A DNA stretch of 64,000 bases from Methanohalophilus levihalophilus (lineage in GTDB: Archaea; Halobacteriota; Methanosarcinia; Methanosarcinales; Methanosarcinaceae): positions 558,001 through 622,000 of the forward strand of contig NZ_JAGGLK010000002.1 of NCBI RefSeq assembly GCF_017874375.1, given 5' to 3'. Position numbers and translations under genes: made by a program. Positions 1 through 64,000 of this stretch are shown here, piece after piece; positions within the stretch are counted from its first letter, which is position 1, and the number at the start of each line of letters is the position of its first letter. The notes beneath the pieces are model-generated. The model ran no database searches. It was not told the origin of the DNA and worked only from the letters and a program-made list of their open reading frames with translations.

Positions 1-272
1 CTACGGATATTTCTGAAATCCCGGATGATGTTGAAAATATCATTGTCGGGGTTACGGCAGTCGATCCGGCAGATCTGATTATGTCCCTGCGTGAGAAAGG
101 GTTTGAACATTTCTGGGTTCACTGGAATACTGACACTCCGGGAGTTCGTGAAATTTGTGCTGAGGGAGGAATCAACTGTATAACGGGGAAATGCCCAATG
201 ATGTATCTGGGCAATGATTTCAGCATACACGGTATACACAGGGCACTTGCAAAATTAACGGGTAACTATTGA
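1..272 (+). CDS. CoA-binding domain protein (3' end only)
   Basis: Reading frame open from the left edge (codons from base 3) to TGA at 270-272; the start lies outside the window. The visible 89 residues look like the C-terminal half of the small YccU-type CoA-binding Rossmann proteins: a stretch on choosing the right partner (F-W-V-H-W-N), an E-I-C-A-E-G-G helix and the terminal G-K-C-P-M-M-Y motif. Such proteins bind CoA or nucleotide through a Rossmann fold, and their cellular role is generally unknown. A hairpin terminator follows at 317-348, so it is probably transcribed separately from the sulfur genes downstream. The family call is moderate because the nucleotide-binding N-terminus is missing. 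Confidence 0.6.
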   Translation, partial: TDISEIPDDVENIIVGVTAVDPADLIMSLREKGFEHFWVHWNTDTPGVREICAEGGINCITGKCPMMYLGNDFSIHGIHRALAKLTGNY

Positions 273-316
273 TGTGAATAAAAGGTCTTTAATGTCTGGA
301 AGTTTAATTGTTAATG

Positions 317-348
317 AGGTTTTGCTATGCAAAGCGAAACCTTTTTTA
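317..348 (+). terminator. Hairpin plus T-run after the CoA-binding gene
   Basis: AGGTTT (317-322) pairs with AAACCT (337-342), with a further TGCT/AGC pairing inside, followed by six T residues (343-348). It separates the first partial gene from the tusA-like gene. Confidence 0.5.
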
Positions 349-395
349 TCCTTAGTATCATTAGTATACTATATTCGTGTAATTGAGGAGTAATA

Positions 396-617
396 ATGGC
401 CGAAATAGAAATCGATGTAAGGGGACAGACTTGTCCTGTTCCGCTCGTGGAGTGCAGGAAAGCTCTTCGCAAGGCCGCAGAGGGTGATGAAGTCATTATT
501 GTCGGTACCCACGCAGCTTCAAAGAAGGAAATTCCCATGGCTTGTGAGTCAATGGGCCTTGAAGTGCTGGGCATTGAAGATAAGGACACTGAATGGAAGA
601 TCAGGATTAAAAGGTGA
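396..617 (+). CDS. tusA: TusA/SirA-family sulfur carrier
   Basis: 73-residue protein, the usual size for TusA-like persulfide carriers. The signature C-P-x-P motif is C13-P14-V15-P16, and Cys13 is the expected persulfide-carrying residue. Further cysteines lie in 'VECRKAL' and 'MACESMG'. A strong GAGGAG ribosome site sits just before ATG 396. The stop codon overlaps the ribosome site of the DsrE-like gene, so the two are translationally coupled. The run TusA, DsrE-like, IscS-like, IscU-like suggests a sulfur relay for Fe-S clusters or tRNA thiolation. The symbol names the family, not a proven orthologue. Confidence 0.85.
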   Translation: MAEIEIDVRGQTCPVPLVECRKALRKAAEGDEVIIVGTHAASKKEIPMACESMGLEVLGIEDKDTEWKIRIKR

Positions 618-622
618 TCACT

Positions 623-1042
623 ATGACTGGAAAGGCCGTTCTAGTTGTCCAGAGCGGTGACATGGACAAGCTCTACAGTGCACTGATTATAGGAAACGGT
701 GCACTTGCCATGGGTATGGAAGTCTCTATGTACTTTACTTTCTGGGGATTGGAAAGGCTCAAGAAAGGCGGGCTTGAAAAAGGACCTCTCTCAAAAATGC
801 ATTTCCTCGGTTTAGGCAAATGGATGGTAAAAAACAGAATGAAGAAAGCCAACGTTGCTTCCCTTGAAAAATTAATGGATGATTATAAGGAACTGGGCGG
901 GAAAATAATCGCCTGCGACATGACCATGGAAATAATGGGAATCAAACGTGAAGATCTTCGTGAAGACTGGATCGATGAATGTGGTGCTGTAGGTACTTAT
1001 GTTTACGAAGCAAAGGACGCAGACATAAGCCTGTTTATCTGA
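623..1042 (+). CDS. DsrE2/DsrE-F-like sulfur transfer protein
   Basis: About 139 residues. ATG 623 is preferred over GTG 614 because the AAGGTGAT ribosome site (611-618) lies directly before it. The N-terminal strand 'KAVLVVQSGDMDKL' and helix 'SALIIGNGALAMGMEV' fit the DsrE/DsrF/DsrH-like fold. A single conserved cysteine in 'IIACDMTMEIMG' is the likely sulfur-accepting residue of the DsrE2 group. Family members carry persulfide sulfur, often together with TusA, whose gene is immediately upstream here. Likely cytoplasmic; despite some hydrophobic stretches no clear membrane span is seen. The specific sulfur donor and acceptor are not evident. Confidence 0.75.
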   Translation: MTGKAVLVVQSGDMDKLYSALIIGNGALAMGMEVSMYFTFWGLERLKKGGLEKGPLSKMHFLGLGKWMVKNRMKKANVASLEKLMDDYKELGGKIIACDMTMEIMGIKREDLREDWIDECGAVGTYVYEAKDADISLFI

Positions 1043-1055
1043 CTGGAGGAATTGT

Positions 1056-2222
1056 GTGTTTGAAGAAATGATTTATCTTGATAATTCGGCATGTACCCGC
1101 CTTGATGAAAGGGTACTCGAGGCCATGAAACCATATTATTTTGATGTTTATGCTGTGGCAACTTCCGAATTCGGCTATTCCATGGGAATTGACGCCAAGG
1201 AAGGGTTGGAAGCATCCCGCGGGACAATCGCTTCAAAATTGGGGGCATCTCCGGAAGAGCTCGTGTTCACCTCCGGAAGCACTGAATCTAGCAACATGGC
1301 GCTGAAAGGTGTGGCTTCTGCACTTAAGAAGAAAGGAAATCATATAATAGTTTCAAAGATTGAGGATTTTCCGGTTTTGAATACTGCAAAAGCTCTTGAA
1401 AAACAGGGATTTGAAGTTGATTATCTTGATGTGGATGGAGAAGGTAAAGTGGATGTTGAATCGCTTGCAAATATCATCCGTGATGATACAATCCTTGTTT
1501 CCATACAGCAGGCCAATCAGGAAATCGGAACTCTGCAGGATATTGAGAATATCGCATCTGTCTGTAAGGAGAAAGACACTCTCCTGCACACTGATGCAAC
1601 ACACAGTTTCACCCGCGTCCCTCTAGATGTTTCGAAAATCCCTGCGGATCTTGTAACAATCTCAGGGCACACTATCCATGGTCCAAGGGGGATTGGCGCA
1701 TTGTATGTTAGTGAAGGAACTCCCCTTAATAAATGGATGGACGGTGGGTTCCAGGAATCCAACCGGAGGGCAGGTGTTGAGAACATCCCTGCAGCAGTTG
1801 GTCTCGCAAAGGCCGTGGAACTGGTTACTCCTGAGGAAACCAAAAAACTCGCAGAAATGCGTGACAGGGTTATTGATGGTGCATTTGAGCAGATTCCTGA
1901 TGTAACTCTTAACGGTAGTCGCGAGGACAGGCTTCCCCAGAACGCGAATGTCACCTTCCACTATGTCGAAGGCGAGTCTATCACGCTTCACCTTGATATG
2001 CGTGGATTTGCAGTTAGCACAGGGTCTGCATGTTTCAGCAAATCTCTTGAAGCCAGTCATGTAATTCGTGGAATAGGTGGAGATCATGAAAGAGCACACG
2101 GTTCCGTACGCTTCACTTTTGGCAGGTACAACACAATGGAAGATGCGGATGCAATTGTTGAGGCAATCAGCGAAGTTGTTGAGCAATTGAGGGTTATCAG
2201 CCCTCTCAGAAATAATGACTAA
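1056..2222 (+). CDS. IscS/NifS-like aminotransferase-fold protein lacking the PLP lysine
   Basis: 388 residues, clearly class V aminotransferase fold of the IscS group: 'YLDNSACTRLD' near the N-terminus, 'FTSGSTESSNMALKG', 'LLHTDATHSF', and an active-site cysteine loop 'STGSACFSKSLEASHVIRG' with Cys326. The lysine that should form the internal aldimine with PLP is absent. The canonical S-G-H-K-x-x-G-P reads S-G-H-T-I-H-G-P, with Thr206 (codon ACT, 1671-1673). The PLP-stacking histidine of 'I-E-H' is Asp ('SKIEDFPVL'), and the usual Gln after 'DAT' is His. GTG 1056 has GGAGGA just upstream; ATG 1068 is the alternative. Position before an IscU gene suggests a scaffold or persulfide role rather than PLP-dependent desulfuration. 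As I recall, the IscS of Archaeoglobus fulgidus also lacks this lysine. Confidence 0.85.
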   Translation: MFEEMIYLDNSACTRLDERVLEAMKPYYFDVYAVATSEFGYSMGIDAKEGLEASRGTIASKLGASPEELVFTSGSTESSNMALKGVASALKKKGNHIIVSKIEDFPVLNTAKALEKQGFEVDYLDVDGEGKVDVESLANIIRDDTILVSIQQANQEIGTLQDIENIASVCKEKDTLLHTDATHSFTRVPLDVSKIPADLVTISGHTIHGPRGIGALYVSEGTPLNKWMDGGFQESNRRAGVENIPAAVGLAKAVELVTPEETKKLAEMRDRVIDGAFEQIPDVTLNGSREDRLPQNANVTFHYVEGESITLHLDMRGFAVSTGSACFSKSLEASHVIRGIGGDHERAHGSVRFTFGRYNTMEDADAIVEAISEVVEQLRVISPLRNND

Positions 2223-2236
2223 TCAGGTGGTAAGTT

Positions 2237-2872
2237 ATGCAATTCCCTTATACTGAAAAAGTGCTTGAGCATTTCAGGCATCCACGTAACGTGGGTAAAA
2301 TCGAAAATCCGGACGGCAAATCAATGGAAGGCAGCCCTGCCTGTGGTGACATGGTTGCGGTTTATCTCAAGATTGATGATGATACAAAGGTAATCGAGGA
2401 CATAAAATTCGAGTCATACGGTTGTGCTTCCAATATCGCTACAGGTTCCGTAATCACGGAAATGGCTAAGGGCAAGACAATCGATGAAGCTAAAACAATT
2501 GGCTGGAAAGAGGCAGCTGAGGAACTCGGTGGCTTGCCTCCGGTAAAAGCCCACTGCTCGGTTCTGGCTGTTGAAGGTCTCCGCGCAGCTATACGTGATT
2601 ACGAAGAGAAACATGGTCTTATCACTGAAAGAGAACCTACAACAGATGATGTTGTTAAGACCCGTCTCAAACACGTCATGAATCCGCTTACCGGACTTGA
2701 TGTTATTCGCACGGATTTGATCCTGAAAACCTCCATCGAAGACGGTATTGTCAGGGTTGTGGTGGATCTGCCATCAGATCACCAGTTTGCTCCGGCCATC
2801 AAAGAAGATGTCATAGAAAAGCTGGAATCACTCTGGGACGTAAAAAGAGTGGAAGTTGTATTTACTGAATGA
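2237..2872 (+). CDS. IscU/NifU-like Fe-S scaffold fused to a DUF59 (MIP18-type) domain
   Basis: 211 residues. The N-terminal part (about 1-125) is IscU-like with all three cluster cysteines: Cys36 in 'PACGD' (with Asp38), Cys63 in 'YGCASN' and Cys107 in 'KAHCSVL'. The C-terminal part (about 138-211, 'TRLKHVMNPLTGLDVIRTD' onward) resembles the DUF59/FeS-assembly-P domain found in SufT and MIP18 proteins. IscU proteins are normally about 125-145 residues, so this is a natural two-domain fusion. It begins 14 bases after the IscS-like gene with a GGTGGTAAG ribosome site. Expected role: assembly and hand-over of Fe-S clusters in the cytoplasm. Confidence 0.85.
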   Translation: MQFPYTEKVLEHFRHPRNVGKIENPDGKSMEGSPACGDMVAVYLKIDDDTKVIEDIKFESYGCASNIATGSVITEMAKGKTIDEAKTIGWKEAAEELGGLPPVKAHCSVLAVEGLRAAIRDYEEKHGLITEREPTTDDVVKTRLKHVMNPLTGLDVIRTDLILKTSIEDGIVRVVVDLPSDHQFAPAIKEDVIEKLESLWDVKRVEVVFTE

Positions 2873-3142
2873 TGCTGTAAAAAGCATCATTTTTCCATCT
2901 TTTAAGTGTCGGGATTACACCGTTTGCAATTTTCCTCGCTTCTCCTTCCGGCATGCCATATTTTTTGCAATTTCGATGTTCTTTGTGATTTTTTCTTCCG
3001 GGTTATGCCATCATCGGTAAAAGTTTCACCCTGAAAACAGAAGTGGCAGTACATCTTGTTAATGTTCTCATTCCCGTTAGTTCCAAAATCCGTTTCTTCT
3101 TTCAGGCGTATCCGCACAGCTCTGGCATATTTGTTCCTGCAT
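2862..3142 (-). pseudogene. Frameshifted putative zinc-ribbon protein (PF12674-like)
   Basis: On the minus strand a small zinc-ribbon gene can be followed through at least three frame changes. It starts at ATG 3142 after a GGTGA ribosome site with 'MQEQICQSC'. It then shifts into 'LKEETDFGTNGNENINKMYC' and 'HFCFQGETFTDDGIT', then 'ITKNIEIAK', then 'YGMPEGEARKIANGVIPTLK', ending at TAA 2864-2862. Order and spacing match intact members of this family (CQSCGMPL ... FGT ... YCxxCxxxGxFT ... GMPEEEAR ... PTLKRW). Two shifts fall in A-rich runs and one near a C in the CQSC codons. It overlaps the end of the IscU gene by about ten bases. Either a decayed gene or homopolymer sequencing errors. Confidence 0.7.
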
Positions 3143-3209
3143 AAGTCACCTTCAGGAAATTGTGGTTCTCATTTTATTCTTTTTGATGTTTTTCATTTCC
3201 CCACTGACA

Positions 3210-3254
3210 AACTATATGTATTAGATCCTACAACTTTTAAGAATCATTAAAAGT
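3210..3254 (+). promoter_or_regulatory. Promoter and operator of the GbsR-like regulator gene
   Basis: TATA-like AACTATATGTA at 3210-3220 is followed by a perfect inverted repeat, ACTTTTAA (3233-3240) and TTAAAAGT (3247-3254) with a 6-base spacer. The repeat sits where transcription would start, as expected for a repressor site. Its core at 3235-3252 is repeated with one change at 3813-3830 before the exporter gene. Confidence 0.65.
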
Positions 3255-3265
3255 AGGGGTTTACT

Positions 3266-3766
3266 TTGGAAGAAAAGCTAAATCAGGAAATAATTGAGTA
3301 TGGGGAGGAAATATTCAAGGTCTACGGTCTTGACAATCTTTCTGCGAAGATTATGTCTGTTTTGTATTTTGAACCCGGTGAATTGAGTATGGAAGAGCTG
3401 GCCGATCTGACCGGCTACAGCCTTGCTTCAATAAGCCTTAAAATGGGTCAGCTGGAAACTTATTGGGGTATAAAAAGAAAAAAGATATCGGGTTCCCGTA
3501 AGGCGTACTTCTACATGACAAAAAACTATCTTGAGCTTATTGAAGAATCGTTTCGGAAAGGATTTGAACTTGAATCAAGTCTTGCACAAAAACATCTTCC
3601 TCGCCTGATTGCGGAATGCAAAACTCAAGCTTCATCGGATTATGATCTTGAAAAGCTTAAGATTCTGGAGAACTATTGCCACGAGTTAGATGGAGTTAAA
3701 ATGCTGCTTGATTTTGTAACCGAGAAAGTGACGGAAATTCAAGAACGGCATGTGGGCAGTAACTAA
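3266..3766 (+). CDS. GbsR/MarR-like winged-helix transcriptional regulator (cassette 1)
   Basis: 166 residues, TTG start at 3266 with an AGGGGT ribosome site. The N-terminal half is a winged helix: 'LSAKIMSVLYFEPGELSMEE' then a recognition helix region 'GYSLASISLKMGQLETYWGI', and a basic wing 'KRKKISGSRKAYFYMTKN'. This order is typical of the GbsR branch of MarR-like proteins. The helical C-terminal half probably dimerises. It lies 91 bases before the RND exporter gene. Matching inverted repeats precede both genes, so it probably represses its own gene and the exporter operon. The inducer is unknown. Confidence 0.75.
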   Translation: MEEKLNQEIIEYGEEIFKVYGLDNLSAKIMSVLYFEPGELSMEELADLTGYSLASISLKMGQLETYWGIKRKKISGSRKAYFYMTKNYLELIEESFRKGFELESSLAQKHLPRLIAECKTQASSDYDLEKLKILENYCHELDGVKMLLDFVTEKVTEIQERHVGSN

Positions 3767-3793
3767 TTCTTGTGCCTTCTCAAGAGTCAAAAA

Positions 3794-3830
3794 ATATTTA
3801 TATCATAAGAAGTTTTAAGAATTATTAAAA
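3794..3830 (+). promoter_or_regulatory. Promoter and operator of RND cassette 1
   Basis: A TATA-like TATTTATATCAT (3794-3805) is followed by TTTTAAGAATTATTAAAA at 3813-3830. This differs by one base from the 18-mer before the regulator gene (3235-3252) and keeps its TTTTAA/TTAAAA symmetry. It overlaps the expected start of transcription for the exporter operon. Confidence 0.65.
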
Positions 3831-3857
3831 ATTCAAGATTTAGATTCGTGAAGGTGT

Positions 3858-6194
3858 GTGGATACGGGCTTAAAACAAATCTTTGAGAAAATAGGGGTAT
3901 TTATTGAAGACAATCCTCTTCCTCTCCTAATACTTTCCATCCTTTTGATCTTCATTGCCTTTGAAGGAGCCACAATGATAAAGATGGCTTCGGATACCAG
4001 TACTTTTGTTGATAAGGATTCGAAGATGTATCAGGATTATGATCACCTTTACCTTGATATGTTCTACACCCAGTCAATCGTTGTAATGATTGAGGATGGT
4101 GAGGTAAGTAACCCCGAACTTGTTCATGCAATTGACAGGTTTGAACAACTTGTGCGTCCGGTTGATGGGGTGGTGGAGACCACCGGGCTGGCATCTGTTA
4201 TCCGGCAAACGAATTTTGACGTGAATAATAAGTATGAACTTCCTTCAAATGAGAATGAAATTGAGCAATTGCTTGATATTTACGCGCCAAAATCAGTGGT
4301 TCCTGATAATACGCACACCTTTGTGTTCATTGAAGTTGGGGGAGATGTGAGCTACGATGATCTCAGGGAAATACTTCGTATTGTAGAAGAGTCCGTAGTT
4401 TTTGCGGAATTTCCGGCAGGTTACAACGTAATTGTGACGGGTGATGCTGACTTCAACATCGAAATGGAAGATGAGATGAATAGCAGCATATCGTACCTGC
4501 TAATGATCTCAATAATACTGATGTTTGTTGTTCTTTACATTGTCTTCCGTCATGTGAGGTGGAGATTGCTCCCGCTTGGCATCGTGATGATCGGTGTGAT
4601 CTACACTTTTGGGGCGATGGGCTTCCTGGATATTCCAATGACAATGGTGTCGATGGCTGCTTTCCCAATCCTGATTGGCCTTGGGATAGACTATGCCATC
4701 CAGTTCCATAATCGTATTGAGGAGGAATTGGAATGTGGTGAATGTGAATCAGAAGCAGTGGTCCAGACGGTCAAACACACAGGTCCTGCGGTCCTTATTG
4801 CTTTGCTCATTACTTCAATGGGTTTTGTTTCCCTCTTTACTTCCACGGTTCCCATGATCCAGGATTTCGGAAAACTTCTTCTTATCGGGGTTGCAATGTG
4901 CTTTATTGCATCTCTTTTTGTCGGAGTTACCACTCTCTATGGTCTTGATGGTGCCAGCAAAAACAGGTTCATCAGCAAAATTTCATCACTGATTCCCAAA
5001 AGGGAAAAGAAAACAAAGAAATCCAGTGGTCCTGACAAATTCGAAACCCTCCTGCGCAATTCCACAAAATTCACTCTCAAACATCCTGTTCCAATACTGT
5101 TTCTTGCAGGGTTGCTCTGTGTATCCGGAATTTATACGGATACAATGATCCCAATAGAAGCTGACACAAAAACCTTTGTTCCCTCCGACATGAAGGCCTT
5201 GCTTGAATGGACTCACATGGGTAGTGTAATGGAAGGTGGCACCACTCATATTGATCTTATTATCAAGGTGGAAGATGTCTCTGATCCGGCGGTGATTCAA
5301 TGGATGGAAGAATTTGGTGAACATGAGACTGAGCACCGTGCCAACATATACGGCTCGGAAGGGATGCATACTCTGCTGAAGTCATATAACGGCGGGGTAT
5401 TACCCTCCGAGGATTCTGAAATTGAAGCACTTTATTCAGTAATTCCGGAATCACAATCCCGGTGGTTCATGCATGATGACAGTTTCCTTCTTATGCAACT
5501 GGATACTGGTAATGCCTGGACCGAGCTTGGAATCGAAGGTATAGGTGAACTTGTTGGCATTCTGGAAGATGATGTTCGCTGGATGCAGCCACCTCCAGGT
5601 GTTTCCGTAACTGTTACCGGAGATCTTGTGGTCATGACGACTTTGATTGATGCTCTTACTTCAGGGCGTATCATGATGACACTCACCGGTCTGTTTATGG
5701 TTCTTGGAGGATTGCTTGTGATTTACCGTGACTGGCTCAAGGCATTTGTGCCGGTTGCAACAATGTTTGTCGTAATAGGATGGGCTGGTGGAGTAATGTA
5801 TTTCACCGACGTTCCTTATACACCTATGACAGCCACTCTTGGCGCTTTAATTCTGGGTGTGGGATCTGAATATGCAGTCTTGATGATGGAACGTTACTAC
5901 GAGGAAAAAGAGAAAGGTTTCTCGCCCCATGATGCAATGGTGACTGCAAGCGGTAAAATCGGGAAGGCTATTATTGCTTCAGGTCTTACAACGCTTTTTG
6001 GTTTCTCCGCTTTGATTGCATCGCCGTTTGGCTTAAACAGTAACTTTGGTCTTGTAACTGTTATTGATGTTGCACTGGCCTTGTTTGCTACCTTTGTAGT
6101 TTTCCCGCCACTCATAGTATATCTTGATAGCTGGCGTGAAGAAAGGAATGGAAAGTCAGTTCTTTCCGGGCAGGAGGTAATGTCTTATGAATGA
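3858..6194 (+). CDS. RND superfamily exporter, HAE3/MMPL type (cassette 1)
   Basis: 778 residues, GTG start with AAGGTGTG upstream. Topology is the classic RND duplication: one N-terminal span (about 18-40), a large extracytoplasmic loop, a block of five spans, a second extracytoplasmic loop and a last block of spans. The intramembrane proton-relay motifs are visible as 'GLGIDYAIQFHNRIEEE' in the first half and 'GVGSEYAVLMMERYYEE' in the second. HAE3 members export hydrophobic or amphiphilic compounds or lipids using the ion gradient; the substrate here is unknown. Its 3' end overlaps the next gene by eight bases. A paralogue of the same layout lies at 12541-14925. Confidence 0.9.
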   Translation: MDTGLKQIFEKIGVFIEDNPLPLLILSILLIFIAFEGATMIKMASDTSTFVDKDSKMYQDYDHLYLDMFYTQSIVVMIEDGEVSNPELVHAIDRFEQLVRPVDGVVETTGLASVIRQTNFDVNNKYELPSNENEIEQLLDIYAPKSVVPDNTHTFVFIEVGGDVSYDDLREILRIVEESVVFAEFPAGYNVIVTGDADFNIEMEDEMNSSISYLLMISIILMFVVLYIVFRHVRWRLLPLGIVMIGVIYTFGAMGFLDIPMTMVSMAAFPILIGLGIDYAIQFHNRIEEELECGECESEAVVQTVKHTGPAVLIALLITSMGFVSLFTSTVPMIQDFGKLLLIGVAMCFIASLFVGVTTLYGLDGASKNRFISKISSLIPKREKKTKKSSGPDKFETLLRNSTKFTLKHPVPILFLAGLLCVSGIYTDTMIPIEADTKTFVPSDMKALLEWTHMGSVMEGGTTHIDLIIKVEDVSDPAVIQWMEEFGEHETEHRANIYGSEGMHTLLKSYNGGVLPSEDSEIEALYSVIPESQSRWFMHDDSFLLMQLDTGNAWTELGIEGIGELVGILEDDVRWMQPPPGVSVTVTGDLVVMTTLIDALTSGRIMMTLTGLFMVLGGLLVIYRDWLKAFVPVATMFVVIGWAGGVMYFTDVPYTPMTATLGALILGVGSEYAVLMMERYYEEKEKGFSPHDAMVTASGKIGKAIIASGLTTLFGFSALIASPFGLNSNFGLVTVIDVALALFATFVVFPPLIVYLDSWREERNGKSVLSGQEVMSYE

Positions 6195-7251
6195 TTTCCT
6201 GAAAAATTATCCTTCTATCCTTGTAATCGGGATAGTTTTACTCTTATGTATGGCGCCGGCAGTTCAATCCAAGGAATTTATTCCTCCGGTCTCCGAATTC
6301 TCCACTAATTACTACGAAACCTATGGAGAACCGGATATTTATGCATCAGTGGTTGGTGATGTTGAAATTGGACGTGGTGAGGAATATTTGCTAAACGTTG
6401 TCCTGTCCAACAGGGGCGTTCTTCACGGTGTTGAGTATGATACAAGTATAGACGCTGATGAAACGGAACACGCGTTGTCCCTGAAGGAACTTGAATACGA
6501 AGCCTACAGGACTACTGCAATAGGCCTCAAAGCGGAATTGATATCAACTTCCGATTATATCGATGTTGATCCTGACTCCAGTCTTCAGACTCTTGATGAA
6601 CTGATGCCCGGTGTACTTCCCGACTATCCGCTTGTGTTTAAACTTGAAGTTTCCGAACATGCTCCTGCAGGTGAATATCTGCTACTTCTGCCTGTGACTT
6701 ATCAGTATCAGAGTGAAGTGGAGATGACGGGTGGAAGTACTGTGATTCTGGGTCTTCCTTCAATGGATCACACGACATACTACAAGAATGCCAACAAAAC
6801 GCTGCAGATTCCAATCCTTGTCAAACCTGATCCAAAACTTGAGGTCACAGAAGTGGAAGGGGAATTAATGGCGGGCTCGACTTCTACAGTTAACATTACC
6901 TATACCAACATGGGTGAGATGCCTGCAAATGACGCAATTGCCCGTCTTGTGGCAATGAAGCCCCTTTCGTCATCAAGGAACGAAATCTCCCTCGGTACGT
7001 TGTACCCAGGAGAAAAAAGAACAGTTTCCTTTGAGGTAACTGCTGAAAACAATGCAGTTCCCAAGGATTATGCAATTTCCAGTGAAGTCAAGTACATTGA
7101 CGAAGACGGTGAGACCAGCCTTTCGGATGCTTTGATGGTGCAAATACCACTTCACAAATCAGAGTCTGTGATTCCGACATTTGATTTGTTGCTTGCAGGT
7201 GTTTTCCTGATAGTGGGCTTCATGTCTTTCAGGTATGTCAGGAAAAATTGA
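6187..7251 (+). CDS. COG1361 S-layer-like exported protein A (cassette 1)
   Basis: 354 residues with an N-terminal signal peptide (about 1-29, ending near 'AVQSKEF') and a C-terminal membrane span ('FDLLLAGVFLIVGFMSFRY') followed by a basic tail. The body is extracellular, with CARDB/COG1361-type beta-sandwich repeats such as 'ELMAGSTSTVNITYTNMGE'. The start overlaps the RND stop, indicating coupled translation. In organisms without an outer membrane such proteins could serve as an extracellular partner or periplasmic-space adaptor for the pump; that role is inference. The start of the mature region ('NYYETYGEPDIYASVVGD') closely resembles the partner gene and both cassette-2 copies. Confidence 0.8.
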   Translation: MNDFLKNYPSILVIGIVLLLCMAPAVQSKEFIPPVSEFSTNYYETYGEPDIYASVVGDVEIGRGEEYLLNVVLSNRGVLHGVEYDTSIDADETEHALSLKELEYEAYRTTAIGLKAELISTSDYIDVDPDSSLQTLDELMPGVLPDYPLVFKLEVSEHAPAGEYLLLLPVTYQYQSEVEMTGGSTVILGLPSMDHTTYYKNANKTLQIPILVKPDPKLEVTEVEGELMAGSTSTVNITYTNMGEMPANDAIARLVAMKPLSSSRNEISLGTLYPGEKRTVSFEVTAENNAVPKDYAISSEVKYIDEDGETSLSDALMVQIPLHKSESVIPTFDLLLAGVFLIVGFMSFRYVRKN

Positions 7252-7274
7252 TTAAATTAATAGAGAGGTAGATT

Positions 7275-8381
7275 ATGCGAACGATAAGAAACTATGCAAA
7301 ACAATGCTCCTTCGCAATAATGGTTTTGGCATTACTGCTTACAGTAGCTGCCAGTGCGCAGGAAGAATCTGTAAATGCAGGTTTGCCGGAACATTTCAGT
7401 TTTGATGAAAATTACTATACTGTTTATGGTGGCCCCGACGTAGTGGCCACCCTTGTAGGGGATAATGAATTTGCCCGCGGTGACACTGTTACACTGAATG
7501 TAAATTTGATGAATAAAGGGGTCCTAACAGGTTTCAGATCGGAAACCGATGACGATGATCTGGATACTCTGGAGCAAAAACTCCAGCAGGCAGAGATGTC
7601 CTATGAATCACAACGTACTACCGCAATAGGCATTGTTGCGATAATGACGTCCTCTGACCCGAATATCAGGGTAAAATCCGGTCCTCAGGAAGCGGGCACT
7701 CTTATGGCAGGTGAGCAAACAGATTCTCCTGTCCAGTTTGTGATTGAGATCTCCAAGAATGCCGAAGCAGGTGAGTACCCTCTGCTTTTGAATCTTTATT
7801 ACGGCTTCCAGAGAAATGTGCAGGTTGATGGGGATAACGAAACGGATCTTGGTATTACCAACATGCAGGTAGGTTTGTGGTATGATGTTGGAGCCCAGAA
7901 CGTAACCGTGCCGGTGTATGTCGAAGAAGAAGCCAAGTTTGCTGTTACAAACGTGACAGGGATTCTGTATGCCAATGAGGAAAACATGCTTTATGTTACT
8001 TATTCCAACGTCGGAGAGTTAACGGCAAAGGATGCTATCGTGCGTATGAGTCCTGCAGAGCCATTTAGTACTACCGATGATCAGGCTTATCTCGGAGACT
8101 TGAAGCCAGGTGAATCTTCAGTTGCAGCTTTCCGTTTGAAAGTCGATGAAAATGCAGTCTTCAAAAGCTATGCCATAAACAGTGAGATCAAATATGAGGA
8201 CTCAGACGGTCATGACAGGATTTCGGATGCCGTGAAAATCCAGACAGAGGTACTTCCAGGGGCTTCATCAGGGGGCAACAGTAGTACAATGCTTGGCGGG
8301 CTGGCAGTTATTCTTTTAGCAGTCGGAGGTTTTGTCCTTTACAGGAAGCGCTCCGGTACTAATTCTGAATCGGAAGAATGA
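7275..8381 (+). CDS. COG1361 S-layer-like exported protein B (cassette 1)
   Basis: 368 residues, ATG 7275 preceded by GAGAGGTAG. Signal peptide about 1-28, an extracellular beta-rich body, and a C-terminal single span ('LGGLAVILLAVGGFVLY') with a basic and acidic tail. It begins 'FDENYYTVYGGPDVVATLVG', homologous to protein A but of a distinct subtype (the B form has 'RSETDDDDLDTLEQKLQQAE'). It is much closer to the cassette-2 B protein (16036-17130) than to its own neighbour A, so the A/B pair existed before the cassette duplicated. A strong terminator follows. Confidence 0.8.
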   Translation: MRTIRNYAKQCSFAIMVLALLLTVAASAQEESVNAGLPEHFSFDENYYTVYGGPDVVATLVGDNEFARGDTVTLNVNLMNKGVLTGFRSETDDDDLDTLEQKLQQAEMSYESQRTTAIGIVAIMTSSDPNIRVKSGPQEAGTLMAGEQTDSPVQFVIEISKNAEAGEYPLLLNLYYGFQRNVQVDGDNETDLGITNMQVGLWYDVGAQNVTVPVYVEEEAKFAVTNVTGILYANEENMLYVTYSNVGELTAKDAIVRMSPAEPFSTTDDQAYLGDLKPGESSVAAFRLKVDENAVFKSYAINSEIKYEDSDGHDRISDAVKIQTEVLPGASSGGNSSTMLGGLAVILLAVGGFVLYRKRSGTNSESEE

Positions 8382-8405
8382 GTTGCCTGCTACCTCTCTT
8401 TTTTC

Positions 8406-8440
8406 AGGGAGCTTTTTGCTCCCTTTCTCTTGTTTTTCGA
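8406..8440 (+). terminator. Terminator of RND cassette 1
   Basis: AGGGAGC (8406-8412), a TTTTT loop, then GCTCCCT (8418-8424), a perfect 7-bp stem, followed by a T-rich tail to 8440. Confidence 0.65.
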
Positions 8441-8556
8441 TAACTGGATCTATTTTTGTTCTGATCAAGATCCGGTTGCATCTCGGTATCATTTTATTGG
8501 ATAATGTATAATATACAGTTAAGATAATTTTATAGAAAGTCTTCCTCTCTGGTCGG

Positions 8557-9339
8557 ATGAAAGTGGTATACGAATTTGACGGAAAAAAGTACGAACAGGC
8601 ATCAACCCACCAAAAGGAATGGGGTTCCAGGCTGATAGCAGAACTTAATCTTAAGGGAAATGAGAGAGTCCTCGATCTCGGTTGCGGTGACGGAACACTT
8701 TCGGTAAGGATATCCGATTTTCTTCCAAATGGAGAAGTCATCGGCATTGATGCTTCTCGGAGTATGATTGACGTAGCCATTCCAAAAGAAAGAGACAACC
8801 TTCATTTTCTGTTGATGGACATCAACGCTCTCAACTTTGTCGAGGAATTTGATGTTGTTTTTTCAAATGCCGCTCTTCATTGGGTAAAGGATCATCATAG
8901 TCTGCTTCGTAATGTTAGTCATTCTCTCTATGACGGTGGCCAGATTCGTTTCAATTTTGCAGCTGAAGGAAACTGTTCAAGCTTTTTTAAAGTAATACGT
9001 GAAGCTATGGCGTTGGGGAGTTATGCCGAACATTTTTCAACCTTCGAATGGCCTTGGTATATGCCATCTGTGGATGAGTATTCAGCACTTGCTAAATCCA
9101 GCGGATTGTGTAATGTAAAAGTATGGGGTGAAAACGCTGACCGTTTTTTCCCGGATTCAGAAGCTATGATCAAATGGATTGATCAGCCCAGTCTTGTTCC
9201 TTTTATTTCTTTTCTTCCCAAAGAAAAGCAAATGGAATTCCGTGAATTTGTAATTAACAGGATGATAGAGGAAACCAGACAAGAAGACAAAAGGTGCTTT
9301 GAGACCTTCCGTCGTATTAACATACTGGCACAGAAATGA
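8557..9339 (+). CDS. Class I SAM-dependent methyltransferase
   Basis: 260 residues. Motif I is 'VLDLGCGDGTLSVRISDFLP', followed by 'GEVIGIDASRSMIDVA' (motif II acidic residue), 'LLMDINAL' and 'FDVVFSNAALHWV' (motif IV region). The arrangement is that of type 11/25 small-molecule methyltransferases such as trans-aconitate methyltransferase, with a helical C-terminal cap containing 'FEWPWYMPSVDEY'. The substrate is not identifiable. The gene stands alone between a terminator and a convergent membrane-protein gene. It has no clear ribosome site, but a TATA-like ATAATATACA lies about 45 bases upstream. Confidence 0.8.
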   Translation: MKVVYEFDGKKYEQASTHQKEWGSRLIAELNLKGNERVLDLGCGDGTLSVRISDFLPNGEVIGIDASRSMIDVAIPKERDNLHFLLMDINALNFVEEFDVVFSNAALHWVKDHHSLLRNVSHSLYDGGQIRFNFAAEGNCSSFFKVIREAMALGSYAEHFSTFEWPWYMPSVDEYSALAKSSGLCNVKVWGENADRFFPDSEAMIKWIDQPSLVPFISFLPKEKQMEFREFVINRMIEETRQEDKRCFETFRRINILAQK

Positions 9340-9384
9340 AATAGTAAAGGCATAAGATCCAGTTACATACAGTATTTTTATCCT

Positions 9385-9969
9385 TCAATTCCAGTATCCT
9401 TCTACATAAGTCTGGGTATTCTGGATATATGGTGTTACGTATCGAAGGAGCAATGGTGTAATGATTATCGTTACGACAAGGTTGCCTACAAACCAGCCCT
9501 GGAATGTATTGAACCACTGTTCCCATGTCACAATATTGCTTGCAAAGAGCATAGATGATCCCCAAACTGCCCCCAGAAGATTATTCAGGAACAAACCAAA
9601 CACCAGAAAAATCAACATATCTCTTCTTGTGAGAAGGCGGATATCTCCGTTCAGGATCTTAAAAGCAGCTAATGGAATCAGTACCTGCCAGAAGTCTGCA
9701 ACAGACCATATTATGTTGACTTCCGGTGGTAATCCTCCCAAAAATCCAGCGCCAATGACGCATCCCGTATATGCGGCAATTCCGCCCCATAATCCATACC
9801 ACAAAGTGAATACTATCATAAAAGAAATGGCAAAATAAAGAGCAGAAACCCCCGGACCAAGTTCGATAGGGGATTTCATGACTGCAAATCGTGATAACAA
9901 AGCATTGATTAATGTAAGTAGAATGACGATATTGATGTATTTTGGAAGCGTTTTTGTGTCTATCTTCAT
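9385..9969 (-). CDS. Integral membrane protein, MASE1-like or transporter-like
   Basis: About 194 residues from ATG 9969; GTG 10008 would add 13 residues but lacks a better ribosome site. Five or six hydrophobic segments are visible, including 'YINIVILLTLINALLSRF', 'ALYFAISFMIVFTLWYGLWG', 'DMLIFLVFGLFLNNLLGAVW' and 'WFVGNLVVTIIITPLLLRYV'. The pattern recalls MASE1-type sensory membrane domains or S-components of vitamin importers, but no decisive motif is seen. It is divergent from the PAS histidine kinase gene starting near 10074, so it may be a separate sensory partner; this is inference. Confidence 0.6.
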   Translation of the reverse strand: MKIDTKTLPKYINIVILLTLINALLSRFAVMKSPIELGPGVSALYFAISFMIVFTLWYGLWGGIAAYTGCVIGAGFLGGLPPEVNIIWSVADFWQVLIPLAAFKILNGDIRLLTRRDMLIFLVFGLFLNNLLGAVWGSSMLFASNIVTWEQWFNTFQGWFVGNLVVTIIITPLLLRYVTPYIQNTQTYVEGYWN

Positions 9970-10073
9970 CGTCGGTCCCTCTGTTTTTGAGACTGTTTTT
10001 AGGAACACCGCCAGTTAACAACGTGAACAGCTATTTATATTATATAATCCATAGGTATAAATGTTTCCTGTAG

Positions 10074-11513
10074 ATGATTAGAGGGTTTATGGGGGTAGCG
10101 GAGCAAACCATGCCCGAAAAAAACATCGATGATCCCCTTAGATTGAAAGGTTTTTTCTCCCGTCCTTATTCAGTATTAACTGCTACAGTAATCTTTTTTC
10201 TGCTTTTAATGGTTCCTTTCTGGTTGTATTTTTCTGTATGGCTTGAAGACTTATTAGTAAACGGGCTTTCTCCGGATGATCTGCCGCTGATAAAGGCTGT
10301 TTCTTTCATGCTGGTCATCCTTGCTGCAAATTTGTTTTACATGTCGTTGCGAAACCAGGTTGATCTTGAGAAAACAATAAAACAGCAAGACACACAGATT
10401 CAGTTTAATGAAGAGCGCTTTATGCATTTGATAGATGCGGTTCCGGATGTCGCAGTTCAGGGTTTTGATTCGGAAGGCACTATAAATTACTGGAATCGTG
10501 CAAGCGAGAAAATGTTCGGCTATTCGATAGAAGACGCCATTGGCTCAAAACTGACCGAACTTATTATTCTTCCTGAATATCGCGAAAACTTCGACAGAAT
10601 TATCCGTTCTTCAAGTACTGTTTTTGTTCCAATTGAAGGCTCTGAGATAAGTTTTCTCAAAAAGGATGGGGGGAAAATATCCGTTTACTCAAGTCATGTT
10701 GCACTTACCGATCCGGAAGGCTCACTTGAGTTTTTTTCCATGGAAATCGATTTGTCTGAAAGGAAAAATCTTGAAAACGAGCTTCTAAAAGCAAAGGTAA
10801 TTGCCGAAGCTTCCAGCCGCAGCAAGAGTGAATTCCTTGCAAACATGAGTCATGAACTGCGCACCCCCCTCAATGCAATCATTGGATTTTCAGATTTTCT
10901 CCTGACAAAGAAAGTTGGTGAGTTAAACGAAAAGCAGGAGAAATACCTTACTAACGTTCATGATAGCGGTTTGCATCTTCTTAATATAATTAACAACATT
11001 CTTGACATCTCAAAGGCGGAATCGGGGAAACACGAAATTCACTATGATACGTTTAATGTCAGGCAAACACTCCATGATATAGTGGAAATTATTGATCCAC
11101 TCGCTTTCAAAAAAGGACTTTCAATTGATGTTTCTGTGGATGAAAATGTTGATGTAATGGTAGCTGATGAAGAGAAAATTAAGCAAATTCTCTACAACCT
11201 TCTTGGAAATGCAATTAAGTTTTCCCATGTGGAAGATGTTTTAAAGGTGAGGGTTGAAAAACTGGATTCGGGGTTTATCAAATTTGAAATTGAGGATCAT
11301 GGCATCGGCATAAAACCAGAGGATCAGAAGAAGTTATTCAAGACATTCAGTCAGGTGGAATCGTCTGCTTCCCGTCGATATGGGGGAACCGGATTGGGTC
11401 TCTCCCTGGTGAAAAAATTTGTCGAAATGCATGGCGGAAAAGTTTACATTGACAGCAAGTTCGGGGAATATACTATATTTGGTTTCTGTCTTCCTGAGGG
11501 GCCGGACAAGTGA
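10074..11513 (+). CDS. Membrane PAS-domain sensor histidine kinase
   Basis: 479 residues; ATG 10089 or 10110 are alternative starts. Two spans (about 33-56 and 72-90) bracket a short extracellular loop. A PAS domain follows (about 112-230, 'GTINYWNRASEKMFGYSIED'), then a HisKA domain with His260 in 'NMSHELRTPLNAIIGFSDF', and an HATPase domain with N box 'QILYNLLGNAIKF', G1 'DHGIGIKPEDQ' and G2 'GGTGLGLSLVK'. All catalytic boxes look intact. No response regulator gene is adjacent, so it is an orphan kinase; the signal is unknown but PAS suggests a small ligand or redox cue. Confidence 0.88.
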   Translation: MIRGFMGVAEQTMPEKNIDDPLRLKGFFSRPYSVLTATVIFFLLLMVPFWLYFSVWLEDLLVNGLSPDDLPLIKAVSFMLVILAANLFYMSLRNQVDLEKTIKQQDTQIQFNEERFMHLIDAVPDVAVQGFDSEGTINYWNRASEKMFGYSIEDAIGSKLTELIILPEYRENFDRIIRSSSTVFVPIEGSEISFLKKDGGKISVYSSHVALTDPEGSLEFFSMEIDLSERKNLENELLKAKVIAEASSRSKSEFLANMSHELRTPLNAIIGFSDFLLTKKVGELNEKQEKYLTNVHDSGLHLLNIINNILDISKAESGKHEIHYDTFNVRQTLHDIVEIIDPLAFKKGLSIDVSVDENVDVMVADEEKIKQILYNLLGNAIKFSHVEDVLKVRVEKLDSGFIKFEIEDHGIGIKPEDQKKLFKTFSQVESSASRRYGGTGLGLSLVKKFVEMHGGKVYIDSKFGEYTIFGFCLPEGPDK

Positions 11514-11594
11514 TGTTCGGGATAATTTTTGAAATCAGGCAAAGCAATTCTTAAATACTTTTCTCACTATTTTATAATTGTAGGAGATATAACT

Positions 11595-11774
11595 ATGTCT
11601 TTGTTAACAACAATCTGGGGATTAATAGTTCTGGCATCGGTGTTGTGGGTAATCTATGATGTGCTTACCCAGAACAAAGGGCTGAGCACTTTGATGAAAA
11701 TAGTATGGATTCTTGTAGCTTTGTTATTCGGTGTGCTAGGCGCTATAGCCTACTATTTCATAGGAAGGAAGTAA
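11595..11774 (+). CDS. PLDc_N-domain small membrane protein
   Basis: 59 residues from ATG 11595 (GGAGATAT ribosome site); a longer in-frame start at 11529 is unlikely. Two membrane spans, 'IWGLIVLASVLWVIYDVL' and 'MKIVWILVALLFGVLGAIAY', are joined by a loop containing N-K. The C-terminus is 'YYFIGRK'. This is the phospholipase-D nuclease N-terminal domain (PLDc_N) in stand-alone form, common in archaea and of unknown function, probably an envelope protein. Confidence 0.75.
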   Translation: MSLLTTIWGLIVLASVLWVIYDVLTQNKGLSTLMKIVWILVALLFGVLGAIAYYFIGRK

Positions 11775-11856
11775 CCTTCTTTCCAGTTTTCTTTTTTTAT
11801 AGTTTTGTCTCGAACAGCATAATTACATTTTTATATGACTTCCTATATTTAAGGAA

Positions 11857-11893
11857 CTCCTCAGGAGGAGGGATTCTAATAGATTTCTCCTCC
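11857..11893 (+). repeat. Overlapping inverted repeats (CTCCTC / GGAGGAG / CTCCTCC)
   Basis: GGAGGAG (11864-11870) can pair with CTCCTCC (11887-11893) across 16 bases, and it also mirrors CTCCTC at 11857-11862. The site lies about 85 bases after the PLDc_N gene and could be its terminator, though the following tract is only moderately T-rich. Confidence 0.4.
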
Positions 11894-11952
11894 AGTTCAT
11901 TTCCAATTTTTGTAATGTGAGTTTCAAATCAGCTTCATCAAATAAGCGCAGT

Positions 11953-12007
11953 TTTATATAACATCAAGTAGTTCATTTTTCAAATAATTAGGAAATCTAA
12001 TAATTTG
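11953..12007 (+). promoter_or_regulatory. Promoter and candidate MarR operator of cassette 2
   Basis: TATA-like TTTATATAAC (about 11953-11962) is followed by an inverted repeat, CAAATAATTAG (11981-11991) and CTAATAATTTG (11997-12007), matching at 10 of 11 positions around a 5-base spacer. It spans the predicted transcription start and lies 25 bases before the MarR gene. Confidence 0.55.
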
Positions 12008-12032
12008 GAATTCAAACTAGACTGGTGTTATT

Positions 12033-12521
12033 ATGAAAAATAAAAGAGAACTACTTTTGTTGCATCTTGAAAACCATTTTCTCTCTAATAAACTCGGATC
12101 TATTCTTATGAATTCCATGGAAGGCTGTCCCTGTGAAAACCCGCATCAAAACAAAAGTCGAAACCTGACCCTTCGAATACTGGATATAGAAGGGGAAGTA
12201 ACTCCGTCTTCCCTTTCCCAATACCTTGAGTTAAACAAGAGTAGTGTAACCAGTCTAATTGATTCTCTTGAAAAGGAAGGGTTAGTTCTTCGGAAACCTG
12301 ATCCTGATGACAGGAGGCAATGCTTCATTTCTCTGGCTCCGGGTGGACGGCAGCATCTGGAAGTTTTTGATGAATTCATGGATTTGATTTCAGAGCGAAT
12401 TGAATCTCTTCTTAGTGAGTCGGAATATGAGGAACTTTTTTCCAGCCTGAGTAAAGTTGTTGAGCTTGAAAGAAGGATTGAAACCCGACTTTTGGAAGAG
12501 CAGAAGAAGGGAAATAAATAA
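12033..12521 (+). CDS. MarR-family transcriptional regulator (cassette 2)
   Basis: 162 residues. Winged helix: 'TLRILDIEGEVTPSSLSQYL', recognition helix 'LNKSSVTSLIDSLEKEGLV', and the MarR wing signature 'RKPDPDDRRQCFISLAPGG'. Flanking helices form the dimer interface. An unusual 'GCPCENPHQ' near residue 31 gives two cysteines that could sense oxidation or bind metal; that is inference. It lies 19 bases before the second RND exporter gene and is probably co-transcribed with it from the promoter at 11953. It is not closely related to the cassette-1 regulator, so the cassettes are controlled separately. Confidence 0.85.
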   Translation: MKNKRELLLLHLENHFLSNKLGSILMNSMEGCPCENPHQNKSRNLTLRILDIEGEVTPSSLSQYLELNKSSVTSLIDSLEKEGLVLRKPDPDDRRQCFISLAPGGRQHLEVFDEFMDLISERIESLLSESEYEELFSSLSKVVELERRIETRLLEEQKKGNK

Positions 12522-12540
12522 TCCATTGTGAGAAGTTGAA

Positions 12541-14925
12541 ATGAAAGGATTCTTTGAAAAACTTGGCGTTTTTATCGAAGACAATCGTTTCCCTGTTCTG
12601 ATAATTGCATTTTTATTGGTAATTACCGCGGCACAGGGTGCCCAGCTAATTGAAATGAAATCAGGCACAGACACTTTTGTTGAAAAGACTTCTACGCTTT
12701 ATCAGGATTTTGACCATCTTTATTTGAGCCTCTTTAGCACAGAAGCCATCGTTGTGATGGTTGAGGGAGAAGATGTTCGGAATATTGAAGTTTTCCAGGC
12801 TCTCGACAGGCTTGAAAGCACATCTTCCCGGGTTCCCGGTGTAGTGGGTACCTTTAGTCCGGCCTCAGTTACAAAGGATCTTAATCTGGAAATGAATGGC
12901 AGATGGGCTATTCCTGAAAGTGAATCCGAATTTACTTCTATTACAAACAACGTTCCTGAATCCCTAATGCCTGATGGGACTCATGCTCTGCTCTATATAG
13001 AGACGGCTGGTGATTCAAGCGAAATACAGAAGCAGGAAGTTCTGCGGGAAGTTGAAACCTCTGTAGGATTGGTTCAATTCCCGCCGGGGTATGAAGTAAT
13101 TGTGACCGGAGAGCCTGCTTTCAATGTTGCAATGAATGATGAAATGATGACAAGTATGGGACTCTTACTCATGCTTTCAGCCTTTTTGATGGTTATTGTG
13201 CTCTATCTGGTTTTCCAGCATGTTCGCTGGAGGCTTATGCCACTTGGTATTGTTCTTCTGGGTATTATTTACACGTTTGGAGCAATGGGGTATCTGGAAA
13301 TCCCAATGACAATGGTTTCCATGGCTGCTTTTCCGGTACTAATTGGTCTGGGGATAGACTATGCAATCCAGTTCCACAACAGGATTGAAGAGGAACTGGA
13401 AAGAGGTGAAACTCCTGCTGAAGCTGTTATTGACACCATTAAGCACACGGGTCCGGCAGTTCTCATTGCATTGATTATCACTTCTCTTGGATTCTTTTCG
13501 CTTCTGACTTCAAGTGTCCCTATGATTCAGGATTTTGCCAAACTATTGCTCATAGGTATTGTGATGTGCTTCTTAGCTTCGCTTTTTGTGGGGGTGACGG
13601 TGCTTTATATCTTTGATTCCTTTGGCAAGAATTTCGAACATCACAAAAAGAAAATAGATACATTGAGTCACAGACTAAAGGTTCGCCGTTTCAGATCGCA
13701 ACACAAGCTTTCAAAAAAGAAGGTTAAAGAACCGGATATGCTTGAAAAAGGATTGCGTTCTACTACAGGGTTTGTTTTAAAGCATCCTGTTCCAATACTT
13801 GCGGTTGCCTTTTTGCTTTGTCTTAATGGTCTTTATGTAGATCCAATGGTTCCTATCAATTCTGATACGGAAACGTTTGTTCCACAGGATATGCCTGCAC
13901 TTATCGATCTGGGACACCTTGGTGATGTTACCGGTGGTGATGACCAGCTTAACATTATTGTAAAAACAGATGATGTGACAGATCCGGTGGTTTTGCAATG
14001 GGTTGATGATTTCAGTACGCAAGAAGTGGAATCCCGCGACAATATTTATGCTTCGGACAGCATTGTCACCGTATTAAAATCCATGAATAACGGAGAACTT
14101 CCGACAGATGAAGCGGAAATTGATCGTCTGTATACCATGGTTCCCCAAGAAACACTTGACACTTACATCCATGGCAATAATCTCATGCTACTCAACCTGA
14201 ACATCGGAGATGCCATGGGAGATTTAGGGCTAAAGGGCATCGAATCCCTCACAAACGTAGTTCGTGAAGACATCAGCTGGAGGGCTGCGCCACCGGGAGT
14301 CACTGTTACCATTACGGGTGGTTCAGTCGTTTTCGTAGAAGTGCTGGATGCATTGACTTCAGGCAGAGTTTTCATGTCATATCTTGGAATCACTCTCGTT
14401 TTCGGAGGTCTGCTTGTAATCTATCGTGACTGGCTCAAGGCATTTGTGCCGGTTGCAACCATGTTTATGGTAATTGGATGGACTGGCGGAATAATGTATT
14501 ACTCCGGTATGGAATACAATCCCATGACTGCTACGCTGGGAGCACTTATTCTCGGTGTTGGTTCTGAATATGCAATTCTAATGATGGAGAGGTATTTCGA
14601 GGAAAGGGAAAAAGGCTTGAGTCCCGAGGAGGCAATGTCTGAGGCAAGTGTCAAAATCGGAAAAGCAATTGTCACTTCCGGCCTGACGACTCTCTTTGGC
14701 TTTAGTGCATTGATAGCATCCCCATTCTCAATTACAAGTGATTTCGGAATAATTACAGTTATAGATGTGGGACTGGCCCTCTTTGCAACCTTCGTTATTT
14801 TTCCACCTGTGATCGTTCTTCTTGACACGTTCCGGGAAAAACGAAGAGCAGAATCTACAGGCATACTTGATTCACTATTAAACAGAAAACTCAACAAAAA
14901 GCAGGGGTTGATTCCCAGTGATTAA
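12541..14925 (+). CDS. RND superfamily exporter, HAE3/MMPL type (cassette 2)
   Basis: 794 residues, a full-length paralogue of the exporter at 3858-6194. Many blocks are the same or nearly so ('FFEKLGVFIEDNRFPVL', 'YQDFDHLYLSLFSTEAIVVM', 'VIYRDWLKAFVPVATMF'). The two half-repeat motifs are 'GLGIDYAIQFHNRIEEE' and 'GVGSEYAILMMERYFEE'. Relative to copy 1 it has a longer basic cytoplasmic linker between halves (about residues 363-402, rich in His, Lys and Arg) and a longer C-terminal tail. The last eight bases overlap the next gene, as in cassette 1. Substrate unknown; divergence in the extracytoplasmic loops suggests a different cargo. Confidence 0.9.
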   Translation: MKGFFEKLGVFIEDNRFPVLIIAFLLVITAAQGAQLIEMKSGTDTFVEKTSTLYQDFDHLYLSLFSTEAIVVMVEGEDVRNIEVFQALDRLESTSSRVPGVVGTFSPASVTKDLNLEMNGRWAIPESESEFTSITNNVPESLMPDGTHALLYIETAGDSSEIQKQEVLREVETSVGLVQFPPGYEVIVTGEPAFNVAMNDEMMTSMGLLLMLSAFLMVIVLYLVFQHVRWRLMPLGIVLLGIIYTFGAMGYLEIPMTMVSMAAFPVLIGLGIDYAIQFHNRIEEELERGETPAEAVIDTIKHTGPAVLIALIITSLGFFSLLTSSVPMIQDFAKLLLIGIVMCFLASLFVGVTVLYIFDSFGKNFEHHKKKIDTLSHRLKVRRFRSQHKLSKKKVKEPDMLEKGLRSTTGFVLKHPVPILAVAFLLCLNGLYVDPMVPINSDTETFVPQDMPALIDLGHLGDVTGGDDQLNIIVKTDDVTDPVVLQWVDDFSTQEVESRDNIYASDSIVTVLKSMNNGELPTDEAEIDRLYTMVPQETLDTYIHGNNLMLLNLNIGDAMGDLGLKGIESLTNVVREDISWRAAPPGVTVTITGGSVVFVEVLDALTSGRVFMSYLGITLVFGGLLVIYRDWLKAFVPVATMFMVIGWTGGIMYYSGMEYNPMTATLGALILGVGSEYAILMMERYFEEREKGLSPEEAMSEASVKIGKAIVTSGLTTLFGFSALIASPFSITSDFGIITVIDVGLALFATFVIFPPVIVLLDTFREKRRAESTGILDSLLNRKLNKKQGLIPSD

Positions 14926-16030
14926 TTTTATTGGAAAGTCTATGGCACGATATTTTTTCTGTGCATTCATGATTTTTGTGGTAATTTCTTCCACATTGTT
15001 TGCTACAGTTGTACCTGTAAGTTCCAAGGAATTTATCCAGCCTTCCTATGGTTATACAACCAACTACTACGAAGGCTATGGTGTTCCGGATATTTATGCT
15101 TCGGTTCTTGGTGATAATGAATTTGAAAGGGGGGAAACTTCCCGGATAAGCATTGTTCTTTCCAACCGCGGAATTCTCTATGGCTTTGAGTCAAAAACCA
15201 GTGTAGAAGGAAGTCAGAGTGAACAACAGCTTGCGCTGGCAGAACTGGAATATGAAACTGCAAGAACAATTGCATATGGTATAAAGGCAACACTTGTTTC
15301 TCCGATTGAAATGATTGATGTGGATCCCCTGACCAGTGGCCAAACTCTTGAGAAACTGGTTCCCGGTGAGCTTCCATCGCAGCCGCTTACCTATACTATT
15401 AGTATTTCTGACGATGCTCCGGCAGGTGACTACGTCTTAATGCTCCCCGTGAGTTATGAGTTTCAGGACGATGTTCAGATGACAGGTGGAAGTGCTGTAC
15501 AGCTTGGGCTGCCGGATGTGGATCACACTGTATATTATAAAGAAACAAATGCCACTCTTCCAATTCCGATAACTATCAAAGAAGCTCCCCTCTTCAGTGT
15601 TCAGGAAATTGAAGGTGAGCTGGTTGCAGGACAGTCATCTACGATTAATATCACTTACAGAAATGATGGTGAACTGGCTGCAAATGATGTTATTGCACGA
15701 ATCGTAGTTATGACGCCTCTTGCCACTTCCAGGCCTACGGTTTCCCTGAGTGACATGGAGCCAGGGGAAACTGAAACTGCTTCCTTTATAATTGATGCTT
15801 CATCCACAGCAATTGCAAAGAACTATGGTTTGGATAGCGAACTCAGGTACATTGACGAGGATGGGGATGTTGCGTTCTCAGAAAACCTGAAGATTGAGGT
15901 TCCTTTGACATCTCCTGATGGGGGTGTGGATATAGGTCGTGCATCGCTGGCTGGAACCTTCCTTGTAGCTCTATACATGATTATTGATACAATACGTAAA
16001 AGACGAAAAATTGGTGAAAAAGAGGAGTAA
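14918..16030 (+). CDS. COG1361 S-layer-like exported protein A (cassette 2)
   Basis: 370 residues; ATG 14942 is a possible shorter start. Signal peptide about 1-36 ending near 'VPVSSKEF', a beta-rich extracellular body with 'ELVAGQSSTINITYRNDGE', and a C-terminal span ('ASLAGTFLVALYMIIDTI') with a strongly basic tail. It is the direct counterpart of the cassette-1 A protein: both open with a 'NYYE-YG-PDIYASV' block and carry a 'QMTGGSAVQLGLPDVDHTVY' type segment. It probably works at the cell surface with the RND pump encoded just upstream. Confidence 0.8.
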   Translation: MINFIGKSMARYFFCAFMIFVVISSTLFATVVPVSSKEFIQPSYGYTTNYYEGYGVPDIYASVLGDNEFERGETSRISIVLSNRGILYGFESKTSVEGSQSEQQLALAELEYETARTIAYGIKATLVSPIEMIDVDPLTSGQTLEKLVPGELPSQPLTYTISISDDAPAGDYVLMLPVSYEFQDDVQMTGGSAVQLGLPDVDHTVYYKETNATLPIPITIKEAPLFSVQEIEGELVAGQSSTINITYRNDGELAANDVIARIVVMTPLATSRPTVSLSDMEPGETETASFIIDASSTAIAKNYGLDSELRYIDEDGDVAFSENLKIEVPLTSPDGGVDIGRASLAGTFLVALYMIIDTIRKRRKIGEKEE

Positions 16031-16035
16031 TCGTT

Positions 16036-17130
16036 ATGCAAATTGGACTTAAATACGCATGCTTGCTCGTGCTTGCTGCTATGCTGCTGGCAATTCCGGC
16101 ACAAGCGGAGTTTGTAGCAGAAAATAATGCTCTTCCCGAGCATTTCAGGTTTGATGAAAATTACTATACTGTATATGGTGGTCCGGATATTAGTGCTACC
16201 ATTGTAGGAGACGATGAATATGATCGTGGTGACTCCGTAGAACTCAGCATCAATTTGATGAACAAAGGGGTGATTACCGGATTCCGCTCTGAAACAGATG
16301 GTGATGATCTTGACAGCCTTGAACACAAACTTCAGCAGGCTGAGATGACGTATGAATCCCAGAGAACAACGGCAATCGGGATAGTTGCCATACTCACCTC
16401 CCTTGATCCTGCTATTGATGTAAAATCCGGTCCTCAGGAAGCAGGAACCCTTGTCTCAGGAGATGAAACCAGTTCTCCTGTGCAGTTTAGTATTGAAATC
16501 TCCGAAAATGCTCCTGCTGGTGAATACCCGTTGCGTCTGGACTTGTATTACGGCTATCAGAAAAACATTGAAGTTTCCGGGGATAATGAAACAGATCTGG
16601 GAATTACAAATATGGACGTAGGTATGTGGTACGATGTGGGGGCACAGAATATTACATTCCCTGTATATGTTAAAGAAGCAGCTGAATTTGAGATTGTAAA
16701 TGTAAGTGGTGAGCTGGTTGCAGGCGTTGAAGGTATGCTCTATGCTACCTATGCCAATGTTGGTGAAGTTGTCGCCGAAGATGCAACCGTCAGGATAAGT
16801 GCTGCTGATCCTTTCAGTACTACTGATGATCAGGCCTATCTCGGATCTCTTGAGCCCGGGGAAAGTGCAGTTGCCATCTTCAAACTTAAGGTTGATGAAA
16901 CCGCTGTCTCAAAACCATATGCTATAAACAGTGAAGTCAAGTATGAAGATCAGGATGGGCATAGCAGGATCTCTGACAGTGTCAAGATTCGAACTGAAGT
17001 TGTCGAACCGGAAAGTTCAGGCTTCCCCTCCACAGCCACTATTGCTGCAATTGGCCTTATAGCCGCTCTTGCAGTAGTGTCATACTTTGCATACAGACGA
17101 TTTGGTTCAGGAAAAAAAGGTGAAGAGTAA
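16036..17130 (+). CDS. COG1361 S-layer-like exported protein B (cassette 2)
   Basis: 364 residues, begins five bases after protein A with a GAGGAG ribosome site. Signal peptide about 1-25 ('LLVLAAMLLAIPAQAEF'), then the B-type opening 'FDENYYTVYGGPDISATIVG', an extracellular body, and a C-terminal span 'TIAAIGLIAALAVVSYFAY' with a basic end. Very similar to 7275-8381 over its whole length (for example 'SETDGDDLDSLEHKLQQAE' and 'ISAADPFSTTDDQAYLGSL'). Last gene of the cassette; a hairpin follows at the stop codon. Confidence 0.8.
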   Translation: MQIGLKYACLLVLAAMLLAIPAQAEFVAENNALPEHFRFDENYYTVYGGPDISATIVGDDEYDRGDSVELSINLMNKGVITGFRSETDGDDLDSLEHKLQQAEMTYESQRTTAIGIVAILTSLDPAIDVKSGPQEAGTLVSGDETSSPVQFSIEISENAPAGEYPLRLDLYYGYQKNIEVSGDNETDLGITNMDVGMWYDVGAQNITFPVYVKEAAEFEIVNVSGELVAGVEGMLYATYANVGEVVAEDATVRISAADPFSTTDDQAYLGSLEPGESAVAIFKLKVDETAVSKPYAINSEVKYEDQDGHSRISDSVKIRTEVVEPESSGFPSTATIAAIGLIAALAVVSYFAYRRFGSGKKGEE

Positions 17131-17158
17131 CACTCTTCCCAACTCCTCTTTTTTACTT
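17122..17158 (+). terminator. Terminator of RND cassette 2
   Basis: GAAGAGT (17122-17128) and ACTCTTC (17132-17138) form a 7-bp stem over the stop codon, followed by a pyrimidine-rich tail with T runs to 17158. The 3-base loop is tight, so confidence is moderate. Confidence 0.45.
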
Positions 17159-17223
17159 TTTCTAATTCGGGTTTTAACAGGAAGGTATTTACGTTATTAA
17201 TAATATCCAGTGATGCATTAGAG

Positions 17224-17230
17224 TTATATA
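17224..17230 (+). promoter_or_regulatory. TATA box before aIF2-gamma
   Basis: TTATATA at 17224-17230, about 48 bases before the TTG start. Expected transcription start near 17250, leaving room for the GGGAGG ribosome site at about 17257. Confidence 0.45.
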
Positions 17231-17271
17231 TCCCATTTTTATCTAGCCCGCTGAAGGGAGGAAATCGAAAA

Positions 17272-18501
17272 TTGAGTCAACCTTGTGTTAATATCGGCAT
17301 GGTAGGTCATGTCGACCACGGAAAAACCACTCTGGTAAGTGCATTGTCCGGCGTCTGGACAGATAAGCACAGTGAAGAGTTGAAACGAGGTATATCCATC
17401 CGCCTCGGATATGCAGATACTACTTTCAGGAAATGTCCATCTTGCGCTGAACCCCAGTGTTATACCGTAGCAAAGAAGTGTGATGAATGTGGTACAAAAA
17501 CAGAAGAAGTAAGGACTATTTCATTTGTAGATGCTCCCGGCCACGAGACTTTGATGGCTACGATGCTTTCAGGAGCGGCTATTATGGATGGAGCAATTCT
17601 CGTCATTGCTGCAAATGAGGATTGTCCGCAACCTCAGACCAAGGAACACTTGATGGCTCTGGATATCATCGGAATTGAGAATCTTATTATTGTGCAGAAC
17701 AAGATCGATCTTGTTTCAAAGGAAAAGATCATTGAGAATTATCACCAAATCAAGGAGTTTGTTAAAGGAACGGTCGCTGAAAACGCTCCTATAATTCCGG
17801 TTTCTGCCCAGCAGAATATCAATATAGATGTCCTGATAAAAGCAATGGAAGAGTACATCCCGGCTCCTTCACACAAGCTTGACAAAGACGCAAAATTGCT
17901 CATTGCCAGATCTTTTGACATAAACAAGCCCGGAACTTCCATTAAGAAAATTGCCGGTGGTGTACTTGGCGGAACACTTACAGAAGGTATCCTGCGTGAG
18001 GGTGACGAACTGGAAATCCGACCAGGTATGAAAGTGGAAAGTGAGAATGCTGTTCGCTGGGATCCTATTTATACAAAAATAGAACGTATTGTCGCAGGAG
18101 ATGAAACAGTGGAGGAAGCAACTCCCGGTGGTCTTCTTGCAGTAGGTACCAGTCTCGATCCAAACCTTACAAAGAGCGATTCATTAACCGGACAGGTTGC
18201 AGGTGCTCCGGGCACATTGCCACCGACTTTTGATATATTCACTCTTCAGCTTCACCTGCTTGAGCGTGTTGTTGGTATTTCCGATGATGATGAAGAAATC
18301 GTGAAAATCAAGACAAGTGAACCTCTTATGCTCAATGTGGGCACTGCAACGACCGTGGGAGTTGTAACAAGTGCAAGAGGGGAAGTTGCGGAGATTAAAC
18401 TGAAACGTCCGGTATGTGCTGAAATTGGTTCTACTGTTGCAATTAGCCGCCGTGTTGGCTCTCGCTGGAGACTAATAGGCGTCGGAGTAATTGAGAATTG
18501 A
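17272..18501 (+). CDS. eif2g: Translation initiation factor aIF2 subunit gamma
   Basis: 409 residues, TTG start with GGGAGGAAA ribosome site. GTPase motifs are G1 '[12 protein letters not shown]', G3 'DAPGHE' and G4 'NKID'. The knuckle typical of a/eIF2-gamma is present as '[10 protein letters not shown]' and 'CDECG' (zinc-binding cysteines, about residues 63-80), followed by two beta-barrel domains. It carries initiator Met-tRNA to the small ribosomal subunit as part of the aIF2 heterotrimer. The stop overlaps the start of the PIN gene, an arrangement common in Euryarchaeota. Confidence 0.95.
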
Positions 18502-18866
18502 AAGTAATCATTGACACCAATGGATTGATGATCCCGGTGCAATTCGGGGTCGATATTTTCACGGAGCTCCAGCGAATGGGTTACAATGAATTCATTGTAC
18601 CTTCGGCAGTTGTTGATGAGCTCAAAGTGTTAATCAAGCGCTATCGCGGAGAGCAAAAAGCTGCATCTAAAGTTGCTCTTTCTCTTTGCCAGCGTTGTGA
18701 CATAATGGAAAAGTCGGGTATTGCCGACGATGTTATTGTGGATATGGCATCTGAATTGGAATTGCCGGTTCTTACAAATGACATTGGTTTACAAAAGAGA
18801 TTGGAAGAGCACAAAATACCGATTATTCGGTTGCGGCAGAAAAACAGGCTTGAACAATCCTGGTAG
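18498..18866 (+). CDS. PIN-domain nuclease-like protein
   Basis: 122 residues, TTG start overlapping the aIF2-gamma stop. PIN acidic residues are visible: Asp6 in 'VIIDTNGLM', Glu in '[10 protein letters not shown]', Asp residues in '[11 protein letters not shown]' and Asp in '[12 protein letters not shown]'. Stand-alone PIN proteins next to aIF2-gamma are widespread in Euryarchaeota and may act in rRNA or mRNA processing. No antitoxin gene is adjacent, so a VapC toxin role is unlikely. It ends with TAG (18864-18866), the only gene in the window that appears to use amber as its stop. Readthrough would add 16 residues before a TGA. Confidence 0.8.
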
Positions 18867-18883
18867 ACGTGCAATACCAAAAT

Positions 18884-18893
18884 GATATATAAG
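18884..18893 (+). promoter_or_regulatory. TATA box before rpoE1
   Basis: GATATATAAG at 18884-18893, some 46 bases before the rpoE1 ATG, in the 72-base gap after the PIN gene. The GGAGATG ribosome site lies between the predicted start of transcription and the ATG. Confidence 0.45.
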
Positions 18894-18938
18894 AGAGCGT
18901 TATCTGTGGTAGTCTGAGATCATTGTGGAGATGTAGTC

Positions 18939-19505
18939 ATGTATAAAAGGATGAAACTTGTTGATACTGTCCGTGTTGCTCCTAATCTTCTGGGAGATGA
19001 TGTCAGGGTTAGCGTAAAAGATGCCCTGAAAGCTAAACTGGAGGGCAGGGTAGACAAGAATATCGGCTCAGTTGTGGCAGTCACTGATATTGATGAAGTA
19101 GGTGAAGGGCACATCCTTGTAGGTGACGGGGCTGTTTATTACGACGTCACTTTTGAAGCAATTGTTTTTGTTCCGGTGCTTCAGGAAGTTATCGAAGGCG
19201 AAGTTGTGGAAACCGTCGAGTTCGGTGCCTTTGTGAGTATTGGTTCCATGGATGGGCTATTGCATGTAAGCCAGATTACTGATGATTTCATGTCATATGA
19301 TGGGAAAAACGGCAGGCTTCTCAGCAAAACCGGTGGAAGGTCACTTGCAGAGGGTGATCGTGTAAGAAGCCGTATTGTTGCTGTAAGTATTAACGAACGC
19401 GAGCCTCGCGATACCAAGATAGGTTTAACAATGAGGCAGCATGCACTCGGTAAGATGGAATGGCTCGAGGAAGAGCGCCGTCCAAAATCCGAGCAGGCAG
19501 AATAA
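18939..19505 (+). CDS. rpoE1: RNA polymerase subunit Rpo7 (E')
   Basis: 188 residues. The N-terminal RNP-like part begins 'MYKRMKLVDTVRVAPNLLG', the usual Rpo7 opening. The C-terminal half is an S1/OB RNA-binding domain ('VVETVEFGAFVSIGSMDGLL', 'HVSQITDDF', 'LAEGDRVRSRIVAVS'). Rpo7 pairs with Rpo4 to form the polymerase stalk that binds emerging RNA and helps promoter opening. It is followed at once by spt4, the normal euryarchaeal order. Confidence 0.95.
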   Translation: MYKRMKLVDTVRVAPNLLGDDVRVSVKDALKAKLEGRVDKNIGSVVAVTDIDEVGEGHILVGDGAVYYDVTFEAIVFVPVLQEVIEGEVVETVEFGAFVSIGSMDGLLHVSQITDDFMSYDGKNGRLLSKTGGRSLAEGDRVRSRIVAVSINEREPRDTKIGLTMRQHALGKMEWLEEERRPKSEQAE

Positions 19506-19524
19506 ATTCAGGAGTGAATAAACA

Positions 19525-19710
19525 ATGGCAGATCAGGTTTGCAGGGAATGCCATCGCATTGTTTCAGGACAGACATGTCCCCTATGTGGTACCAGTAACC
19601 TCAGTTCAGACTGGAGCGGGCTTGTCATTATCGTAGATCCGGAAAAGTCTGAAATTGGTAAAAAAATTGGTGTGGACGTTGCTGACAAGTATGCATTAAA
19701 GGTGCGATAA
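19525..19710 (+). CDS. spt4: Transcription elongation factor Spt4 (RpoE'')
   Basis: 61 residues, the usual length. A four-cysteine zinc ribbon is visible: 'CRECHRIV' and 'CPLCG', followed by 'SSDWSGLVIIVDPEKSEIG'. With Spt5 it forms the processivity clamp bound to RNA polymerase. It begins 19 bases after rpoE1 and ends two bases before the dephospho-CoA kinase gene, so all are likely one operon. Confidence 0.95.
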   Translation: MADQVCRECHRIVSGQTCPLCGTSNLSSDWSGLVIIVDPEKSEIGKKIGVDVADKYALKVR

Positions 19711-19712
19711 AC

Positions 19713-20291
19713 TTGTCCTGTTTAACTCTCCCGGAATCACTTCGTCCAATTATGCGGAAGCAGTTTGGAACTCTTTATGAAGGACCCGGGGAAGTAGCAG
19801 TTAATAGCATTTTGAAAGATCTTGGAAATCCCACAAAACTTATATCTGTGGGTGATGTTACTACATTCCACTTGCTCAAATCTGGTATTGTACCGGATAT
19901 CCTGATAGTTGATGACAGGACACACCGCGGACCTGCATCTGAAAAGGTAATTAAAGGTACAAAACATGACGGTTTCAAGGAACTTGAAGTCAATAATCCG
20001 TCAGGTACCATCACCGAAGACTTGCTGGATGCCCTTGCCGACGCCGTATCGTCGGACCAGCGTTTTCGTATATTCGTGAAGGGTGAAGAGGATCTTGCAG
20101 CATTGCCAGCAGTAATCATGGCGCCGGATGGTTCCGTTGTTTTATACGGACAACCAGATAAAGGTATGATGCTGGTGAGAATCACATCCTCTAAAAAACT
20201 CGAAATGAAAGAGTTAATGGATCAAATCATCAACGAACAAGAAGATAATCAACAATTGGATTCTATTCGGAGGAAACTTTATGGATATTAA
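19713..20291 (+). CDS. GTP-dependent dephospho-CoA kinase (DUF359)
   Basis: 192 residues, TTG start. This is the archaeal DUF359 family, unrelated to bacterial CoaE, shown in Thermococcus to phosphorylate dephospho-CoA with GTP. Family hallmarks visible: 'GDVTTFHLLKSGIVPDILIV', 'DDRTHRG' and a late 'VKGEEDLAALPAV' and 'VLYGQPDKGMMLVRI' block. It catalyses the last step of CoA synthesis. Its neighbours are transcription and ribosomal genes, as in other Euryarchaeota. The 3' end overlaps rps24e by 11 bases. Confidence 0.9.
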   Translation: MSCLTLPESLRPIMRKQFGTLYEGPGEVAVNSILKDLGNPTKLISVGDVTTFHLLKSGIVPDILIVDDRTHRGPASEKVIKGTKHDGFKELEVNNPSGTITEDLLDALADAVSSDQRFRIFVKGEEDLAALPAVIMAPDGSVVLYGQPDKGMMLVRITSSKKLEMKELMDQIINEQEDNQQLDSIRRKLYGY

Positions 20292-20637
20292 TATCACTGA
20301 AGACAAGAATAATTCACTTTTCAACAGGCGTGAGGTGAACTTTAACGTAACTTTTGAAGGTCCTACACCTTCCAGAAAAGACGTCAAACTCAAAATGGCT
20401 GCAATGTTAAACTGTTCTCCACAGCTTGTTATTGTGCAGAGCCTTGACAACCTGTTCGGTAAAGAAGAAGTTATCGGCTATGCTAAGATTTATGAATCCG
20501 AAGATCGCATGAAAGAGATCGAAAAGGAATATGTCCTAAAAAGGAATGAACTTCCGGAAGAAGAGCCTGAAGAAGAAACTCCTGAGGAAGAAGAAGACGC
20601 TGCCGAAGAGGCTGCTGAGGAAGCAAGCGAAGAATAA
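20281..20637 (+). CDS. rps24e: Small ribosomal subunit protein eS24 (S24e)
   Basis: 118 residues. Core motif: '[20 protein letters not shown]' followed by '[20 protein letters not shown]'. After about residue 88 the protein carries a long Glu/Ala-rich acidic tail ('[20 protein letters not shown]'), longer than in most archaeal S24e, consistent with adaptation to high intracellular salt. Overlaps the dephospho-CoA kinase gene and is followed closely by rps27ae. Confidence 0.93.
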
Positions 20638-20648
20638 GGTGTTTTAAA

Positions 20649-20798
20649 ATGGCTGTAAAAGACTATTATAAGGTAAGCGGAGACAGCATTGAAAGAGTCA
20701 ACCAGTTCTGCCCACGCTGTGGAGAAGGTGTTTTCCTGGCAGATCACAAGGACAGGCTTTCATGTGGGAAATGCGGTTACACCGAATTTAAGAAATAA
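20649..20798 (+). CDS. rps27ae: Small ribosomal subunit protein eS31 (S27ae)
   Basis: 49 residues, a short but typical archaeal S27ae without a ubiquitin fusion. It reads '[20 protein letters not shown]' then a zinc ribbon with four cysteines, '[20 protein letters not shown]' and 'KCGYTEFKK', ending at TAA 20796-20798. ATG 20649 follows an AAGGTG ribosome site right after the rps24e stop. It completes the conserved block rpoE1, spt4, dephospho-CoA kinase, S24e, S27ae. Confidence 0.95.
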
Positions 20799-20819
20799 TT
20801 TTCCCAATCTTTTTTCTTT

Positions 20820-21203
20820 TTATTTTTCATTTTTATGTGTGTCCAGTGCGAGCTCTATAGTGGCGCGTAAATCACTTTCCTCAAATGGTTTTGTGATATA
20901 TCCATATGGACAGGTTTCCTTTGCTCTCTGTATTATTTTGTCATCGGAATAAGCTGTGAGATAAACCACCGGGATTTTCATCCTGTCGGAAATTGTTTGA
21001 GCAGCAGTAATGCCGTCAATGTCTCCCTTTAACATAATATCCATCAGTATCAGATCAGGGAACGTGATCTCGGCTTTCTTGATGGCCTCTTCTCCGGATG
21101 ATGCAATACTGGGAACAATGTATCCCATATTCTTGAGCATGCGTTTAATACCCAATGCCACAATTTTCTCATCTTCAACTACTAGGATTTTCTCTCCTGT
21201 CAT
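20820..21203 (-). CDS. Response regulator, receiver domain only
   Basis: 127 residues from ATG 21203, which has GGGTGA eight bases upstream; GTG 21215 would add four residues. A complete receiver domain is visible: 'KILVVEDEKIVALGI' (acidic pocket), the phosphorylation site Asp in 'FPDLILMDIMLKGDIDGI', Thr in 'VVYLTAYSDD', and Lys in 'GYITKPFEESDLRATIELAL'. No output domain follows, so it probably acts by protein contact. It lies five bases downstream of the Cache histidine kinase gene on the same strand, so they form a likely pair. Confidence 0.88.
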   Translation of the reverse strand: MTGEKILVVEDEKIVALGIKRMLKNMGYIVPSIASSGEEAIKKAEITFPDLILMDIMLKGDIDGITAAQTISDRMKIPVVYLTAYSDDKIIQRAKETCPYGYITKPFEESDLRATIELALDTHKNEK

Positions 21204-21220
21204 GATTTGATTCACCCGGT

Positions 21221-23380
21221 TTATTTGTCTTCTGTGAAAGTTATTGTAAACTTTGTTCCGCTAGTCGTATCAAGATCTATCTTTCCATCAATTTGTTCTA
21301 CAAGCGTGTAAACCAGCTGAAGTCCCAGTGAATCCGTATTTTCCACATCCAGATTCTCAGGCAATCCGATACCATTGTCTGATACTATCAGCTTGTATTC
21401 AGAGTTGAATTTCTTTAGTTCAATTGTAATTTGTCCTTTGTCCTCGAATGCATATTTCAGGGCATTTGAAACAAGTTCATTAATTATTATTCCAAGAGGT
21501 ACTGCAGTATCAACGCCCAGGAATACATCTTCAACTTCAAGTTCTATATTTACATCACTTTTTCTGAGAACATATGATTGGGATAAATAGTTAATAAGAT
21601 TCTTGCTGTAGTCTGCGAAATCTATACTTTCCATATCTTCAGACTGGTACAGTTTCTCATGGACAAGTGCCATTGTTCGTACCCTGTCCCGGCTGTTTTT
21701 GAATGCATCCAGCACATCCATGTCCTTGAATTTTTCGGATTCAAGGAACAGAAGTGTGGAAATCACCTGTAGATTGTTCTTGATACGATGATGGATTTCC
21801 TTTTTGCGGATGTCTTCAATTTTGAGAAGGGCTTCTTCCGCACGCTTACGTTCATCAATATTCACAATGATGCCCTGTAAATCTTTGACATTGCCTTCGG
21901 CATATCTTCCGATGAATGTTCTTTCGTCTACCCACCTGATCTCCCCACTCTTAGTAATTATCCTGTATTCGCATGTGAATTCGGTTTCACCATTTTTGAT
22001 TGCTTCGGCAAGATTGGATTCAACAATTTCAAGGTCTTCCGGTACGACCATATCTCCATAGGTAATAGTCCCATCTTCAAAATCATTCTGGGAATAGCCA
22101 AATTGTGAAATATTTTTCGAGACAAATTCTACAGGCCAGTTTTTTTCAGCTCTCCATTTGAAAACGATGACAGGACTACTGTTGACAACATTTTCCATTT
22201 CTTCCCGAAGCTGCTTTGCATTTTCAAGAGCTTCCAGAATATCATTAAGACCTTCCGGTATTTTCTTAAAATCCACATCAACTTCAGTATCTGCACGAAT
22301 GTCAAGTTTTCCTCCGACGGCTTCATCGGAGATGTATTTGAAATCCCTGACGATTTCATTAATCGGCCGGCTTATTGAACGGGCTATCAGGGCTGCAACA
22401 GCACCCATGAAAAGAGTGGATATTGAACTGATAATCATTAGCCTGTGACGAAGATCGGTTACTCCTGCAAGCATTTCTTCTTCTGGAACCACAAGTATGA
22501 ACGAATAATTGGATGTTTTGACAGGTTCGTAGAACATTACACTTTTTTTGTTGGTAATCGGATCTATAGTCCTTATGTATCCACTATTACCTTTGCGGAT
22601 TTCTTCCGCCATCAGATCAATTTCGGGTACATTGAAGTCATAGAGAGTCTTTGAGCCTACCCATTCCTTGTTTGTGGGATGGGAAATTAGGATACCCGTG
22701 TTTCCCGTCATGAAGGCATAACCGGTTTCAAATGTTTTCACCTGATTAACGATTTCATCAATATAATTGAGGCCAACGTCCACACCGCCGATTCCTATGA
22801 ATTCATCATTCTTTATTATTGGCGACGCAAAACTTACGATAAAAACACCTTCATAGTAATATGGCTCTGTAAGAACCGTATTTTTGGTGTTTTTTGGCAC
22901 CTGGTAATAATCAAGGGTGTCATAATTAAGCAAGGGATCAAGTGTGGTGTTTGAACCCCGGAGGCGGTTCCAGTAAGGGATAAACCGTCCTGTATCATCG
23001 TGCCCGTATGTATTTGCATAGAGATGATCGTTTTCGTCAAATGCATCTGGTTCATAACAGACATACGTACCTATCAGATTGGGATTATCTTCTAAGAGCT
23101 GGTAAAGCATGTTGTTAACTTCATCACGATCATTCGATTCGTACTCGCTTAAGGTTGATGCAATGGTCTGGCCGATTGCCTGGTTGGATCGCATATCAAT
23201 GTCAAATTGATTGGCGTAGCTTCGTGCTTTCTCAATAGATTGTTCATATGCCAGCTGCTCTTCCTGCGTTGTTACTGTAGATATGATAATAGCAGTGGAT
23301 GAAATAAGTACAAGTGCCACTCCTACAAGTATAAAAAGCATGAGTTTGGACTTAAGTGAAACGTGTTTCCATTCCATCAT
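21221..23380 (-). CDS. dCache-HAMP-PAS sensor histidine kinase (HisKA_2 type)
   Basis: 719 residues. Membrane span about 12-34; an extracellular double-Cache sensor domain about 35-305 ('YYYEGVFIVSFASPIIKNDE', 'FIGIGGVDVGLNYIDEIVNQ'); second span about 313-335; HAMP about 336-390; PAS about 395-515; a HisKA_2 domain with the H-H-R-I-K-N-N-L-Q motif (His530/531); and an HATPase domain to the end ('NELVSNALKYAF', 'DNGIGLPENLD', 'SLGLQLVYTL'). Cache domains typically bind amines, amino acids or carboxylates outside the cell. Being next to the Msr regulator and dimethylamine genes, a methylamine-related ligand is plausible but unproven. Confidence 0.88.
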   Translation of the reverse strand: MMEWKHVSLKSKLMLFILVGVALVLISSTAIIISTVTTQEEQLAYEQSIEKARSYANQFDIDMRSNQAIGQTIASTLSEYESNDRDEVNNMLYQLLEDNPNLIGTYVCYEPDAFDENDHLYANTYGHDDTGRFIPYWNRLRGSNTTLDPLLNYDTLDYYQVPKNTKNTVLTEPYYYEGVFIVSFASPIIKNDEFIGIGGVDVGLNYIDEIVNQVKTFETGYAFMTGNTGILISHPTNKEWVGSKTLYDFNVPEIDLMAEEIRKGNSGYIRTIDPITNKKSVMFYEPVKTSNYSFILVVPEEEMLAGVTDLRHRLMIISSISTLFMGAVAALIARSISRPINEIVRDFKYISDEAVGGKLDIRADTEVDVDFKKIPEGLNDILEALENAKQLREEMENVVNSSPVIVFKWRAEKNWPVEFVSKNISQFGYSQNDFEDGTITYGDMVVPEDLEIVESNLAEAIKNGETEFTCEYRIITKSGEIRWVDERTFIGRYAEGNVKDLQGIIVNIDERKRAEEALLKIEDIRKKEIHHRIKNNLQVISTLLFLESEKFKDMDVLDAFKNSRDRVRTMALVHEKLYQSEDMESIDFADYSKNLINYLSQSYVLRKSDVNIELEVEDVFLGVDTAVPLGIIINELVSNALKYAFEDKGQITIELKKFNSEYKLIVSDNGIGLPENLDVENTDSLGLQLVYTLVEQIDGKIDLDTTSGTKFTITFTEDK

Positions 23381-23400
23381 GTTCCTCTGATCCGATCTCT

Positions 23401-24186
23401 TTACAACTTATTTATTTGTTCAGCCTTTTCTTTGTAGCTGTCAAAAAAACGCTCTCCCCACTTAATGGCACTGTCATCAAAACTCATTATTTTCTTGTGA
23501 TCGTATATTCCATTTTTGTTGAATAAACAGATGTATACGAACATATCTGTCACTGCAATGGTTGTGGCGATGTCATTTTTTAGAATGTAAAGTTTAGTGT
23601 TTTTTGAGTTTGCCATGGTATTTATTTCTTCATAGCATTCCTCTATCATCCGTTCATAGACCATTTCCGTGAAAATAAGATCCAGCTCAATACCTTTCTG
23701 TGAAATCTCGGAATATAATTTTGGATACAGGGGATGGAAATAGGATAGCATCGTCCTGACTTTGGCTGCTTTTCCCAAGTTCTCGGTGAATTCTTCGGGT
23801 AGGTCAAACAAATGATTGATATCTGGCTCAATTACCATACAATCGCCGAGTTCTCCCAGTTTTTGTGTAAGTCTGGATGGTATCGGGGAGAGATCTCTTG
23901 TGGCCCAGTATTCCGGATTTTCTTCAATTACTTCAAGGGTACTCAGAAGTGGGTTCATGTTATCGACTATGATTTTGCCAACTTCTGAAAGTGAAAATAC
24001 TCTGTCTTCTTCCAGTACAAGATCATTATCCATTAATATCTTGATTTGTGGCATCATTGCCTTGGAAGTAACATTAAGGGATTTTTTGATCTGATCCATG
24101 TCGCGTGGACCTTCCATCAACAGTAACAACAGGCGTTTCCTTTTTTCAGAAAGCCATATTGTATCACTCAGGGATGACCTCATCAA
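23401..24186 (-). CDS. Msr-type winged-helix regulator (DUF1724)
   Basis: 261 residues. The N-terminal ArsR-like winged helix ('SEKRKRLLLLLMEGPRDMDQ', 'IKKSLNVTSKAMMPQIKILM') is followed by the DUF1724 effector region. This architecture is that of the Msr proteins that control methyltransferase genes in Methanosarcina. 'DLSPIPSRLTQKLGELGDC' and 'RTMLSYFHPLYPKLYSEI' are typical family blocks. The gene is divergent from mtbC across 236 bases, so MtbC/MtbB control is the natural guess. An inverted repeat (24275-24292) lies between the two genes. Same-strand order Msr, kinase, response regulator suggests one signalling unit. Confidence 0.85.
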   Translation of the reverse strand: MMRSSLSDTIWLSEKRKRLLLLLMEGPRDMDQIKKSLNVTSKAMMPQIKILMDNDLVLEEDRVFSLSEVGKIIVDNMNPLLSTLEVIEENPEYWATRDLSPIPSRLTQKLGELGDCMVIEPDINHLFDLPEEFTENLGKAAKVRTMLSYFHPLYPKLYSEISQKGIELDLIFTEMVYERMIEECYEEINTMANSKNTKLYILKNDIATTIAVTDMFVYICLFNKNGIYDHKKIMSFDDSAIKWGERFFDSYKEKAEQINKL

Positions 24187-24274
24187 ATCACGGTTCCTAT
24201 AAGTCTGAGAGCTTTGTTTATTTTCCTTTCCCTCTGTAAATTCAATTTTTTAATCAAACAATAATAACCAATCC

Positions 24275-24292
24275 CTTTGGAATTTACCAAAG
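24275..24292. promoter_or_regulatory. Candidate activator site upstream of mtbC
   Basis: Perfect inverted repeat CTTTGG (24275-24280) and CCAAAG (24287-24292) with 6-base spacer AATTTA. Its centre is about 60 bases upstream of the mtbC TATA box, a position suited to an activator such as the adjacent Msr protein. Confidence 0.4.
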
Positions 24293-24338
24293 CAATTAGT
24301 CATTTCCCACGTCCTTAGTATATGCAATACGATTTGTG

Positions 24339-24347
24339 CTATATATG
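24339..24347 (+). promoter_or_regulatory. TATA box of the mtbC-mtbB operon
   Basis: CTATATATG at 24339-24347. Predicted start of transcription near 24370, which places a hairpin at the very 5' end of the message. Confidence 0.55.
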
Positions 24348-24370
24348 AATTACCACCTCTCGTTTTTAGT

Positions 24371-24408
24371 GATCTTTTCGAAGATCCGCTTCCAGTCGTA
24401 AATTGGAA
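24371..24408 (+). promoter_or_regulatory. Structured 5' leader of mtbC
   Basis: A perfect stem GATCTT (24371-24376) / AAGATC (24381-24386) closed by a TTCG tetraloop. A second potential stem follows, TTCCA (24390-24394) / TGGAA (24404-24408), ending beside the GGAGG ribosome site (24410-24414). The first may protect the 5' end of the transcript; the second could tune ribosome access. Confidence 0.45.
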
Positions 24409-24422
24409 AGGAGGTTGTAACT

Positions 24423-25061
24423 ACGGCAAACGAAGAATTATACAAAGAATTGACTGATGCAATCGTCAGTTGCAAGAAAGACGCTGTTTTAGCAGCTGTT
24501 GCAAAAGCACGTGGTACGTTAAGTGCACCAGACATAATTGAGAAAGGTCTGGCTGCTGGTATGAACGAGGTTGGTACACTTTTTGAGAGGGGTAAATTAT
24601 TCCTTCCACACGTCATGATGGCTGCAGAAGCCATGCAGGCTGGTGTAGATGAACTTCAGGATGAAATGGGAGAGGGAGCAGGCAGTGCAAAACTCGGTGT
24701 AATTGTAAATGGTACCGTCGAAGGCGACGTACACGACATAGGTAAATCTATTGTATCCACTATGCTTCAGACCGCCGGGTTTGAAGTTCATGACATTGGC
24801 CGTGATGCTCCTGTCAAGAATTTCATTGACAAGGCAAAGGAAGTTAACGCTAACATGGTCGGTATTTCCGCACTTATGACCACCACCCTTCAGGGCCAGA
24901 AAGAAGTTATCGAGGCTCTTAAGGAAGCAGGTCTGCGCGACAAGGTCAAGGTCATGGTCGGTGGCGCTCCAGCAACCAATGCATGGGCAAAGAAAATAGG
25001 TGCTGACTGCTATGCAGAAAACGCAAGCGATGCTGTCAACAAAGCAAAGGAACTTCTCTGA
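24423..25061 (+). CDS. mtbC: Dimethylamine corrinoid protein MtbC
   Basis: About 212 residues if translation starts at ACG 24423, matching the usual MtbC length. GGAGG at 24410-24414 lies eight bases before this ACG, and the residues after it ('ANEELYKELTDAIVSCKKDA') fit the family N-terminus. No ATG, GTG or TTG lies in frame upstream. The first standard start is TTG 24450, which has no suitably placed ribosome site and would remove nine residues. The helical cap (about 1-90) precedes the B12-binding domain with D-V-H-D-I-G (His104 as lower cobalt ligand). MtbC accepts the methyl group from dimethylamine via MtbB and passes it to the CoM methyltransferase. Confidence 0.93.
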   Translation, partial: TANEELYKELTDAIVSCKKDAVLAAVAKARGTLSAPDIIEKGLAAGMNEVGTLFERGKLFLPHVMMAAEAMQAGVDELQDEMGEGAGSAKLGVIVNGTVEGDVHDIGKSIVSTMLQTAGFEVHDIGRDAPVKNFIDKAKEVNANMVGISALMTTTLQGQKEVIEALKEAGLRDKVKVMVGGAPATNAWAKKIGADCYAENASDAVNKAKELL

Positions 25062-25072
25062 GGTGATTTGAA

Positions 25073-26476
25073 ATGGCAACAGAATACATGCTCAGGATGG
25101 GTGACGGTGAAAAGATCTTCATGACAAAGGAAGACATCCTCGCTGACATCCAGGAAGGTAGCGCTGACGCAGCAGATCTCGGAGACGTTGCAGCACTTAC
25201 CGATGACGAAATGGACAAGATGCTGTCCATCATTATCAACCCTAACAGGATTGTAGGTGTTGAACCCGGAATGGAAGTTCCAATGACCCACGACATTGGT
25301 TCCATCAGGATTGATGGTGACCAGGGTAACAGTGGTGTTGGTATCCCATCCAGCCGTCTTGTCGGCTGTCAGATGCACGAGAGAGCTTTTGGTGCAGACA
25401 CAATGGAACTTGGTCACATTGACTACAGTTACAAACCCGTCAAACCTGTTATTGCACAGGAACAGCAGACAATGGAAGTTTGCCAGATGAACATGGTAAT
25501 TCCTCTGCTCTATGGTGCTATGCCAAACCTTGGTCTTTATTATACTCCAGACGGTCCATTCACCAACCCAGGCGACCTCATGAAAGCATTCAAAATAGCA
25601 GAAGCCCGTGAATCCATCGAGAAAGCAGGCGACCACGCAACCCGTGACATCACATGGGTAATGCAGCGTCTCCAGGCTGTTGGTTGTGACGGTGTCAACT
25701 TTGACACAATCGGCGCAGCTGGTGATGGTGACTTCTACGCATCCCTCTACGCAATCAAGGCACTCAGGGAAGAATTCCCTGGTATCTACATTGAAGCCGG
25801 TATGGCTGGTGAATGTACCCTTGGTATGCACGGAGAACTCGAATACGAAGGAAAGATCCTTGCAGGTCTCTGGCCACATGAGCAGGTCCCACTCGCAGAA
25901 GAAGCTGGTGCAAACGTGTTCGGTCCAGTATGTAACACCAACACAAGCAAATCCGCTGCCTGGAACCTTGCACGTGCGGTAACTTTCACCAAAGCCTGTG
26001 TTGAGACAGCCAACATTCCATGTCATGTTGACATGGGTATGGGTGTCGGTGGTATCCCAATGTTTGAGACTCCACCAATCGATGCAGTAACCCGTGCAAG
26101 CAAGGCAATGGTCGAGATTGCCGGCGTTGACGGTATATAGATCGGAGTCGGCGACCCTGTAGGTATGCCGATTGCACACATCATGGCATCCGGTCTTACC
26201 GGTATGCGCGCAGCTGGTGACCTTGTTGCCAGGATGCAGTTCGACAGCAGCATGGAACTTGCCGATGCAAAAGACTATGTTGCCAAGAAGATCGGTGTTG
26301 ACAAAGCAGACCTTGCCAACGAGCACGTCATGAGGGAAGTTCGTGAAGAACTCGACATTGGTATTATTACCTCTGTCCCAGGCTGTGCAAAGGGTATCGC
26401 TGCCAAGATGAACATCGAGAAAGTTCTTGACATCGAAATCAACAGCTGCCAGAAATTCAGGGAAACTACTGAATAA
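25073..26476 (+). CDS. mtbB: Dimethylamine methyltransferase MtbB, with pyrrolysine at an in-frame TAG
   Basis: 467 residues when the amber codon TAG at 26138-26140 is read as pyrrolysine, residue 356, the position known for Pyl in MtbB. The flanking residues are 'IAGVDGI' and '[14 protein letters not shown]'; the frame continues without any other stop to TAA 26474-26476. A stop-obeying gene finder would split this gene into two. MtbB moves a methyl group from dimethylamine to MtbC, with Pyl activating the amine. ATG 25073 follows AGGTGATTTG, 11 bases after mtbC. Codon use is strongly biased toward a few codons, as expected for a highly expressed methanogenesis gene. Confidence 0.97.
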
Positions 26477-26490
26477 TGTCTCTGATGGAG

Positions 26491-26530
26491 TGATCAGGGT
26501 CTATGGGTCCTGATTTACTTCATTTTATAT
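26491..26530 (+). terminator. Possible attenuating hairpin after mtbB
   Basis: ATCAGG and CCTGAT form a 6-bp stem (about 26491-26512) followed by a T-rich stretch. A TATA-like TTTATATTTATTATA follows at about 26525, so the permease may also have its own promoter. Confidence 0.4.
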
Positions 26531-26567
26531 TTATTATATCTATAAAATATGGAGCGTGGTGTTAATT

Positions 26568-28058
26568 ATGAGCGATGAGAAACCAGAAGGTATAGACTGG
26601 CATCATGCAGAGCAGTGTGCCAAAGTGGTTTGTGAAACCGGTGAAGGCAGTGGTCTTGAACGTACCATTGACTGGAAACAAGGTCTTGCAATCGCTGTTG
26701 GTGTACCTCTGTTGATTATGCCATCAATTGGATATTTTGCAAGCTGGTTGTGGTCAGCTGCAATTATTGTATGGGGTCTTTCCGTATTCCAGGGATTCAT
26801 GCAGAACCTGGCTTATGGTGAGCTCGCAACAACTTTCCCGAATGCATCAGGTCTTCCGGGATTTGCACAAAACGTTTTCAAAACGCGTGATCATGTAGGA
26901 AAATATGATAAAGGTAAACTAATCGGTGGATTTAGCGCATGGAGCTACTGGTTCGCATGGAACCCTGTCCTTGCTATCTTCGCAATCCTTGTAGGTTTCT
27001 ACCTGCACAGCCTGTTCCCGTCAGTTGCTGCCAGTTTCACTGAATACCAGCTATCACTTATAGCAGGTGTCGTGATTTTCGGCGGTATGATTCTTGTCAA
27101 CTACCGTGGTCTTTCAAGTGGTGCAACAGTTGGTTACATTCTTGCAGCCTTCTCACTATTGCCTTTGATAATAATTACTCTTGCACCATATGCAACAGGT
27201 GACTTCGTAGCTGCTAACATTACAAACAACTGGTTGCCAGACACCTGGGTATGGAATACACATCATATTCTGATATTGCTCGGTATCTTCGCAATGGCAC
27301 AATGGAGCGCATGCGCATGGGAAACTGCTGCTATCTATGGTCCTGAATACAAGAACCCAGGTAGCGACGTACCAAAAGCACTCTTCTCCTGTGGTGCAAT
27401 TTGTCTCTTCGCATACGTTATTGTGCAGACCACAGTTACCGGTGTACTCGGTATCGATGGTATTGCTGCCGCACCAATTGACCCAATGCTTCCTGTTGCA
27501 CAGGCAGCTCTCGGTGACATTGGTTCAACAATTGCTGTTGTAATGCTCATTGCTGCTATGACATTGATCATCCAGACTGCATACCTTGGTTCCGCAAGGG
27601 CAATGCACTCAATGGCAACAGAAGGAAACCTTCCAAAGATTTTCGCAAATGTCAATGCTCATGGTACTCCTGTACTTGCAATGGTCTTTATTGGTCTTTT
27701 CAACCTTGGTCTCATTGCAATGGGTGGTGCCCCTGCAGCTATCCTCGCAGCATCAGCAATCGGATACGTTTGTGCAAACGGTATCAGCCTTTTCGCATAC
27801 GTAAAAGCAAAGATGAACCCACACCTTGCAGGTCTTGACAGGCCATTCAAAGCACCAGGTGGATGGAAGAATGTAGCTCTCCTATTCGGTCTGTTCAACA
27901 TCCCATTCTGTCTGATTGGTGTAATGTATCTCAACATCGTTGAAGGTAGTTTCATGACTACTGCTGTCGGTGTTGTCGTGCTTGCCCTGTACATCCCACT
28001 CTGGTTCTACTCCCAGCATGAAAGTTATGATGCTGAGGCAGCAGCCAGCGCACAGTGA
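26568..28058 (+). CDS. APC-family permease, probable methylamine transporter
   Basis: About 496 residues from ATG 26568; GTG 26556 would add four. Around twelve membrane spans are visible ('GLAIAVGVPLLIMPSIGYFA', 'YQLSLIAGVVIFGGMILVNY', 'TIAVVMLIAAMTLIIQTAYL', 'NVALLFGLFNIPFCLIGVMY'). The N-terminal cytoplasmic segment has 'DWHHAEQCAKVVCETGEGSG'. It resembles the amino acid/polyamine-type permeases found in methylamine methyltransferase operons of Methanosarcinaceae (MttP/MtmP group). Position directly after mtbCB argues for dimethylamine uptake. Codon bias matches mtbB. A terminator follows. Confidence 0.82.
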   Translation: MSDEKPEGIDWHHAEQCAKVVCETGEGSGLERTIDWKQGLAIAVGVPLLIMPSIGYFASWLWSAAIIVWGLSVFQGFMQNLAYGELATTFPNASGLPGFAQNVFKTRDHVGKYDKGKLIGGFSAWSYWFAWNPVLAIFAILVGFYLHSLFPSVAASFTEYQLSLIAGVVIFGGMILVNYRGLSSGATVGYILAAFSLLPLIIITLAPYATGDFVAANITNNWLPDTWVWNTHHILILLGIFAMAQWSACAWETAAIYGPEYKNPGSDVPKALFSCGAICLFAYVIVQTTVTGVLGIDGIAAAPIDPMLPVAQAALGDIGSTIAVVMLIAAMTLIIQTAYLGSARAMHSMATEGNLPKIFANVNAHGTPVLAMVFIGLFNLGLIAMGGAPAAILAASAIGYVCANGISLFAYVKAKMNPHLAGLDRPFKAPGGWKNVALLFGLFNIPFCLIGVMYLNIVEGSFMTTAVGVVVLALYIPLWFYSQHESYDAEAAASAQ

Positions 28059-28094
28059 AAAAATCGAACGTCCAAAACCAACCTACGAAAGGAT

Positions 28095-28160
28095 TAGGAA
28101 GCCCCGAAAAGAACTCCTGGGGCTCCTACCTTTCACTCCAACTTTTCTTTTTTCCCTTGA
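28095..28160 (+). terminator. Terminator after the permease
   Basis: AAGCCCC and GGGGCTCC form a strong GC-rich stem with a bulge (about 28098-28127), followed by pyrimidine- and T-rich sequence with TTTTCTTTTTT. It ends the mtbC-mtbB-permease unit. Confidence 0.6.
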
Positions 28161-28284
28161 ATTTTTATTAATTTATACTGATTTTTTATAAGTATAATTT
28201 TAATGACATTAAATTTATATTCTAAAAGTTTAAGTATGATTGGATCTTTGTCCTTCTAGCTCAATCCCCCCTCAGAGTGAAAAA

Positions 28285-28464
28285 ATGATAGAAATAGAAG
28301 ATCTGATTATAGGATTGCTCCTTCTATCAGTTGGAGTATTTTTCATTGTCTACGTTTTGTATACCGGTGGAGATGTTTATCTTCTAAATATGAAGGATAT
28401 TGTATTTGCCTTCATTCTGATATCTTTGTTTACAAGATTCAGCTCCATACGAAGAACCCCCTAA
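28285..28464 (+). CDS. Small two-span membrane protein, unknown
   Basis: 59 residues from ATG 28285 (weak ribosome site GAGTG). Acidic start 'MIEIEDL', then two hydrophobic spans 'IIGLLLLSVGVFFIVYVLY' and 'KDIVFAFILISLFTRF' joined by a short loop with 'TGGDVYLLN', and a basic end 'SSIRRTP'. No family is recognised. The length, charge pattern and stop placement make a real gene plausible, but there is no supporting neighbour. Confidence 0.4.
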   Translation: MIEIEDLIIGLLLLSVGVFFIVYVLYTGGDVYLLNMKDIVFAFILISLFTRFSSIRRTP

Positions 28465-28479
28465 AAACGACAATAGTGA

Positions 28480-28490
28480 TTTATATATAA
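28480..28490 (+). promoter_or_regulatory. TATA box giving a probable leaderless transcript
   Basis: TTTATATATAA at 28480-28490. Transcription about 25 bases on would begin at about 28509-28511, exactly at the second ATG of the U32 gene, which has no ribosome site. Confidence 0.5.
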
Positions 28491-28508
28491 ACTCATATGT
28501 CTTGCAGC

Positions 28509-29720
28509 ATGAGTCCTGAGCTAAGGCATTATCCTGATCTTGTAGCAGGTGTAAAAAATCTCTCTGCCCTGAATGCATGTAAGGATCATGTTGATGCAGT
28601 TTATTTTTCCATCGACAGGCTCAGCCTGAGATCTCGTGCCCGCGATATCACAATGGCGAACCTATCTGGTTTTGTTAATTCTATCCACGATGCAGGTTTA
28701 AGAGGATATTTAGCGGTCAACTCAGTGATTTACCCGAAGGACATGGCTCTTCTTCGGGAGGTGATGGATTGTGCTGAAGCTTCTGGCGTTGATTCTGTAA
28801 TTTGCTGGGATCCGGCTGCAATAAGTGAGGCCTCTGATAGGGGGCTGCGAATTCATATTTCTACCCAGGCAAATGTGTCAAACTGGAAAACGGCCGAGGT
28901 TTACAGGTCTCTGGGTGCGGATCGTGTTGTTCTTTCAAGGGAATTATCGCTTGAGCAGATCCGGGATATTCGGGAGCATACAGATGTTGAACTGGAAGTT
29001 TTCGTACACGGGGCGATGTGCCAGGCTATTTCCGGAAGGTGTTATCTTTCGGCATATCTTCTAGGAGGTTCCGGGAATTGCGGAGATTGCACACAGCCCT
29101 GCAGGTGGGAATGGGATCTGGTTTCAGATGATGGTTCAACCGTTGAAGTAGGCGGAAATTACCTGCTCAGTGCCAAGGATCTCTGCATGATTGAACATGT
29201 TCCGAAACTGGTCGATTCCGGTGTCGATGCTTTCAAGCTGGAAGGCCGGCTGCGTGATCCCCGATACACTTCCACGGTTTCCAGATGCTATTCTATGGCT
29301 TTGTCATCTGTGAAAGAAGGTACGTTTACAAATGAAAAAGCAAGAACGTGGAAAGAAGAGCTTGAATCAGTTTATCATCGTGGTTTTTCCACGGGGTTCT
29401 ATTTTGGAAATCCTTCGAAAGACGGATTTATGCTTGACAAGGATATGAATGCTTCAAAAACCATGAAACAGGCAGTTGGAGTAATAACAAATTATTATAG
29501 CAAAAATAGTGCGGCTGCCCTGAATCTTTATGAGTCCTCTATTTCAATTGGAGACAAAATTGTCATTGAGGGGCATTCCACTTACCTTGAGCAGGAAGTA
29601 AAATCACTGATCCTGGATGGTTCATCTGTGCAGACTGCAGAAAAGGGTGCAGAAGTGGGATTGGCCGTCGAGGGCAAAGTTCGTGAGAACGACAGGGTGT
29701 CAAAGATGGTGGGCCAGTGA
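28509..29720 (+). CDS. Peptidase U32-family protein
   Basis: About 403 residues from ATG 28509, chosen because it coincides with the predicted transcription start; ATG 28497 would add four residues but lies only seven bases after the TATA box. TIM-barrel-like N-terminal part with 'VDAVYFSIDRLSLRSRARDI' and 'HISTQANVSNWKTAEVYRSL'. The U32 cysteine signature is present as 'HGAMCQAISGRCYLSAYL', 'GNCGDCTQPCRW' and 'DAFKLEGRLRDPRY'. A small C-terminal beta domain ('ISIGDKIVIEGHS') follows. Despite the name, many U32 proteins modify tRNA or cofactors through hydroxylation or related Fe-S chemistry; the exact reaction cannot be told here. Confidence 0.82.
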   Translation: MSPELRHYPDLVAGVKNLSALNACKDHVDAVYFSIDRLSLRSRARDITMANLSGFVNSIHDAGLRGYLAVNSVIYPKDMALLREVMDCAEASGVDSVICWDPAAISEASDRGLRIHISTQANVSNWKTAEVYRSLGADRVVLSRELSLEQIRDIREHTDVELEVFVHGAMCQAISGRCYLSAYLLGGSGNCGDCTQPCRWEWDLVSDDGSTVEVGGNYLLSAKDLCMIEHVPKLVDSGVDAFKLEGRLRDPRYTSTVSRCYSMALSSVKEGTFTNEKARTWKEELESVYHRGFSTGFYFGNPSKDGFMLDKDMNASKTMKQAVGVITNYYSKNSAAALNLYESSISIGDKIVIEGHSTYLEQEVKSLILDGSSVQTAEKGAEVGLAVEGKVRENDRVSKMVGQ

Positions 29721-29732
29721 ATCTGCGTCATC

Positions 29733-29749
29733 TTATAAATCTATAAATA
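29733..29749 (+). promoter_or_regulatory. TATA boxes before top6B
   Basis: Two overlapping candidates, TTATAAAT (29733-29740) and TATAAATA (29742-29749), about 65-80 bases before top6B, with a GAGGGGAT ribosome site near its ATG. Confidence 0.45.
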
Positions 29750-29813
29750 GGTTGCAAGCAGTGGTTTATCCTGATTTTGAATAACAGATCTGGTCTTTGA
29801 GGGGATTAGTCAT

Positions 29814-31664
29814 ATGCCAGTGCCAATTGCAGAAGAACTTGCAAAAAAACAGCAAGCGATTAGTGTCGCAGAATTTTTTGAGAAGAACAGGCAGATTCTG
29901 GGTTTTGACTCTGCCCCACGAAGTCTTATTACAACGGTAAAGGAAGCCGTTGACAACTCACTTGATGCGTGTGAGGAAGCCAGCATCTTGCCGGATATTA
30001 TGCTGGAGGTAAGACGTTCCGGAAAGAGCGGTGTTTCCATTGTGATTGAAGACAATGGACCGGGAATTGTCAGGGAACAAATCCCAAATGTGTTTGCAAG
30101 ATTGCTCTACGGTTCACGTTTCCATGCTCTTAAGCAAAGCCGTGGACAGCAGGGTATCGGTATATCTGCCGCTGTCCTATATTCCCAGTTGACATCAGGT
30201 CATCCTACTAAAATCATTTCCAAAATTAGTCCCACTTCGCCTGCTCACTACTATGAACTAATGGTCAACACAAAAACAAACGAACCTGAAATCCTGCATG
30301 ATGATATAATAGAATGGGACAGGCCACACGGAACACGTGTTGAACTTGAAATGGAAGCTGCTTATGTGAAAGGCAGACGTCAGTCTGTAGAGGAGTACCT
30401 GAAGGCTACTGCGATTGTCAATCCCCATGCCCGCATCACTCTTATTGATCCTGATGGTGTTAAAACAACTTTTGAAAGGGTAACAGATCGCATACCTGAA
30501 CCTGCAAAGGATATTCTCCCCCATCCTCATGGCATTGAACTGGGTACGCTCATGAAAATGCTCAGGTATACCGACAGGCAAAAGCTGGCTCCATTTTTAC
30601 GCTATTCTTTCTCTAAAATAGGATTGCAGACCGCCGAGGAAATTTGTCTTGCATCCGGACTTGATCCCGACACTCCACCCTCCGAATTGGGGCGTGAAGA
30701 GGCCCGGAAATTGCTCGATGCTTTCCAGAAAGTTAAGATCATGTCTCCCCCAACGGATTGCCTGTCTCCGATTAGTGAAGATCTTGTGTACAAGGGTCTT
30801 AACAAAGAGTATAAGGTTGATTTCATTGCAACTGCTACCAGAACTCCTTCGGTATTCTCAGGAAATCCGTTCGTTGTAGAAGTCGGTCTTGCTTACGGTG
30901 GCGACCTTCCAAAGGAAGAACGTGTCGGCATAATGCGTTTTGCAAACAAAGTTCCTCTCCTGTATCAGCAGGGAGGTTGTGTCACCACCCATGCAGTTGA
31001 GTCCATCAAATGGAAACAATATGGTCTTAACCAGCCAGGTGGCGGTTTGCCAGTAGCTCCGGTTGTCCTTCTCGTACATGTTGCTTCTACTAATGTTCCG
31101 TTTACTTCTGAGTCCAAGGATGCAATTGCAGATATTCCGGAAATCCAGAATGAAGTGGAACTTGCTCTCAAGGAAGTGGGAAGGAAACTCAACAAATTCC
31201 TCAAAAGACAGGGAAACCTGAAAAAAAGGCGTGAGAAGGAAGTTATCATCACAAAAGTCCTTCCGAAAATGGCAGAGAAACTCGCAGAAACCCTTGACAA
31301 GGAAGTTCCCGATATTAATCCTGTAGTTGCCCGTGTTATGGGTAATCTTTTGGTTCATCGGCAGGCAAGTCAGAATGGTAATGGTGGGATGGATGTTTCA
31401 CTTAAAGTTACCAATTATACCAGTAAAAAACTCGATTTCAGGTTGCATGAAATTCTGCCGGAACAGGTAACTGCTTCACCAGAAGCAAAGATTGTGAGTA
31501 TGGGTTCAGATAATGATCATATCTGGAAAATGTCACTTCCTGTGGGCGATACGAGAGTTATTACTTATTCAACAAGCAGTGATTTCCGCATTCCTGATTC
31601 AATTGTTGAAGGAGTTGAGGAAGACATAGTTACAGGTGCAAAAGCAATCATGGGGGTTGTATGA
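29814..31664 (+). CDS. top6B: DNA topoisomerase VI subunit B
   Basis: 616 residues. GHKL ATPase motifs: '[20 protein letters not shown]' (Bergerat N box), '[20 protein letters not shown]' (G1 box), and '[20 protein letters not shown]' (G2/ATP lid). The H2TH and transducer domains follow, with the switch lysine region '[10 protein letters not shown]'. Top6B uses ATP to open and close the gate of the type IIB topoisomerase that relaxes and decatenates DNA. Coupled to top6A by a four-base overlap. Confidence 0.96.
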
Positions 31665-32770
31665 TGGCAGACAAAAATGAACACCGAAAAGAACATGACA
31701 GGCTTGCTGAAGACAGACTTATGGGGCTTGCCGGAAGGCTTTACTCCCAGTTTGTAGACGGGCATGTGCCTTCAGTAAACATGCCAACGCGTACTAAAAA
31801 CAATCTTGAGTATAGTGAAGAGAGTGATGTCTGGGTTTACGGTGACAGGGAAAGCGAGAGAAGTGCCAAGACTGTCAAAGGCGCCTTCCAGCTATTGAAG
31901 ACTTCACATGTTGTTGATTTCCTTGTGAAAAATCACCTTGCAAGCAACCGCGGATCGACTTTGAGGGAGCTGTATTACATCTCCGAAAACTGGGGTATTG
32001 GCAAGTTCAAGGAACAGCCTGAAAGTGACCGTCTCATCGAGGATCTTGAAGTAATAACAAGTTTGCAGAGAGAATATTTCCACATGCGTCCTGAGGAAGA
32101 TGGCGCAACGATGTTTGGTCCTATAAGAATTCAGGAAGAAACCAAACGTGGAAACCGTATCATCCACTGTCAGGAAGATGTAGGGGAAAGCGGATACCAG
32201 ATTCCCTTTAACGTGGAAAACATTGATTTCATCGACCATGACGCAAAGTTTATAATCGCAATCGAGACTGGTGGTATGTATGCCCGTTTAATCGAGAACG
32301 GTTTTGACGAGGAATACAATGCTATTCTTGTTCACCTCAAGGGGCAGCCCGCCCGCTCAACCCGAAGGCTCATCAAGAGGATGAATGAGGAACTGGGCAT
32401 TCCTGTTGTAGTGTTTACTGATGGTGATCCCTGGTCCTATCGTATTTACGCATCTGTTGCATACGGTGCGATAAAAACGGCCCACCTTTCCGAATTCATG
32501 GCAACTCCTGCTGCAAAGTTCATAGGAGTGCAACCTTCGGATATTGTGGAATACGAACTTTCCACCGATAAACTCACGGATAAGGATGTGGATGCGCTGA
32601 GAAGTGAGTTGACAGATCCCCGTTTTGATACTGATTACTGGAAGGATCAGATTAAACTCCAGCTTGAAATAAAGAAAAAGGCAGAACAGCAGGCCTTTGC
32701 TGGTAAGGGTCTTGATTTTGTAACCAAGACATACCTGCCCGACAGGCTTTCGGACATGGGAGTGATCTGA
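31661..32770 (+). CDS. top6A: DNA topoisomerase VI subunit A
   Basis: 369 residues, start overlapping the top6B stop. Spo11-related: the catalytic tyrosine lies in '[14 protein letters not shown]', and the Toprim acidic residues in '[18 protein letters not shown]' and '[20 protein letters not shown]'. It cuts both strands of DNA, with Top6B as ATPase partner. Length and motif order are standard. Confidence 0.96.
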
Positions 32771-32775
32771 GAAGA

Positions 32776-33021
32776 TCACTTCAGGATTTTTGCTTTTTTA
32801 ACCAAATCTGCAATTGGTTCTTTTACCTGCAATCCTTCATACATCCGCTCCTTGTCAATCCACATGTCAGATGCAGACTGGAGTCCGGATGTTTTGTGAG
32901 GTTCATAGTGGATGCCCTCAAAATGAGGCAGTTCCCGTGATTTCAGAAGCCCGTTCTCCCCTACGATGTTGAATTCCTTCCTTTGCTCGGGTTTCTGTAA
33001 GTTCTTGTTTTCCTCTGGCAT
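32776..33021 (-). CDS. Small conserved-looking hypothetical protein
   Basis: 81 residues from ATG 33021, chosen because GAGGTGAG lies five bases upstream; the longer frame to 33030 lacks this. Charged, soluble, no membrane span: 'MPEENKNLQKPEQRKEF', 'HFEGIHYEPHKTSGLQSASD' and 'KEPIADLVKKAKILK'. Convergent with top6A, ending six bases from its stop. No family recognised. The good ribosome site supports a real gene. Confidence 0.55.
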   Translation of the reverse strand: MPEENKNLQKPEQRKEFNIVGENGLLKSRELPHFEGIHYEPHKTSGLQSASDMWIDKERMYEGLQVKEPIADLVKKAKILK

Positions 33022-33247
33022 TGTTCTCACCTCTTTGTTGGTTTTCTAGGTATTAATTGTTTTCCGGGGGTGCATTGTTTTATGTTTGTTTTGCTATGTA
33101 GCAATTACTGAAAATGGATTCATGACAATTATTTCTACATTGGATTGTGTGGGATGGATTATTCACAGATTTCATATTAAAAAGATAAGATAACATATTT
33201 TTTATAGTATAATTCATTATTTCTATCCGTACAAAAAATGATTTATT
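33022..33247. other. AT-rich intergenic region before the beta-helix gene
   Basis: 226 AT-rich bases. A TATA-like TTTTTTATAGTATAA lies near 33198-33212 and probably drives the beta-helix gene. No ribosome site, hairpin or repeat stands out. Confidence 0.4.
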
Positions 33248-36200
33248 GTGTTAGGATCAAAACACAAAATTTGTGTGGTAGGTGGTACTATCAAACTCAT
33301 ACATTTTATTAAATTATTTAAAGGGGAAAAAGGGAAAAGATCTGCTTCTTCTCCAATTGTTACCCGAATTCTTGGAATAGTAGTTATTTTGCTTCTACTT
33401 ACAGGTTCTTCTGCAGCAACGGAGACCATTAATGTGGACGATTCTGGTGGAGCGGATCACACAACAATTCAGGCTGCAATCAACGCTGCTGCTACAGGGG
33501 ACACAATCCTTGTGTATCCGGGTACATACACTGAAAATGTCGTTGTAAATAAGACGGTAAACCTTACTTCAACAAGTGGAGCTTCAGTCACACATGTAGT
33601 TGCATCGTCTACAGAAGATGATGTTTTCACTGTTTATGCTGATGAGGTAACAATCTGTGGTTTTAATGTTAGCGGAGCTACTGACTATCACAAAGCAGGC
33701 ATTCATCTGGATTCTTCAATCGGCAGCAAGCTGGCCAATAACACAGCATCAAACAATGGTTACGGCATCTAGCTCTATTTTTCCAGCAATAACACACTGA
33801 CCAACAACACAGCATCAAACAACATTCTTGGCATCTATCTGGACTCCAGCCGCGACAACAATCTAATCGACAACACGGCAAACAATAATAATGGATACGG
33901 CATTTTTCTGCGTCTTTCCAGTCACAATGCGCTGGATGGAAACACGGTGAACAATAACGATGGTTTCGGCATCCTTCTGGTGGATTTTATCAGCAACAAC
34001 ACCCTGAAAAATAACACGGTGAATTACAATGATGTCGGCATCTATCTGTGGGGTGCCTACAGCATCAACCCCTACAAGGTGTACAACGATAACCACACGT
34101 TGTACAACAACACTGTGAACTACAATGAAAAAGATGGCATTCGTCTGTCCAGATCCAGCTACAATGATCTGAAAGGTAACACGGTGAATTACAATGGATA
34201 CAATGGCATATGGCTGGATGGATCCTACAAAAATACATTTACCAGCAACACTGTGAACTACAATGAAGACGACGGCATCTCTCTGAACGATTCCACCAAC
34301 AATACATTTATTGGCAACACGGCAGAAGATAATGGTTACGGCATAGGGCTGCTTTCTTCTAGAAACAATCTCCTCTATAACAACATTTTCAACAACTCTA
34401 ACAACTTCATTTTTTCAGGAACAAATACCGGTAACCAATGGAACCTCGCAAAGACTGTAGGTAAGAACATAGCGGGTGGGGCATATCTGGGAGGCAATTA
34501 CTGGCTTAAACCCGATGGTACCGGTTTTAGCCAGATTAACGATACGGATGTGAATGTTGACGGTTTCTGTGATTCAGCCTATTATCTTGATGTAAATAAT
34601 ACCGACCAGCTGCCTCTGACAAAGGGACCAGTGCTCCTCCTGAATGTAACTGATGCTCCGGGGTCCAACAATTACACAACCATCCAAGGCGCAATTAACA
34701 ATGCTTCTGCGGGGGTTACTATTCTCGTGTATCCAGGTACATACACTGAAAATGTCGTTGTAAACAAGACGGTAAATCTTACATCAACTGGTGGAGCATC
34801 CGTCACTCATGTCATTGCTGCAGATGTAAATGATCATGTGTTCAATGTCTCAAATGTAGATGATGTTACCATAAGCGGTTTCAATGTCAGCGGGGCTTCA
34901 GGTTCATGGGCTTCAGGCATCCTTCTGTACGAGTCAAGTTACAACACGCTGGGTGGCAACATGGCAGAAGATAATTTCATCGGCATCTATTTGGTTTCTT
35001 CCACCGACAACACGATGGATGGCAGCACGGCAAACAATAATAGCTACGGCATTCGTCTGTATAAGTCCAGTGACAGTGAGCTGACCGACAATACAGCGAA
35101 CTACAATAAATATGACGGTATCTGGCTGGAAGATTCCATTTACAACAAGCTAACCGAAAACATAGCGAGCTACAATAAATATGACGGCATCTGGCTGGAG
35201 GATTCCAGCAATAGCAACATATTGGCCAACAACACGGCGAACTACAATAAAGAAAACGGAATCCTTCTGTGGAGTTTCTGCAACAACAACACGCTGACCG
35301 GCAACACGGCAGAAAACAATACTCAATACGGTATTGGCCTGCTATCTTCTAGCAACAATCTCATCTATAACAACTTTTTTAACAATACAAACAACACCGC
35401 TTTTGAAGGAACCAATATCGGGAATCAATGGAATATCACAAAGACCGCAGGCACGAACATCGCAGGAGGATCTCACCTCGGAGGCAATTACTGGCTTAAA
35501 CCTGATGGTACGGGTTTTAGTCAGGTCAATACTACGGATGCGAATGGTGACGGCATTTGTGACTTAAACTATACTCTTTCTGGAACTAACATCGACTATT
35601 TGCCTCTAGTACAACCTGTTAGTTCTTCAGATTCGCCAGCTTCAAGCAGTGCAAAGTCCGGCGGTAGTGGCGGAGGAGGGGGCGGTAACACTGGTGAATC
35701 CTTTGAGAATATTCTGGCGAAAGATGCTCAATTATCAATTGTAGTTGCTGACGGTGTTTCTCTCTATGAATTTAAGGAAGAAATGTGCAACATCTCCTAT
35801 GTTCAGTTCAGGGGTGTTTCAAATACGGGGCAGATCAGTACAATTATTGAGGTTCTCAAAAATACTTCCGCACTTGTGGATTCACCAGTTCCGGGCAATG
35901 TATACCAGAATCTGAACATCTGGGTTGGCAATGCAGCCTTTGGTGACGACAAGATCAAAGATGCAGTTATCGGTTTCAGGGTTAGCAAGGAATGGCTACT
36001 GGAAAACGGCATTGAGGCATCAGCCATTGCACTTTATCGTTACAATGATGGGCAGTGGAATGAACTTTCCACCATTCAAATAGATGAGAATGACAAATAT
36101 ATTTACTTTGAAGCGAAGACTCCGGGATTTTCACCATTTGCAATATCGATTTCAATGAGTAGAGTTACTGTTGGGGAGGATGCGCTTCCTTCATCCGTAT

Positions 36201-36337
36201 TTAGTGAGAAACCTGTGGAAGATCTCAGTTCCGCAGATGATCCATTACCTGACTCGAAAGCAACTCCCGGATTTAGCCTCTTGCTTTCGGCAATTGTGCT
36301 TATCTCATTGTTTGCTATGAAAAAGAGAAAACACTAA
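33248..36337 (+). CDS. Parallel beta-helix surface protein with PGF-CTERM anchor and one in-frame TAG
   Basis: One continuous reading frame of 1029 residues except for TAG at 33770-33772 (residue 175); both halves are in the same frame with no other stop. The N-terminal part has a signal-like segment ('ILGIVVILLLLTGSSAATE'), then 'TINVDDSGGADHTTIQAAIN' and beta-helix (NosD/PbH1) repeats of the form G-I-x-L-x-x-S-x-x-N-x-L-x-x-N-T. A second copy of the opening module begins near 34640. After a Gly/Ser linker comes a PGF-pre-PGF domain (about 815-975) and a C-terminal 'TPGFSLLLSAIVLISLFAMK' tail of PGF-CTERM type for archaeosortase anchoring. The TAG replaces a codon that is TAT in sister repeats. 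It may be read as pyrrolysine or be a nonsense mutation. The GTG start is uncertain. Confidence 0.7.
33494..34830 (+). repeat. Two diverged copies of the beta-helix opening module
   Basis: About 33494-33610 and 34700-34815 encode near-identical stretches ('LVYPGTYTENVVVNKTVNLT' in both), and the DNA between matching positions is also very similar. The large protein therefore arose by internal duplication of a module and its repeats. Confidence 0.65.
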
Positions 36338-36480
36338 ATTATCCAATTAATTTTGTCATGGAAAAGCAAAATTGATGTTCAAGCAAGCCACAATCCAACT
36401 ATATTTTGGACAACATATTGCGTAATACAAGACTTTCAGTTCAGAGGAGTATCAAAAAAGAAAAAAGGAAAGAAAAGGAA

Positions 36481-37116
36481 TCACTCAAAAGTAACGTGCA
36501 TCAAATCATCCATCAAGTCGGGATGAACTGCAACTACTTCCTCTGTTGGATTTCCATTTTCAATATTTTCTTCGCCTCTTGCAGGGTCCGGCTGTCCACA
36601 GTCGAATCCACACATGAGACCTTCGTTTTCTTCGGTACCTGCATCATAGATTACTGCATTGTGCATGCCGGATGCGGCAACACTGTCAACCAGTGCATAT
36701 CCGTCATTGGTTCCCACTGCCATTCCGATTACGCTTACCAGTGATTCTTCACCGGGTGCAATTTCGACAGTTGTGAATTCTCCCGGAAGGATTGGTGCAT
36801 CAAATGTGACGACTTCTTCGACTCCATCCATTCCTTCAAGGTACTCTGCAAGTTGGGTATTGCTGCCGTATTCTGCCAGAGGCTCAAGGGCTTCTGGTGC
36901 CATTTCTCCTTCGAAGTCGAGGATTCCTTCAGTAGTGTGGACCACAACAAGTCCTGGTGAGATTGGTTGTGCATCGTGCACATTCTCAATTGTAACCTGA
37001 ACTGTCATAGGTTCTGCTGGCTCTTCAACTTCCGGTTCGGTTTCAACGCATCCGGAAAAGGCGGTTACCACCAGTGTTACCACTGCTAAAACTAATAGTA
37101 GGTTTAATTTTTTCAT
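36481..37116 (-). CDS. Spondin-domain lipoprotein
   Basis: About 211 residues from ATG 37116, which has GGGG six bases upstream; ATG 37128 would add four. Lipoprotein signal with lipobox 'VVTAFSGC' (Cys about 23), then an acidic linker 'ETEPEVEEPAEP'. The body matches the spondin N-terminal domain as found in archaea and bacteria: 'VTIENVHDAQPISPGLVVVH', 'TLEGMDGVEE'-like region, 'SVIGMAVGTNDGYALVDSVA' and 'YDAGTEENEG'. It is anchored outside the membrane by lipid or its signal. It is convergent with the beta-helix surface-protein gene. Function unknown; perhaps adhesion or matrix contact. Confidence 0.78.
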   Translation of the reverse strand: MKKLNLLLVLAVVTLVVTAFSGCVETEPEVEEPAEPMTVQVTIENVHDAQPISPGLVVVHTTEGILDFEGEMAPEALEPLAEYGSNTQLAEYLEGMDGVEEVVTFDAPILPGEFTTVEIAPGEESLVSVIGMAVGTNDGYALVDSVAASGMHNAVIYDAGTEENEGLMCGFDCGQPDPARGEENIENGNPTEEVVAVHPDLMDDLMHVTFE

Positions 37117-37227
37117 ATTATACCCCATAATTAATGGTGTTAGATTGCTACATAAATGTTTCTCATTTTATTTTTACAGTAAATTTAATATCATCCACCC
37201 CCTCATTACTGCAAAGGAGATTTGATA

Positions 37228-38214
37228 TTGACATTTGTTCTCGGGATTGAAGGAACTGCATGGAACTTAAGTGCTGCAGTTGTTGACGAAAATGACGTTA
37301 TTGATGAGGTAACTCATACATACAGGCCACCAACAGGTGGTATTCATCCACGGGAAGCTGCTCAACACCATGCACAATATGCGGGGCAGGTGATTCGAAA
37401 GCTGTTCGAGAACATTGCCGAAAAAGGTATTTCTTCTGAAGATCTCGATGCGATAGCCTTTTCTCGGGGTCCCGGGCTTGGAGCCTGCCTGAGAACCGTG
37501 GGAACCGCTGCAAGAGCGCTGTCGTTATCCCTTGACAAATCTCTTGTTGGTGTTAATCATTGCCTTGCTCATGTGGAAGTGGGAAGATGGAAAACTCCTG
37601 CTGAAGATCCGGTTGTTCTGTATGTCAGCGGAGGGAATTCACAGGTTCTGTCATATCGTAACGGCAAGTATCGCATCTTCGGGGAAACACTTGACATTGG
37701 AATCGGCAACGCTCTTGACAAATTTGCCCGCAATGCAGGTCTGTCCCATCCTGGAGGTCCGAAGGTTGAAGAATTTGCTACGGCAGCAGCATCTTATGTT
37801 CCTCTGCCCTATGTTGTAAAGGGTATGGACTTCTCATTTTCAGGTTTATCAACGGCTGCAACTGATGCACTTGTGCACTCATCAATTGAAGATGTATGCT
37901 ACTCATTTCAGGAAAACGCATTTGCAATGCTGGTGGAAGTTACAGAACGCGCTCTCGCACACACCGGTAAAAACGAGGTCTTGCTTGGAGGCGGCGTTGG
38001 TGCTAACAGCCGTCTGCGGGAGATGTTGAACATCATGTGCGAGGACAGGGGTGCTTCTTTCTATGTTCCGGAAAAACGTTTCATGGGAGACAATGGTTCC
38101 ATGATTGCATACCTTGGATTACTCATGTATAAATCAGGAACTACAATTGAAGTTGCAAATTCACATGTCGATCCTGATTTCAGGCCGGATTCCGTGGAGG
38201 TGACCTGGCTTTGA
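37228..38214 (+). CDS. kae1: tRNA N6-adenosine threonylcarbamoyltransferase Kae1
   Basis: About 328 residues from TTG 37228, seven bases after AAAGGAGA; TTG 37222 is too close to that site. ASKHA fold with metal-binding histidines in 'VNHCLAHVEVGRW', 'YVSGGNSQVLSYRNGKY', 'DFSFSGLSTAATDAL' and 'VLLGGGVGANSRLREML'. Catalyses t6A37 formation on ANN-decoding tRNAs within the KEOPS complex. The partner kinase Bud32 is encoded separately immediately downstream with a four-base overlap, not fused as in some methanogens. Confidence 0.95.
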   Translation: MTFVLGIEGTAWNLSAAVVDENDVIDEVTHTYRPPTGGIHPREAAQHHAQYAGQVIRKLFENIAEKGISSEDLDAIAFSRGPGLGACLRTVGTAARALSLSLDKSLVGVNHCLAHVEVGRWKTPAEDPVVLYVSGGNSQVLSYRNGKYRIFGETLDIGIGNALDKFARNAGLSHPGGPKVEEFATAAASYVPLPYVVKGMDFSFSGLSTAATDALVHSSIEDVCYSFQENAFAMLVEVTERALAHTGKNEVLLGGGVGANSRLREMLNIMCEDRGASFYVPEKRFMGDNGSMIAYLGLLMYKSGTTIEVANSHVDPDFRPDSVEVTWL

Positions 38215-38795
38215 GTGAGAGCATTTTACTACCTAAGGGAGCGGAAGCCGTAGTGCGGATTCAGGATGGTCGTGTAATCAAGCAGAGAATTCCAAAACGT
38301 TATCGTGTGGAAATGCTCGATGAGAAAATTCGAAAGGAACGTACACGTGCGGAAGCCAGACTGATTTCCGAAGCCCGGAGATCAGGAGTTCCAACTCCCA
38401 TTCTCTATGATGTTTACGGTTTTACCATTGAAATGGAATACATTGAGGGTCAGCCCATAAAGGAAGTGATGTCACCGGAAATGTGTGAAAAGATCGGTGA
38501 GGTTATTGGACTACTCCACGGCGGTAACATTATCCACGGTGATCTTACGACTTCAAACATGATCTGGAACGGTGAGCGCATTTACCTGATAGATTTCGGT
38601 CTTTCTTTTGTGAGTAGTAACATTGAGGATAAAGGTGTGGATGTTCATGTTCTTTTCCAGACCCTTGAAAGTTCACACAAAGATCATGAAGTGCTAATTG
38701 AGGCATTTCGCAAAGGGTATCGAAAGCAACTTGAAAGTGCGGATGAAATCCTGACAAGAGTCACAGAAATTGAAAAGCGGGGTAGATATGCGTAA
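38211..38795 (+). CDS. bud32: KEOPS-associated kinase/ATPase Bud32
   Basis: 194 residues, TTG start overlapping the kae1 stop; GGAGGTGA ribosome site upstream. Minimal protein-kinase fold: catalytic loop 'IHGDLTTSNMIW', the 'LIDFGLSF' metal motif, the hinge 'FTIEMEYIEGQPIKEVM' and a C-terminal basic 'RKGYRKQLES' segment. Bud32 drives Kae1 turnover through ATP hydrolysis in KEOPS. The free-standing form fits the size of eukaryotic Bud32. Confidence 0.93.
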   Translation: MSESILLPKGAEAVVRIQDGRVIKQRIPKRYRVEMLDEKIRKERTRAEARLISEARRSGVPTPILYDVYGFTIEMEYIEGQPIKEVMSPEMCEKIGEVIGLLHGGNIIHGDLTTSNMIWNGERIYLIDFGLSFVSSNIEDKGVDVHVLFQTLESSHKDHEVLIEAFRKGYRKQLESADEILTRVTEIEKRGRYA

Positions 38796-39333
38796 AATAG
38801 TATTTGTAACCGGAAATGCAGGCAAATTCAGGGAAGTAAAAGCTATGCTTGAAGAGCGTGGAATTGAAGCAATCCAGAACAAAGACGGATATCCCGAGTT
38901 GCAGGAAGATGATCTGGAACCAATTGCAGCATATGGGGCGAAATTGGTTGCGGAAAAACTCAAAATGCCAGTAATGGTTGACGATTCCGGTATTTTCATT
39001 ACTGTTTTGAATGGATTTCCCGGTCCTTATTCTGCTTTTGTTGAAAACAATCTTGGGAATCCACGCGTCCTCAAACTAATGGAAGATGAAACCGATAGAA
39101 GGGCTCAGTTTAAGTCAGTAATTGGGTACTGTGAACCAGGGAAAGAGCCGGTTACCTTTACAGGGGTAGTTGAAGGGGAAATTGCCTATGAAGAAAGAGG
39201 CACGGGCGGATTCGGATATGATCCGATATTTGAGTATGAAGGACAGACTTTCGGTGAAATTGGAGATGAAGAGAAAAACAAGATCTCCCACAGGCGCCGT
39301 GCTCTGGATAAGTTCCTCGAATGGCTTGACTGA
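38788..39333 (+). CDS. XTP/dITP diphosphatase (RdgB/HAM1 family)
   Basis: About 181 residues from ATG 38788 (GGGGTAGAT upstream); a TTG frame start at 38770 is less likely. HAM1 hallmarks: 'IVFVTGNAGKFREVKAML', 'VMVDDSGIFITVLNGFPGPY', 'GTGGFGYDPIFEY' and the late 'KNKISHRRRALDKFLEW'. It removes non-canonical purine nucleotides (XTP, dITP) from the pool. The 5' end overlaps bud32 by eight bases, as is common in Euryarchaeota. Confidence 0.93.
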   Translation: MRKIVFVTGNAGKFREVKAMLEERGIEAIQNKDGYPELQEDDLEPIAAYGAKLVAEKLKMPVMVDDSGIFITVLNGFPGPYSAFVENNLGNPRVLKLMEDETDRRAQFKSVIGYCEPGKEPVTFTGVVEGEIAYEERGTGGFGYDPIFEYEGQTFGEIGDEEKNKISHRRRALDKFLEWLD

Positions 39334-39384
39334 AATGCAATAAATAGGAATAATAAAACAGAATAAAAAGGCAGGAAATTGCCT

Positions 39385-40023
39385 TTATTTGATTAATTTT
39401 CTGGAATTTTCAAGCACTTGACGTGCTTCTTTTTCTTCCAGTCCCGCTCCCATTACGACCTTCAAAGCAATTTCATCAGTTATAAGATCGTATGGACTGT
39501 GAGCATCAGTATCAACTACCATGGTTGCGCCAACAAGTTTCCCGATTCTTGCAACGTGGCCGTTGGTACGATTGTGGCCGCTACGGGCTGTTATTTCCAG
39601 GAAAACATTATTTTTCACTGCATCTCTGGCTTCTTCCTCGGTTATGAAACCGGGGTGTGCCAGAATGTCCACATCGGGACATTTTGTGGCAGCAGCGTTT
39701 GTTCCCGGAGCTACAGGTTCAACTGGACTTTCTCCATGTACCACAACAATCTCAGCACCAAGCTCCTTTGCCATTTTAGCAAGAGGTGCTATTTCCTCAG
39801 GAGGCACATGAGTAATTTCGACTCCCGGAAGAACCTTTATATCATAGGATTTTTCAATGTATTTCGCTTTCTGCACACTTTTCAGTACATGCTCAACGTT
39901 GGTATAGTCCACATGGTCAGTAAGGCCGATTGCTTCGTAGCCTTGCACAATAGCCCTGCGAATGAGTTCGCTGGGAATAAGTTCTCCGTCACTGAAAATT
40001 GTATGTGTGTGAAGATCTATCAT
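39385..40023 (-). CDS. PHP-domain phosphoesterase (histidinol-phosphatase-like)
   Basis: About 212 residues from ATG 40023; ATG 40032 adds three. PHP metal motifs: 'MIDLHTHTIFSDGELIPSEL' at the N-terminus, 'LTDHVDY', 'VLPGVEITHV', 'IVVVHGESP', 'DILAHPG' and 'VVDTDAHSPYDLI'. The set is complete, so an active metal-dependent phosphoesterase is likely. Length and order resemble the stand-alone PHP proteins of methanogens, whose substrate is not established. Convergent with the XTPase gene. Confidence 0.85.
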   Translation of the reverse strand: MIDLHTHTIFSDGELIPSELIRRAIVQGYEAIGLTDHVDYTNVEHVLKSVQKAKYIEKSYDIKVLPGVEITHVPPEEIAPLAKMAKELGAEIVVVHGESPVEPVAPGTNAAATKCPDVDILAHPGFITEEEARDAVKNNVFLEITARSGHNRTNGHVARIGKLVGATMVVDTDAHSPYDLITDEIALKVVMGAGLEEKEARQVLENSRKLIK

Positions 40024-40115
40024 GAGAATCATTCCGGATGTTACTGGATGCTTTTATGATTTGTAGGATATTAGGCTTGTGGCAGTGTCAAATCTTGCTC
40101 ATTCAGATTCAGGAA

Positions 40116-40907
40116 TCATTTTTCTTCCGGCAGTTCATCGAGCTCTTCAATGACATCTGCAAAAGCGAAGTTGGGTTTGACATCCTTTATTTTGATGCGG
40201 ACTTTATCCCCCAGTTCCACGTTTTTGACAAAAACAACAAAAGTATCCACCAGAACCGCACCATCTCCACTGGATCCGAGTTTCTTAATTTCAACATCAA
40301 ACTCGTCACCTTTGCGAAGTGGGGCAGTGAGGTATTTCTTTCCAATTACATACATTTCCGCACTCTCGGAACGTGATGCTTTTGGTGAATATGATCTTAC
40401 ATAGCTGAAATTTTGTTTAACCTCTTCAAGGTAATCCTTGAACATATCCCCATGGAATACCTTGACAACAAAATGTCCGTTTGGTTTGAGTATTTTTTTA
40501 GCACATTCCAAGGCGGAAGTAGCGAGATCAATGGATCTTGCATGATCAAGGCTCCAGTTTCCTGAGAGGTTTGGAGCTGCATCACATATTACAGTATCAA
40601 CGCCATTTTCGCCAACTACCTCTACAATTTTTGCAATTGTGGTATCAGCTGTAATATCGCCTTTAATGGTTGTGACACCATTGATGGGCTTAATTGGACG
40701 AAGGTCAACACCTACAACAGTCTTGTTGGTAAGATCCCTTACGACCTCAAGCCATCCGCCCGGGGCTGCTCCCAGATCTACCACATTGCTTTTTTCATTA
40801 ATAACATGGAATTTTTCGTTAATCTGAAGCAGCTTGAATGCTGCTCTGGATCTGTAGCCTTCATCCTTGGCTTTCCAGTAATAATGATCCCTTCTGTCCC
40901 TTGCCAT
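40116..40907 (-). CDS. rlmE: 23S rRNA 2'-O-methyltransferase FtsJ/RrmJ with TRAM domain
   Basis: 263 residues. RrmJ core: 'RDHYYWKAKDEGYRSRAAFK' at the N-terminus (K-R-A-A-F-K catalytic Lys), 'VVDLGAAPGGWLEVVRDLT' (SAM site), 'VICDAAPNLSGNW' (catalytic Asp), 'KPNGHFVVKVFHGD' (catalytic Lys) and a late Glu in 'SRSESAEMYVIG'. A C-terminal TRAM domain (about 200-263, 'GDEFDVEIKKLGSSGDGAV') is added for RNA binding, as in archaeal relatives. Probably methylates 23S rRNA in the A loop. Next gene upstream on the same strand is the 187-residue hypothetical. Confidence 0.92.
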   Translation of the reverse strand: MARDRRDHYYWKAKDEGYRSRAAFKLLQINEKFHVINEKSNVVDLGAAPGGWLEVVRDLTNKTVVGVDLRPIKPINGVTTIKGDITADTTIAKIVEVVGENGVDTVICDAAPNLSGNWSLDHARSIDLATSALECAKKILKPNGHFVVKVFHGDMFKDYLEEVKQNFSYVRSYSPKASRSESAEMYVIGKKYLTAPLRKGDEFDVEIKKLGSSGDGAVLVDTFVVFVKNVELGDKVRIKIKDVKPNFAFADVIEELDELPEEK

Positions 40908-40941
40908 AATGCGTCATCCTTTTAGGTGACACTATAAATGC

Positions 40942-41505
40942 TTATGCATTTTTAAGGCTTTCCAGCTTCGAACCCAATTTAAGCACATCTTCCTCAAGTT
41001 CTGCAAAAGCTTCCGGTATCCAGGAATCGTAATCATAATAGAGATTTAGTAAATCGCTGTACTGCCTGTCCAGCTTCTCCAGAGTCTCTCCATCAGCAGG
41101 AGATTCTTTTATTTTGTTTGAAAGCCGGGTAATTTGCATTTTCAGGCGTCGTGCAAATCTGTGAATAAGCTTTTCCCGATCAAGTTCCCTCTTGTGGAGC
41201 TTCAGGATGTCCAGTGCTTCACTGAGCTTTTTTGGATACTCCGGGAAAGCATCAGGTCCCGATATGAAAAACTCCTCCTCAGGATTTTCCATTGCTTCTG
41301 GAGACATGTCTTCAATTTCCTCGTAGCTCACCACTTCAATCCAGTGTTTGGATTTTGCTTTATTGCAGAGCTTTTCAAGTTCTTCTTCAATTGTTTTTTC
41401 GTCTTCGTTCAGGAACTCTATTTCGTGGACAATCTCTTTAATTTCCTCAAAGGTTACAGCTCCAAGAGCATCTAAAATGCCAACGATTTCCTCTTCACTG
41501 ATCAT
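40942..41505 (-). CDS. Conserved-looking acidic helical protein, unknown
   Basis: About 187 residues from ATG 41505; GTG 41514 is the alternative. Strongly acidic and helical: 'EEIVGILDALGAVTFEEIKE', 'KTIEEELEKLCNKAKSKHWI', and a C-terminal region 'YSDLLNLYYDYDSWIPEAFA'. The N-terminus resembles a winged-helix-like segment; no catalytic motif is seen. Its start overlaps or abuts the stop of the aVms1-type gene, so the two are probably translated together and may act together in ribosome rescue. That link is inference from position only. Confidence 0.6.
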   Translation of the reverse strand: MISEEEIVGILDALGAVTFEEIKEIVHEIEFLNEDEKTIEEELEKLCNKAKSKHWIEVVSYEEIEDMSPEAMENPEEEFFISGPDAFPEYPKKLSEALDILKLHKRELDREKLIHRFARRLKMQITRLSNKIKESPADGETLEKLDRQYSDLLNLYYDYDSWIPEAFAELEEDVLKLGSKLESLKNA

Positions 41506-41510
41506 GCTTT

Positions 41511-42512
41511 TCACAACCTGTACCTGCGATAGGCAAGAAGCTCCTTGATGAGTTTACCGGAATCCTTTGGATCAATTTTCGCATCGATTTTTCTGGAAAT
41601 CGGGATTACCGGTAAATCGATTCCTTTAACGATTTCTTCGGCCAGAAGCAGGTCACCGCAAAGAATCATGTAATCAGGATTTTCTGCCTGTCCCAGAATT
41701 TCAATCAGGGATTGTCTCACCTTTTCAGCATGATGCACAATGTCTTCATCCCTGAGTCTTTCAAAACGTCTCTGGCTGAAGCCACCCTTGCCGTGCTTGG
41801 CTTTCACGCTGCTCCTGATGAGCCGGCTTTCCTCTTCTTCATCTTCTGATGCCAGCAGGAGTAAACTTTCGCCCGCATGTGCTGCAAGTATGAGCATTCG
41901 TAAGTTTTCTTTATCAAATACCGCTTTTTCAGTGTCAAACTGATCCGCGATAGCAAATTCAGGTGCCTTAACAGGGACAGGTGGCAGGAATATCTCCCTG
42001 ATAATTCCGGGACGATCATAGAACAGAACCAATCCGGTTTCAGTTTTAGTCTTTGAAATTGTGTTGAGAGTCTCAGGATCAATGAGCAATTCAATATCCC
42101 TGTATTGCGAAAAGGATTTCAGGTCCATTTCCGGAGGAACAAGTAACGTGATAAACTGTTCTTTCTCTCCTTTGAGAGTAGCCAGTTCCCCGAAAATATC
42201 CCGCATCCGATTGGAACTTACAGTTTCCGTGCGGGCCATGGGAATACTTTCATCCTCTGATTCCTGATGCTTTTCAAATTCGTGCTCAAAGGTCTCAATT
42301 TTCTTCCGGGCAGCTTTTAGTTTTTCTTCTGCAACCTGTCGGTCACTGACAGCGACTTTGAGTTTGCGCTCACATTTTTCAAGACGGCGGAGATCGATTT
42401 CCATTTCCAGAACTCTTGATTGCAGAGTCTCGATTTCCTGATTAAGCTCATCTTTTCCGGAGTAACGGTCAATCATTCCGCCAACCTGGCTCATGAAATT
42501 CTTTTGTACCAC
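41511..42512 (-). CDS. Archaeal Vms1-type peptidyl-tRNA hydrolase (eRF1-like)
   Basis: 333 residues, GTG start with GGAG eight bases upstream. N-terminal coiled coil about 15-95 ('LQSRVLEMEIDLRRLEKCE'). Then a VLRF1/baeRF domain with 'KEQFITLLVPPEMDLKSFSQ', 'GLVLFYDRPGIIREIFLPPV', the loop 'KHGKGGFSQRRFERLRDEDI' (the G-x-Q-like catalytic loop with Gln near residue 249), and an eRF1 domain-3-like end 'YMILCGDLLLAEEIVKGIDL'. Vms1/ANKZF1 relatives release peptides from tRNA on stalled large ribosomal subunits. Archaeal members with this loop were proposed to do the same. Confidence 0.82.
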   Translation of the reverse strand: MVQKNFMSQVGGMIDRYSGKDELNQEIETLQSRVLEMEIDLRRLEKCERKLKVAVSDRQVAEEKLKAARKKIETFEHEFEKHQESEDESIPMARTETVSSNRMRDIFGELATLKGEKEQFITLLVPPEMDLKSFSQYRDIELLIDPETLNTISKTKTETGLVLFYDRPGIIREIFLPPVPVKAPEFAIADQFDTEKAVFDKENLRMLILAAHAGESLLLLASEDEEEESRLIRSSVKAKHGKGGFSQRRFERLRDEDIVHHAEKVRQSLIEILGQAENPDYMILCGDLLLAEEIVKGIDLPVIPISRKIDAKIDPKDSGKLIKELLAYRRYRL

Positions 42513-42584
42513 TGCTTATCTCCTGGTTCCCACCGACCTATCCTTTTATAATATGCATCTTTTATATATCCATCTGGAGCGTCT

Positions 42585-43793
42585 ATGCATTCTACTCACT
42601 GGATTAAAGGAAACAATGGAAAGAGCCTTTCCGGGAAAACAATTGTAATCGGAGTTACCGGAAGCATTGCAGCAGTTCGTATTGTGGAGCTTGCCCGGGA
42701 GTTGATTCGCAACGGTGCAGATGTTTATGCTGTGATGAGTGAGGCTGCAACCCGGATACTTCATCCCGATGCTCTTCACTATGCAACAGGTAATCCCGTA
42801 GTCACGGATATTACCGGTAGAGTTGAACACGTCAGTTTTTGCGGACTTGAGGGCAACGCCGATCTTCTGCTTATTGCACCTGCGACAGCCAATACTATCG
42901 GCAAGATTGCATACGGAATTGATGACACTCCTGTAACCACTTTTGCGACTACTGCAATCGGAAGTAACAGACCTGTGCTAGTAGTTCCTGCAATGCACCA
43001 GTCAATGTATGATCATCCGGCAGTTACTGATAATCTTGATAAGCTGAAAAAGTACAACATCGGCATTGTAGGCCCTCTCATCGAAGAAGGAGTTGCCAAA
43101 ATTGCTTCAAACGATGACATTGTGCTGGCAGTTGAGCGGACTCTTGGAGGAGATACCCTCAAAGGCAAGCGTGTTCTGATCACGTCGGGTGCGACTGCCG
43201 AAACCATAGATCCAATTCGTATTCTTACCAATCGTGCATCCGGGAAAACAGGAATGGAACTTGCAAGAGAAGCGTATCGCAAGGGTGCTGATGTAACTAT
43301 TGTACACCGGGGTTTTCTGGGCGCTGAAGGTATTAATGAGGTTTATGTGGAAAGTGTAGCTGAAATGCTGGATGCCTGTATGGATGAACTCCGGAAAGGG
43401 TATGATGTATTCATAAGTGCCGCTGCAATTTCCGACTATACACTTGAAAGTCCTTCAAGTTCCAAGATCAAATCAGGTGATGAATTAAACCTGAAACTGC
43501 GTTCCACATCAAAAATATTGGCTGCAGTGAAATCCGAGTATCCTGATATGCTGGCTGTAGGGTTTAAGGCCGAAACAGGTGTAACTTCTGAGGAATTGAT
43601 AGCCATTGCATCATTTATGCTGGAGAGCTATGGACTCGATCTTGTTGTTGCAAACGATGTAGCGGAAAAGGGAATGGGTACGGATGACAATTCCATTTTC
43701 CTTGTTGAATCCAATTCTACTTCGTGCTACAGCGGTTCTAAGCGTGAACTTGCAACTACAATAATCGGGAAAATCGCTGATTTGATAAAATAA
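42585..43793 (+). CDS. coaBC: Bifunctional CoaBC (phosphopantothenoylcysteine synthetase/decarboxylase)
   Basis: 402 residues. The N-terminal flavoprotein decarboxylase half has 'IVIGVTGSIAAVRIVELARE', 'PATANTIGKIAYGIDDTPV' and 'PAMHQSMYDHPAVTDNL' (CoaC signature). The C-terminal CoaB half has 'KRVLITSGATAETIDPIRIL', 'TNRASGKTGMELAREAY', 'FISAAAISDYTLESPSSSKI' and 'LVVANDVAEKGMGTDDNSI'. It joins cysteine to phosphopantothenate and decarboxylates the product. The next gene encodes pantoate kinase, and phosphopantothenate synthetase is near, so this is a CoA gene neighbourhood. Confidence 0.95.
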   Translation: MHSTHWIKGNNGKSLSGKTIVIGVTGSIAAVRIVELARELIRNGADVYAVMSEAATRILHPDALHYATGNPVVTDITGRVEHVSFCGLEGNADLLLIAPATANTIGKIAYGIDDTPVTTFATTAIGSNRPVLVVPAMHQSMYDHPAVTDNLDKLKKYNIGIVGPLIEEGVAKIASNDDIVLAVERTLGGDTLKGKRVLITSGATAETIDPIRILTNRASGKTGMELAREAYRKGADVTIVHRGFLGAEGINEVYVESVAEMLDACMDELRKGYDVFISAAAISDYTLESPSSSKIKSGDELNLKLRSTSKILAAVKSEYPDMLAVGFKAETGVTSEELIAIASFMLESYGLDLVVANDVAEKGMGTDDNSIFLVESNSTSCYSGSKRELATTIIGKIADLIK

Positions 43794-43803
43794 AGGCGGT
43801 AGG

Positions 43804-44676
43804 ATGAAATCCAAAGTTACTACTGCAACAGCTTTTGCGCCGGGGCACATAACCGGTTTTTTTGTTATTCATGAAGATGATAATCCATGCTTGAAAGGTA
43901 CTATTGGGTGCGGTCTTGTGCTGGATAAAGGCCTGACATCCACTGTGACTTCATTGCCGGAAGCAGAAGACTCAGAAGTTTTTCTGAATGGCTCGTTAGT
44001 GAATGCTCCGGTAACTTCGCATCTCGTGAAATCTCTTATTGATGCTCCTGTCAGGGTTTCGTCGAATTCGGAAATCCCGATTGGTAGCGGATTTGGTGCA
44101 TCAGCTGCCGGTGCATTAAGCACTGGATATGGCCTAAATGAACTTTTTTCACTGGGTCTTTCCCAGAATGACATTGTGGAGAAAGTACATGTTGCTGAAG
44201 TCCTTGAAGGCGGAGGGCTGGGGGATGTGGAAGCTCAGGCTTATGGTGGTGCAGTGATACGAAAGGCACCCGGACCCCTTACAACAACCGGGAAACTTGA
44301 CCGAATTCCATGCTCTTCTTTTGAAGTTCATTATGTTGTCCTCGGAAATATTTCCACAAAGGCAGTTCTCAGCAATCCTGCAACTGTGAAGTGCATTAAC
44401 AAGGCTGGAAATAAAGCCATGAAAAAACTGATGGACTATCCTGATATCGAGAGATTCATGGAAGCTTCGTATGATTTTTCTTTAGAAATAGACCTTTTAA
44501 GCACCAAAGCCAAAGACGCGATTGAAGCAGTTCAATCTGTTGGTGGACTGGCATCTCAGGCAATGCTTGGAGACTCTGTTTTCGCAATTTCCGATGAGCA
44601 TTGCAGAGATGCAGTTCTTGATTCTCTTTCCGAATTTGGTGCTGTATCCAGTAGCAAAGTTTCCGGAACTCATTGA
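43804..44676 (+). CDS. Pantoate kinase (GHMP family)
   Basis: 290 residues, ATG 43804 ten bases after coaBC. GHMP motif 'IPIGSGFGASAAGALSTGYG' (about residues 95-114), N-terminal 'ATAFAPGHITGFFVIHEDDN' and 'LEGGGLGDVEAQAYGGAVIR' typical of archaeal pantoate kinase rather than mevalonate kinase. With phosphopantothenate synthetase it replaces the bacterial PanC/CoaA route. Probably same operon as coaBC. Confidence 0.92.
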   Translation: MKSKVTTATAFAPGHITGFFVIHEDDNPCLKGTIGCGLVLDKGLTSTVTSLPEAEDSEVFLNGSLVNAPVTSHLVKSLIDAPVRVSSNSEIPIGSGFGASAAGALSTGYGLNELFSLGLSQNDIVEKVHVAEVLEGGGLGDVEAQAYGGAVIRKAPGPLTTTGKLDRIPCSSFEVHYVVLGNISTKAVLSNPATVKCINKAGNKAMKKLMDYPDIERFMEASYDFSLEIDLLSTKAKDAIEAVQSVGGLASQAMLGDSVFAISDEHCRDAVLDSLSEFGAVSSSKVSGTH

Positions 44677-44690
44677 ATCATTCTTACAAA

Positions 44691-44718
44691 GGACTATATT
44701 ACATCATATTCATAGTCC
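44691..44718. repeat. Perfect 7-bp inverted repeat before the SPFH gene
   Basis: GGACTAT (44691-44697) and ATAGTCC (44712-44718) flank 14 AT-rich bases in the gap between pantoate kinase and the SPFH gene. It could be an operator or weak terminator. Confidence 0.35.
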
Positions 44719-44761
44719 GCAGCAGAGCTTTTGAGATTAAATAATTTGTAGAGGTTAAACA

Positions 44762-45730
44762 ATGGTAATTGATGATGAAATCGATATGGATTCAATCAAT
44801 CTGGGTGATGATCGCCCGAAATTTGATATGTCTGAGATAAAGCTGAAAGGGATTCCGCCTGTGGCAGGGCAAATTTTCCGCATTCTTGCAATAGTATTTG
44901 CAGCTTTGATTGTGGTTTCAGTATTATTTGGCTCAATATTTGTATCAATAGGGGCTGGAGAAGTCGGTGTCAAATTCAGCCAGTTTGGTGGTGTGCAGGA
45001 AGACGAACTTGGTGAAGGATTGCATATTGTGCCTCCCTGGGTGACCGTAACCAAGTATTCTGTCCGAAGTGAAGTTTATACAATGAGTGCCCGGACAACT
45101 GAGGGAGAGATTGTGGGTGATGATCAGATTACCGCTCTTACAAGTGAAGGTTTGACTCTTGGTATGGATATCACTGTAAGATACAGGCTTATGGCAGACG
45201 AGGCCAGTTCTATACACCAGCGGTTGGGTACAAACTATGCGGAAAAAATCATAAGGCCGACAATAAAGTCCGAAATCCGTGGAGTTGTTTCCAGCAGGAC
45301 TGCTCTGGAAGTTTATGGGGAGCAGCGTGAAATGGTTGCGACACAGATGAGGGATAGCATGGAGGCTGCCCTTAAGGAAGACGGCATAATTATAGAAGAG
45401 GTTCTTCTAAGAAATGTCAAGTTGCCTGAGAGGGTGGCGGAGGCCATCGAGCAGAAACTTCAGGCAGACCAGGATGCCCAGAGAATGGTTTTCGTGAAGC
45501 AGAAAGAACAGCTTGAAGCCGAGAGGAAAATAATCGAAGCAAATGGTGTTGCAAATTCAACTATCATCCGTGCAACAGGTGAAGCTGAGGCTTTGAGGAT
45601 ACTTAATCAGGAACTCTCCAAGAATCCGGATCTGATAAGTTACAAGTACGTCCAGATGCTTGAAGGAAAAGAAATCCAGACTATGATTGTCCCGACAGAT
45701 CAGGGTCTGATACTTGATACTTCCAAATGA
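44762..45730 (+). CDS. SPFH/prohibitin-domain membrane protein
   Basis: 322 residues. Acidic N-terminus (about 1-38), a single span ('ILAIVFAALIVVSVLFGSIF', about 41-62), then an SPFH domain ('IGAGEVGVKFSQFGGVQEDE', 'LGEGLHIVPPWVTVTKY', 'TLGMDITVRYRLMADE'). A long charged helix follows (about 205-285, 'VKQKEQLEAERKIIEANGVA'). This is the prohibitin-type arrangement; such proteins form ring-like membrane assemblies and often regulate proteases. No NfeD-like or protease gene is adjacent. Confidence 0.88.
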   Translation: MVIDDEIDMDSINLGDDRPKFDMSEIKLKGIPPVAGQIFRILAIVFAALIVVSVLFGSIFVSIGAGEVGVKFSQFGGVQEDELGEGLHIVPPWVTVTKYSVRSEVYTMSARTTEGEIVGDDQITALTSEGLTLGMDITVRYRLMADEASSIHQRLGTNYAEKIIRPTIKSEIRGVVSSRTALEVYGEQREMVATQMRDSMEAALKEDGIIIEEVLLRNVKLPERVAEAIEQKLQADQDAQRMVFVKQKEQLEAERKIIEANGVANSTIIRATGEAEALRILNQELSKNPDLISYKYVQMLEGKEIQTMIVPTDQGLILDTSK

Positions 45731-45750
45731 GGGGATTAACCTCTCATTTT

Positions 45751-46146
45751 TTATTTCTTTTTTCCACAACTGGAACAGCTTCCCTTATGCACACAAATGG
45801 TACCGCCACATTCGGGACAGGTCCATCTTGCTTTTTCGTTCCGCACAAACTTCCTGATTCCATTTTCCTTAATGAATTCAAGATTCTCTATCTCGCTCAT
45901 ATTGTACTTGGTTCGATACCTCTTATCCAGAGCTTTCAGTCTTTTGCAGGGGTAATTGCTGCACTCGAAGCAGTATTTCACTTTGCCTGCCTTAACCAAT
46001 TCGCAGTTCCTGATCTTGCAACTGGCAATGCTGATTGGCTCATCTGCATTAAAAAGCCTGCATCCAGGACAACTGTTCTTCTCTCTCAAATGAGCATAAC
46101 AAATACCGCAATCCATGCCACAGGGCGCAATCAGGGATAATTTCAT
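45751..46146 (-). CDS. DUF3795 cysteine-rich protein with C-terminal zinc ribbon
   Basis: 131 residues. The DUF3795 signature is clear: 'CGMDCGICYAHLREKNSCPG' near the N-terminus, 'CKIRNCELVKAG', 'YCFECSNYPCKRLKALDKRY' and 'KYNMSEIENLEFIKENG'. A C-terminal zinc ribbon follows ('CPECGGTICVHKGSCSSCG'). The many cysteines suggest metal or Fe-S binding. Function unknown; common in methanogens. Convergent with the SPFH gene. Confidence 0.8.
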   Translation of the reverse strand: MKLSLIAPCGMDCGICYAHLREKNSCPGCRLFNADEPISIASCKIRNCELVKAGKVKYCFECSNYPCKRLKALDKRYRTKYNMSEIENLEFIKENGIRKFVRNEKARWTCPECGGTICVHKGSCSSCGKKK

Positions 46147-46298
46147 AATATGTCTTTTTCCTTTTAGTTGTTAAAAGTGTCCTGATAATGTTTATTTGTT
46201 TTAAGAAACATACAAATACATTCAAATCTTTCCTGCAGGTATCCATGTTTTCCAGCATTTTCTGGAGAATCAATTTTGTATTATCGAGGTGCTAATTC

Positions 46299-47057
46299 TT
46301 GACAGAAATCCCGGAAAACCATCCCCGCTACTTTTCCCTCTTGACAAGAGAGCGTATAGTTGAGGGCGTGAATCTTGGAATTACCAGCATGCAGGGACTT
46401 ATAGCCCAGGGAAGGGGGGAGTGCTTTGATTATCTTCTCGGGGAAAAAACCAATGCCTTTGCAGAAAAATCAGAGACGGTAGCTGCTGCAATGCTGATTC
46501 TGGCAGAAAAACCGATTATTTCAGTAAACGGAAATACGGCAGCCCTGATTCCGGAACAGATGATACGCCTTTCCGGAATTGTCGGTGCACCCCTTGAAGT
46601 AAACCTTTTCCACAGAACAGATGAAAGGATAAACCGGATTATCAACCACCTGAAAGACAATGGAGCTACCGAGGTTCTTGGAGAAAAAGGGGATGAGAAG
46701 TTGCCTCTTTCTCATGGCCGTGGAACCGTTGACAGTGATGGTATTTTCAGTGCGGATGTTGTGGTTGTTCCGCTTGAGGATGGGGACAGGTGTGAAACCC
46801 TTGTGAATATGGGCAAGAAAGTGATAACCATCGATCTGAATCCGTTGTCCCGCACTTCCCGTACAGCGACTGTTAGTATTGTGGATAACGTTGTCCGGGC
46901 ACTTGATGGGATTGCGAATGCTGCACTTGAAATGCAGGATTGGGATCGGGAGCAACTGGAAAAGCTGGTTGAATCCTATGACAACAAGGCAACTCTTAAG
47001 AAATCACTGGCTGCAATAAACGAAAATCTCCGGCATATGGCGGATGAGGTGCTTTAA
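46299..47057 (+). CDS. 4-phosphopantoate--beta-alanine ligase (phosphopantothenate synthetase)
   Basis: 252 residues, TTG start. Archaeal PPS (formerly DUF137): 'IPENHPRYFSLLTRERIVEG', 'GITSMQGLIAQGRGECFDYL', 'KPIISVNGNTAALIPEQMIR', 'VVVPLEDGDRCETLVNMGKK' and 'VITIDLNPLSRTSRTATVSI' match the family in order and length. It condenses 4-phosphopantoate with beta-alanine using ATP, the step after pantoate kinase (43804). Coupled directly to the HD gene, whose GTG follows the stop. Confidence 0.93.
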   Translation: MTEIPENHPRYFSLLTRERIVEGVNLGITSMQGLIAQGRGECFDYLLGEKTNAFAEKSETVAAAMLILAEKPIISVNGNTAALIPEQMIRLSGIVGAPLEVNLFHRTDERINRIINHLKDNGATEVLGEKGDEKLPLSHGRGTVDSDGIFSADVVVVPLEDGDRCETLVNMGKKVITIDLNPLSRTSRTATVSIVDNVVRALDGIANAALEMQDWDREQLEKLVESYDNKATLKKSLAAINENLRHMADEVL

Positions 47058-47699
47058 GTGGAAGAATTGATTGAGAAAACCCGCTCATTTGTGGCCGAAG
47101 TGCTGAAGGATGAACCAAGCAGCCACGACATGTCACATGTTGAGCGTGTGGAAGCTCTTTGCCTCAAAATTGCGAACACGGAAGGCGGAAACCCTCGTAT
47201 TGTCCAGCTTGCAGCCCTTTTGCATGACGTTGGTGTTGTAAGGGAGCATCTGGAAGGCGGCGATCATGCAGTTTACAGCGCGGAAATTGCAGGTGACTTC
47301 CTTCATGATACGGGCGTTGATTCAGAAACAATCGAGCACGTGGTTTCATGTATTCGTACTCATCGCTTCAGCAGGGGGCTTACGCCTGAATCCCTCGAAG
47401 GCCGTATCCTGCAGGATGCGGACAGACTGGATGCCCTTGGTGCGGTGGGAATCTTCAGGTCACTGGTTTCAATGGGTGCCTTGAGGGGGCTCAGGCACAC
47501 TATAGGTGCGGTTAAGGAAACTTCCATGAATGCGTACATGGAAGATCCTTTTGATGGTTTTGAGGATTATATGAAAAGGAAACCATTCAAAATAATGGAA
47601 AGGTTGAATACCAATACCTCAAAAGAGATTGCAAAAGAAAGGCTGATTATTATGGAAACATTCCTTGAGCAACTGAGGAAAGAGCGGAGTGTAGAGTGA
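47058..47699 (+). CDS. HD-domain metal-dependent phosphohydrolase
   Basis: 213 residues, GTG start directly after the PPS stop. HD motif residues: His in 'SSHDMSHVERVEALCLKIA', His-Asp in 'LAALLHDVGVVREHLEGGDH', and Asp in 'RILQDADRLDALGAVGIFRS'. Resembles the YedJ/YfbR-like group of HD hydrolases acting on nucleotides or related phosphoesters; the substrate is unknown. The stop overlaps the start region of the deaminase gene (dadD). Confidence 0.82.
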   Translation: MEELIEKTRSFVAEVLKDEPSSHDMSHVERVEALCLKIANTEGGNPRIVQLAALLHDVGVVREHLEGGDHAVYSAEIAGDFLHDTGVDSETIEHVVSCIRTHRFSRGLTPESLEGRILQDADRLDALGAVGIFRSLVSMGALRGLRHTIGAVKETSMNAYMEDPFDGFEDYMKRKPFKIMERLNTNTSKEIAKERLIIMETFLEQLRKERSVE

Positions 47700-47704
47700 T
47701 TTTC

Positions 47705-49006
47705 ATGGCTGATATCCTGATTAAGAATGGTTATGTCCTGACAATGGATCCCTCAAAAGGGGATCTGGGAAATGGTGAAGTTGCGATTGATGGCAACAAA
47801 ATAGTATACGTGGGTGATTCCTACGAAGGTTCTGCGGAGAATGTGATTGACGCTAAAGGTATGGTTGTAATGCCTGGTTTGGTTAACACACATACTCATG
47901 CTGGAATGGCTCTTCTTCGTGGTTATGCTGATGATTTACCTCTGTCTTCATGGCTGGAAGATCACATCTGGCCGGTTGAGGCAAAGTTAACTCCAGAAGA
48001 TCTCTACATTGGCACAAAGCTTGCCTGTTTAGAGATGATCAAAAGCGGAACAACCTGTTTTGCGGATATGTACATCCACATGGATAATGTTGCAAAGGCT
48101 GTTGAGGAATGTGGAATCAGGGCTGCCCTTTCCTACGGTATGATTGATCTTGGAGATAAGGAAAAAGCAGAACATGAACTTAAGGAAGGTAAGCGTTTTG
48201 TATGTGAATTTAATGGTGCTGCAGATGGCAGGATAACTGCCATGTACGGACCGCACGCACCTCATACCTGCTCACGAGATTTTTTGATTCGTGTAAGGGA
48301 ACAGGCACGCAAGGATAATGTGAAGGTCCATATCCATGTGCTTGAAACCGAAGCTGAACTTAACCAGATGAAAACGCAATTCGGAATGTGCTCAGTAAAT
48401 ATGTTGGATGAAGCAGGATTCCTTGATGGAGATGTTCTTGCAGCTCATTGTATCTGGCTTTCCGGAGGCGACATGGATATTCTCAGGGACAGGTGTGTGA
48501 ACGTATCCCATAATCCTGTGAGCAATATGAAACTGGCTTCTGGTATTGCCCCAGTTCCTGAGTTGTTGGATAGGGGTGTCAATGTTTCCCTTGGTACTGA
48601 TGGCTGTGCTTCCAACAATAACCTCGATATGTTTGAAGAAATGAAAATGGCAGCACTCCTGCACAAGGTAAATTCAATGGATCCAACCGTTGTTGATGCA
48701 CGAACAGTTCTGGAAATGGCAACAGTTAATGGCGCACAGGCTCTTGGCATACAGGCAGGAATGTTAAAGGAAGGCAATTTTGCTGATTTGATAATTGTAG
48801 ATATGAATCAACCTCATCTTACCCCCTTATACGATGTTGCCTCACATCTGGTATATTCTGCACGGGGAAGCGATGTGGTAACAACCATTGTGAATGGGCA
48901 GCTACTTATGAAAGATGGTGTAGTTTTACCCATGGATGAAAATGAAGTTTTGAAGAATGCAACTGCCATCTCTAAGAGACTGGTTTGCGAAAATTGCGAT
49001 AACTAA
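47705..49006 (+). CDS. dadD: 5'-deoxyadenosine deaminase / SAH-MTA deaminase DadD
   Basis: About 433 residues from ATG 47705; GTG 47696 is an alternative overlapping the HD gene. Amidohydrolase metal motifs: 'NTHTHAGMALLRGYADDLPL', 'KVHIHVLETEAELNQMKT', 'VLAAHCIWL', 'HNPVSNMKLASGIAPVPEL' and 'SLGTDGCASNNNLDMFEEM'. Methanogen DadD removes ammonia from 5'-deoxyadenosine, S-adenosylhomocysteine and methylthioadenosine. It is followed directly by SAH hydrolase, so this pair handles SAM by-products. Confidence 0.93.
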   Translation: MADILIKNGYVLTMDPSKGDLGNGEVAIDGNKIVYVGDSYEGSAENVIDAKGMVVMPGLVNTHTHAGMALLRGYADDLPLSSWLEDHIWPVEAKLTPEDLYIGTKLACLEMIKSGTTCFADMYIHMDNVAKAVEECGIRAALSYGMIDLGDKEKAEHELKEGKRFVCEFNGAADGRITAMYGPHAPHTCSRDFLIRVREQARKDNVKVHIHVLETEAELNQMKTQFGMCSVNMLDEAGFLDGDVLAAHCIWLSGGDMDILRDRCVNVSHNPVSNMKLASGIAPVPELLDRGVNVSLGTDGCASNNNLDMFEEMKMAALLHKVNSMDPTVVDARTVLEMATVNGAQALGIQAGMLKEGNFADLIIVDMNQPHLTPLYDVASHLVYSARGSDVVTTIVNGQLLMKDGVVLPMDENEVLKNATAISKRLVCENCDN

Positions 49007-49018
49007 GTGAGGAATTTT

Positions 49019-50254
49019 ATGACCGATAAGGAATTAGTTGAATCTGGTGAACTGAAAATAGAATGGGCAAGAAACCATATGCCTGTTCTGGCGATAATCC
49101 GGGAAGAGTTTGAAAAAGAGAAGCCACTTAAGGGTCACCGTGTTGCGATGGCACTTCATGTTGAAGCTAAAACCGCAGTTCTGGTAGAGACTCTTGCTGC
49201 GGGAGGTGCCGAAGTTGCTATTTCCGGGTGCAATCCACTGAGTACCCAGGATGATGTTGCATCTGCCCTGGATAAAAAATCCAATATCCGGTGTTTCGCC
49301 AAGCACAGTTGCTCAAATGAAGAATATTATGAGGCAATTGATTCCGTACTGGATATCACTCCGGACATCACAATTGACGATGGTGCAGATCTCATCTTTA
49401 AACTTCACACAGAACGCACTGATCTTCTCCCGAATATACTTGGTGGCTGTGAAGAAACAACAACCGGTATACACAGGCTCAAAGCAATGGAAAAAGACGG
49501 TGCTCTTAAAATGCCTGTTATTGCGGTAAATGATGCAATGACTAAATTCCTTTTTGATAACCGCTATGGAACGGGGCAGTCTTCATGGGATGGCATTATG
49601 CGTACTACCAACCTTCTTGTGGCCGGTAAGAATGTCGTAATCGGTGGATATGGCTGGTGTGGCAGAGGTGCTGCAATGCGTGCTGCCGGTCTGGGTGCAG
49701 ATGTTATTGTTACTGAAGTCGATCCAATACGTGCCCTCGAGGCAAGGATGGATGGCTTTAAGGTCATGACAATGAAAGAAGCCTCTAAAATCGGGGACAT
49801 CTTTGTTACTACCACCGGAAACACCGACATTCTGAACAGGGATCACTTTGAGGTTATGAAAGACGGGGCAATCCTTGCAAACTCAGGTCATTTTAATGTG
49901 GAAATCAACCTTGAAGATCTGATTTCCATGTCTTCTTCTGTCAGGGATGCAAGACACAATATCAAGGAATACAATGTTAAAGGAAGGCGCATTTACGTGT
50001 TAGCTGACGGAAGGCTTGTTAACCTTGCGGCCGGTGATGGTCACCCTGCTGAAGTAATGGACATGAGTTTTGCAGATCAGGCACAATGCGTGAGATTCAT
50101 TGCAGAAAATGAACTTGCTCCGGGGGTACATCCTGTACCGTTTGATCTGGATAAAAGGGTAGCAGAATTAAAGTTGCAGGCTCTCGGAATAGAAATTGAT
50201 AAACTTTCAACAAAACAGACTGAATACATGTGTGGATGGGATTGCGGAACATGA
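49019..50254 (+). CDS. ahcY: S-adenosylhomocysteine hydrolase
   Basis: About 411 residues from ATG 49019 (GAGGAA upstream); GTG 49007 is weaker. AhcY features: '[20 protein letters not shown]', '[20 protein letters not shown]', '[20 protein letters not shown]', the NAD site '[20 protein letters not shown]', and '[20 protein letters not shown]'. The C-terminus is standard for the archaeal group. It cleaves or forms SAH (adenosine plus homocysteine) with bound NAD. Located one gene after DadD, which acts on the same molecule, so flux may be split between the two routes. A terminator hairpin overlaps the stop. Confidence 0.94.
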
Positions 50255-50266
50255 TTCCGCTTTTCC
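50244..50266 (+). terminator. Terminator of the ahcY transcript
   Basis: GCGGAA (50244-50249) and TTCCGC (50255-50260) pair across a five-base loop that contains the TGA stop, followed by TTTTCC and further T-rich sequence. Confidence 0.55.
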
Positions 50267-50479
50267 TTCACTTTGTAAATTGGTCGAAATAACAGTATAT
50301 ATATTTTCGGTAAAGAATCTACTGACTTTATTATCTTTTGCAGATTTCCGGTTCCAATTCTGGATAACTTTTTCAAATCTATGATTAGTCAAACCCGTGT
50401 CATAACAACACTTAAATACGATAATATCTTTGTAGTGCCGCTGCATTGAGGCATCATTGCAGTGGCATAAAATCAGTGT

Positions 50480-50556
50480 GGGCTCGTAGCTTAGTCAGGC
50501 AGAGCGTCTGGCTTTTAACCAGACGGCCTAGGGTTCAAATCCCTACGAGCCCGCCA
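50480..50556 (+). tRNA. tRNA-Lys (anticodon TTT), CCA encoded
   Basis: Acceptor stem GGGCTCG (50480-50486) pairs with CGAGCCC (50546-50552). The D arm is TAGCTTAGTCAGGCAGAGC, and the anticodon stem TCTGG/CCAGA carries loop CTTTTAA with anticodon TTT. The T arm is TAGGG/CCCTA with GTTCAAAT. Discriminator G at 50553, then CCA encoded at 50554-50556. Intron-free. It stands just before rpoH in a 345-base gap with an AT-rich promoter-like TTAAATA region near 50411. Confidence 0.95.
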
Positions 50557-50599
50557 GAATTGTCATGGGTGACCCGGAGATTTCTAAGGAGGAGACGGT

Positions 50600-50836
50600 T
50601 TGAGTACATTCAGCCTGCTTGATCACGAATTAATACCTCATCATGAAATAGCTGATGAGGATGAGTTAAAATCTGTTCTTAAACACTACAGTATTGGAAG
50701 AGAGGACCTGCCAAAGATAAAGGCTGCTGATCCCGTTGTAAAGGAAATCGGTGCGGAGGTTGGTGATGTTGTTAAAATCACCCGCAAGAGTGAGACTGCA
50801 GGCGAAGCCATGTACTACAGGTACGTGATTGATTAA
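50600..50836 (+). CDS. rpoH: RNA polymerase subunit Rpo5 (H)
   Basis: 78 residues, TTG start with AGGAGGAG upstream. Rpo5 signature: 'LLDHELIPHHEIADEDELKS', 'LKHYSIGREDLPKIKAADPV' and 'GDVVKITRKSETAGEAMYYR'. It binds at the downstream DNA jaw. Conserved position before rpoB2. Confidence 0.95.
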   Translation: MSTFSLLDHELIPHHEIADEDELKSVLKHYSIGREDLPKIKAADPVVKEIGAEVGDVVKITRKSETAGEAMYYRYVID

Positions 50837-50962
50837 AGCAGGGAGCTTGCAATTTGTTAAAAACCACTTTTTATTTTGGGTCTTCACGTTTTGATTTTTT
50901 GAATATACTTCATTCAGACTTATCTATATCTTATCAACTTTAAAGAGGGTGCTACCATCGCA

Positions 50963-52603
50963 TTGGATACAAGTGTTCTTTCAGAGGCTTATTTCACCAA
51001 GGATAAAATCGTGCAGCATCATATCGATTCATACAATAAATTCCTTAATCATGGTCTCCGGAAGGTAGTCGATGAGCAGGGGATCATCGAGACCGATATT
51101 GAAGATGTTTATGTAAAATTAGGGAATATCAGGGTTGAAAGACCGGTTGTAAAGGAGGCAGACGGTGCAATTGAAAACCTTTATCCCAATGAGGCAAGGC
51201 TCAGGAACCTCTCTTATTCAGCACCCATTTTCCTTGAAATGAGTGTTGTGAAAGGTGAGGAAGAATCCGAGCCAAGGGAAGCTAAAATCGGGCAACTTCC
51301 TGTCATGATCAAGTCACAGATATGCAATCTTGTTGGCATTGCAGACCGGGAAATGGTGGAGCATGGTGAAGACCCACTTGATCCCGGGGGATATTTCATT
51401 GTTAATGGTACTGAAAGGGTTGTAATGACCCTTGAGGATCTGGCTCCGAACAAGATTCTAACAGAGCTTGGTGAAAGGTACGGCGATCCGATTGAGGTTG
51501 CCAAGGTTTTCTCCCAAAGACGCGGTTACAGGGCCCTTGTAGTTGTTGAAAGGGGCAGGAAGTCCATCTTGGAAGTTTCATTCCCATCTATTTCCGGCCG
51601 TATCAATTTTGTGACACTCATGCGTTCTTTGGGTATTGAGACTGATGAGGACGTTGTTAAGACGGTTTCAACAGACAGTGAAATCATGAAATTCATGTTC
51701 GAGAATCTCGAAGAAGCTGAAGTTGAAACAACCGAGGAAGCAATCGAGAGAATCGGAGGAAGGGTTGCTGCAGGCCAGGCACGTGATTATCAGATTAAGC
51801 GTGCAAACTACGTAATCGACCGCTATCTTCTGCCACATCTCGGGAATGATCCCGAAGACAGGATTGCAAAGGCACACTTCCTTGGAAGGATGGCAGAATC
51901 CTGCTTTGAACTTGCTCTTGGTCGTCGTAACCCTGATGACAAAGACCATTACTCAAACAAACGTCTCAAACTCACTGGTGACTTAATGGAAGACCTTTTC
52001 AGGGTAGCTTTCAACCGTCTTGCACGTGATATAAAATACCAGCTAGAGCGCGCAAATATGCGTAACAGGGACCTGAATGTTGCAACTCTTGTAAGGGCAG
52101 ATGTCCTGACAGACAGACTCCAGCATCCTCTTGCGACCGGAAATTGGGTAGGCGGCCGCAGTGGTGTCTCCCAGCTTCTTGACAGGACTGATTACATTTC
52201 TTCCCTTTCTCACCTGAGAAGGGTGATTTCCCCGCTTTCAAGGGCACAGCCTCACTTCGAAGCTCGTGATTTGCACCCAACACAATGGGGAAGATTGTGT
52301 CCTTCAGAAACTCCTGAAGGGCCAAACTGTGGTCTTGTGAAAAACTTCGCCCAGATGGTTGAACTGTCCACAGGTACTGAAGAAGGTGAACAAATTCGCA
52401 ATATCATATACGGACTTGGTGTTCAGCCGGCGGAATTGCACATTCCTGAACAGGTTATTAAAATGGCTGAGGAAGCAGCAGATTACGAAGAAGAAGGAGA
52501 TGTTGCCGGAGGGGACGATCAAATTGTAAATTACAGTGATTTCCCGGAGGCAAATCTTGATTCTGAAAAAACAATCAATTTGGAGGCGGATTTGAATGAC
52601 TGA
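50963..52603 (+). CDS. rpoB2: RNA polymerase subunit B'' (Rpo2 N-terminal part)
   Basis: 546 residues, TTG start after GAGGGTGC. N-terminal half of the beta-like subunit: '[20 protein letters not shown]', '[20 protein letters not shown]', 'LAPNKIL', '[20 protein letters not shown]' and '[20 protein letters not shown]'. Methanogens split this subunit into B'' and B'. The C-terminus ends in an acidic stretch ('[19 protein letters not shown]'). The last eight bases overlap rpoB1. Confidence 0.96.
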
Positions 52604-54410
52604 AGCCAAAGTTTTCCTTAATGGCGAATTAATTGGTACTCACAATAATCCTTTTGAACTGGTTGACGATATCAGGAAACAAAGGAGAGCTGGTGTAATT
52701 TCTTCGCAGGTCAATGTTGCCCTTCATGAGGATATTCACGAAGTAATTATCAGCTCAGATATGGGTCGTGCCCGAAGGCCACTGATTGTTGTGGAGGATG
52801 GCAAACCTCTTGCTACTTCCGAACAGGTTGAACAGCTTCTGGCAGGAGAACTATCTTTTGATGATCTTCTCAAACAGGGTTGTATCGAGTTCATCGATGC
52901 CGAAGAAGAGGAAAATGCTTTTGTCGCTTTATACGAAGACGACATTACTCCAAAACACACTCATCTTGAAATTGATCCTTCCCTGATTCTTGGAATTTGT
53001 GCAGGAATGGTTCCTTATCCTGAGCACAATGCATCTCCGAGGATTACTATGGGTGCAGCTATGATTAAGCAGTGTATTGGTGTATCCACATCTAACCTCA
53101 AACTGAGGCCGGACACGCGTGCACATGTATTGCATTACCCACAGCGTGCACTCACAAGAACTCACACCTGTGAGTCTATTCACTTCGATGACAGGCCGGC
53201 AGGACAAAACTTTGTCGTGGCTGTAATGTCCTACGAAGGTTACAATATTGAAGACGCACTGGTTTTCAACAAAGGTTCAATCCAGAGAGGATTGGGAAGA
53301 AGCCATTTCCTCAGGACCTTTGAAGGTGAGGAAAGGCGTTACCCCGGTGGACAGGAAGATAAATTCGAAATTCCTGACTCTGAATTCCGTGGTGCAAGGA
53401 GCGCTGAAGCTTACGCAAACCTTGACGTTGATGGTCTTGTCAACCCTGAAACCAAGGTTGGTCCAAACGATGTGCTTATCGGTAAAACCAGTCCGCCACG
53501 TTTCCTTGAAGAGCAGACTGATTTTGGTATCACCGTTGAGCAGAGGCGTGAAAGTGCAATCACCATGCGCTCCAACGAAAAAGGTGTTGTCGATACTGTA
53601 ATTCTTACTGAATCCATTAATGGTACGCGTCTTGCCAAAGTGAAAGTACGTGACCAGAGGATTCCTGAAATTGGTGACAAGTTTGCATCAAGACATGGTC
53701 AGAAAGGTGTTATCGGTTTGATAGTTCCTTTTGAAGACATGCCATTCACTGAAAGTGGATTGGTTCCTGATCTTGTAATTAATCCTCACGCAATCCCTTC
53801 ACGTATGACTGTAGCTCATGTGTTGGAAATGATTGGTGGTAAAGTCGGTTCAATTGAGGGTCGCCGCATTAAAGCAACTGCCTTTTCAGGAGAGCCGGAA
53901 GATGACCTTCGTGCAGGTCTTGCAAAACACGGATTCTCTCATACAGGCAAGGAAGTGTTCTTTGACGGTGTTACAGGTAAGAAAATCCAGGCTGACGTTT
54001 TTGTCGGTGTAATCCTTTACCAGAAACTCCATCACATGGTTGCTTCCAAGATACACGCCCGTTCCAGAGGTCCTGTGCAGGTTCTTACCCGTCAGCCAAC
54101 TGAAGGTCGTGCCCGTGAGGGAGGTCTTCGTTTCGGTGAAATGGAACGAGATGTGCTGATTGGCCATGGGGCTGCCATGACTCTTAAGGAAAGGCTTCTT
54201 GACGAATCTGACAAAGTCGTGGAACTTGTTTGTTCCAATTGTGGAATGATTGCAACATTTGACAGGCGCAGGAACATACGGTATTGTTCCAACTGTGGCG
54301 CGGAAACTGATATCCACCCGGTGGAAATGAGTTATGCGTTCAAATTGTTGCTTGATGAAATCAAATCTCTGGGAGTAGCTCCCAGACTCCAGCTGGAAGA
54401 TGCAGTGTGA
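52596..54410 (+). CDS. rpoB1: RNA polymerase subunit B' (Rpo2 C-terminal part)
   Basis: 604 residues, overlapping rpoB2. C-terminal half of the beta-like subunit: '[20 protein letters not shown]', '[20 protein letters not shown]', '[20 protein letters not shown]', '[20 protein letters not shown]' and a zinc site '[19 protein letters not shown]' plus 'SNCG'. It forms part of the active site and the clamp. Complete and typical. Confidence 0.96.
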
Positions 54411-54422
54411 GGTGGTAGCGAA

Positions 54423-57068
54423 ATGGATAATTCAATACCTTCTATTCCAAAAAGAATCGGTTCGATTCAGTTCGGTCTTATTTCCCCGAGGGAAATCCGT
54501 AAGATGAGTGTTACTTCGATTATTGCTGCAGATACCTATGATGATGACGGGTACCCCATTGACATGGGTCTTATGGATCTCCGCCTTGGTGTGATTGATC
54601 CGGGTCTTAGATGTAAGACCTGTGGCGGAAGGGCAGGAGAATGTCCGGGTCACTTCGGACACATTGAACTTGTGGCACCGGTTGTCCACGTTGGGTTCAA
54701 TAAAACTATCAGGAAAGTTCTGCGTTCGGTTTGCAGCAACTGTAGCAGACTTCTTCTTGAAGATAAAAAGAAACAGGCTTTCCTTAAGCAATTTGCCAAA
54801 CTTGAAGAAATGACTCACCTACCCGATGGTGTTATCAGCGAAGTGTTCAAGGAAGCTCGTAAAAACAAGACATGTCCTTATTGTGGTCATGAACAATCCG
54901 AAATCAAGTTTGAAAAACCAAGCGATTACATCGAAGATGGTCACAAATTGACTGCTACCGAGATTAGGGATCGCTTTGAACACATTCCTGATGAAGATAT
55001 CAAAGTAATGGGCATGAATCCGGCAACCGCACGTCCTGAATGGATGGTGCTGACAGTATTGCCGGTACCACCTGTAACTGTACGTCCTTCAATTACTCTT
55101 GAATCAGGGCAGCGCAGTGAAGATGATCTTACTCACAAGCTTGTGGATATTATCAGGATTAACCAGCGTTTCCAGGAAAACAGGGATGCGGGAGCTCCAC
55201 AGTTGATTATCGAAGACTTGTGGGAATTGCTCCAGTATCATGTTACTACTTTCTTTGACAATGAGGTTTCAGGCGTACCTCCGGCAAGACACAGGTCTGG
55301 AAGGCCACTTAAGACGCTTACTCAGCGTCTCAAAGGTAAGGAAGGTCGTTTCAGGGGCAGTCTTTCCGGTAAACGTGTCAACTTCTCTGCACGTACGGTT
55401 GTATCTCCGGATCCAAACCTCAGCATCAATGAAGTTGGTGTCCCGCTTGCAATTGCAAGGCAGATGACTATTCCTGTAAGGGTAATTTCCAGAAATCTTG
55501 AACTTCTGCGTGCATATGTCATGAGAGGCGGCGAAGAGCACCCTGGTGCAAATTACGTAATCCGTGACGATGGAAGACGAATCAAAGTCACTGAAATTAA
55601 CAAAGAGGAATTGGCTGAAAAACTCGAGCCTGGATGGACTGTTGAGAGGCAGATGCAGGATGGCGATATCGTACTCTTTAACAGGCAGCCTTCCCTTCAC
55701 AAGATGAGTATTATGGCTCACAAGGTCAAAGTACTCCCTGACAAGACTTTCAAACTCAATCCGGCTGTATGTCCACCATACAACGCTGACTTTGACGGTG
55801 ACGAGATGAACATGCACGTTCTGCAGACCGAAGAGTCACGTGCCGAAGCAAGCATCCTCATGCAGGTACAGGAAAATATTCTCTCCCCTCGTTTCGGCGG
55901 ACCAATTATTGGTGGAATTCACGACCACATTTCAGGCATGTTCCTGCTGACACGTAACGAGAACCACATCACTAAAAACGAAGCACTGGAACTTCTGCGT
56001 AAAGCTGAAATTCACAACCTTCCTGAACCGGCAGGCCACGATGAAAACGGTGAACCTTTCTGGAATGGTAAACAGATTTTCAGCCAGATTTTACCGGATG
56101 ATTTAGATTTGGAATTCCAGGCTAATGTGTGCTACAAGTGTGATACATGCAAGAAGATTGAGTGTGAGTATGATGCGTATGTGGTAATCCGCGATGGAGA
56201 ACTTATCAAGGGAACAATCGATGAAAAAGCAATAGGTGCTTTCAAGGGTGCAGTTCTTGACAGGATTACCAAGAAATACGGCTCAGCTGCCGGTGCTAAA
56301 TTTGTTGATGATTCAACAAGACTTGCAATTCGCGGAGTCATGAAAACCGGACTTAGTTTCGGTATAAGTGACGAGGATATTCCACGTGAAGCAAGGATGA
56401 ATATTGACGAAGAAATTGAAAAAGCTGAGCAGGATGTTGCAGATCTTATCCGTGCATACGAGAACAAGGAACTTGATCCATTGCCCGGTCGTACCCTTGA
56501 TGAGACAATTGAATTGAAGATCATGCAGACTCTCGGTAAGGCCAGAGACCATACCGGTACAATTGCAGGAAATCACCTTGGTCTTGAAAATTCCGCTGTG
56601 ATTATGGCAAAATCCGGGGCTAGGGGTTCAATGTTGAACCTTACTCAGATGGCTGCCTGTGTAGGACAGCAAGCGGTACGTGGTGAACGTATACGCAGAG
56701 GTTATGCAGGTCGTACACTTCCACACTTTGACAAAGGTGACTTGGGTGCAGATGCTCACGGTTTCGTTAAAGCCAGCTACAAGAGTGGTTTGAACCCAAC
56801 AGAATATTTCTTCCACTCAATTGGTGGTAGGGAAGGTCTTGTGGATACTGCGGTTCGTACTTCCCAGTCAGGTTATCTTCAACGCAGGCTTGTTAATGCT
56901 TTGCAGGATCTGGAAGTCCAGTATGATGGTTCTGTAAGGGAAACCCGTGGAGTTATTGTCCAGTTCAAGTATGGAGAGGACGGTATTGATTCCACCAAGA
57001 GTGACTACAACAATCCCGAGACGATTCACAAGATTGTTCGTTCTGTTACAGGTAAGGGGGTGGAATAA
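54423..57068 (+). CDS. rpoA1: RNA polymerase subunit A' (Rpo1 N-terminal part)
   Basis: 881 residues. N-terminal zinc site '[20 protein letters not shown]', further zinc motif '[10 protein letters not shown]', and the catalytic magnesium loop N-A-D-F-D-G-D at residues 454-460 ('[20 protein letters not shown]'). The bridge-helix region is '[20 protein letters not shown]' followed by '[20 protein letters not shown]'. The stop codon's last base is the first base of the rpoA2 start (TAATG). Confidence 0.97.
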
Positions 57069-58225
57069 TGACAATAAGCGAAGCGACAATTGAAGGTATG
57101 ATAAAGGACCTTCCCATATCCAATAACCTGAAGCAGATCCTTTTGGAAGACTCCGTAAGTGTAGGTGTCACCAAAAAAGAAATGGAAGAGATTATTGAAA
57201 GGGTATTGGAAGAGTATGAAAGATCATGTGTAGAACCCTGTGAAGCCGTGGGAGTTGTCTCAGCACAGTCCATAGGTGAACCGGGTACACAGATGACAAT
57301 GCGTACTTTCCACTATGCGGGTGTCGCAGAAATTAACGTTACCCTGGGTCTTCCGAGGCTTATTGAAATTGTGGATGCAAGGAAGAACCCCAGTACACCA
57401 ATGATGACTGTTTATCTGGAAAATGATATTTCAGATGACAGGGACATGGCTACAAAGACCGGATGGGAAATTGAAGCCACTCATATTGATCATTTGGCGG
57501 ATGTTACAACTGATCTGGCCAACATGCAGCTTGTAATTGATTTAAATGAAAGATCCATGAACAAACGTGCGATCGATGAAGAATCAATTGTTGAGAAGTT
57601 GCAGGAAAAGTTAAAGGTCAATGTTGCACCCTCCAAAACAGTCACAAATCAAATAATTGTTACTCCGGAATCTCCTTCTTACAGGGAATTACTTCAGCTT
57701 GCGAAGAAAATTAAGACAATCACCCTCAAAGGTATTGAGGGTATCAAAAGGGTTGTTATCCGTAAGAATGGTGATGAGTATACTCTCTATACTGAAGGTT
57801 CAGAACTGGCTGCAGTTCTTCAGATAGATGGTGTTGATAAGACACGAACAACTACCAATAACATCGGTGAAATTCACGATGTCTTTGGTATTGAAGCTGC
57901 CCGGAATGCAATCATTAAGGAAGCAATGGACACATTGCGTGAACAGGGTCTTTCCGTTGATATCAGGCACATAATGCTTGTTGCGGATATCATGACCTGT
58001 GACGGCGAGGTCAAACAGATTGGTCGTCACGGTATTTCCGGAGAGAAAGCCAGTGTCTTTGCCCGTGCAGCATTTGAAGTGACAGTAAATCACCTGCTTG
58101 ATGCAGGTCTCCGCGGTGAAGTAGATGCCTTAAATGGTGTAACTGAAAACATCATTGTTGGGCAGCCGATCAAATTGGGTACGGGTGATGTACATCTGGT
58201 TGCCCGCAATCCTCTTGAAAACTAA
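57068..58225 (+). CDS. rpoA2: RNA polymerase subunit A'' (Rpo1 C-terminal part)
   Basis: 385 residues, coupled to rpoA1. C-terminal part of the beta'-like subunit: '[20 protein letters not shown]', '[20 protein letters not shown]', '[20 protein letters not shown]' (trigger loop and following) and '[20 protein letters not shown]' near the C-terminus. The archaeal split of the large subunit after A' is conserved here. Confidence 0.96.
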
Positions 58226-58236
58226 TACAACCAGAA

Positions 58237-58245
58237 CATAAATAT
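58237..58245 (+). promoter_or_regulatory. TATA box before rpl30e
   Basis: ATAAATATA at 58237-58245, in the 67-base gap after rpoA2 and about 48 bases before the L30e ATG, so the translation genes can be transcribed apart from the polymerase genes. Confidence 0.4.
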
Positions 58246-58292
58246 AGCGAATTGCTTATTACAAGCTCTTAAAGATGAACGAGTGATGGAAT

Positions 58293-58583
58293 ATGGATAT
58301 CAATGTTGATAAAGCACTGTTGAGTGTTATAAGAACCGGCGATGTTAAGATCGGGGCTAACAGTACCATTGATGCAGTAGCAAAAGGTGAAGCTAAGATG
58401 GTGGTAGTTGCAGACAACTGCCCATTAGACTTGAAGGAGAAACTCGAAGATATAAATGTGCCTGTATACGTTTATCCGGGAACCAGCGTGGAACTTGGAC
58501 GAACGGCATGTGGTAAACCATTTACCATTTCCGCACTTGCAGTTATTGATGCAGGTGAGTCGGACATACTGGCATTAATTTAA
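58293..58583 (+). CDS. rpl30e: Large ribosomal subunit protein eL30 (L30e)
   Basis: 96 residues. L7Ae/L30e fold: '[20 protein letters not shown]', '[20 protein letters not shown]' and '[20 protein letters not shown]'. Located between rpoA2 and the NusA-like gene, as in other Euryarchaeota. Confidence 0.95.
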
Positions 58584-58602
58584 AATAGAGGGTGTTGTAT
58601 TT

Positions 58603-59028
58603 TTGAGCGATATCAAGCTTTCAACGGATGCTATAAGATATATAGCCCTGTTTGAAAGTATGACCGGAGCGTCTATCAAGGATTGTCTTGTTGATGAAGG
58701 CAGGCTTGTATATGTGGTCAAAAATGGTGACATGGGTGCTGCAATAGGCAGACACGGCGATCACATAAACCGCTTCAAAAAAGCGGTTGACAGGCATATT
58801 GACCTGATAGAGTATTCCGAGGATCCAGTGACCTTTGTCAAAAATGCCTTTGGGACTGTGTCTGTGAAGGCAGTGAGCATAAGGTCATCAAACGGGAAAA
58901 GACAGGCTCTGGTCGAAGTGTCGGCTTCCGAGAAAGGTCTTGCTATCGGGAAAAACGGTCGAAATATTGATATGATAAAAAGGATTGTAAATCGACACCA
59001 TAATATTGACGATGTGATATTGCAGTGA
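58603..59028 (+). CDS. nusA: NusA-like KH-domain transcription factor
   Basis: 141 residues, TTG start with GAGGGTGT upstream. Two KH domains only ('LVYVVKNGDMGAAIGRHGDH' and 'SASEKGLAIGKNGRNIDMIK'), without the bacterial N-terminal and S1 domains. This is the archaeal NusA-like protein encoded between L30e and S12; it binds RNA and presumably affects transcription termination. Confidence 0.93.
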   Translation: MSDIKLSTDAIRYIALFESMTGASIKDCLVDEGRLVYVVKNGDMGAAIGRHGDHINRFKKAVDRHIDLIEYSEDPVTFVKNAFGTVSVKAVSIRSSNGKRQALVEVSASEKGLAIGKNGRNIDMIKRIVNRHHNIDDVILQ

Positions 59029-59075
59029 TAAAATTCGAGGTCATCTTGATTTATAAGTTATTTGGAGGTTATTAA

Positions 59076-59504
59076 ATGCCAAACGGGAAATATGCAGCTC
59101 ATAGACTCAAATCTGTCCGCCAAAATGCAAGGTGGAGAGATTCACGCTACAGCAGGCGTACCTTAGGATTGAATGTAAAATCTGATCCACTTGGAGGTGC
59201 TCCACAGGGTCGCGGTATTGTTCTTGAGAAAGTAGGTGTTGAGGCTAAACAGCCAAACTCCGCTATCAGGAAATGTGTAAGAATTCAGCTTATCAAAAAC
59301 GGAAGGCAGGCAACTGCATTCTGTCCAGGCGACGGTGCAATCAATTTCATTGATGAACACGATGAAGTAACCGTGGAAAGGATTGGTGGCCGTATGGGTG
59401 GTGCTATGGGTGATATCCCAGGTGTCCGTTTCAAAGTTATTGCCGTTAACAGTGTAAGCCTGAGGGAAATGGTAATCGGAAGGAAAGAGAAGCCAAGGAG
59501 ATAA
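59076..59504 (+). CDS. rps12: Small ribosomal subunit protein uS12
   Basis: 142 residues. Decoding-centre motifs: '[20 protein letters not shown]' and '[20 protein letters not shown]'. Archaeal/eukaryotic S12 type with N-terminal extension '[19 protein letters not shown]'. Ribosome site GGAGGT before ATG 59076. Confidence 0.96.
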
Positions 59505-59507
59505 TCT

Positions 59508-60068
59508 ATGTATAAGTTATTTGACAAATGGGATATGTCCGAGGTAGAGGTTGCTGATGCTGGAATCAGGCGCTACGTGAGTCTCGAGCCAGTAATTGTT
59601 CCTAATACTTGTGGAAAACACGCAAGGCAGCAGTTCAACAAATCTGAAATTTCTATTGTTGAGCGTCTTATTAATAACATGATGCGCGGTGAACAAAACA
59701 CCGGTAAAAAACAGCGTACAATCAGCATTGTTGACGAAGCTTTTGATATTATTAATTCCAAGACTGACAAAAACCCTGTACAGGTACTGGTTGAAGCAAT
59801 TGCCAATGCCGGTCCACGTGAAGAAGTTGTAAGACTTAAGTACGGTGGTATTTCCGTTCCCAAAGCAGTAGATACCGCTCCCCAGAGAAGGGTTGACAAT
59901 GCTCTAAGGTACATTTGTGTTGGTAGCAAGCAGGCAGCATTCAAATCCAAGCGCTCTGTCGCCAGTTGCCTTGCAGCAGAACTCATTGCAGCTTCCAACA
60001 GGGATGCAAAATGCTTCTCAATTAACCGTAAGGATGCAAAGGAAAGGGTAGCAAAGGCTGCACGTTAA
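59508..60068 (+). CDS. rps7: Small ribosomal subunit protein uS7
   Basis: 186 residues, three bases after rps12. S7 motifs: '[20 protein letters not shown]', '[20 protein letters not shown]' and '[20 protein letters not shown]'. Start at ATG 59508 with the usual archaeal N-terminal extension ('[20 protein letters not shown]'). Confidence 0.96.
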
Positions 60069-60101
60069 TCCATTATCATATTAATTACGTAGGTTTTAGA
60101 T

Positions 60102-62294
60102 ATGGGACGAAGGAAGAAAATGGTTGAGCGCGTCACAGCGCTGATGAACAGCCCGGAAATGATCAGAAACATCGGAATTGTTGCACATATTGATCACGGT
60201 AAAACCACACTTTCCGATAACCTTCTTGCTGGTGCAGGAATGATTTCCAAGGAACTTGCTGGTCGCCAGCTTTTCATGGACTCTGATGAAGAGGAACAGG
60301 AAAGGGGCATCACAATTGACTCGGCAAACGTTTCGATGGTCCACGAGTATGATGGCGAGGAATATCTCATTAACCTGATTGACACACCTGGTCACGTTGA
60401 CTTTGGTGGTGACGTAACTCGTGCCATGCGTGCTGTAGACGGTGCAGTTGTAGTTATTGATGCTGTAGAAGGCACAATGCCACAGACTGAAACAGTTCTC
60501 AGGCAGGCACTTAAGGAACATGTAAAACCTGTTCTTTTCATTAACAAGGTTGACAGGCTTATCAACGAACTTCAGGTAGATGCTCAGGAAATGCAGATTC
60601 GTCTGGGCAAACTCATTGATCACGTAAACAAGCTCATTAAGGGAATGAACGAAGAGCGCTACAATGCCGGCTGGCGTGTTGATGCAGCCAATGGTACTGT
60701 TGCTTTTGGTTCCGCACTTTACAACTGGGCTATCAGTGTTCCAATGATGCAGAAGACAGGTGTTTCATTTGGCGAAGTTTATGATTACTGCCGTGCTGAA
60801 GATATGAAAGCCCTGGCAGAAAAATGCCAGCTTCATGAAGCTGTCAACGATATGGTTATCAGGCACCTTCCAAGTCCAATTGAAGCACAGGAAGATCGTG
60901 TCAGGGTTATCTGGCATGGCGACATGGACTCCAAAATAGGAACTGCTATGAAGAATGCAGACGATGATGGCGATCTCGCTTTCATGGTTACTAACATTTC
61001 CACCGATCCTCATGCCGGTGAAGTTGCCACAGGAAGACTTTTCGGTGGTTCACTCTCACGTGGTCTGGAAGTTTATGTTTCAGGTGCAGCTGGCAAGAAC
61101 AGGATTCAGCAGGTCGGTATCTTCATGGGTCCAGAGAGACTTGAAGTGGAGAGGATTCCTGCAGGAAATATTGCAGCAGTTACCGGTCTTAAAGATGCAA
61201 TTGTAGGTTCAACAGTTACAACACTTGAAGGCATGGATCCATTCGAGAGTATCAAACATGCAAGTGAACCTGTAGTTACAGTTGCTATCGAAGCAAAACA
61301 CATGAAGGACCTTCCAAAACTTGTTGAAGTACTCAGGCAGGTTGCAAAGGAGGACCCAACACTTAAAGTTACTCTGAATGAGGAAACCGGTGAACACCTT
61401 ATGGCAGGCATGGGTGAATTGCACCTTGAGGTTATTGCTCACAGGATTGAGCGTGACAAAGGTGTAGAAATTACTACCACACCACCTATTGTAGTTTACC
61501 GTGAAACCATCCGTACTACAGCAGGTCCGGTTGAAGGTAAATCACCTAACCGTCACAACAGGTTCTACGTTGTTGTTGAACCTCTTGAGCAGGCAGTAGT
61601 CGATCTCATTCGTGAAGGCGAAATTTCCATGAGACTTCCTGAACTTGAAAGAAGGGAGAAACTCATTGAGGCAGGCATGGACAAGGAAGAAGCAAAGAAC
61701 ATTGTTGATATCTTTGAAAGCAATGCTTACTTCGACATGACCAAAGGTATCCAGCACCTCAACGAAACCATGGAATTGATTTTGGAAGGTTTCGAGGAAG
61801 TTATGAAGGCAGGTCCTCTTTCAAGAGAACCATGTATGGGTGTAAAAGTCAAACTCATGGATGCAAAACTCCACGAGGATGCTGTCCACCGTGGTCCTGC
61901 ACAGGTAATTCCTGCATCAAGGCAGGCAATTCAGGCTGCAATGCTTATGGCTGAAGACACTATGCTGGAACCATACCAGAAAGTTTTCGTCCAGGTACCA
62001 CAGATGCAGATGGGTGGAGCTACAAAAGAAATCCAGGGTCGCCGCGGAATTATTATCAACATGACCTCTGAAGGAGATACCACAATTATTGAATCAAAGG
62101 CTCCGGTGTCCGAGCTCTTCGGATTTGCAGGCGATATTCGCTCTGCTACTGAAGGACGGGCAATGTGGAGTACAGAGTTTGCAGGCTTTGAAACCCTCCC
62201 AACCAACATGATCGCAGACATTGTGAAGGGAATCAGGGAAAGGAAGGGCCTGAAAGCAGAACTTCCACAGGCATCCGACTATCTGAGTATGTGA
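60102..62294 (+). CDS. fusA: Translation elongation factor aEF-2
   Basis: 730 residues. GTPase motifs '[17 protein letters not shown]', '[18 protein letters not shown]' and 'INKVD'. The C-terminal domain IV loop '[20 protein letters not shown]' contains His596, the expected diphthamide site. Catalyses ribosome translocation. Length and domain order are standard for archaea. Confidence 0.97.
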
Positions 62295-62314
62295 GAGAGG
62301 TCCTCTTTCTCACA
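62290..62314 (+). terminator. Hairpin after aEF-2
   Basis: TGTGAGA (62290-62296) and TCTCACA (62308-62314) form a 7-bp stem that includes the stop codon. The tail is not strongly T-rich, so it may be a 3' stabilising hairpin rather than a terminator. Confidence 0.4.
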
Positions 62315-62405
62315 TTAAAAGTTGGGTTACCTGCGGAAAGGTTTAAACGTGTAAAGGACTATTAAACCACCAAAATCCAAATCAAATTTAACAGGAGAAG
62401 TTTAA

Positions 62406-63671
62406 ATGGCTGAGAAACCACACATGAACTTAGCAGTTATCGGTCACATTGACCACGGAAAGTCCACACTTGTAGGAAGACTCATGTTCGAGACTGGCGC
62501 AGTACCAGCTCACCTCATTGAGAAATACAAGGCAGAAGCAAAAGAGAAAGGTAAAGAATCCTTTGCATTCGCATGGGTAATGGACTCCCTCAAGGAAGAA
62601 CGTGAGAGGGGTATCACCATCGATATCGCACACAAGAGATTCGACACCGACAAGTACTACTTCACTATCGTAGACTGTCCAGGTCACCGTGACTTCGTCA
62701 AGAACATGATTACCGGTGCTTCCCAGGCAGATGCAGCAATTCTCGTAGTTGCAGCACCTGATGGAGTAATGGCCCAGACCAAGGAACACGTTTTCCTTTC
62801 CAGGACCCTCGGTATCAATCAGTTGATCATTGCAGTTAACAAGATGGATGCAGCAGACTACAGCGAAGACAGATACAACGCTGTCAAGGAAGAAGTATCC
62901 CAACTTCTCGGTATGGTCGGTTTCAAGGCTTCCGAGATTCCATTCATTCCAACTTCTGCATTCGAAGGTGACAACATCTCCGAGAAGAGCGCAAACACAC
63001 CATGGTACACAGGTCCTTCAATCCTTGAGTCCCTCAACGCACTTGTAGAACCTGAAAAGCCAGACACTCTTCCACTCCGTATCCCAGTTCAGGATGCATA
63101 CTCCATTTCCGGTATTGGTACCGTCCCAGTAGGACGTGTCGAAACCGGTGTTATGAAGAAAGGTGACAATGTTATCTTTAACCCAAGTGGCGCAACCGGT
63201 GAGGTAAAATCCATTGAAATGCACCACGAAGAAGTCCCACAGGCTGTACCTGGTGACAACATTGGATGGAACGTCAGGGGTATCGGTAAGGGTGATGTAA
63301 GACGTGGTGACGTCTGTGGTCCAACTGCAAACCCACCAAGTGTTGCAGACGAATTCGTCGGTCAGATTGTAGTGCTTCAGCACCCATCAGCAATCACCGT
63401 GGGTTACACACCTGTATTCCACTGTCACACAACCCAGACAGCATGTACTCTCATGTCTATCGACAAGAAACTTGATCCAAAATCCGGTCAGGTTAAGGAA
63501 GAGAACCCAACATTCATCAAAGCTGGTGATGCAGCAATCGTTACCATCAAGCCAACAAGGCCAATGGTTATCGAGCCTGTAAAAGAAATCCCACAGCTCG
63601 GAAGGTTCGCTATCCGTGATATGGGTATGACCATTGCTGCTGGCATGTGCATGAGTGTTAAACAGAAATAA
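62406..63671 (+). CDS. tuf: Translation elongation factor aEF-1 alpha
   Basis: 421 residues. GTPase motifs '[17 protein letters not shown]', '[20 protein letters not shown]' and 'NKMD'; domains II and III follow with '[20 protein letters not shown]' and '[19 protein letters not shown]'. Delivers aminoacyl-tRNA to the ribosome. Codon use is highly biased, as for mtbB. Followed by rps10. Confidence 0.97.

Positions 63672-64000
<329 letters not shown>

Follow-up and report, generated by a model that had tools for sequence, protein, structure and literature searches.

The closest described relatives of the protein considered here are archaeal IscS homologues in which the Schiff-base lysine is missing. 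The IscS of Archaeoglobus fulgidus is reported, in primary work cited by two sources, to be devoid of desulfurase activity and to ligate the [2Fe-2S] cluster of IscU through its Cys (PMC7585200; PMC9769115), and PLP is described as present in the (IscS-IscU)2 structure even though the lysine is absent (PMC9769115). In 2020, Deere et al. extended this precedent to IscS1 (MA0808) of Methanosarcina acetivorans, which is without the essential lysine and whose function may resemble that of the A. fulgidus protein; IscS1 produced alone ended up in inclusion bodies, and IscS2 from the same organism is a proven PLP desulfurase (PMC7585200). The neighbours of MA0808 and MA0807 were given in that study as four genes of unknown function, with no mention of TusA, DsrE or bacterial homologues (PMC7585200).

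Sulfur carriers have been connected with IscS, or with each other, in several other systems. TusA binds Escherichia coli IscS in competition with IscU, and mixed IscS-IscU-TusA complexes form (PMC11302665). Transfer of sulfur from DsrE to TusA has been shown for the DsrE3A-DsrE2B-TusA proteins of the archaeon Metallosphaera cuprina (PMC4175335). Trafficking through archaeal DsrE and TusA is also what we propose below, but the M. cuprina system transfers thiosulfate during dissimilatory sulfur oxidation, lies beside an Hdr-like complex and is described without mention of IscS. The MIS system (MisS/MisU; Garcia et al., as cited in PMC12442378 and PMC12192291) shares with the present operon the occurrence of IscS and IscU homologues without other ISC factors; unlike the Lys-less operon, it is described there as having a cysteine desulfurase.

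TusA is not mentioned in four papers on archaeal Fe-S systems (PMC12442378; PMC12192291; PMC8351635; PMC10500019). The literature searched, outside of which fall the original A. fulgidus and MIS papers, yielded neither the combination of a Lys-less IscS with TusA/DsrE nor separate signatures for two Lys-less types, and an earlier report of the combination is possible. All this bears on how methanogens and related anaerobes, if they have no functional ISC cysteine desulfurase, provide sulfur for their many Fe-S clusters. The lack of the lysine as such is already published for the orthologue IscS1; added here are a signature, termed class B, that is found in both archaea and bacteria, and a rule connecting lysine loss with TusA/DsrE.

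A TusA-DsrE-IscS-IscU operon in Methanohalophilus levihalophilus

The window, a stretch of 64,000 nucleotides (G000:C2:558001-622000) from the 2.1 Mb genome of this archaeon, carries at its left end four genes in the order TusA-DsrE-IscS-IscU, all in head-to-tail orientation on the + strand and separated by hardly any gaps. The first (396-617, +) encodes a 73-residue TusA-family sulfur carrier (PF01206, 2.7e-22) with a CPxP Cys13 (codon 432-434). It is followed by a gene for a DsrE2-like sulfur carrier of 142 residues (614-1042, +; PF13686, 2.2e-36) with Cys101 (codon 914-916), which scores under the family cut-off of NF047629. The last gene (2237-2872, +) encodes an IscU (NifU_N, residues 5-126; PF01592, 1e-43) that keeps Cys36, Asp38, Cys63, Cys107 and the LPPVK motif and bears at its C-terminus a MIP18/SufT-type FeS_assembly_P domain (residues 138-207; PF01883, 4.3e-13). 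A preliminary description of this DNA had placed the IscS-like gene between TusA/DsrE and IscU, and the Pfam matches confirm these neighbours; the extra domain of IscU was absent from that description. This IscU is the only one in the genome, and the operon holds the only ISC-type pair.

The IscS-like gene (1056-2222, +; GTG start) encodes a protein of 388 residues with a class V aminotransferase fold (Aminotran_5, PF00266, 4.9e-71), scoring below the NCBIfam NifS/IscS equivalog cut-offs (435 vs 530.75 bits; 369 vs 643 bits). Its top PDB match by sequence is A. fulgidus IscS (4eb5, 4hvk, 4r5f), which is ~47% identical and has a TM-score of ~0.87 to the AlphaFold model; E. coli IscS is 43% identical. 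This model (mean pLDDT 78.5, with low confidence at the Cys loop and the N-terminus) gives TM-scores of 0.84-0.88 to IscS/Nfs1 structures, including A. fulgidus 4eb5 and E. coli 1p3w (both ~0.85).

Among named relatives, a Methanohalophilus MAG came out nearest, with 92% identity in this protein. Because dN/dS is 0.03 for this orthologous pair, for which the ratio is usable (synonymous sites are saturated in other pairs), the gene is under strong purifying selection, and a pseudogene is ruled out. A plasmid origin was also rejected, with no close plasmid match (best, 46%). IscS1 was listed as possibly non-functional by Deere et al. (PMC7585200); a decaying or non-functional paralogue is nevertheless exceedingly unlikely in view of this dN/dS, residues fixed across three phyla and the status of the operon as the sole ISC pair of the genome.

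The PLP site and distribution of class B

Residue positions are given hereafter in E. coli IscS numbering. Alignment to the E. coli protein reveals five changes (H104D, N155Q, Q183H, K206T and T243V), while T76, D180, S203, H205, R354 and C328 are kept, the last being the protein's own Cys326 (codon 2031-2033) within an STGSACFS motif that follows the SxGSACxS pattern of the loop. E. coli IscS and M. acetivorans IscS2 share the fold and the Cys loop but keep Lys206, His104 and Gln183. The preliminary description had noted that the Schiff-base lysine is replaced by Thr (codon ACT, 1671-1673, +), the stacking His by Asp and the conserved Gln by His, and that the catalytic-loop Cys326 is preserved. 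All of these are borne out by the alignment; its count of three PLP-site changes was incomplete, with N155Q and T243V to be added.

The phylogeny and alignment at Lys206 and His104 that had been proposed at the same time recovered a Lys-less, Asp104-bearing clade. This class B comprises 61 distinct proteins, 60 assigned by a strict signature and one further member (L217) with Asn104, and the window protein carries the full set of class B features (D104, Q155, H183, T206, SACFS and an adjoining IscU-FeS_assembly_P). Position 206 is Thr in 57 members, Leu in three and Val in one, and never Lys; position 104 is Asp in 60 of the 61 and Asn in the other; and His183, Cys328 and Arg354 are present in 61/61. 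Given these counts, the site is fixed in a new form rather than decaying. A sequencing error at 1671-1673, raised earlier as a way in which Lys might be restored, is ruled out by the fixation of the Lys206 loss across the clade. Asp180, His205 and Thr76 are likewise kept in class B, Ser203 mostly so, and further marks of the class are N35V, S37T, D79S, V182T, S329F and L344G.

The residues kept in class B, namely Asp180, His205, Thr76, the substrate-binding Arg354 and, mostly, Ser203, could be taken to favour a cryptic PLP enzyme that binds the cofactor non-covalently and desulfurates cysteine or another substrate by means of a different base, and the A. fulgidus structure is described as containing PLP despite Asp199 (PMC9769115). 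We consider such an enzyme improbable here: His104, Asn155, Gln183, Lys206 and Thr243 are all changed, the one new lysine among the class B diagnostic residues lies at position 228, which is no known PLP contact, and A. fulgidus IscS is reported as inactive (PMC7585200). Because of that structure, PLP may still bind the A. fulgidus type; in class B, a larger share of the contacts to PLP is gone.

Class B occurs in Methanosarcinaceae, Clostridia and Chloroflexota. Orthologues with 71-92% identity were found in most sampled genera of Methanosarcinaceae and in one genome from another family of the same class, while the next IscS homologues within Methanosarcinaceae are only ~44-50% identical. IscS1 of M. 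acetivorans (MA0808) belongs to this clade and, like the window protein, has the STGSACFS loop and PLP-binding residues, including the lysine, that are not conserved; the adjoining IscU1 (MA0807) is larger, at 24.2 kDa, consistent with a fused domain as in the window. In the genome that we take to be M. acetivorans (G074, locus L101), TusA and DsrE lie beside iscS1. Bacterial class B proteins, from Acidaminobacter, Anaerotalea, and MAGs of Dehalococcoidia and Anaerolineae, are ~61-71% identical to the window protein. They are patchily distributed (8/400 sampled genomes in Chloroflexota; 4/198 in the order of Acidaminobacter and 5/398 in Bacillota as a whole), which suggests lateral transfer of the whole operon unit. 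An oddity of a single genus is ruled out by this range of Methanosarcinaceae genera, a further family, Chloroflexota and Bacillota. IscS1 was not found in G035, a genome of the window's genus that is 89% complete. Another genome of the same family (G075:C17:77352-78242) harbours a partial iscS1 copy, 65% identical and interrupted by an in-frame TGA, which is possibly a decaying copy.

Lysine loss and linkage to TusA/DsrE

A search of the archaeal phylum with A. fulgidus IscS yielded a second group of 55 Lys-less proteins, referred to as class A. In these, H205N and loss of R354 are found in 55/55, K206D in 54/55 (Glu in the remaining one) and Q183A in 54/55, whereas His104 and Cys328 are kept throughout (55/55). 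The window protein, with H205, T206, H183 and R354, does not have this signature, and the A. fulgidus type differs from class B further in keeping Thr243 (or Ser). Across both classes, Lys206 is gone from all 61 class B and all 55 class A proteins, and Cys328 is kept in 116/116. In an IscS tree built without the PLP-site columns, each class forms one clade with full support (100/100 for class B), and the two lie apart in the best maximum-likelihood tree; a joint clade of both was not rejected by the AU test (p = 0.378). Two separate losses of the lysine seem to us the more likely history, because the replacements differ between the classes, although a single ancestral loss may also fit. Among the Lys-type proteins of this tree, the one nearest to class B (Ser205, Lys206) is encoded by one of two adjoining Lys-type IscS genes that precede an IscU-like gene in the archaeal MAG SI039_bin59 (L050:4659-7898).

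The accompanying proteins differ as well. DsrE is short and single-domain in class A (best Pfam match, PF02635) and longer in class B (PF13686). The FeS_assembly_P fusion on IscU recurs in the Acidaminobacter class B operon and is absent from the shorter IscU of class A, of which one was tested. In view of these differences, the two operons are built from different sub-families. In the A. fulgidus genome (G335; IscS 100% identical), one class A TusA-DsrE-IscS-IscU cluster (L105:2991-5585) has SepCysS and an additional DsrE-like gene in its vicinity, which hints that class A carriers might serve tRNA-dependent cysteine synthesis.

All reading frames around 194 distinct IscS proteins were scanned with HMM profiles for TusA, DsrE and IscU, and an IscS was counted as linked when TusA and/or DsrE lay on the same strand within 1.2 kb. 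Linkage was found for 54/55 class A and 54/61 class B proteins, or 108/116 Lys-less IscS, and for 0/78 Lys-containing IscS, although IscU was near 53 of those 78. The zero does not reflect a failure of detection, because TusA/DsrE were found, on the opposite strand, near the Lys-type IscS of locus L158, which lies beside a divergent class A operon. A smaller set with a 2.5 kb limit gave 104/112 Lys-less vs 0/53 Lys-containing proteins (Fisher's test, 4.6e-35, inflated by shared ancestry). Such counts overstate the evidence, since on the tree they reduce to two contrasts that are independent by descent, each of which goes the way expected. The linkage spans two bacterial phyla and the window's archaeal phylum and holds in the Anaerolineae locus L046, where the order is IscS-IscU-TusA-DsrE. 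In two Dehalococcoidia MAGs (L045, L051), the class B operon is convergent with a canonical Lys-type IscS-IscU pair ~1.3 kb away.

Seven of the 61 class B loci have no linked TusA/DsrE. The operon-type DsrE is located elsewhere in the genome in Methanococcoides-type genomes, and in G066, which keeps IscS1 (with Pro243), it is absent from the genome. A Chloroflexota class B protein (G883, L201) with Glu205, Leu206 and Ser243 has no TusA/DsrE in its 1.5 kb flanks, and possibly represents a further step of divergence.

As judged from gene neighbourhoods, TusA/DsrE linkage is characteristic of Lys-less IscS. It is not unique to the class B lineage, and the earlier suggestion that it marks a system distinct from that of A. 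fulgidus fails because the A. fulgidus type shares it. The broader proposal of that description, a relay or structural partner for IscU, is partly supported: PLP-site loss with Cys retention is fixed in the clade and the TusA/DsrE linkage is confined to Lys-less IscS in our sample, even if it provides no contrast with A. fulgidus. The linkage could also reflect a common product rather than direct transfer. A further alternative would be an operon devoted to tRNA thiolation or to another cofactor, with IscU as a secondary client, and it could draw on the service of E. coli TusA in both tRNA thiolation and Moco synthesis (PMC11302665) and on the A. fulgidus locus near SepCysS and a second DsrE. 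It seems very unlikely, as IscU adjoins every class B IscS (61/61) and nearly every class A one (53/55), the cluster residues of IscU (three Cys and Asp) are invariant among the partners of Lys-less IscS, and the class B IscU bears an extra Fe-S assembly domain.

Putative sulfur supply to IscU

We propose that the product of the IscS-like gene works without PLP, accepting persulfide from TusA/DsrE and acting with IscU as a co-scaffold, a reading that we regard as plausible, with belief and doubt about evenly balanced. It builds on PLP-site residue loss, conservation of the carrier cysteines, genetic linkage and purifying selection, from which we infer that desulfurase activity is absent, what kind of sulfur is passed on and in which direction, and that the partners form a complex. 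The CPxP Cys is invariant in 98/98 TusA partners of Lys-less IscS, and the DsrE Cys (Cys101 here) is conserved in 85/86. The protein would be a remnant of a cysteine desulfurase turned sulfur acceptor and co-scaffold. Persulfide sulfur would be carried by TusA and DsrE, the first donor being either polysulfide formed from sulfide or a distinct SufS-type desulfurase, and would be handed to Cys326 on its mobile loop, which would then bring it into the cluster site of IscU. Cys326 may in addition serve as a ligand of the forming [2Fe-2S] cluster, in the manner reported for A. fulgidus.

Any contact with TusA would have to differ in class B from the E. coli interface, because R225 and R237, which we take to be part of the TusA-binding arginine patch on E. 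coli IscS, are replaced by Pro and by Ser or Phe, respectively.

A simpler arrangement would be a pure co-scaffold, in which the IscS dimer holds IscU and Cys326 is a temporary cluster ligand, with sulfide as the sulfur source and TusA/DsrE needed for the reduction of clusters, for the buffering of sulfide or at some other step. Such a role has been proposed for A. fulgidus IscS (reported in PMC7585200 and PMC9769115); either sulfide or cysteine can supply M. acetivorans with sulfur (PMC10500019), and the adjacency of IscU in every class B locus agrees with it. It accounts, however, neither for the linkage of TusA/DsrE to Lys-less and never to Lys-containing IscS nor for the strict conservation of the emptied pocket, and we consider it possible but rather unlikely.

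The conserved pocket invites a bolder idea, to which we attach little probability: once emptied of PLP, it may have been rebuilt for new chemistry, such as binding a metal like Fe(II) or activating sulfide or persulfide. Asp104, Asp180 and His183, which are fixed across three phyla, could be the residues involved, with His205 close by. If so, IscS1 would not be a dead desulfurase but would load IscU with iron or sulfide, as a subunit of a new type.

Under the proposed relay from TusA/DsrE, the rule that Lys-less IscS occurs with these carriers and Lys-containing IscS without them, strict in our sample, points to the carriers as the missing sulfur donors. The question of sulfur supply could thereby be addressed in Methanosarcina, for which genetic methods exist, and the structures of A. 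fulgidus IscS-IscU would take their place within a wider sulfur-relay system that archaea share with bacteria.

Elsewhere in the M. levihalophilus genome there is one SufB, and the lysine is present in two SufS-type homologues (L002, L003), one of them above the SufS family cut-off; a Lys-type IscS is absent. Because of these homologues, persulfide may still be made from cysteine through a SufS-type enzyme, and we do not claim that the genome is free of desulfurases. At L003:488-2628 (around G000:C3:137375-138484), the SufS-family protein is encoded directly after an EgtD-type histidine N-methyltransferase; both exceed their NCBIfam cut-offs, and the pairing is a hint that the archaeon may have a pathway resembling that of ergothioneine.

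Follow-up and report, generated by a model that had tools for sequence, protein, structure and literature searches.

A probable ACG start codon of mtbC in Methanohalophilus levihalophilus and near-cognate start codons in its relatives

The mtbC operon and its start region

The window, meaning the whole stretch of 64,000 nucleotides of Methanohalophilus levihalophilus DNA that was analyzed, carries mtbC, mtbB and a permease gene in one operon on the + strand. Read from ACG, mtbC extends over 24423..25061 (+), with its stop codon at 25059-25061, and would encode a dimethylamine corrinoid protein of 212 residues including the initiator Met, a reading based on profile NF041607 and an AlphaFold2 model. 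The product was identified as MtbC by its NF041607 score of 386.6 bits, which exceeds the curated cut-off (350), and by its place in an operon with an amber-bearing mtbB. The latter gene (25073..26476, +) encodes dimethylamine methyltransferase, starts with ATG 15 nt downstream of mtbC, and matches TIGR02368 with 852.5 bits when TAG is read through; its in-frame amber (pyrrolysine) codon lies at 26138-26140. The permease gene (26556..28058, +) is next, with an NF053774-like product that scores 208.4 bits, under the cut-off of 690, and a gene order shared with relatives.

The genome has a second mtbC paralog, with 94% identity to the first, located between mttP and another mtbB; it scores 384.3 bits against NF041607 and also has ACG at its start. 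Upstream of this copy (L211:7510-7580) there is a conserved AAAATATATATAG block, likely the copy's own promoter. The same segment contains TGGATGTTGCCATCAATATCCATCA, which has inverted symmetry and is partly conserved in other species.

The start region of the first copy contains a Shine-Dalgarno (SD) core, GGAGG (24410..24414, +), within AAAGGAGG, followed by the 8-nt spacer TTGTAACT (24415..24422, +), which reads ttgtaac(t/a) in the two mtbC paralogs of Methanohalophilus as well as in many Methanococcoides copies. From the sequence and its relatives, the near-cognate codon ACG (24423..24425, +) is placed as the start, and the codons GCA AAC GAA GAA TTA come after it. Ahead of the ribosome-binding site, the reading frame of mtbC is closed by an in-frame TAA (24399..24401, +), no ATG, GTG or TTG is found in frame between this TAA and the ACG, and the first NTG is TTG (24450..24452, +), from which alone the list of open reading frames gives the mtbC frame. 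The first-pass annotation of the window had pointed from GGAGG through eight bases to ACG 24423 and had stated that no in-frame ATG, GTG or TTG precedes TTG 24450; both claims held when the sequence was re-read. Among 10 GGAGG-spaced candidates with frames of at least 100 codons in the 64-kb window, ACG 24423 alone was a near-cognate codon without an in-frame NTG upstream.

The leaders of Methanohalophilus mtbC genes diverge up to the SD; from the SD on, conservation extends over the spacer, the ACG and the coding sequence, and does so in both operons. ATT 24402 was considered as a start and set aside because it precedes the SD, in the region that is not conserved, and GTA 24417 was rejected as it is absent from Methanococcoides. 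A short ORF of 18 codons (24345-24401, from ATG 24345 to the TAA at 24399-24401) stops nine bases before the SD, and its ATG is not conserved in other Methanohalophilus leaders. For M. mazei, two small ORFs that are translated have been reported in the mtbC leader (PMC11549558). A search of positions 24000-25100 for RNA elements gave no Rfam matches, and predicted folding of the start region was no better than that of shuffled sequences (z -0.95 and -0.16).

Start codons of mtbC across the family

An mtbC match at the set threshold was found in 83 of 111 genomes of the family, and the matches listed were fetched. Among these were 158 distinct mtbC 5' regions, of which 154 were counted. The four left out were L130, with N over the start, L189, with ATA at the start position, and L031 and L032, which are distant and have ATG. 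Among the matches listed, the 154 copies have ACG in 31, ATT in 33 and ATG in 90, clustered by lineage and operon. The ATA of L189 (2980-3010, from a Methanohalobium MAG) stands after GGGGGGAG where relatives have ATG, and is possibly a third near-cognate start, seen in one row only.

ACG was found in all 10 complete Methanohalophilus copies (genus g1, five genomes) and in 21 of the 22 from Methanococcoides (g3) among the matches listed, so that the comparison with other strains proposed in the first-pass annotation finds the codon kept across both genera. A partial 5' copy (L198) from a sixth Methanohalophilus genome, that of strain RSK, has ACG too. In this strain mtbC is split over contig ends (L190, L198), probably through collapse of near-identical copies in assembly.

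The remaining near-cognate copies carry ATT. Genus g8, which we equate with Methanosarcina because it contains the M. mazei MM_1687 locus, has 23 ATT and 45 ATG copies among the matches listed, 23 of its 26 genomes having a single ATT copy; the three genomes without one are two incomplete assemblies (G124 and G126, 79% and 60% complete) and G125, which has N over one start. Also among the matches listed, ATT occurs in genus g11 (4 ATT, 10 ATG; in 4/4 genomes), in g2 (2 ATT, 2 ATG; in 2/2 genomes) and in 4 of the 24 copies of g5 (20 ATG), and genera g4, g6, g7 and g14 have ATG only. A near-cognate start of mtbC is thus a family-wide feature and not a one-off.

With ACG in 31 copies from two genera, both paralogs and several independent assemblies, a sequencing error or fresh one-base mutation of ATG, from which ACG is indeed a single base away, has a negligible chance of being correct. 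This disposes of the one-base reading put forward in the first-pass annotation, as independent genomes and both paralogs carry the ACG. Editing of the mRNA from C to U, in the style of plant organelles, could likewise restore AUG by a single base, and ACG-to-AUG editing has precedent in organelles (PMC9845219). Such editing is nevertheless very improbable here, since ATT occupies the same codon in four other genera, where a C-to-U change is beyond repairing it. The test of whether C-to-U editing would restore AUG in the relatives fails on these ATT copies. We know of no mRNA editing of the C-to-U kind in archaea.

A tree of mtbC was built without the first ten codons; its bootstrap is not settled and near-copies favour clustering. 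On it the ATT copies of g8, g11 and g2 fall in one group (33 rows, 29 ATT and 4 ATG; support 100/98), the ACG copies fall in Methanohalophilus and Methanococcoides groups, and the ATT copies of g5 lie elsewhere. The three start-codon labels require 10 changes on the tree against 57.5 in shuffles. In two genomes an ATT copy has, as its neighbour on the tree, an ATG copy from that very genome (L053/L022 and L073/L042). Concerted evolution of mtbC has been reported (PMC6053082), and the ATT/ATG neighbours in the tree fit homogenisation of gene bodies with each operon retaining its own start.

Gene order did not yield a single rule for the start codon. Within g5, ATT was found only in the order mtbC-mtbB-permease (4 of 7 copies) and in none of 15 mttP-mtbC-mtbB copies among the matches listed. 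ACG occurs in both operon orders in Methanohalophilus and Methanococcoides, and in G122 a copy arranged as mtbC-mttB starts with ATG, which led us to reject operon position as the determinant. Operon neighbourhoods were covered for 3 of the 29 ATT copies from g8, g11 and g2.

Neighbouring genes in 41 operon regions served as controls. In these regions mttC starts with ATG in 25/25, mtbB in 37 of 39 copies (the other 2 being read as GTG, and 2 of the ATG copies being without a recognised SD), and mttP with an NTG codon in 24/24. The trimethylamine permease gene mttP (e.g. L211:5940, L212:10051) uses TTG or GTG in 18/24 and has GGAGG or AGGAG in 24/24. Across the 41 regions a conserved non-NTG start of the kind known from infC was thus seen in mtbC and not in the adjacent mttC, mtbB and mttP.

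Ribosome-binding site, frame and N-terminus

Among the matches listed, GGAGG precedes the start in 64/64 ACG and ATT copies, compared to 28/90 ATG copies. In the near-cognate copies it lies 7 or 8 bases from the start; for L148 the GGAGG was read by eye from the sequence, the script having given GAGG. An in-frame NTG upstream is absent in 19/31 ACG and 25/33 ATT copies among the matches listed, and the ATT copies of g11 have an in-frame ATG five codons up that overlaps the SD. Downstream, 17/31 ACG copies among the matches listed have no further in-frame NTG until an ATG 46 codons past the start.

The third reading in the first-pass annotation, initiation at TTG 24450, would make the protein eight to nine residues shorter; it has in its favour that TTG is an accepted start codon and that NF041607 begins at that position. 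The boundary of this NCBIfam profile suggests that shortened proteins went into its construction or that it was cut back to match them. The TTG itself lacks an SD at a workable distance and is found at this position in 7/31 ACG copies among the matches listed, all of them Methanohalophilus, the others having CTG or CTA. It also lies inside a conserved predicted helix, so that a start there would cut most of helix 1 and residues conserved in all classes. We consider the shorter protein very unlikely.

The N-terminus read from ACG resembles that of the other classes. Residues 4-17 are alike in kind in ACG, ATT and ATG copies, and among the matches listed residue 2 is Ala, Ser or Thr in 31/31 ACG copies and Ser in 32/33 ATT copies, a small residue as expected if the initiator Met is removed. 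In the AlphaFold2 model the residues after the start have a mean pLDDT of 90.6, and predicted helix 1, with pLDDT of 89-96, spans residues 2-14 downstream of the start. Residue 1 of the solved MtmC1 structure 3ezx aligns to residue 1 of the MtbC of the window. The conservation of codons 2-13 in excess of what coding requires ranked 1/200 windows in ATT copies, 3/202 in ATG copies and 23/201 in ACG copies; it was rejected as a mark of poor starts, being high in ATG copies also and only at rank 23/201 in ACG copies.

The start of MM_1687 in Methanosarcina mazei

The ortholog MM_1687 (mtbC1) of M. mazei lies in the operon mtbC-mttB-mttC-mttP-mtbB and, unlike the gene in the window, has ATT instead of ACG. 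Its initiation site is reported to lie 138 nt upstream of the annotated start (PMC11549558, PMC11456600), and a reporter fused to the supposed MM_1687 leader ran larger, by about 46 residues (PMC11549558). The MM_1687 primers given there match locus L072 with 0 and 0 mismatches, and the next locus with 2 and 2. At L072 the first in-frame ATG follows the ATT by exactly 138 nt, placing the published site on the ATT to the nucleotide. Taking these reports together with the sequence, it appears that initiation at an ATT member of the set has, in effect, been observed, though this concerns ATT and not ACG. The Ribo-seq data fall short of codon resolution, according to their authors (PMC11456600). 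In the portions available, both papers treat the correction as an annotation error, and the codon and its conservation are not discussed there (PMC11549558, PMC11456600). Within the openly accessible literature we found no report of ACG or AUU starts of mtbC; we do not claim absence from print.

From its position, its conservation, the accompanying GGAGG, the loss of standard alternatives in most relatives and the ATT ortholog on the published site, ACG 24423 is very probably the codon at which translation of mtbC starts. The use of a rare ACG start, the first of the readings considered in the first-pass annotation, is supported by ACG in two genera and ATT in four more, all after GGAGG, and by the M. 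mazei site falling on the ATT of L072.

Possible reasons for keeping a poor start codon

In the mechanism we propose, the strong GGAGG would set the small subunit so that ACG sits in the P site. Initiator Met-tRNA would read the start with one mismatch, in the middle position for ACG and in the third for ATT, and the codon would be decoded as Met by near-cognate pairing. The Met would afterwards probably be removed, given an Ala, Ser or Thr in second place. A poor start behind a maximal ribosome-binding site could then act as a fixed throttle, giving one set, moderate MtbC output from a strongly induced transcript.

Such a throttle is the most likely role of the poor start, and we put it forward tentatively. 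It is favoured because the start has changed between two codons that differ by two substitutions, ACG and ATT, with ATG not appearing in those operons, and because mttC and mtbB use ATG while mttP uses TTG or GTG in 18/24, as if starts were graded within operons. Counting against it, control of the MM_1687 operon was judged to be at the transcript level (PMC11549558), and the Rfam and folding analyses found no special RNA structure at the mtbC start. In g11 and g2, moreover, the SD pairing energy is stronger in ATG than in ATT copies, for which reason a trade-off between SD and start codon does not hold everywhere. The synonymous conservation of codons 2-13, not being particular to poor starts, also speaks against the throttle, as does the chance that ACG by itself simply stayed unchanged.

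It may also be that the ACG start is real and a tolerated relic, a very strong SD making codon identity nearly irrelevant so that ACG and ATT drifted in. This is a real alternative to the throttle and quite possibly correct. A strong SD is always present in ACG and ATT copies, and ATG copies persist beside ATT in the same genomes. Across the 31 ACG rows, the mean number of changes at T/C twofold sites was 2.71, with 3/24 of them unchanged, and 9/73 fourfold sites are unchanged, so that an unchanged ACG alone is not extraordinary. Drift is harder to reconcile with the single C-to-T transition that would give ATG and is seen in 0/31 ACG copies among the matches listed, or with the third base of ATT, unchanged in 29 copies where only 3/73 fourfold sites are unchanged. 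Non-NTG starts also appear in several separate parts of the tree for mtbC, yet are absent from mttC, mtbB and mttP.

Beyond a fixed throttle, MtbC synthesis might be gated by how strictly archaeal initiation selects its start, through aIF1 or the supply of initiator tRNA, with a deliberately poor ACG or ATT, never ATG in those operons, standing behind a maximal SD. We regard this as an unlikely extension. If true, it would be an archaeal counterpart of infC control on a catabolic gene, one that stayed hidden because gene finders do not call ACG.

Comparison with known systems

The bacterial gene infC encodes IF3, a factor that discriminates against the very start codon of its own gene. Its AUU start reportedly limits its expression, as is attributed to work of Butler and of Brombach in 1987. 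The likeness to mtbC lies in a start other than ATG, GTG or TTG being kept in a particular gene: mtbC keeps its non-NTG start across species, with ACG in 31 copies and ATT in 33. The two differ in that the product of infC is an initiation factor controlling itself while MtbC is a corrinoid methyl carrier and not an autoregulated factor, and in that infC has AUU in bacteria whereas mtbC has ACG or ATT by lineage, in Archaea. By analogy, the start codon of mtbC may limit its expression, as reported for infC.

Conserved poor start codons have also been proposed to set protein level in chloroplasts, where the starts are those of an organelle, mostly GUG or UUG and sometimes edited ACG (PMC9845219); no common descent with mtbC is claimed. 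Within archaea, start-codon proofreading by aIF1 would be expected to disfavour both ACG and ATT, and mRNA binding with aIF1 depends on SD strength, as far as the available parts of the studies show (PMC6237735, PMC8211752). That work concerns Pyrococcus and Sulfolobus and model mRNAs, and a natural gene with an ACG start is not among the examples in those parts (PMC6237735, PMC8211752). The M. levihalophilus genome has one aIF1 (SUI1) gene.

Significance

Public MtbC annotations are likely too short, by 9 residues where a TTG is available and by about 46 elsewhere, as was the case for MM_1687 in M. mazei; reporter systems built on the MM_1687 leader would carry an unrecognised N-terminal extension. 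Work on start-codon selection in archaea has so far used model mRNAs. A natural gene in which ACG or ATT is kept across at least six genera offers a direct test of near-cognate reading in archaeal initiation, and also lets one ask whether near-cognate initiation serves control. A conserved near-cognate start in a methanogenesis gene resembles infC in kind, the gene here being a catabolic one of an archaeon.

Follow-up and report, generated by a model that had tools for sequence, protein, structure and literature searches.

Essentially every UAG codon in the genome of Methanohalophilus levihalophilus is probably translated as pyrrolysine (Pyl), and this would include the UAG at codon 175 of a gene for a large beta-helix surface protein, which would then be made in full length. 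The gene is located in the window, i.e., the whole stretch of 64,000 nucleotides that was analyzed here. It contains the TAG together with intact domains downstream of it, and the genome (termed G000; 2.1 Mb in five contigs) encodes the Pyl machinery and has nearly lost TAG as a terminator, with coding extensions past the codon. Passive incorporation of Pyl at a tolerant site, without special Pyl chemistry, is the reading that we favour, and the TAG of the beta-helix gene looks like one ordinary instance of genome-wide reassignment, a side effect of a known code change.

The Beta-Helix Gene and Its In-Frame TAG

The gene for the NosD/parallel beta-helix surface protein is situated on the forward strand (33248..36337). 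When the in-frame TAG at 33770..33772 is translated as a residue, the frame comprises 1,029 amino acids, contains this single TAG and ends with a TAA stop codon. Translation thus bore out the statement of the initial annotation that the TAG is the sole interruption of a 1,029-codon frame, and its caution about the GTG start was equally justified, as the start is uncertain, with two in-frame candidates (GTG 33248 and GTG 33275) and a TGA upstream at 33239-33241. Under the standard code, translation would stop after 174 residues, which comprise the signal peptide and the start of the first helix only.

The predicted full-length protein has a recognizable domain order, all parts of which are encoded on the forward strand. 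A likely hydrophobic core of a signal peptide, ILGIVVILLLLTGSSAA, identified by eye, covers residues 42-58 (33371..33421) and is followed by two beta-helix domains with approximate limits, the first with ten GIxL coils, the second of which harbors the TAG (33428..34627), and the second domain with seven such coils (34637..35607). The adjoining PGF-pre-PGF domain (TIGR04213, E 7e-52) spans residues 817-967 (35696..36148), and the protein is completed by the C-terminal tail ATPGFSLLLSAIVLISLFAMKKRKH (36260..36334). The beta-helix assignment is well founded, with 316.6 bits for PF05048 (cut-off 23.6), 182.8 bits for PF13229 and 263.2 bits for TIGR03804, the repeat profile lying above its cut-off. 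The score for the NosD subfamily model TIGR04247 was 159 and below the cut-off of 300, and we therefore do not claim a function in copper maturation.

Past the TAG, the 854 sense codons retain coding character (score 137), and the chance that a frame of this length would remain free of TAA and TGA in noncoding sequence of the same genome is P ~4e-16. Continued coding, repeats and the PGF-pre-PGF domain had all been ascribed to the downstream part and were all recovered. The sorting tail that had also been proposed is present in its layout, which resembles PGF-CTERM and suggests a membrane tail: by eye, a PGF motif, a hydrophobic stretch and a basic end can be discerned. Membership is not claimed on this tail, which did not match the PGF-CTERM model and did not exceed the cut-off of any sorting model of NCBIfam, Heimdall-CTERM reaching 17.2 bits (cut-off 24).

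TAG as a Terminator Across the Genome

Stop codon usage was studied in a sample of 42 stretches of the genome (~0.88 Mb) that consisted of the window, 40 sampled stretches and the pyl cluster. Genes were called in 462 kb and then in a further 400 kb (862 kb) with a simple codon model, so that the counts do not stem from a curated annotation. The 756 called genes end with TGA (371), TAA (371) or TAG (14), and the resulting share of 1.9% for TAG compares with 19.4% predicted by noncoding triplets (binomial P ~7e-51). Ten of the 14 TAG-ending frames extend for 48-854 codons with a coding score, while in the other four the extension amounts to 1-16 codons only. Coding extensions of at least 40 codons occur past TAG in 10 of 14 cases and past TAA or TGA in 82 of 742 (Fisher P 3e-7). 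Since TAG is rare as a terminator and most TAG-ending frames are still coding, readthrough with Pyl is the better-supported reading, and Pyl at residue 175, raised in the initial annotation as a possibility, can be put forward as a prediction from the sequence. Context mostly settles that TAG would serve as a sense codon nearly everywhere in this Methanohalophilus genome.

Four of the ten extended genes encode methylamine methyltransferases (two MtbB, one MttB and one MtmB). One of these, mtbB for dimethylamine methyltransferase (25073..26476, forward strand; TIGR02368), is located in the same window and served as a positive control; as had been noted before, it holds one classical in-frame TAG. 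Two of the remaining six specify NosD proteins; the others are genes for a histidine kinase, a SAM methyltransferase whose TAG, at residue 120, falls inside its domain (residues 44-138), a PEF-CTERM protein and an integrase-like protein that was named by eye and matched no family model. The impression that the beta-helix gene would be an isolated exception among methyltransferases had to be abandoned in view of these several non-methyltransferase genes. Scaling up from the sample, the genome may contain perhaps ~25 TAG-containing genes.

TAG proved just as infrequent in the stretches sampled from a congener (G003) and from two other genera (G009 and G017). In the congener, TAGs are found within or between conserved domains of a GNAT acetyltransferase, Pol IV and a histidine kinase, and in G009 the same applies to a CcmF-like protein. 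The histidine kinases of M. levihalophilus (L121:6666-8300, reverse strand) and of the congener (L080:10506-12143, reverse strand) carry the TAG at residues 251 and 254, respectively, in both cases before the kinase domains. As a side observation, one of the four short extensions occurs in the window itself, where a gene for a PIN_9-domain protein (18498-18917, forward strand) ends with TAG and the next stop codon is 16 codons further on.

Pyrrolysine Machinery and Release Factor

A complete pylTSBCD cassette is present in the genome, with pylT (anticodon CTA) adjoining pylS, pylB, pylC and pylD (stretch L102), and each of the eight Methanohalophilus genomes encodes PylS. Furthermore, Pyl has been found by mass spectrometry in MttB of Methanohalophilus portucalensis (PMC4928046). 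Both observations conflict with the statement in a review that Methanohalophilus is devoid of a Pyl system (PMC8211752).

According to our proposal, PylRS would charge tRNA-Pyl(CUA), which would read UAG 175 of the beta-helix mRNA and allow the ribosome to complete a secreted, membrane-anchored beta-helix protein of 1,029 residues. Because a search for a PYLIS-like RNA structure 3' of the TAG yielded none that is stable (z = +1.37), decoding would be passive and proceed without a cis signal. Presumably, the mRNA is translated, insertion of Pyl is efficient and the residue has no special function at this site.

The main rival is partial termination, the extent of which may vary with methylamine supply. 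Here, aRF1 and Pyl-tRNA would compete at the UAG, giving rise to a secreted, unanchored fragment of 174 residues besides the full-length protein, and methylamine supply together with pyl expression would determine the ratio of the two products. The genome still has a gene for a standard aRF1, so that termination can compete with Pyl insertion, and competition of this kind without a cis signal, which would agree with the lack of a stable structure after the TAG, has been described in reviews (PMC9499178; PMC8211752). The four extensions of 1-16 codons and pylB, a further gene with a TAG end, likewise indicate that UAG may still terminate sometimes. On the other hand, true TAG-ending genes are nearly absent, as would be expected if UAG rarely terminates efficiently, and we regard such ambiguous decoding at codon 175 as rather unlikely, ranking it behind regular decoding as Pyl. 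A duplicated or altered aRF1 was also considered as an explanation and rejected, as one full aRF1 and otherwise weaker partial hits were detected.

The end of pylB deserves mention in its own right. In M. levihalophilus (L102:5123-6298, reverse strand) as well as in the congeners (copies in L104-L111), i.e., in eight of eight Methanohalophilus genomes, the terminal TAG of pylB stands directly 5' of the pylC start (TAGAATG). Past this TAG, exactly 39 more codons follow up to a TAA, overlapping pylC. Conceivably, translation of pylB and pylC could be coupled in a Pyl-sensing manner.

The Coil Position Holding the TAG

The TAG occupies position X of a GI-X-L coil. Among the 16 GIxL coils other than the TAG coil, X is encoded by TAT in three, and the remaining codons are CAT, TTT, CTT, CGT, TGG, TCT, GGG or GGC, such that His, Tyr, Phe, Leu, Arg, Trp, Ser or Gly appear at this position. 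The earlier observation that sister repeats have TAT therefore applies to three coils, the other 13 carrying different codons. In related proteins Tyr and Phe prevail, and Asp, Cys, Lys and others are also found. The slot is hypervariable. Because I and L are invariant core positions of the coil, X should face outward according to the beta-helix pattern, which backs the previous placement of the TAG on an outward strand face of the helix; Pyl 175 would accordingly be exposed, and the codon may have arisen by a near-neutral point mutation.

Three further genes carry a TAG within a beta-helix domain. A second NosD-type gene of M. levihalophilus (L042:10297-11814, corresponding to G000:C2:260297-261814, reverse strand) has the TAG at residue 298 (GIOLRESRHN). 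Two beta-helix genes of G009, a member of another genus of the same family, are located at L140:3331-6447 (forward strand) and L095:10570-13791 (reverse strand), both with the TAG in the GI-[TAG] slot; the two coils read GIOTISSSTD and GIOLFSSTNN, the latter belonging to L140. All four in-frame TAGs found within beta-helix domains, from two genera, thus hit the same slot. The three additional genes had been retrieved via homology, stop scanning or HMM search and not by searching for the slot. In the four proteins, ~7% of the codons that are one step away from TAG fall into the slot, and three further slot hits by chance would have a probability of P ~3e-4, a value based on small numbers.

When 186 genomes of the order were searched for coil motifs with a TAG, only three coil-like cases emerged, two from M. 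levihalophilus and one from G009. In the corresponding control with TAA and TGA, none was found within the family in these 186 genomes, and a single coil-like match outside of it stems from another family, in a genome that is 63% complete. Nor did any in-frame TAA or TGA occur among the ~150 beta-helix repeats listed from 11 genomes. Three more matches to the motif with TAG were dropped on reading of the codons, as they had TAA or TGA in frame or lacked the coil pattern.

The recurrent coil slot is the sole unexpected element of the whole case. In the simplest reading, the GI-X slot tolerates a bulky basic or aromatic side chain. As all four beta-helix TAGs from two genera share the identical GI-[O] slot, one could also imagine that Pyl is deliberately placed on the outward side of surface beta-helices in methanogens, where its reactive imine could act in adhesion, in cross-linking or in the binding of amines at the cell surface; we consider such a purpose highly improbable.

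Genomic Context and Origin of the TAG

The beta-helix gene is flanked by conserved genes, topVIA for DNA topoisomerase VI subunit A on the left (31661..32770, forward strand) and kae1 on the right (37222..38214, forward strand). Between it and kae1 resides a convergent gene for a spondin-domain protein (36481..37128, reverse strand). In seven of seven congeners topVIA lies next to kae1, and no beta-helix gene separates the two; an orthologue at this locus was thus found in none of them, and the spondin-domain gene is likewise present in none of the seven. Judged by this synteny, the beta-helix and spondin genes (33248-37128) are a genome-specific insert. A scan of genome contigs for relatives of the beta-helix protein uncovered two distant ones only.

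An inserted gene of this kind could be dispensable, and its absence from all seven congeners would suit a recent nonsense mutation with loss of the product and a downstream frame that has not yet decayed, the more so as a single base change would convert TAT or TGG, both frequent in sister coils, into TAG. However, UAG is no ordinary stop in this genome, the 854 downstream codons are free of any other lesion, and random nonsense mutations would not favour a single slot in four of four beta-helix TAGs (~3e-4, given codon accessibility), all of which renders this explanation improbable. A sequencing or assembly error hiding a sense codon such as TAT would concern a single base, but many TAG genes of the genome, including the second NosD gene with its TAG in the same slot, exhibit a like pattern, so that no error is needed and one is very improbable. 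Decoding of UAG 175 as Pyl is retained as the preferred interpretation.

Comparison With Known Pyrrolysine Systems

An archaeal 'Pyl code', in which UAG means pyrrolysine genome-wide in methylotrophic methanogens, has reportedly been described by Kivenson et al. in Science in 2025. The genome studied here resembles it in possessing the Pyl cassette, in having almost lost TAG as a terminator and in carrying TAG in many unrelated genes. Nothing fundamental sets it apart; it adds the example of a surface beta-helix and stop usage counts, obtained from a sample, for Methanohalophilus. If the beta-helix protein is translated as predicted, its Pyl would be surface-exposed and non-catalytic, and the case would illustrate the spread of a reassigned codon, through drift, to sites that tolerate it. 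Standard annotation truncates TAG-containing genes such as this one.

With MtmB, MtbB and MttB, four genes for which are present in the sample, the beta-helix protein would share decoding by tRNA-Pyl and PylRS. In the methyltransferases, however, Pyl is catalytic and conserved, whereas the beta-helix site is hypervariable, apparently unconserved and part of a repeat that does not look enzymatic. In-frame TAGs outside of methylamine enzymes are known from Methanosarcina, where a TetR regulator, transposases and Thg1 are concerned (PMC1914089; PMC3639795; PMC8211752); compared with these, the beta-helix product would be a secreted, anchored surface protein. The methods of two of these studies (PMC1914089; PMC3639795) call for conservation of the TAG region among other interrupted ORFs and would miss the beta-helix TAG gene. 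Its closest counterparts in architecture are NosD/beta-helix PGF-CTERM surface proteins of the Methanosarcinaceae, which have the same domains, repeats and tail layout but differ in that nearly all of them carry a sense codon at the slot.
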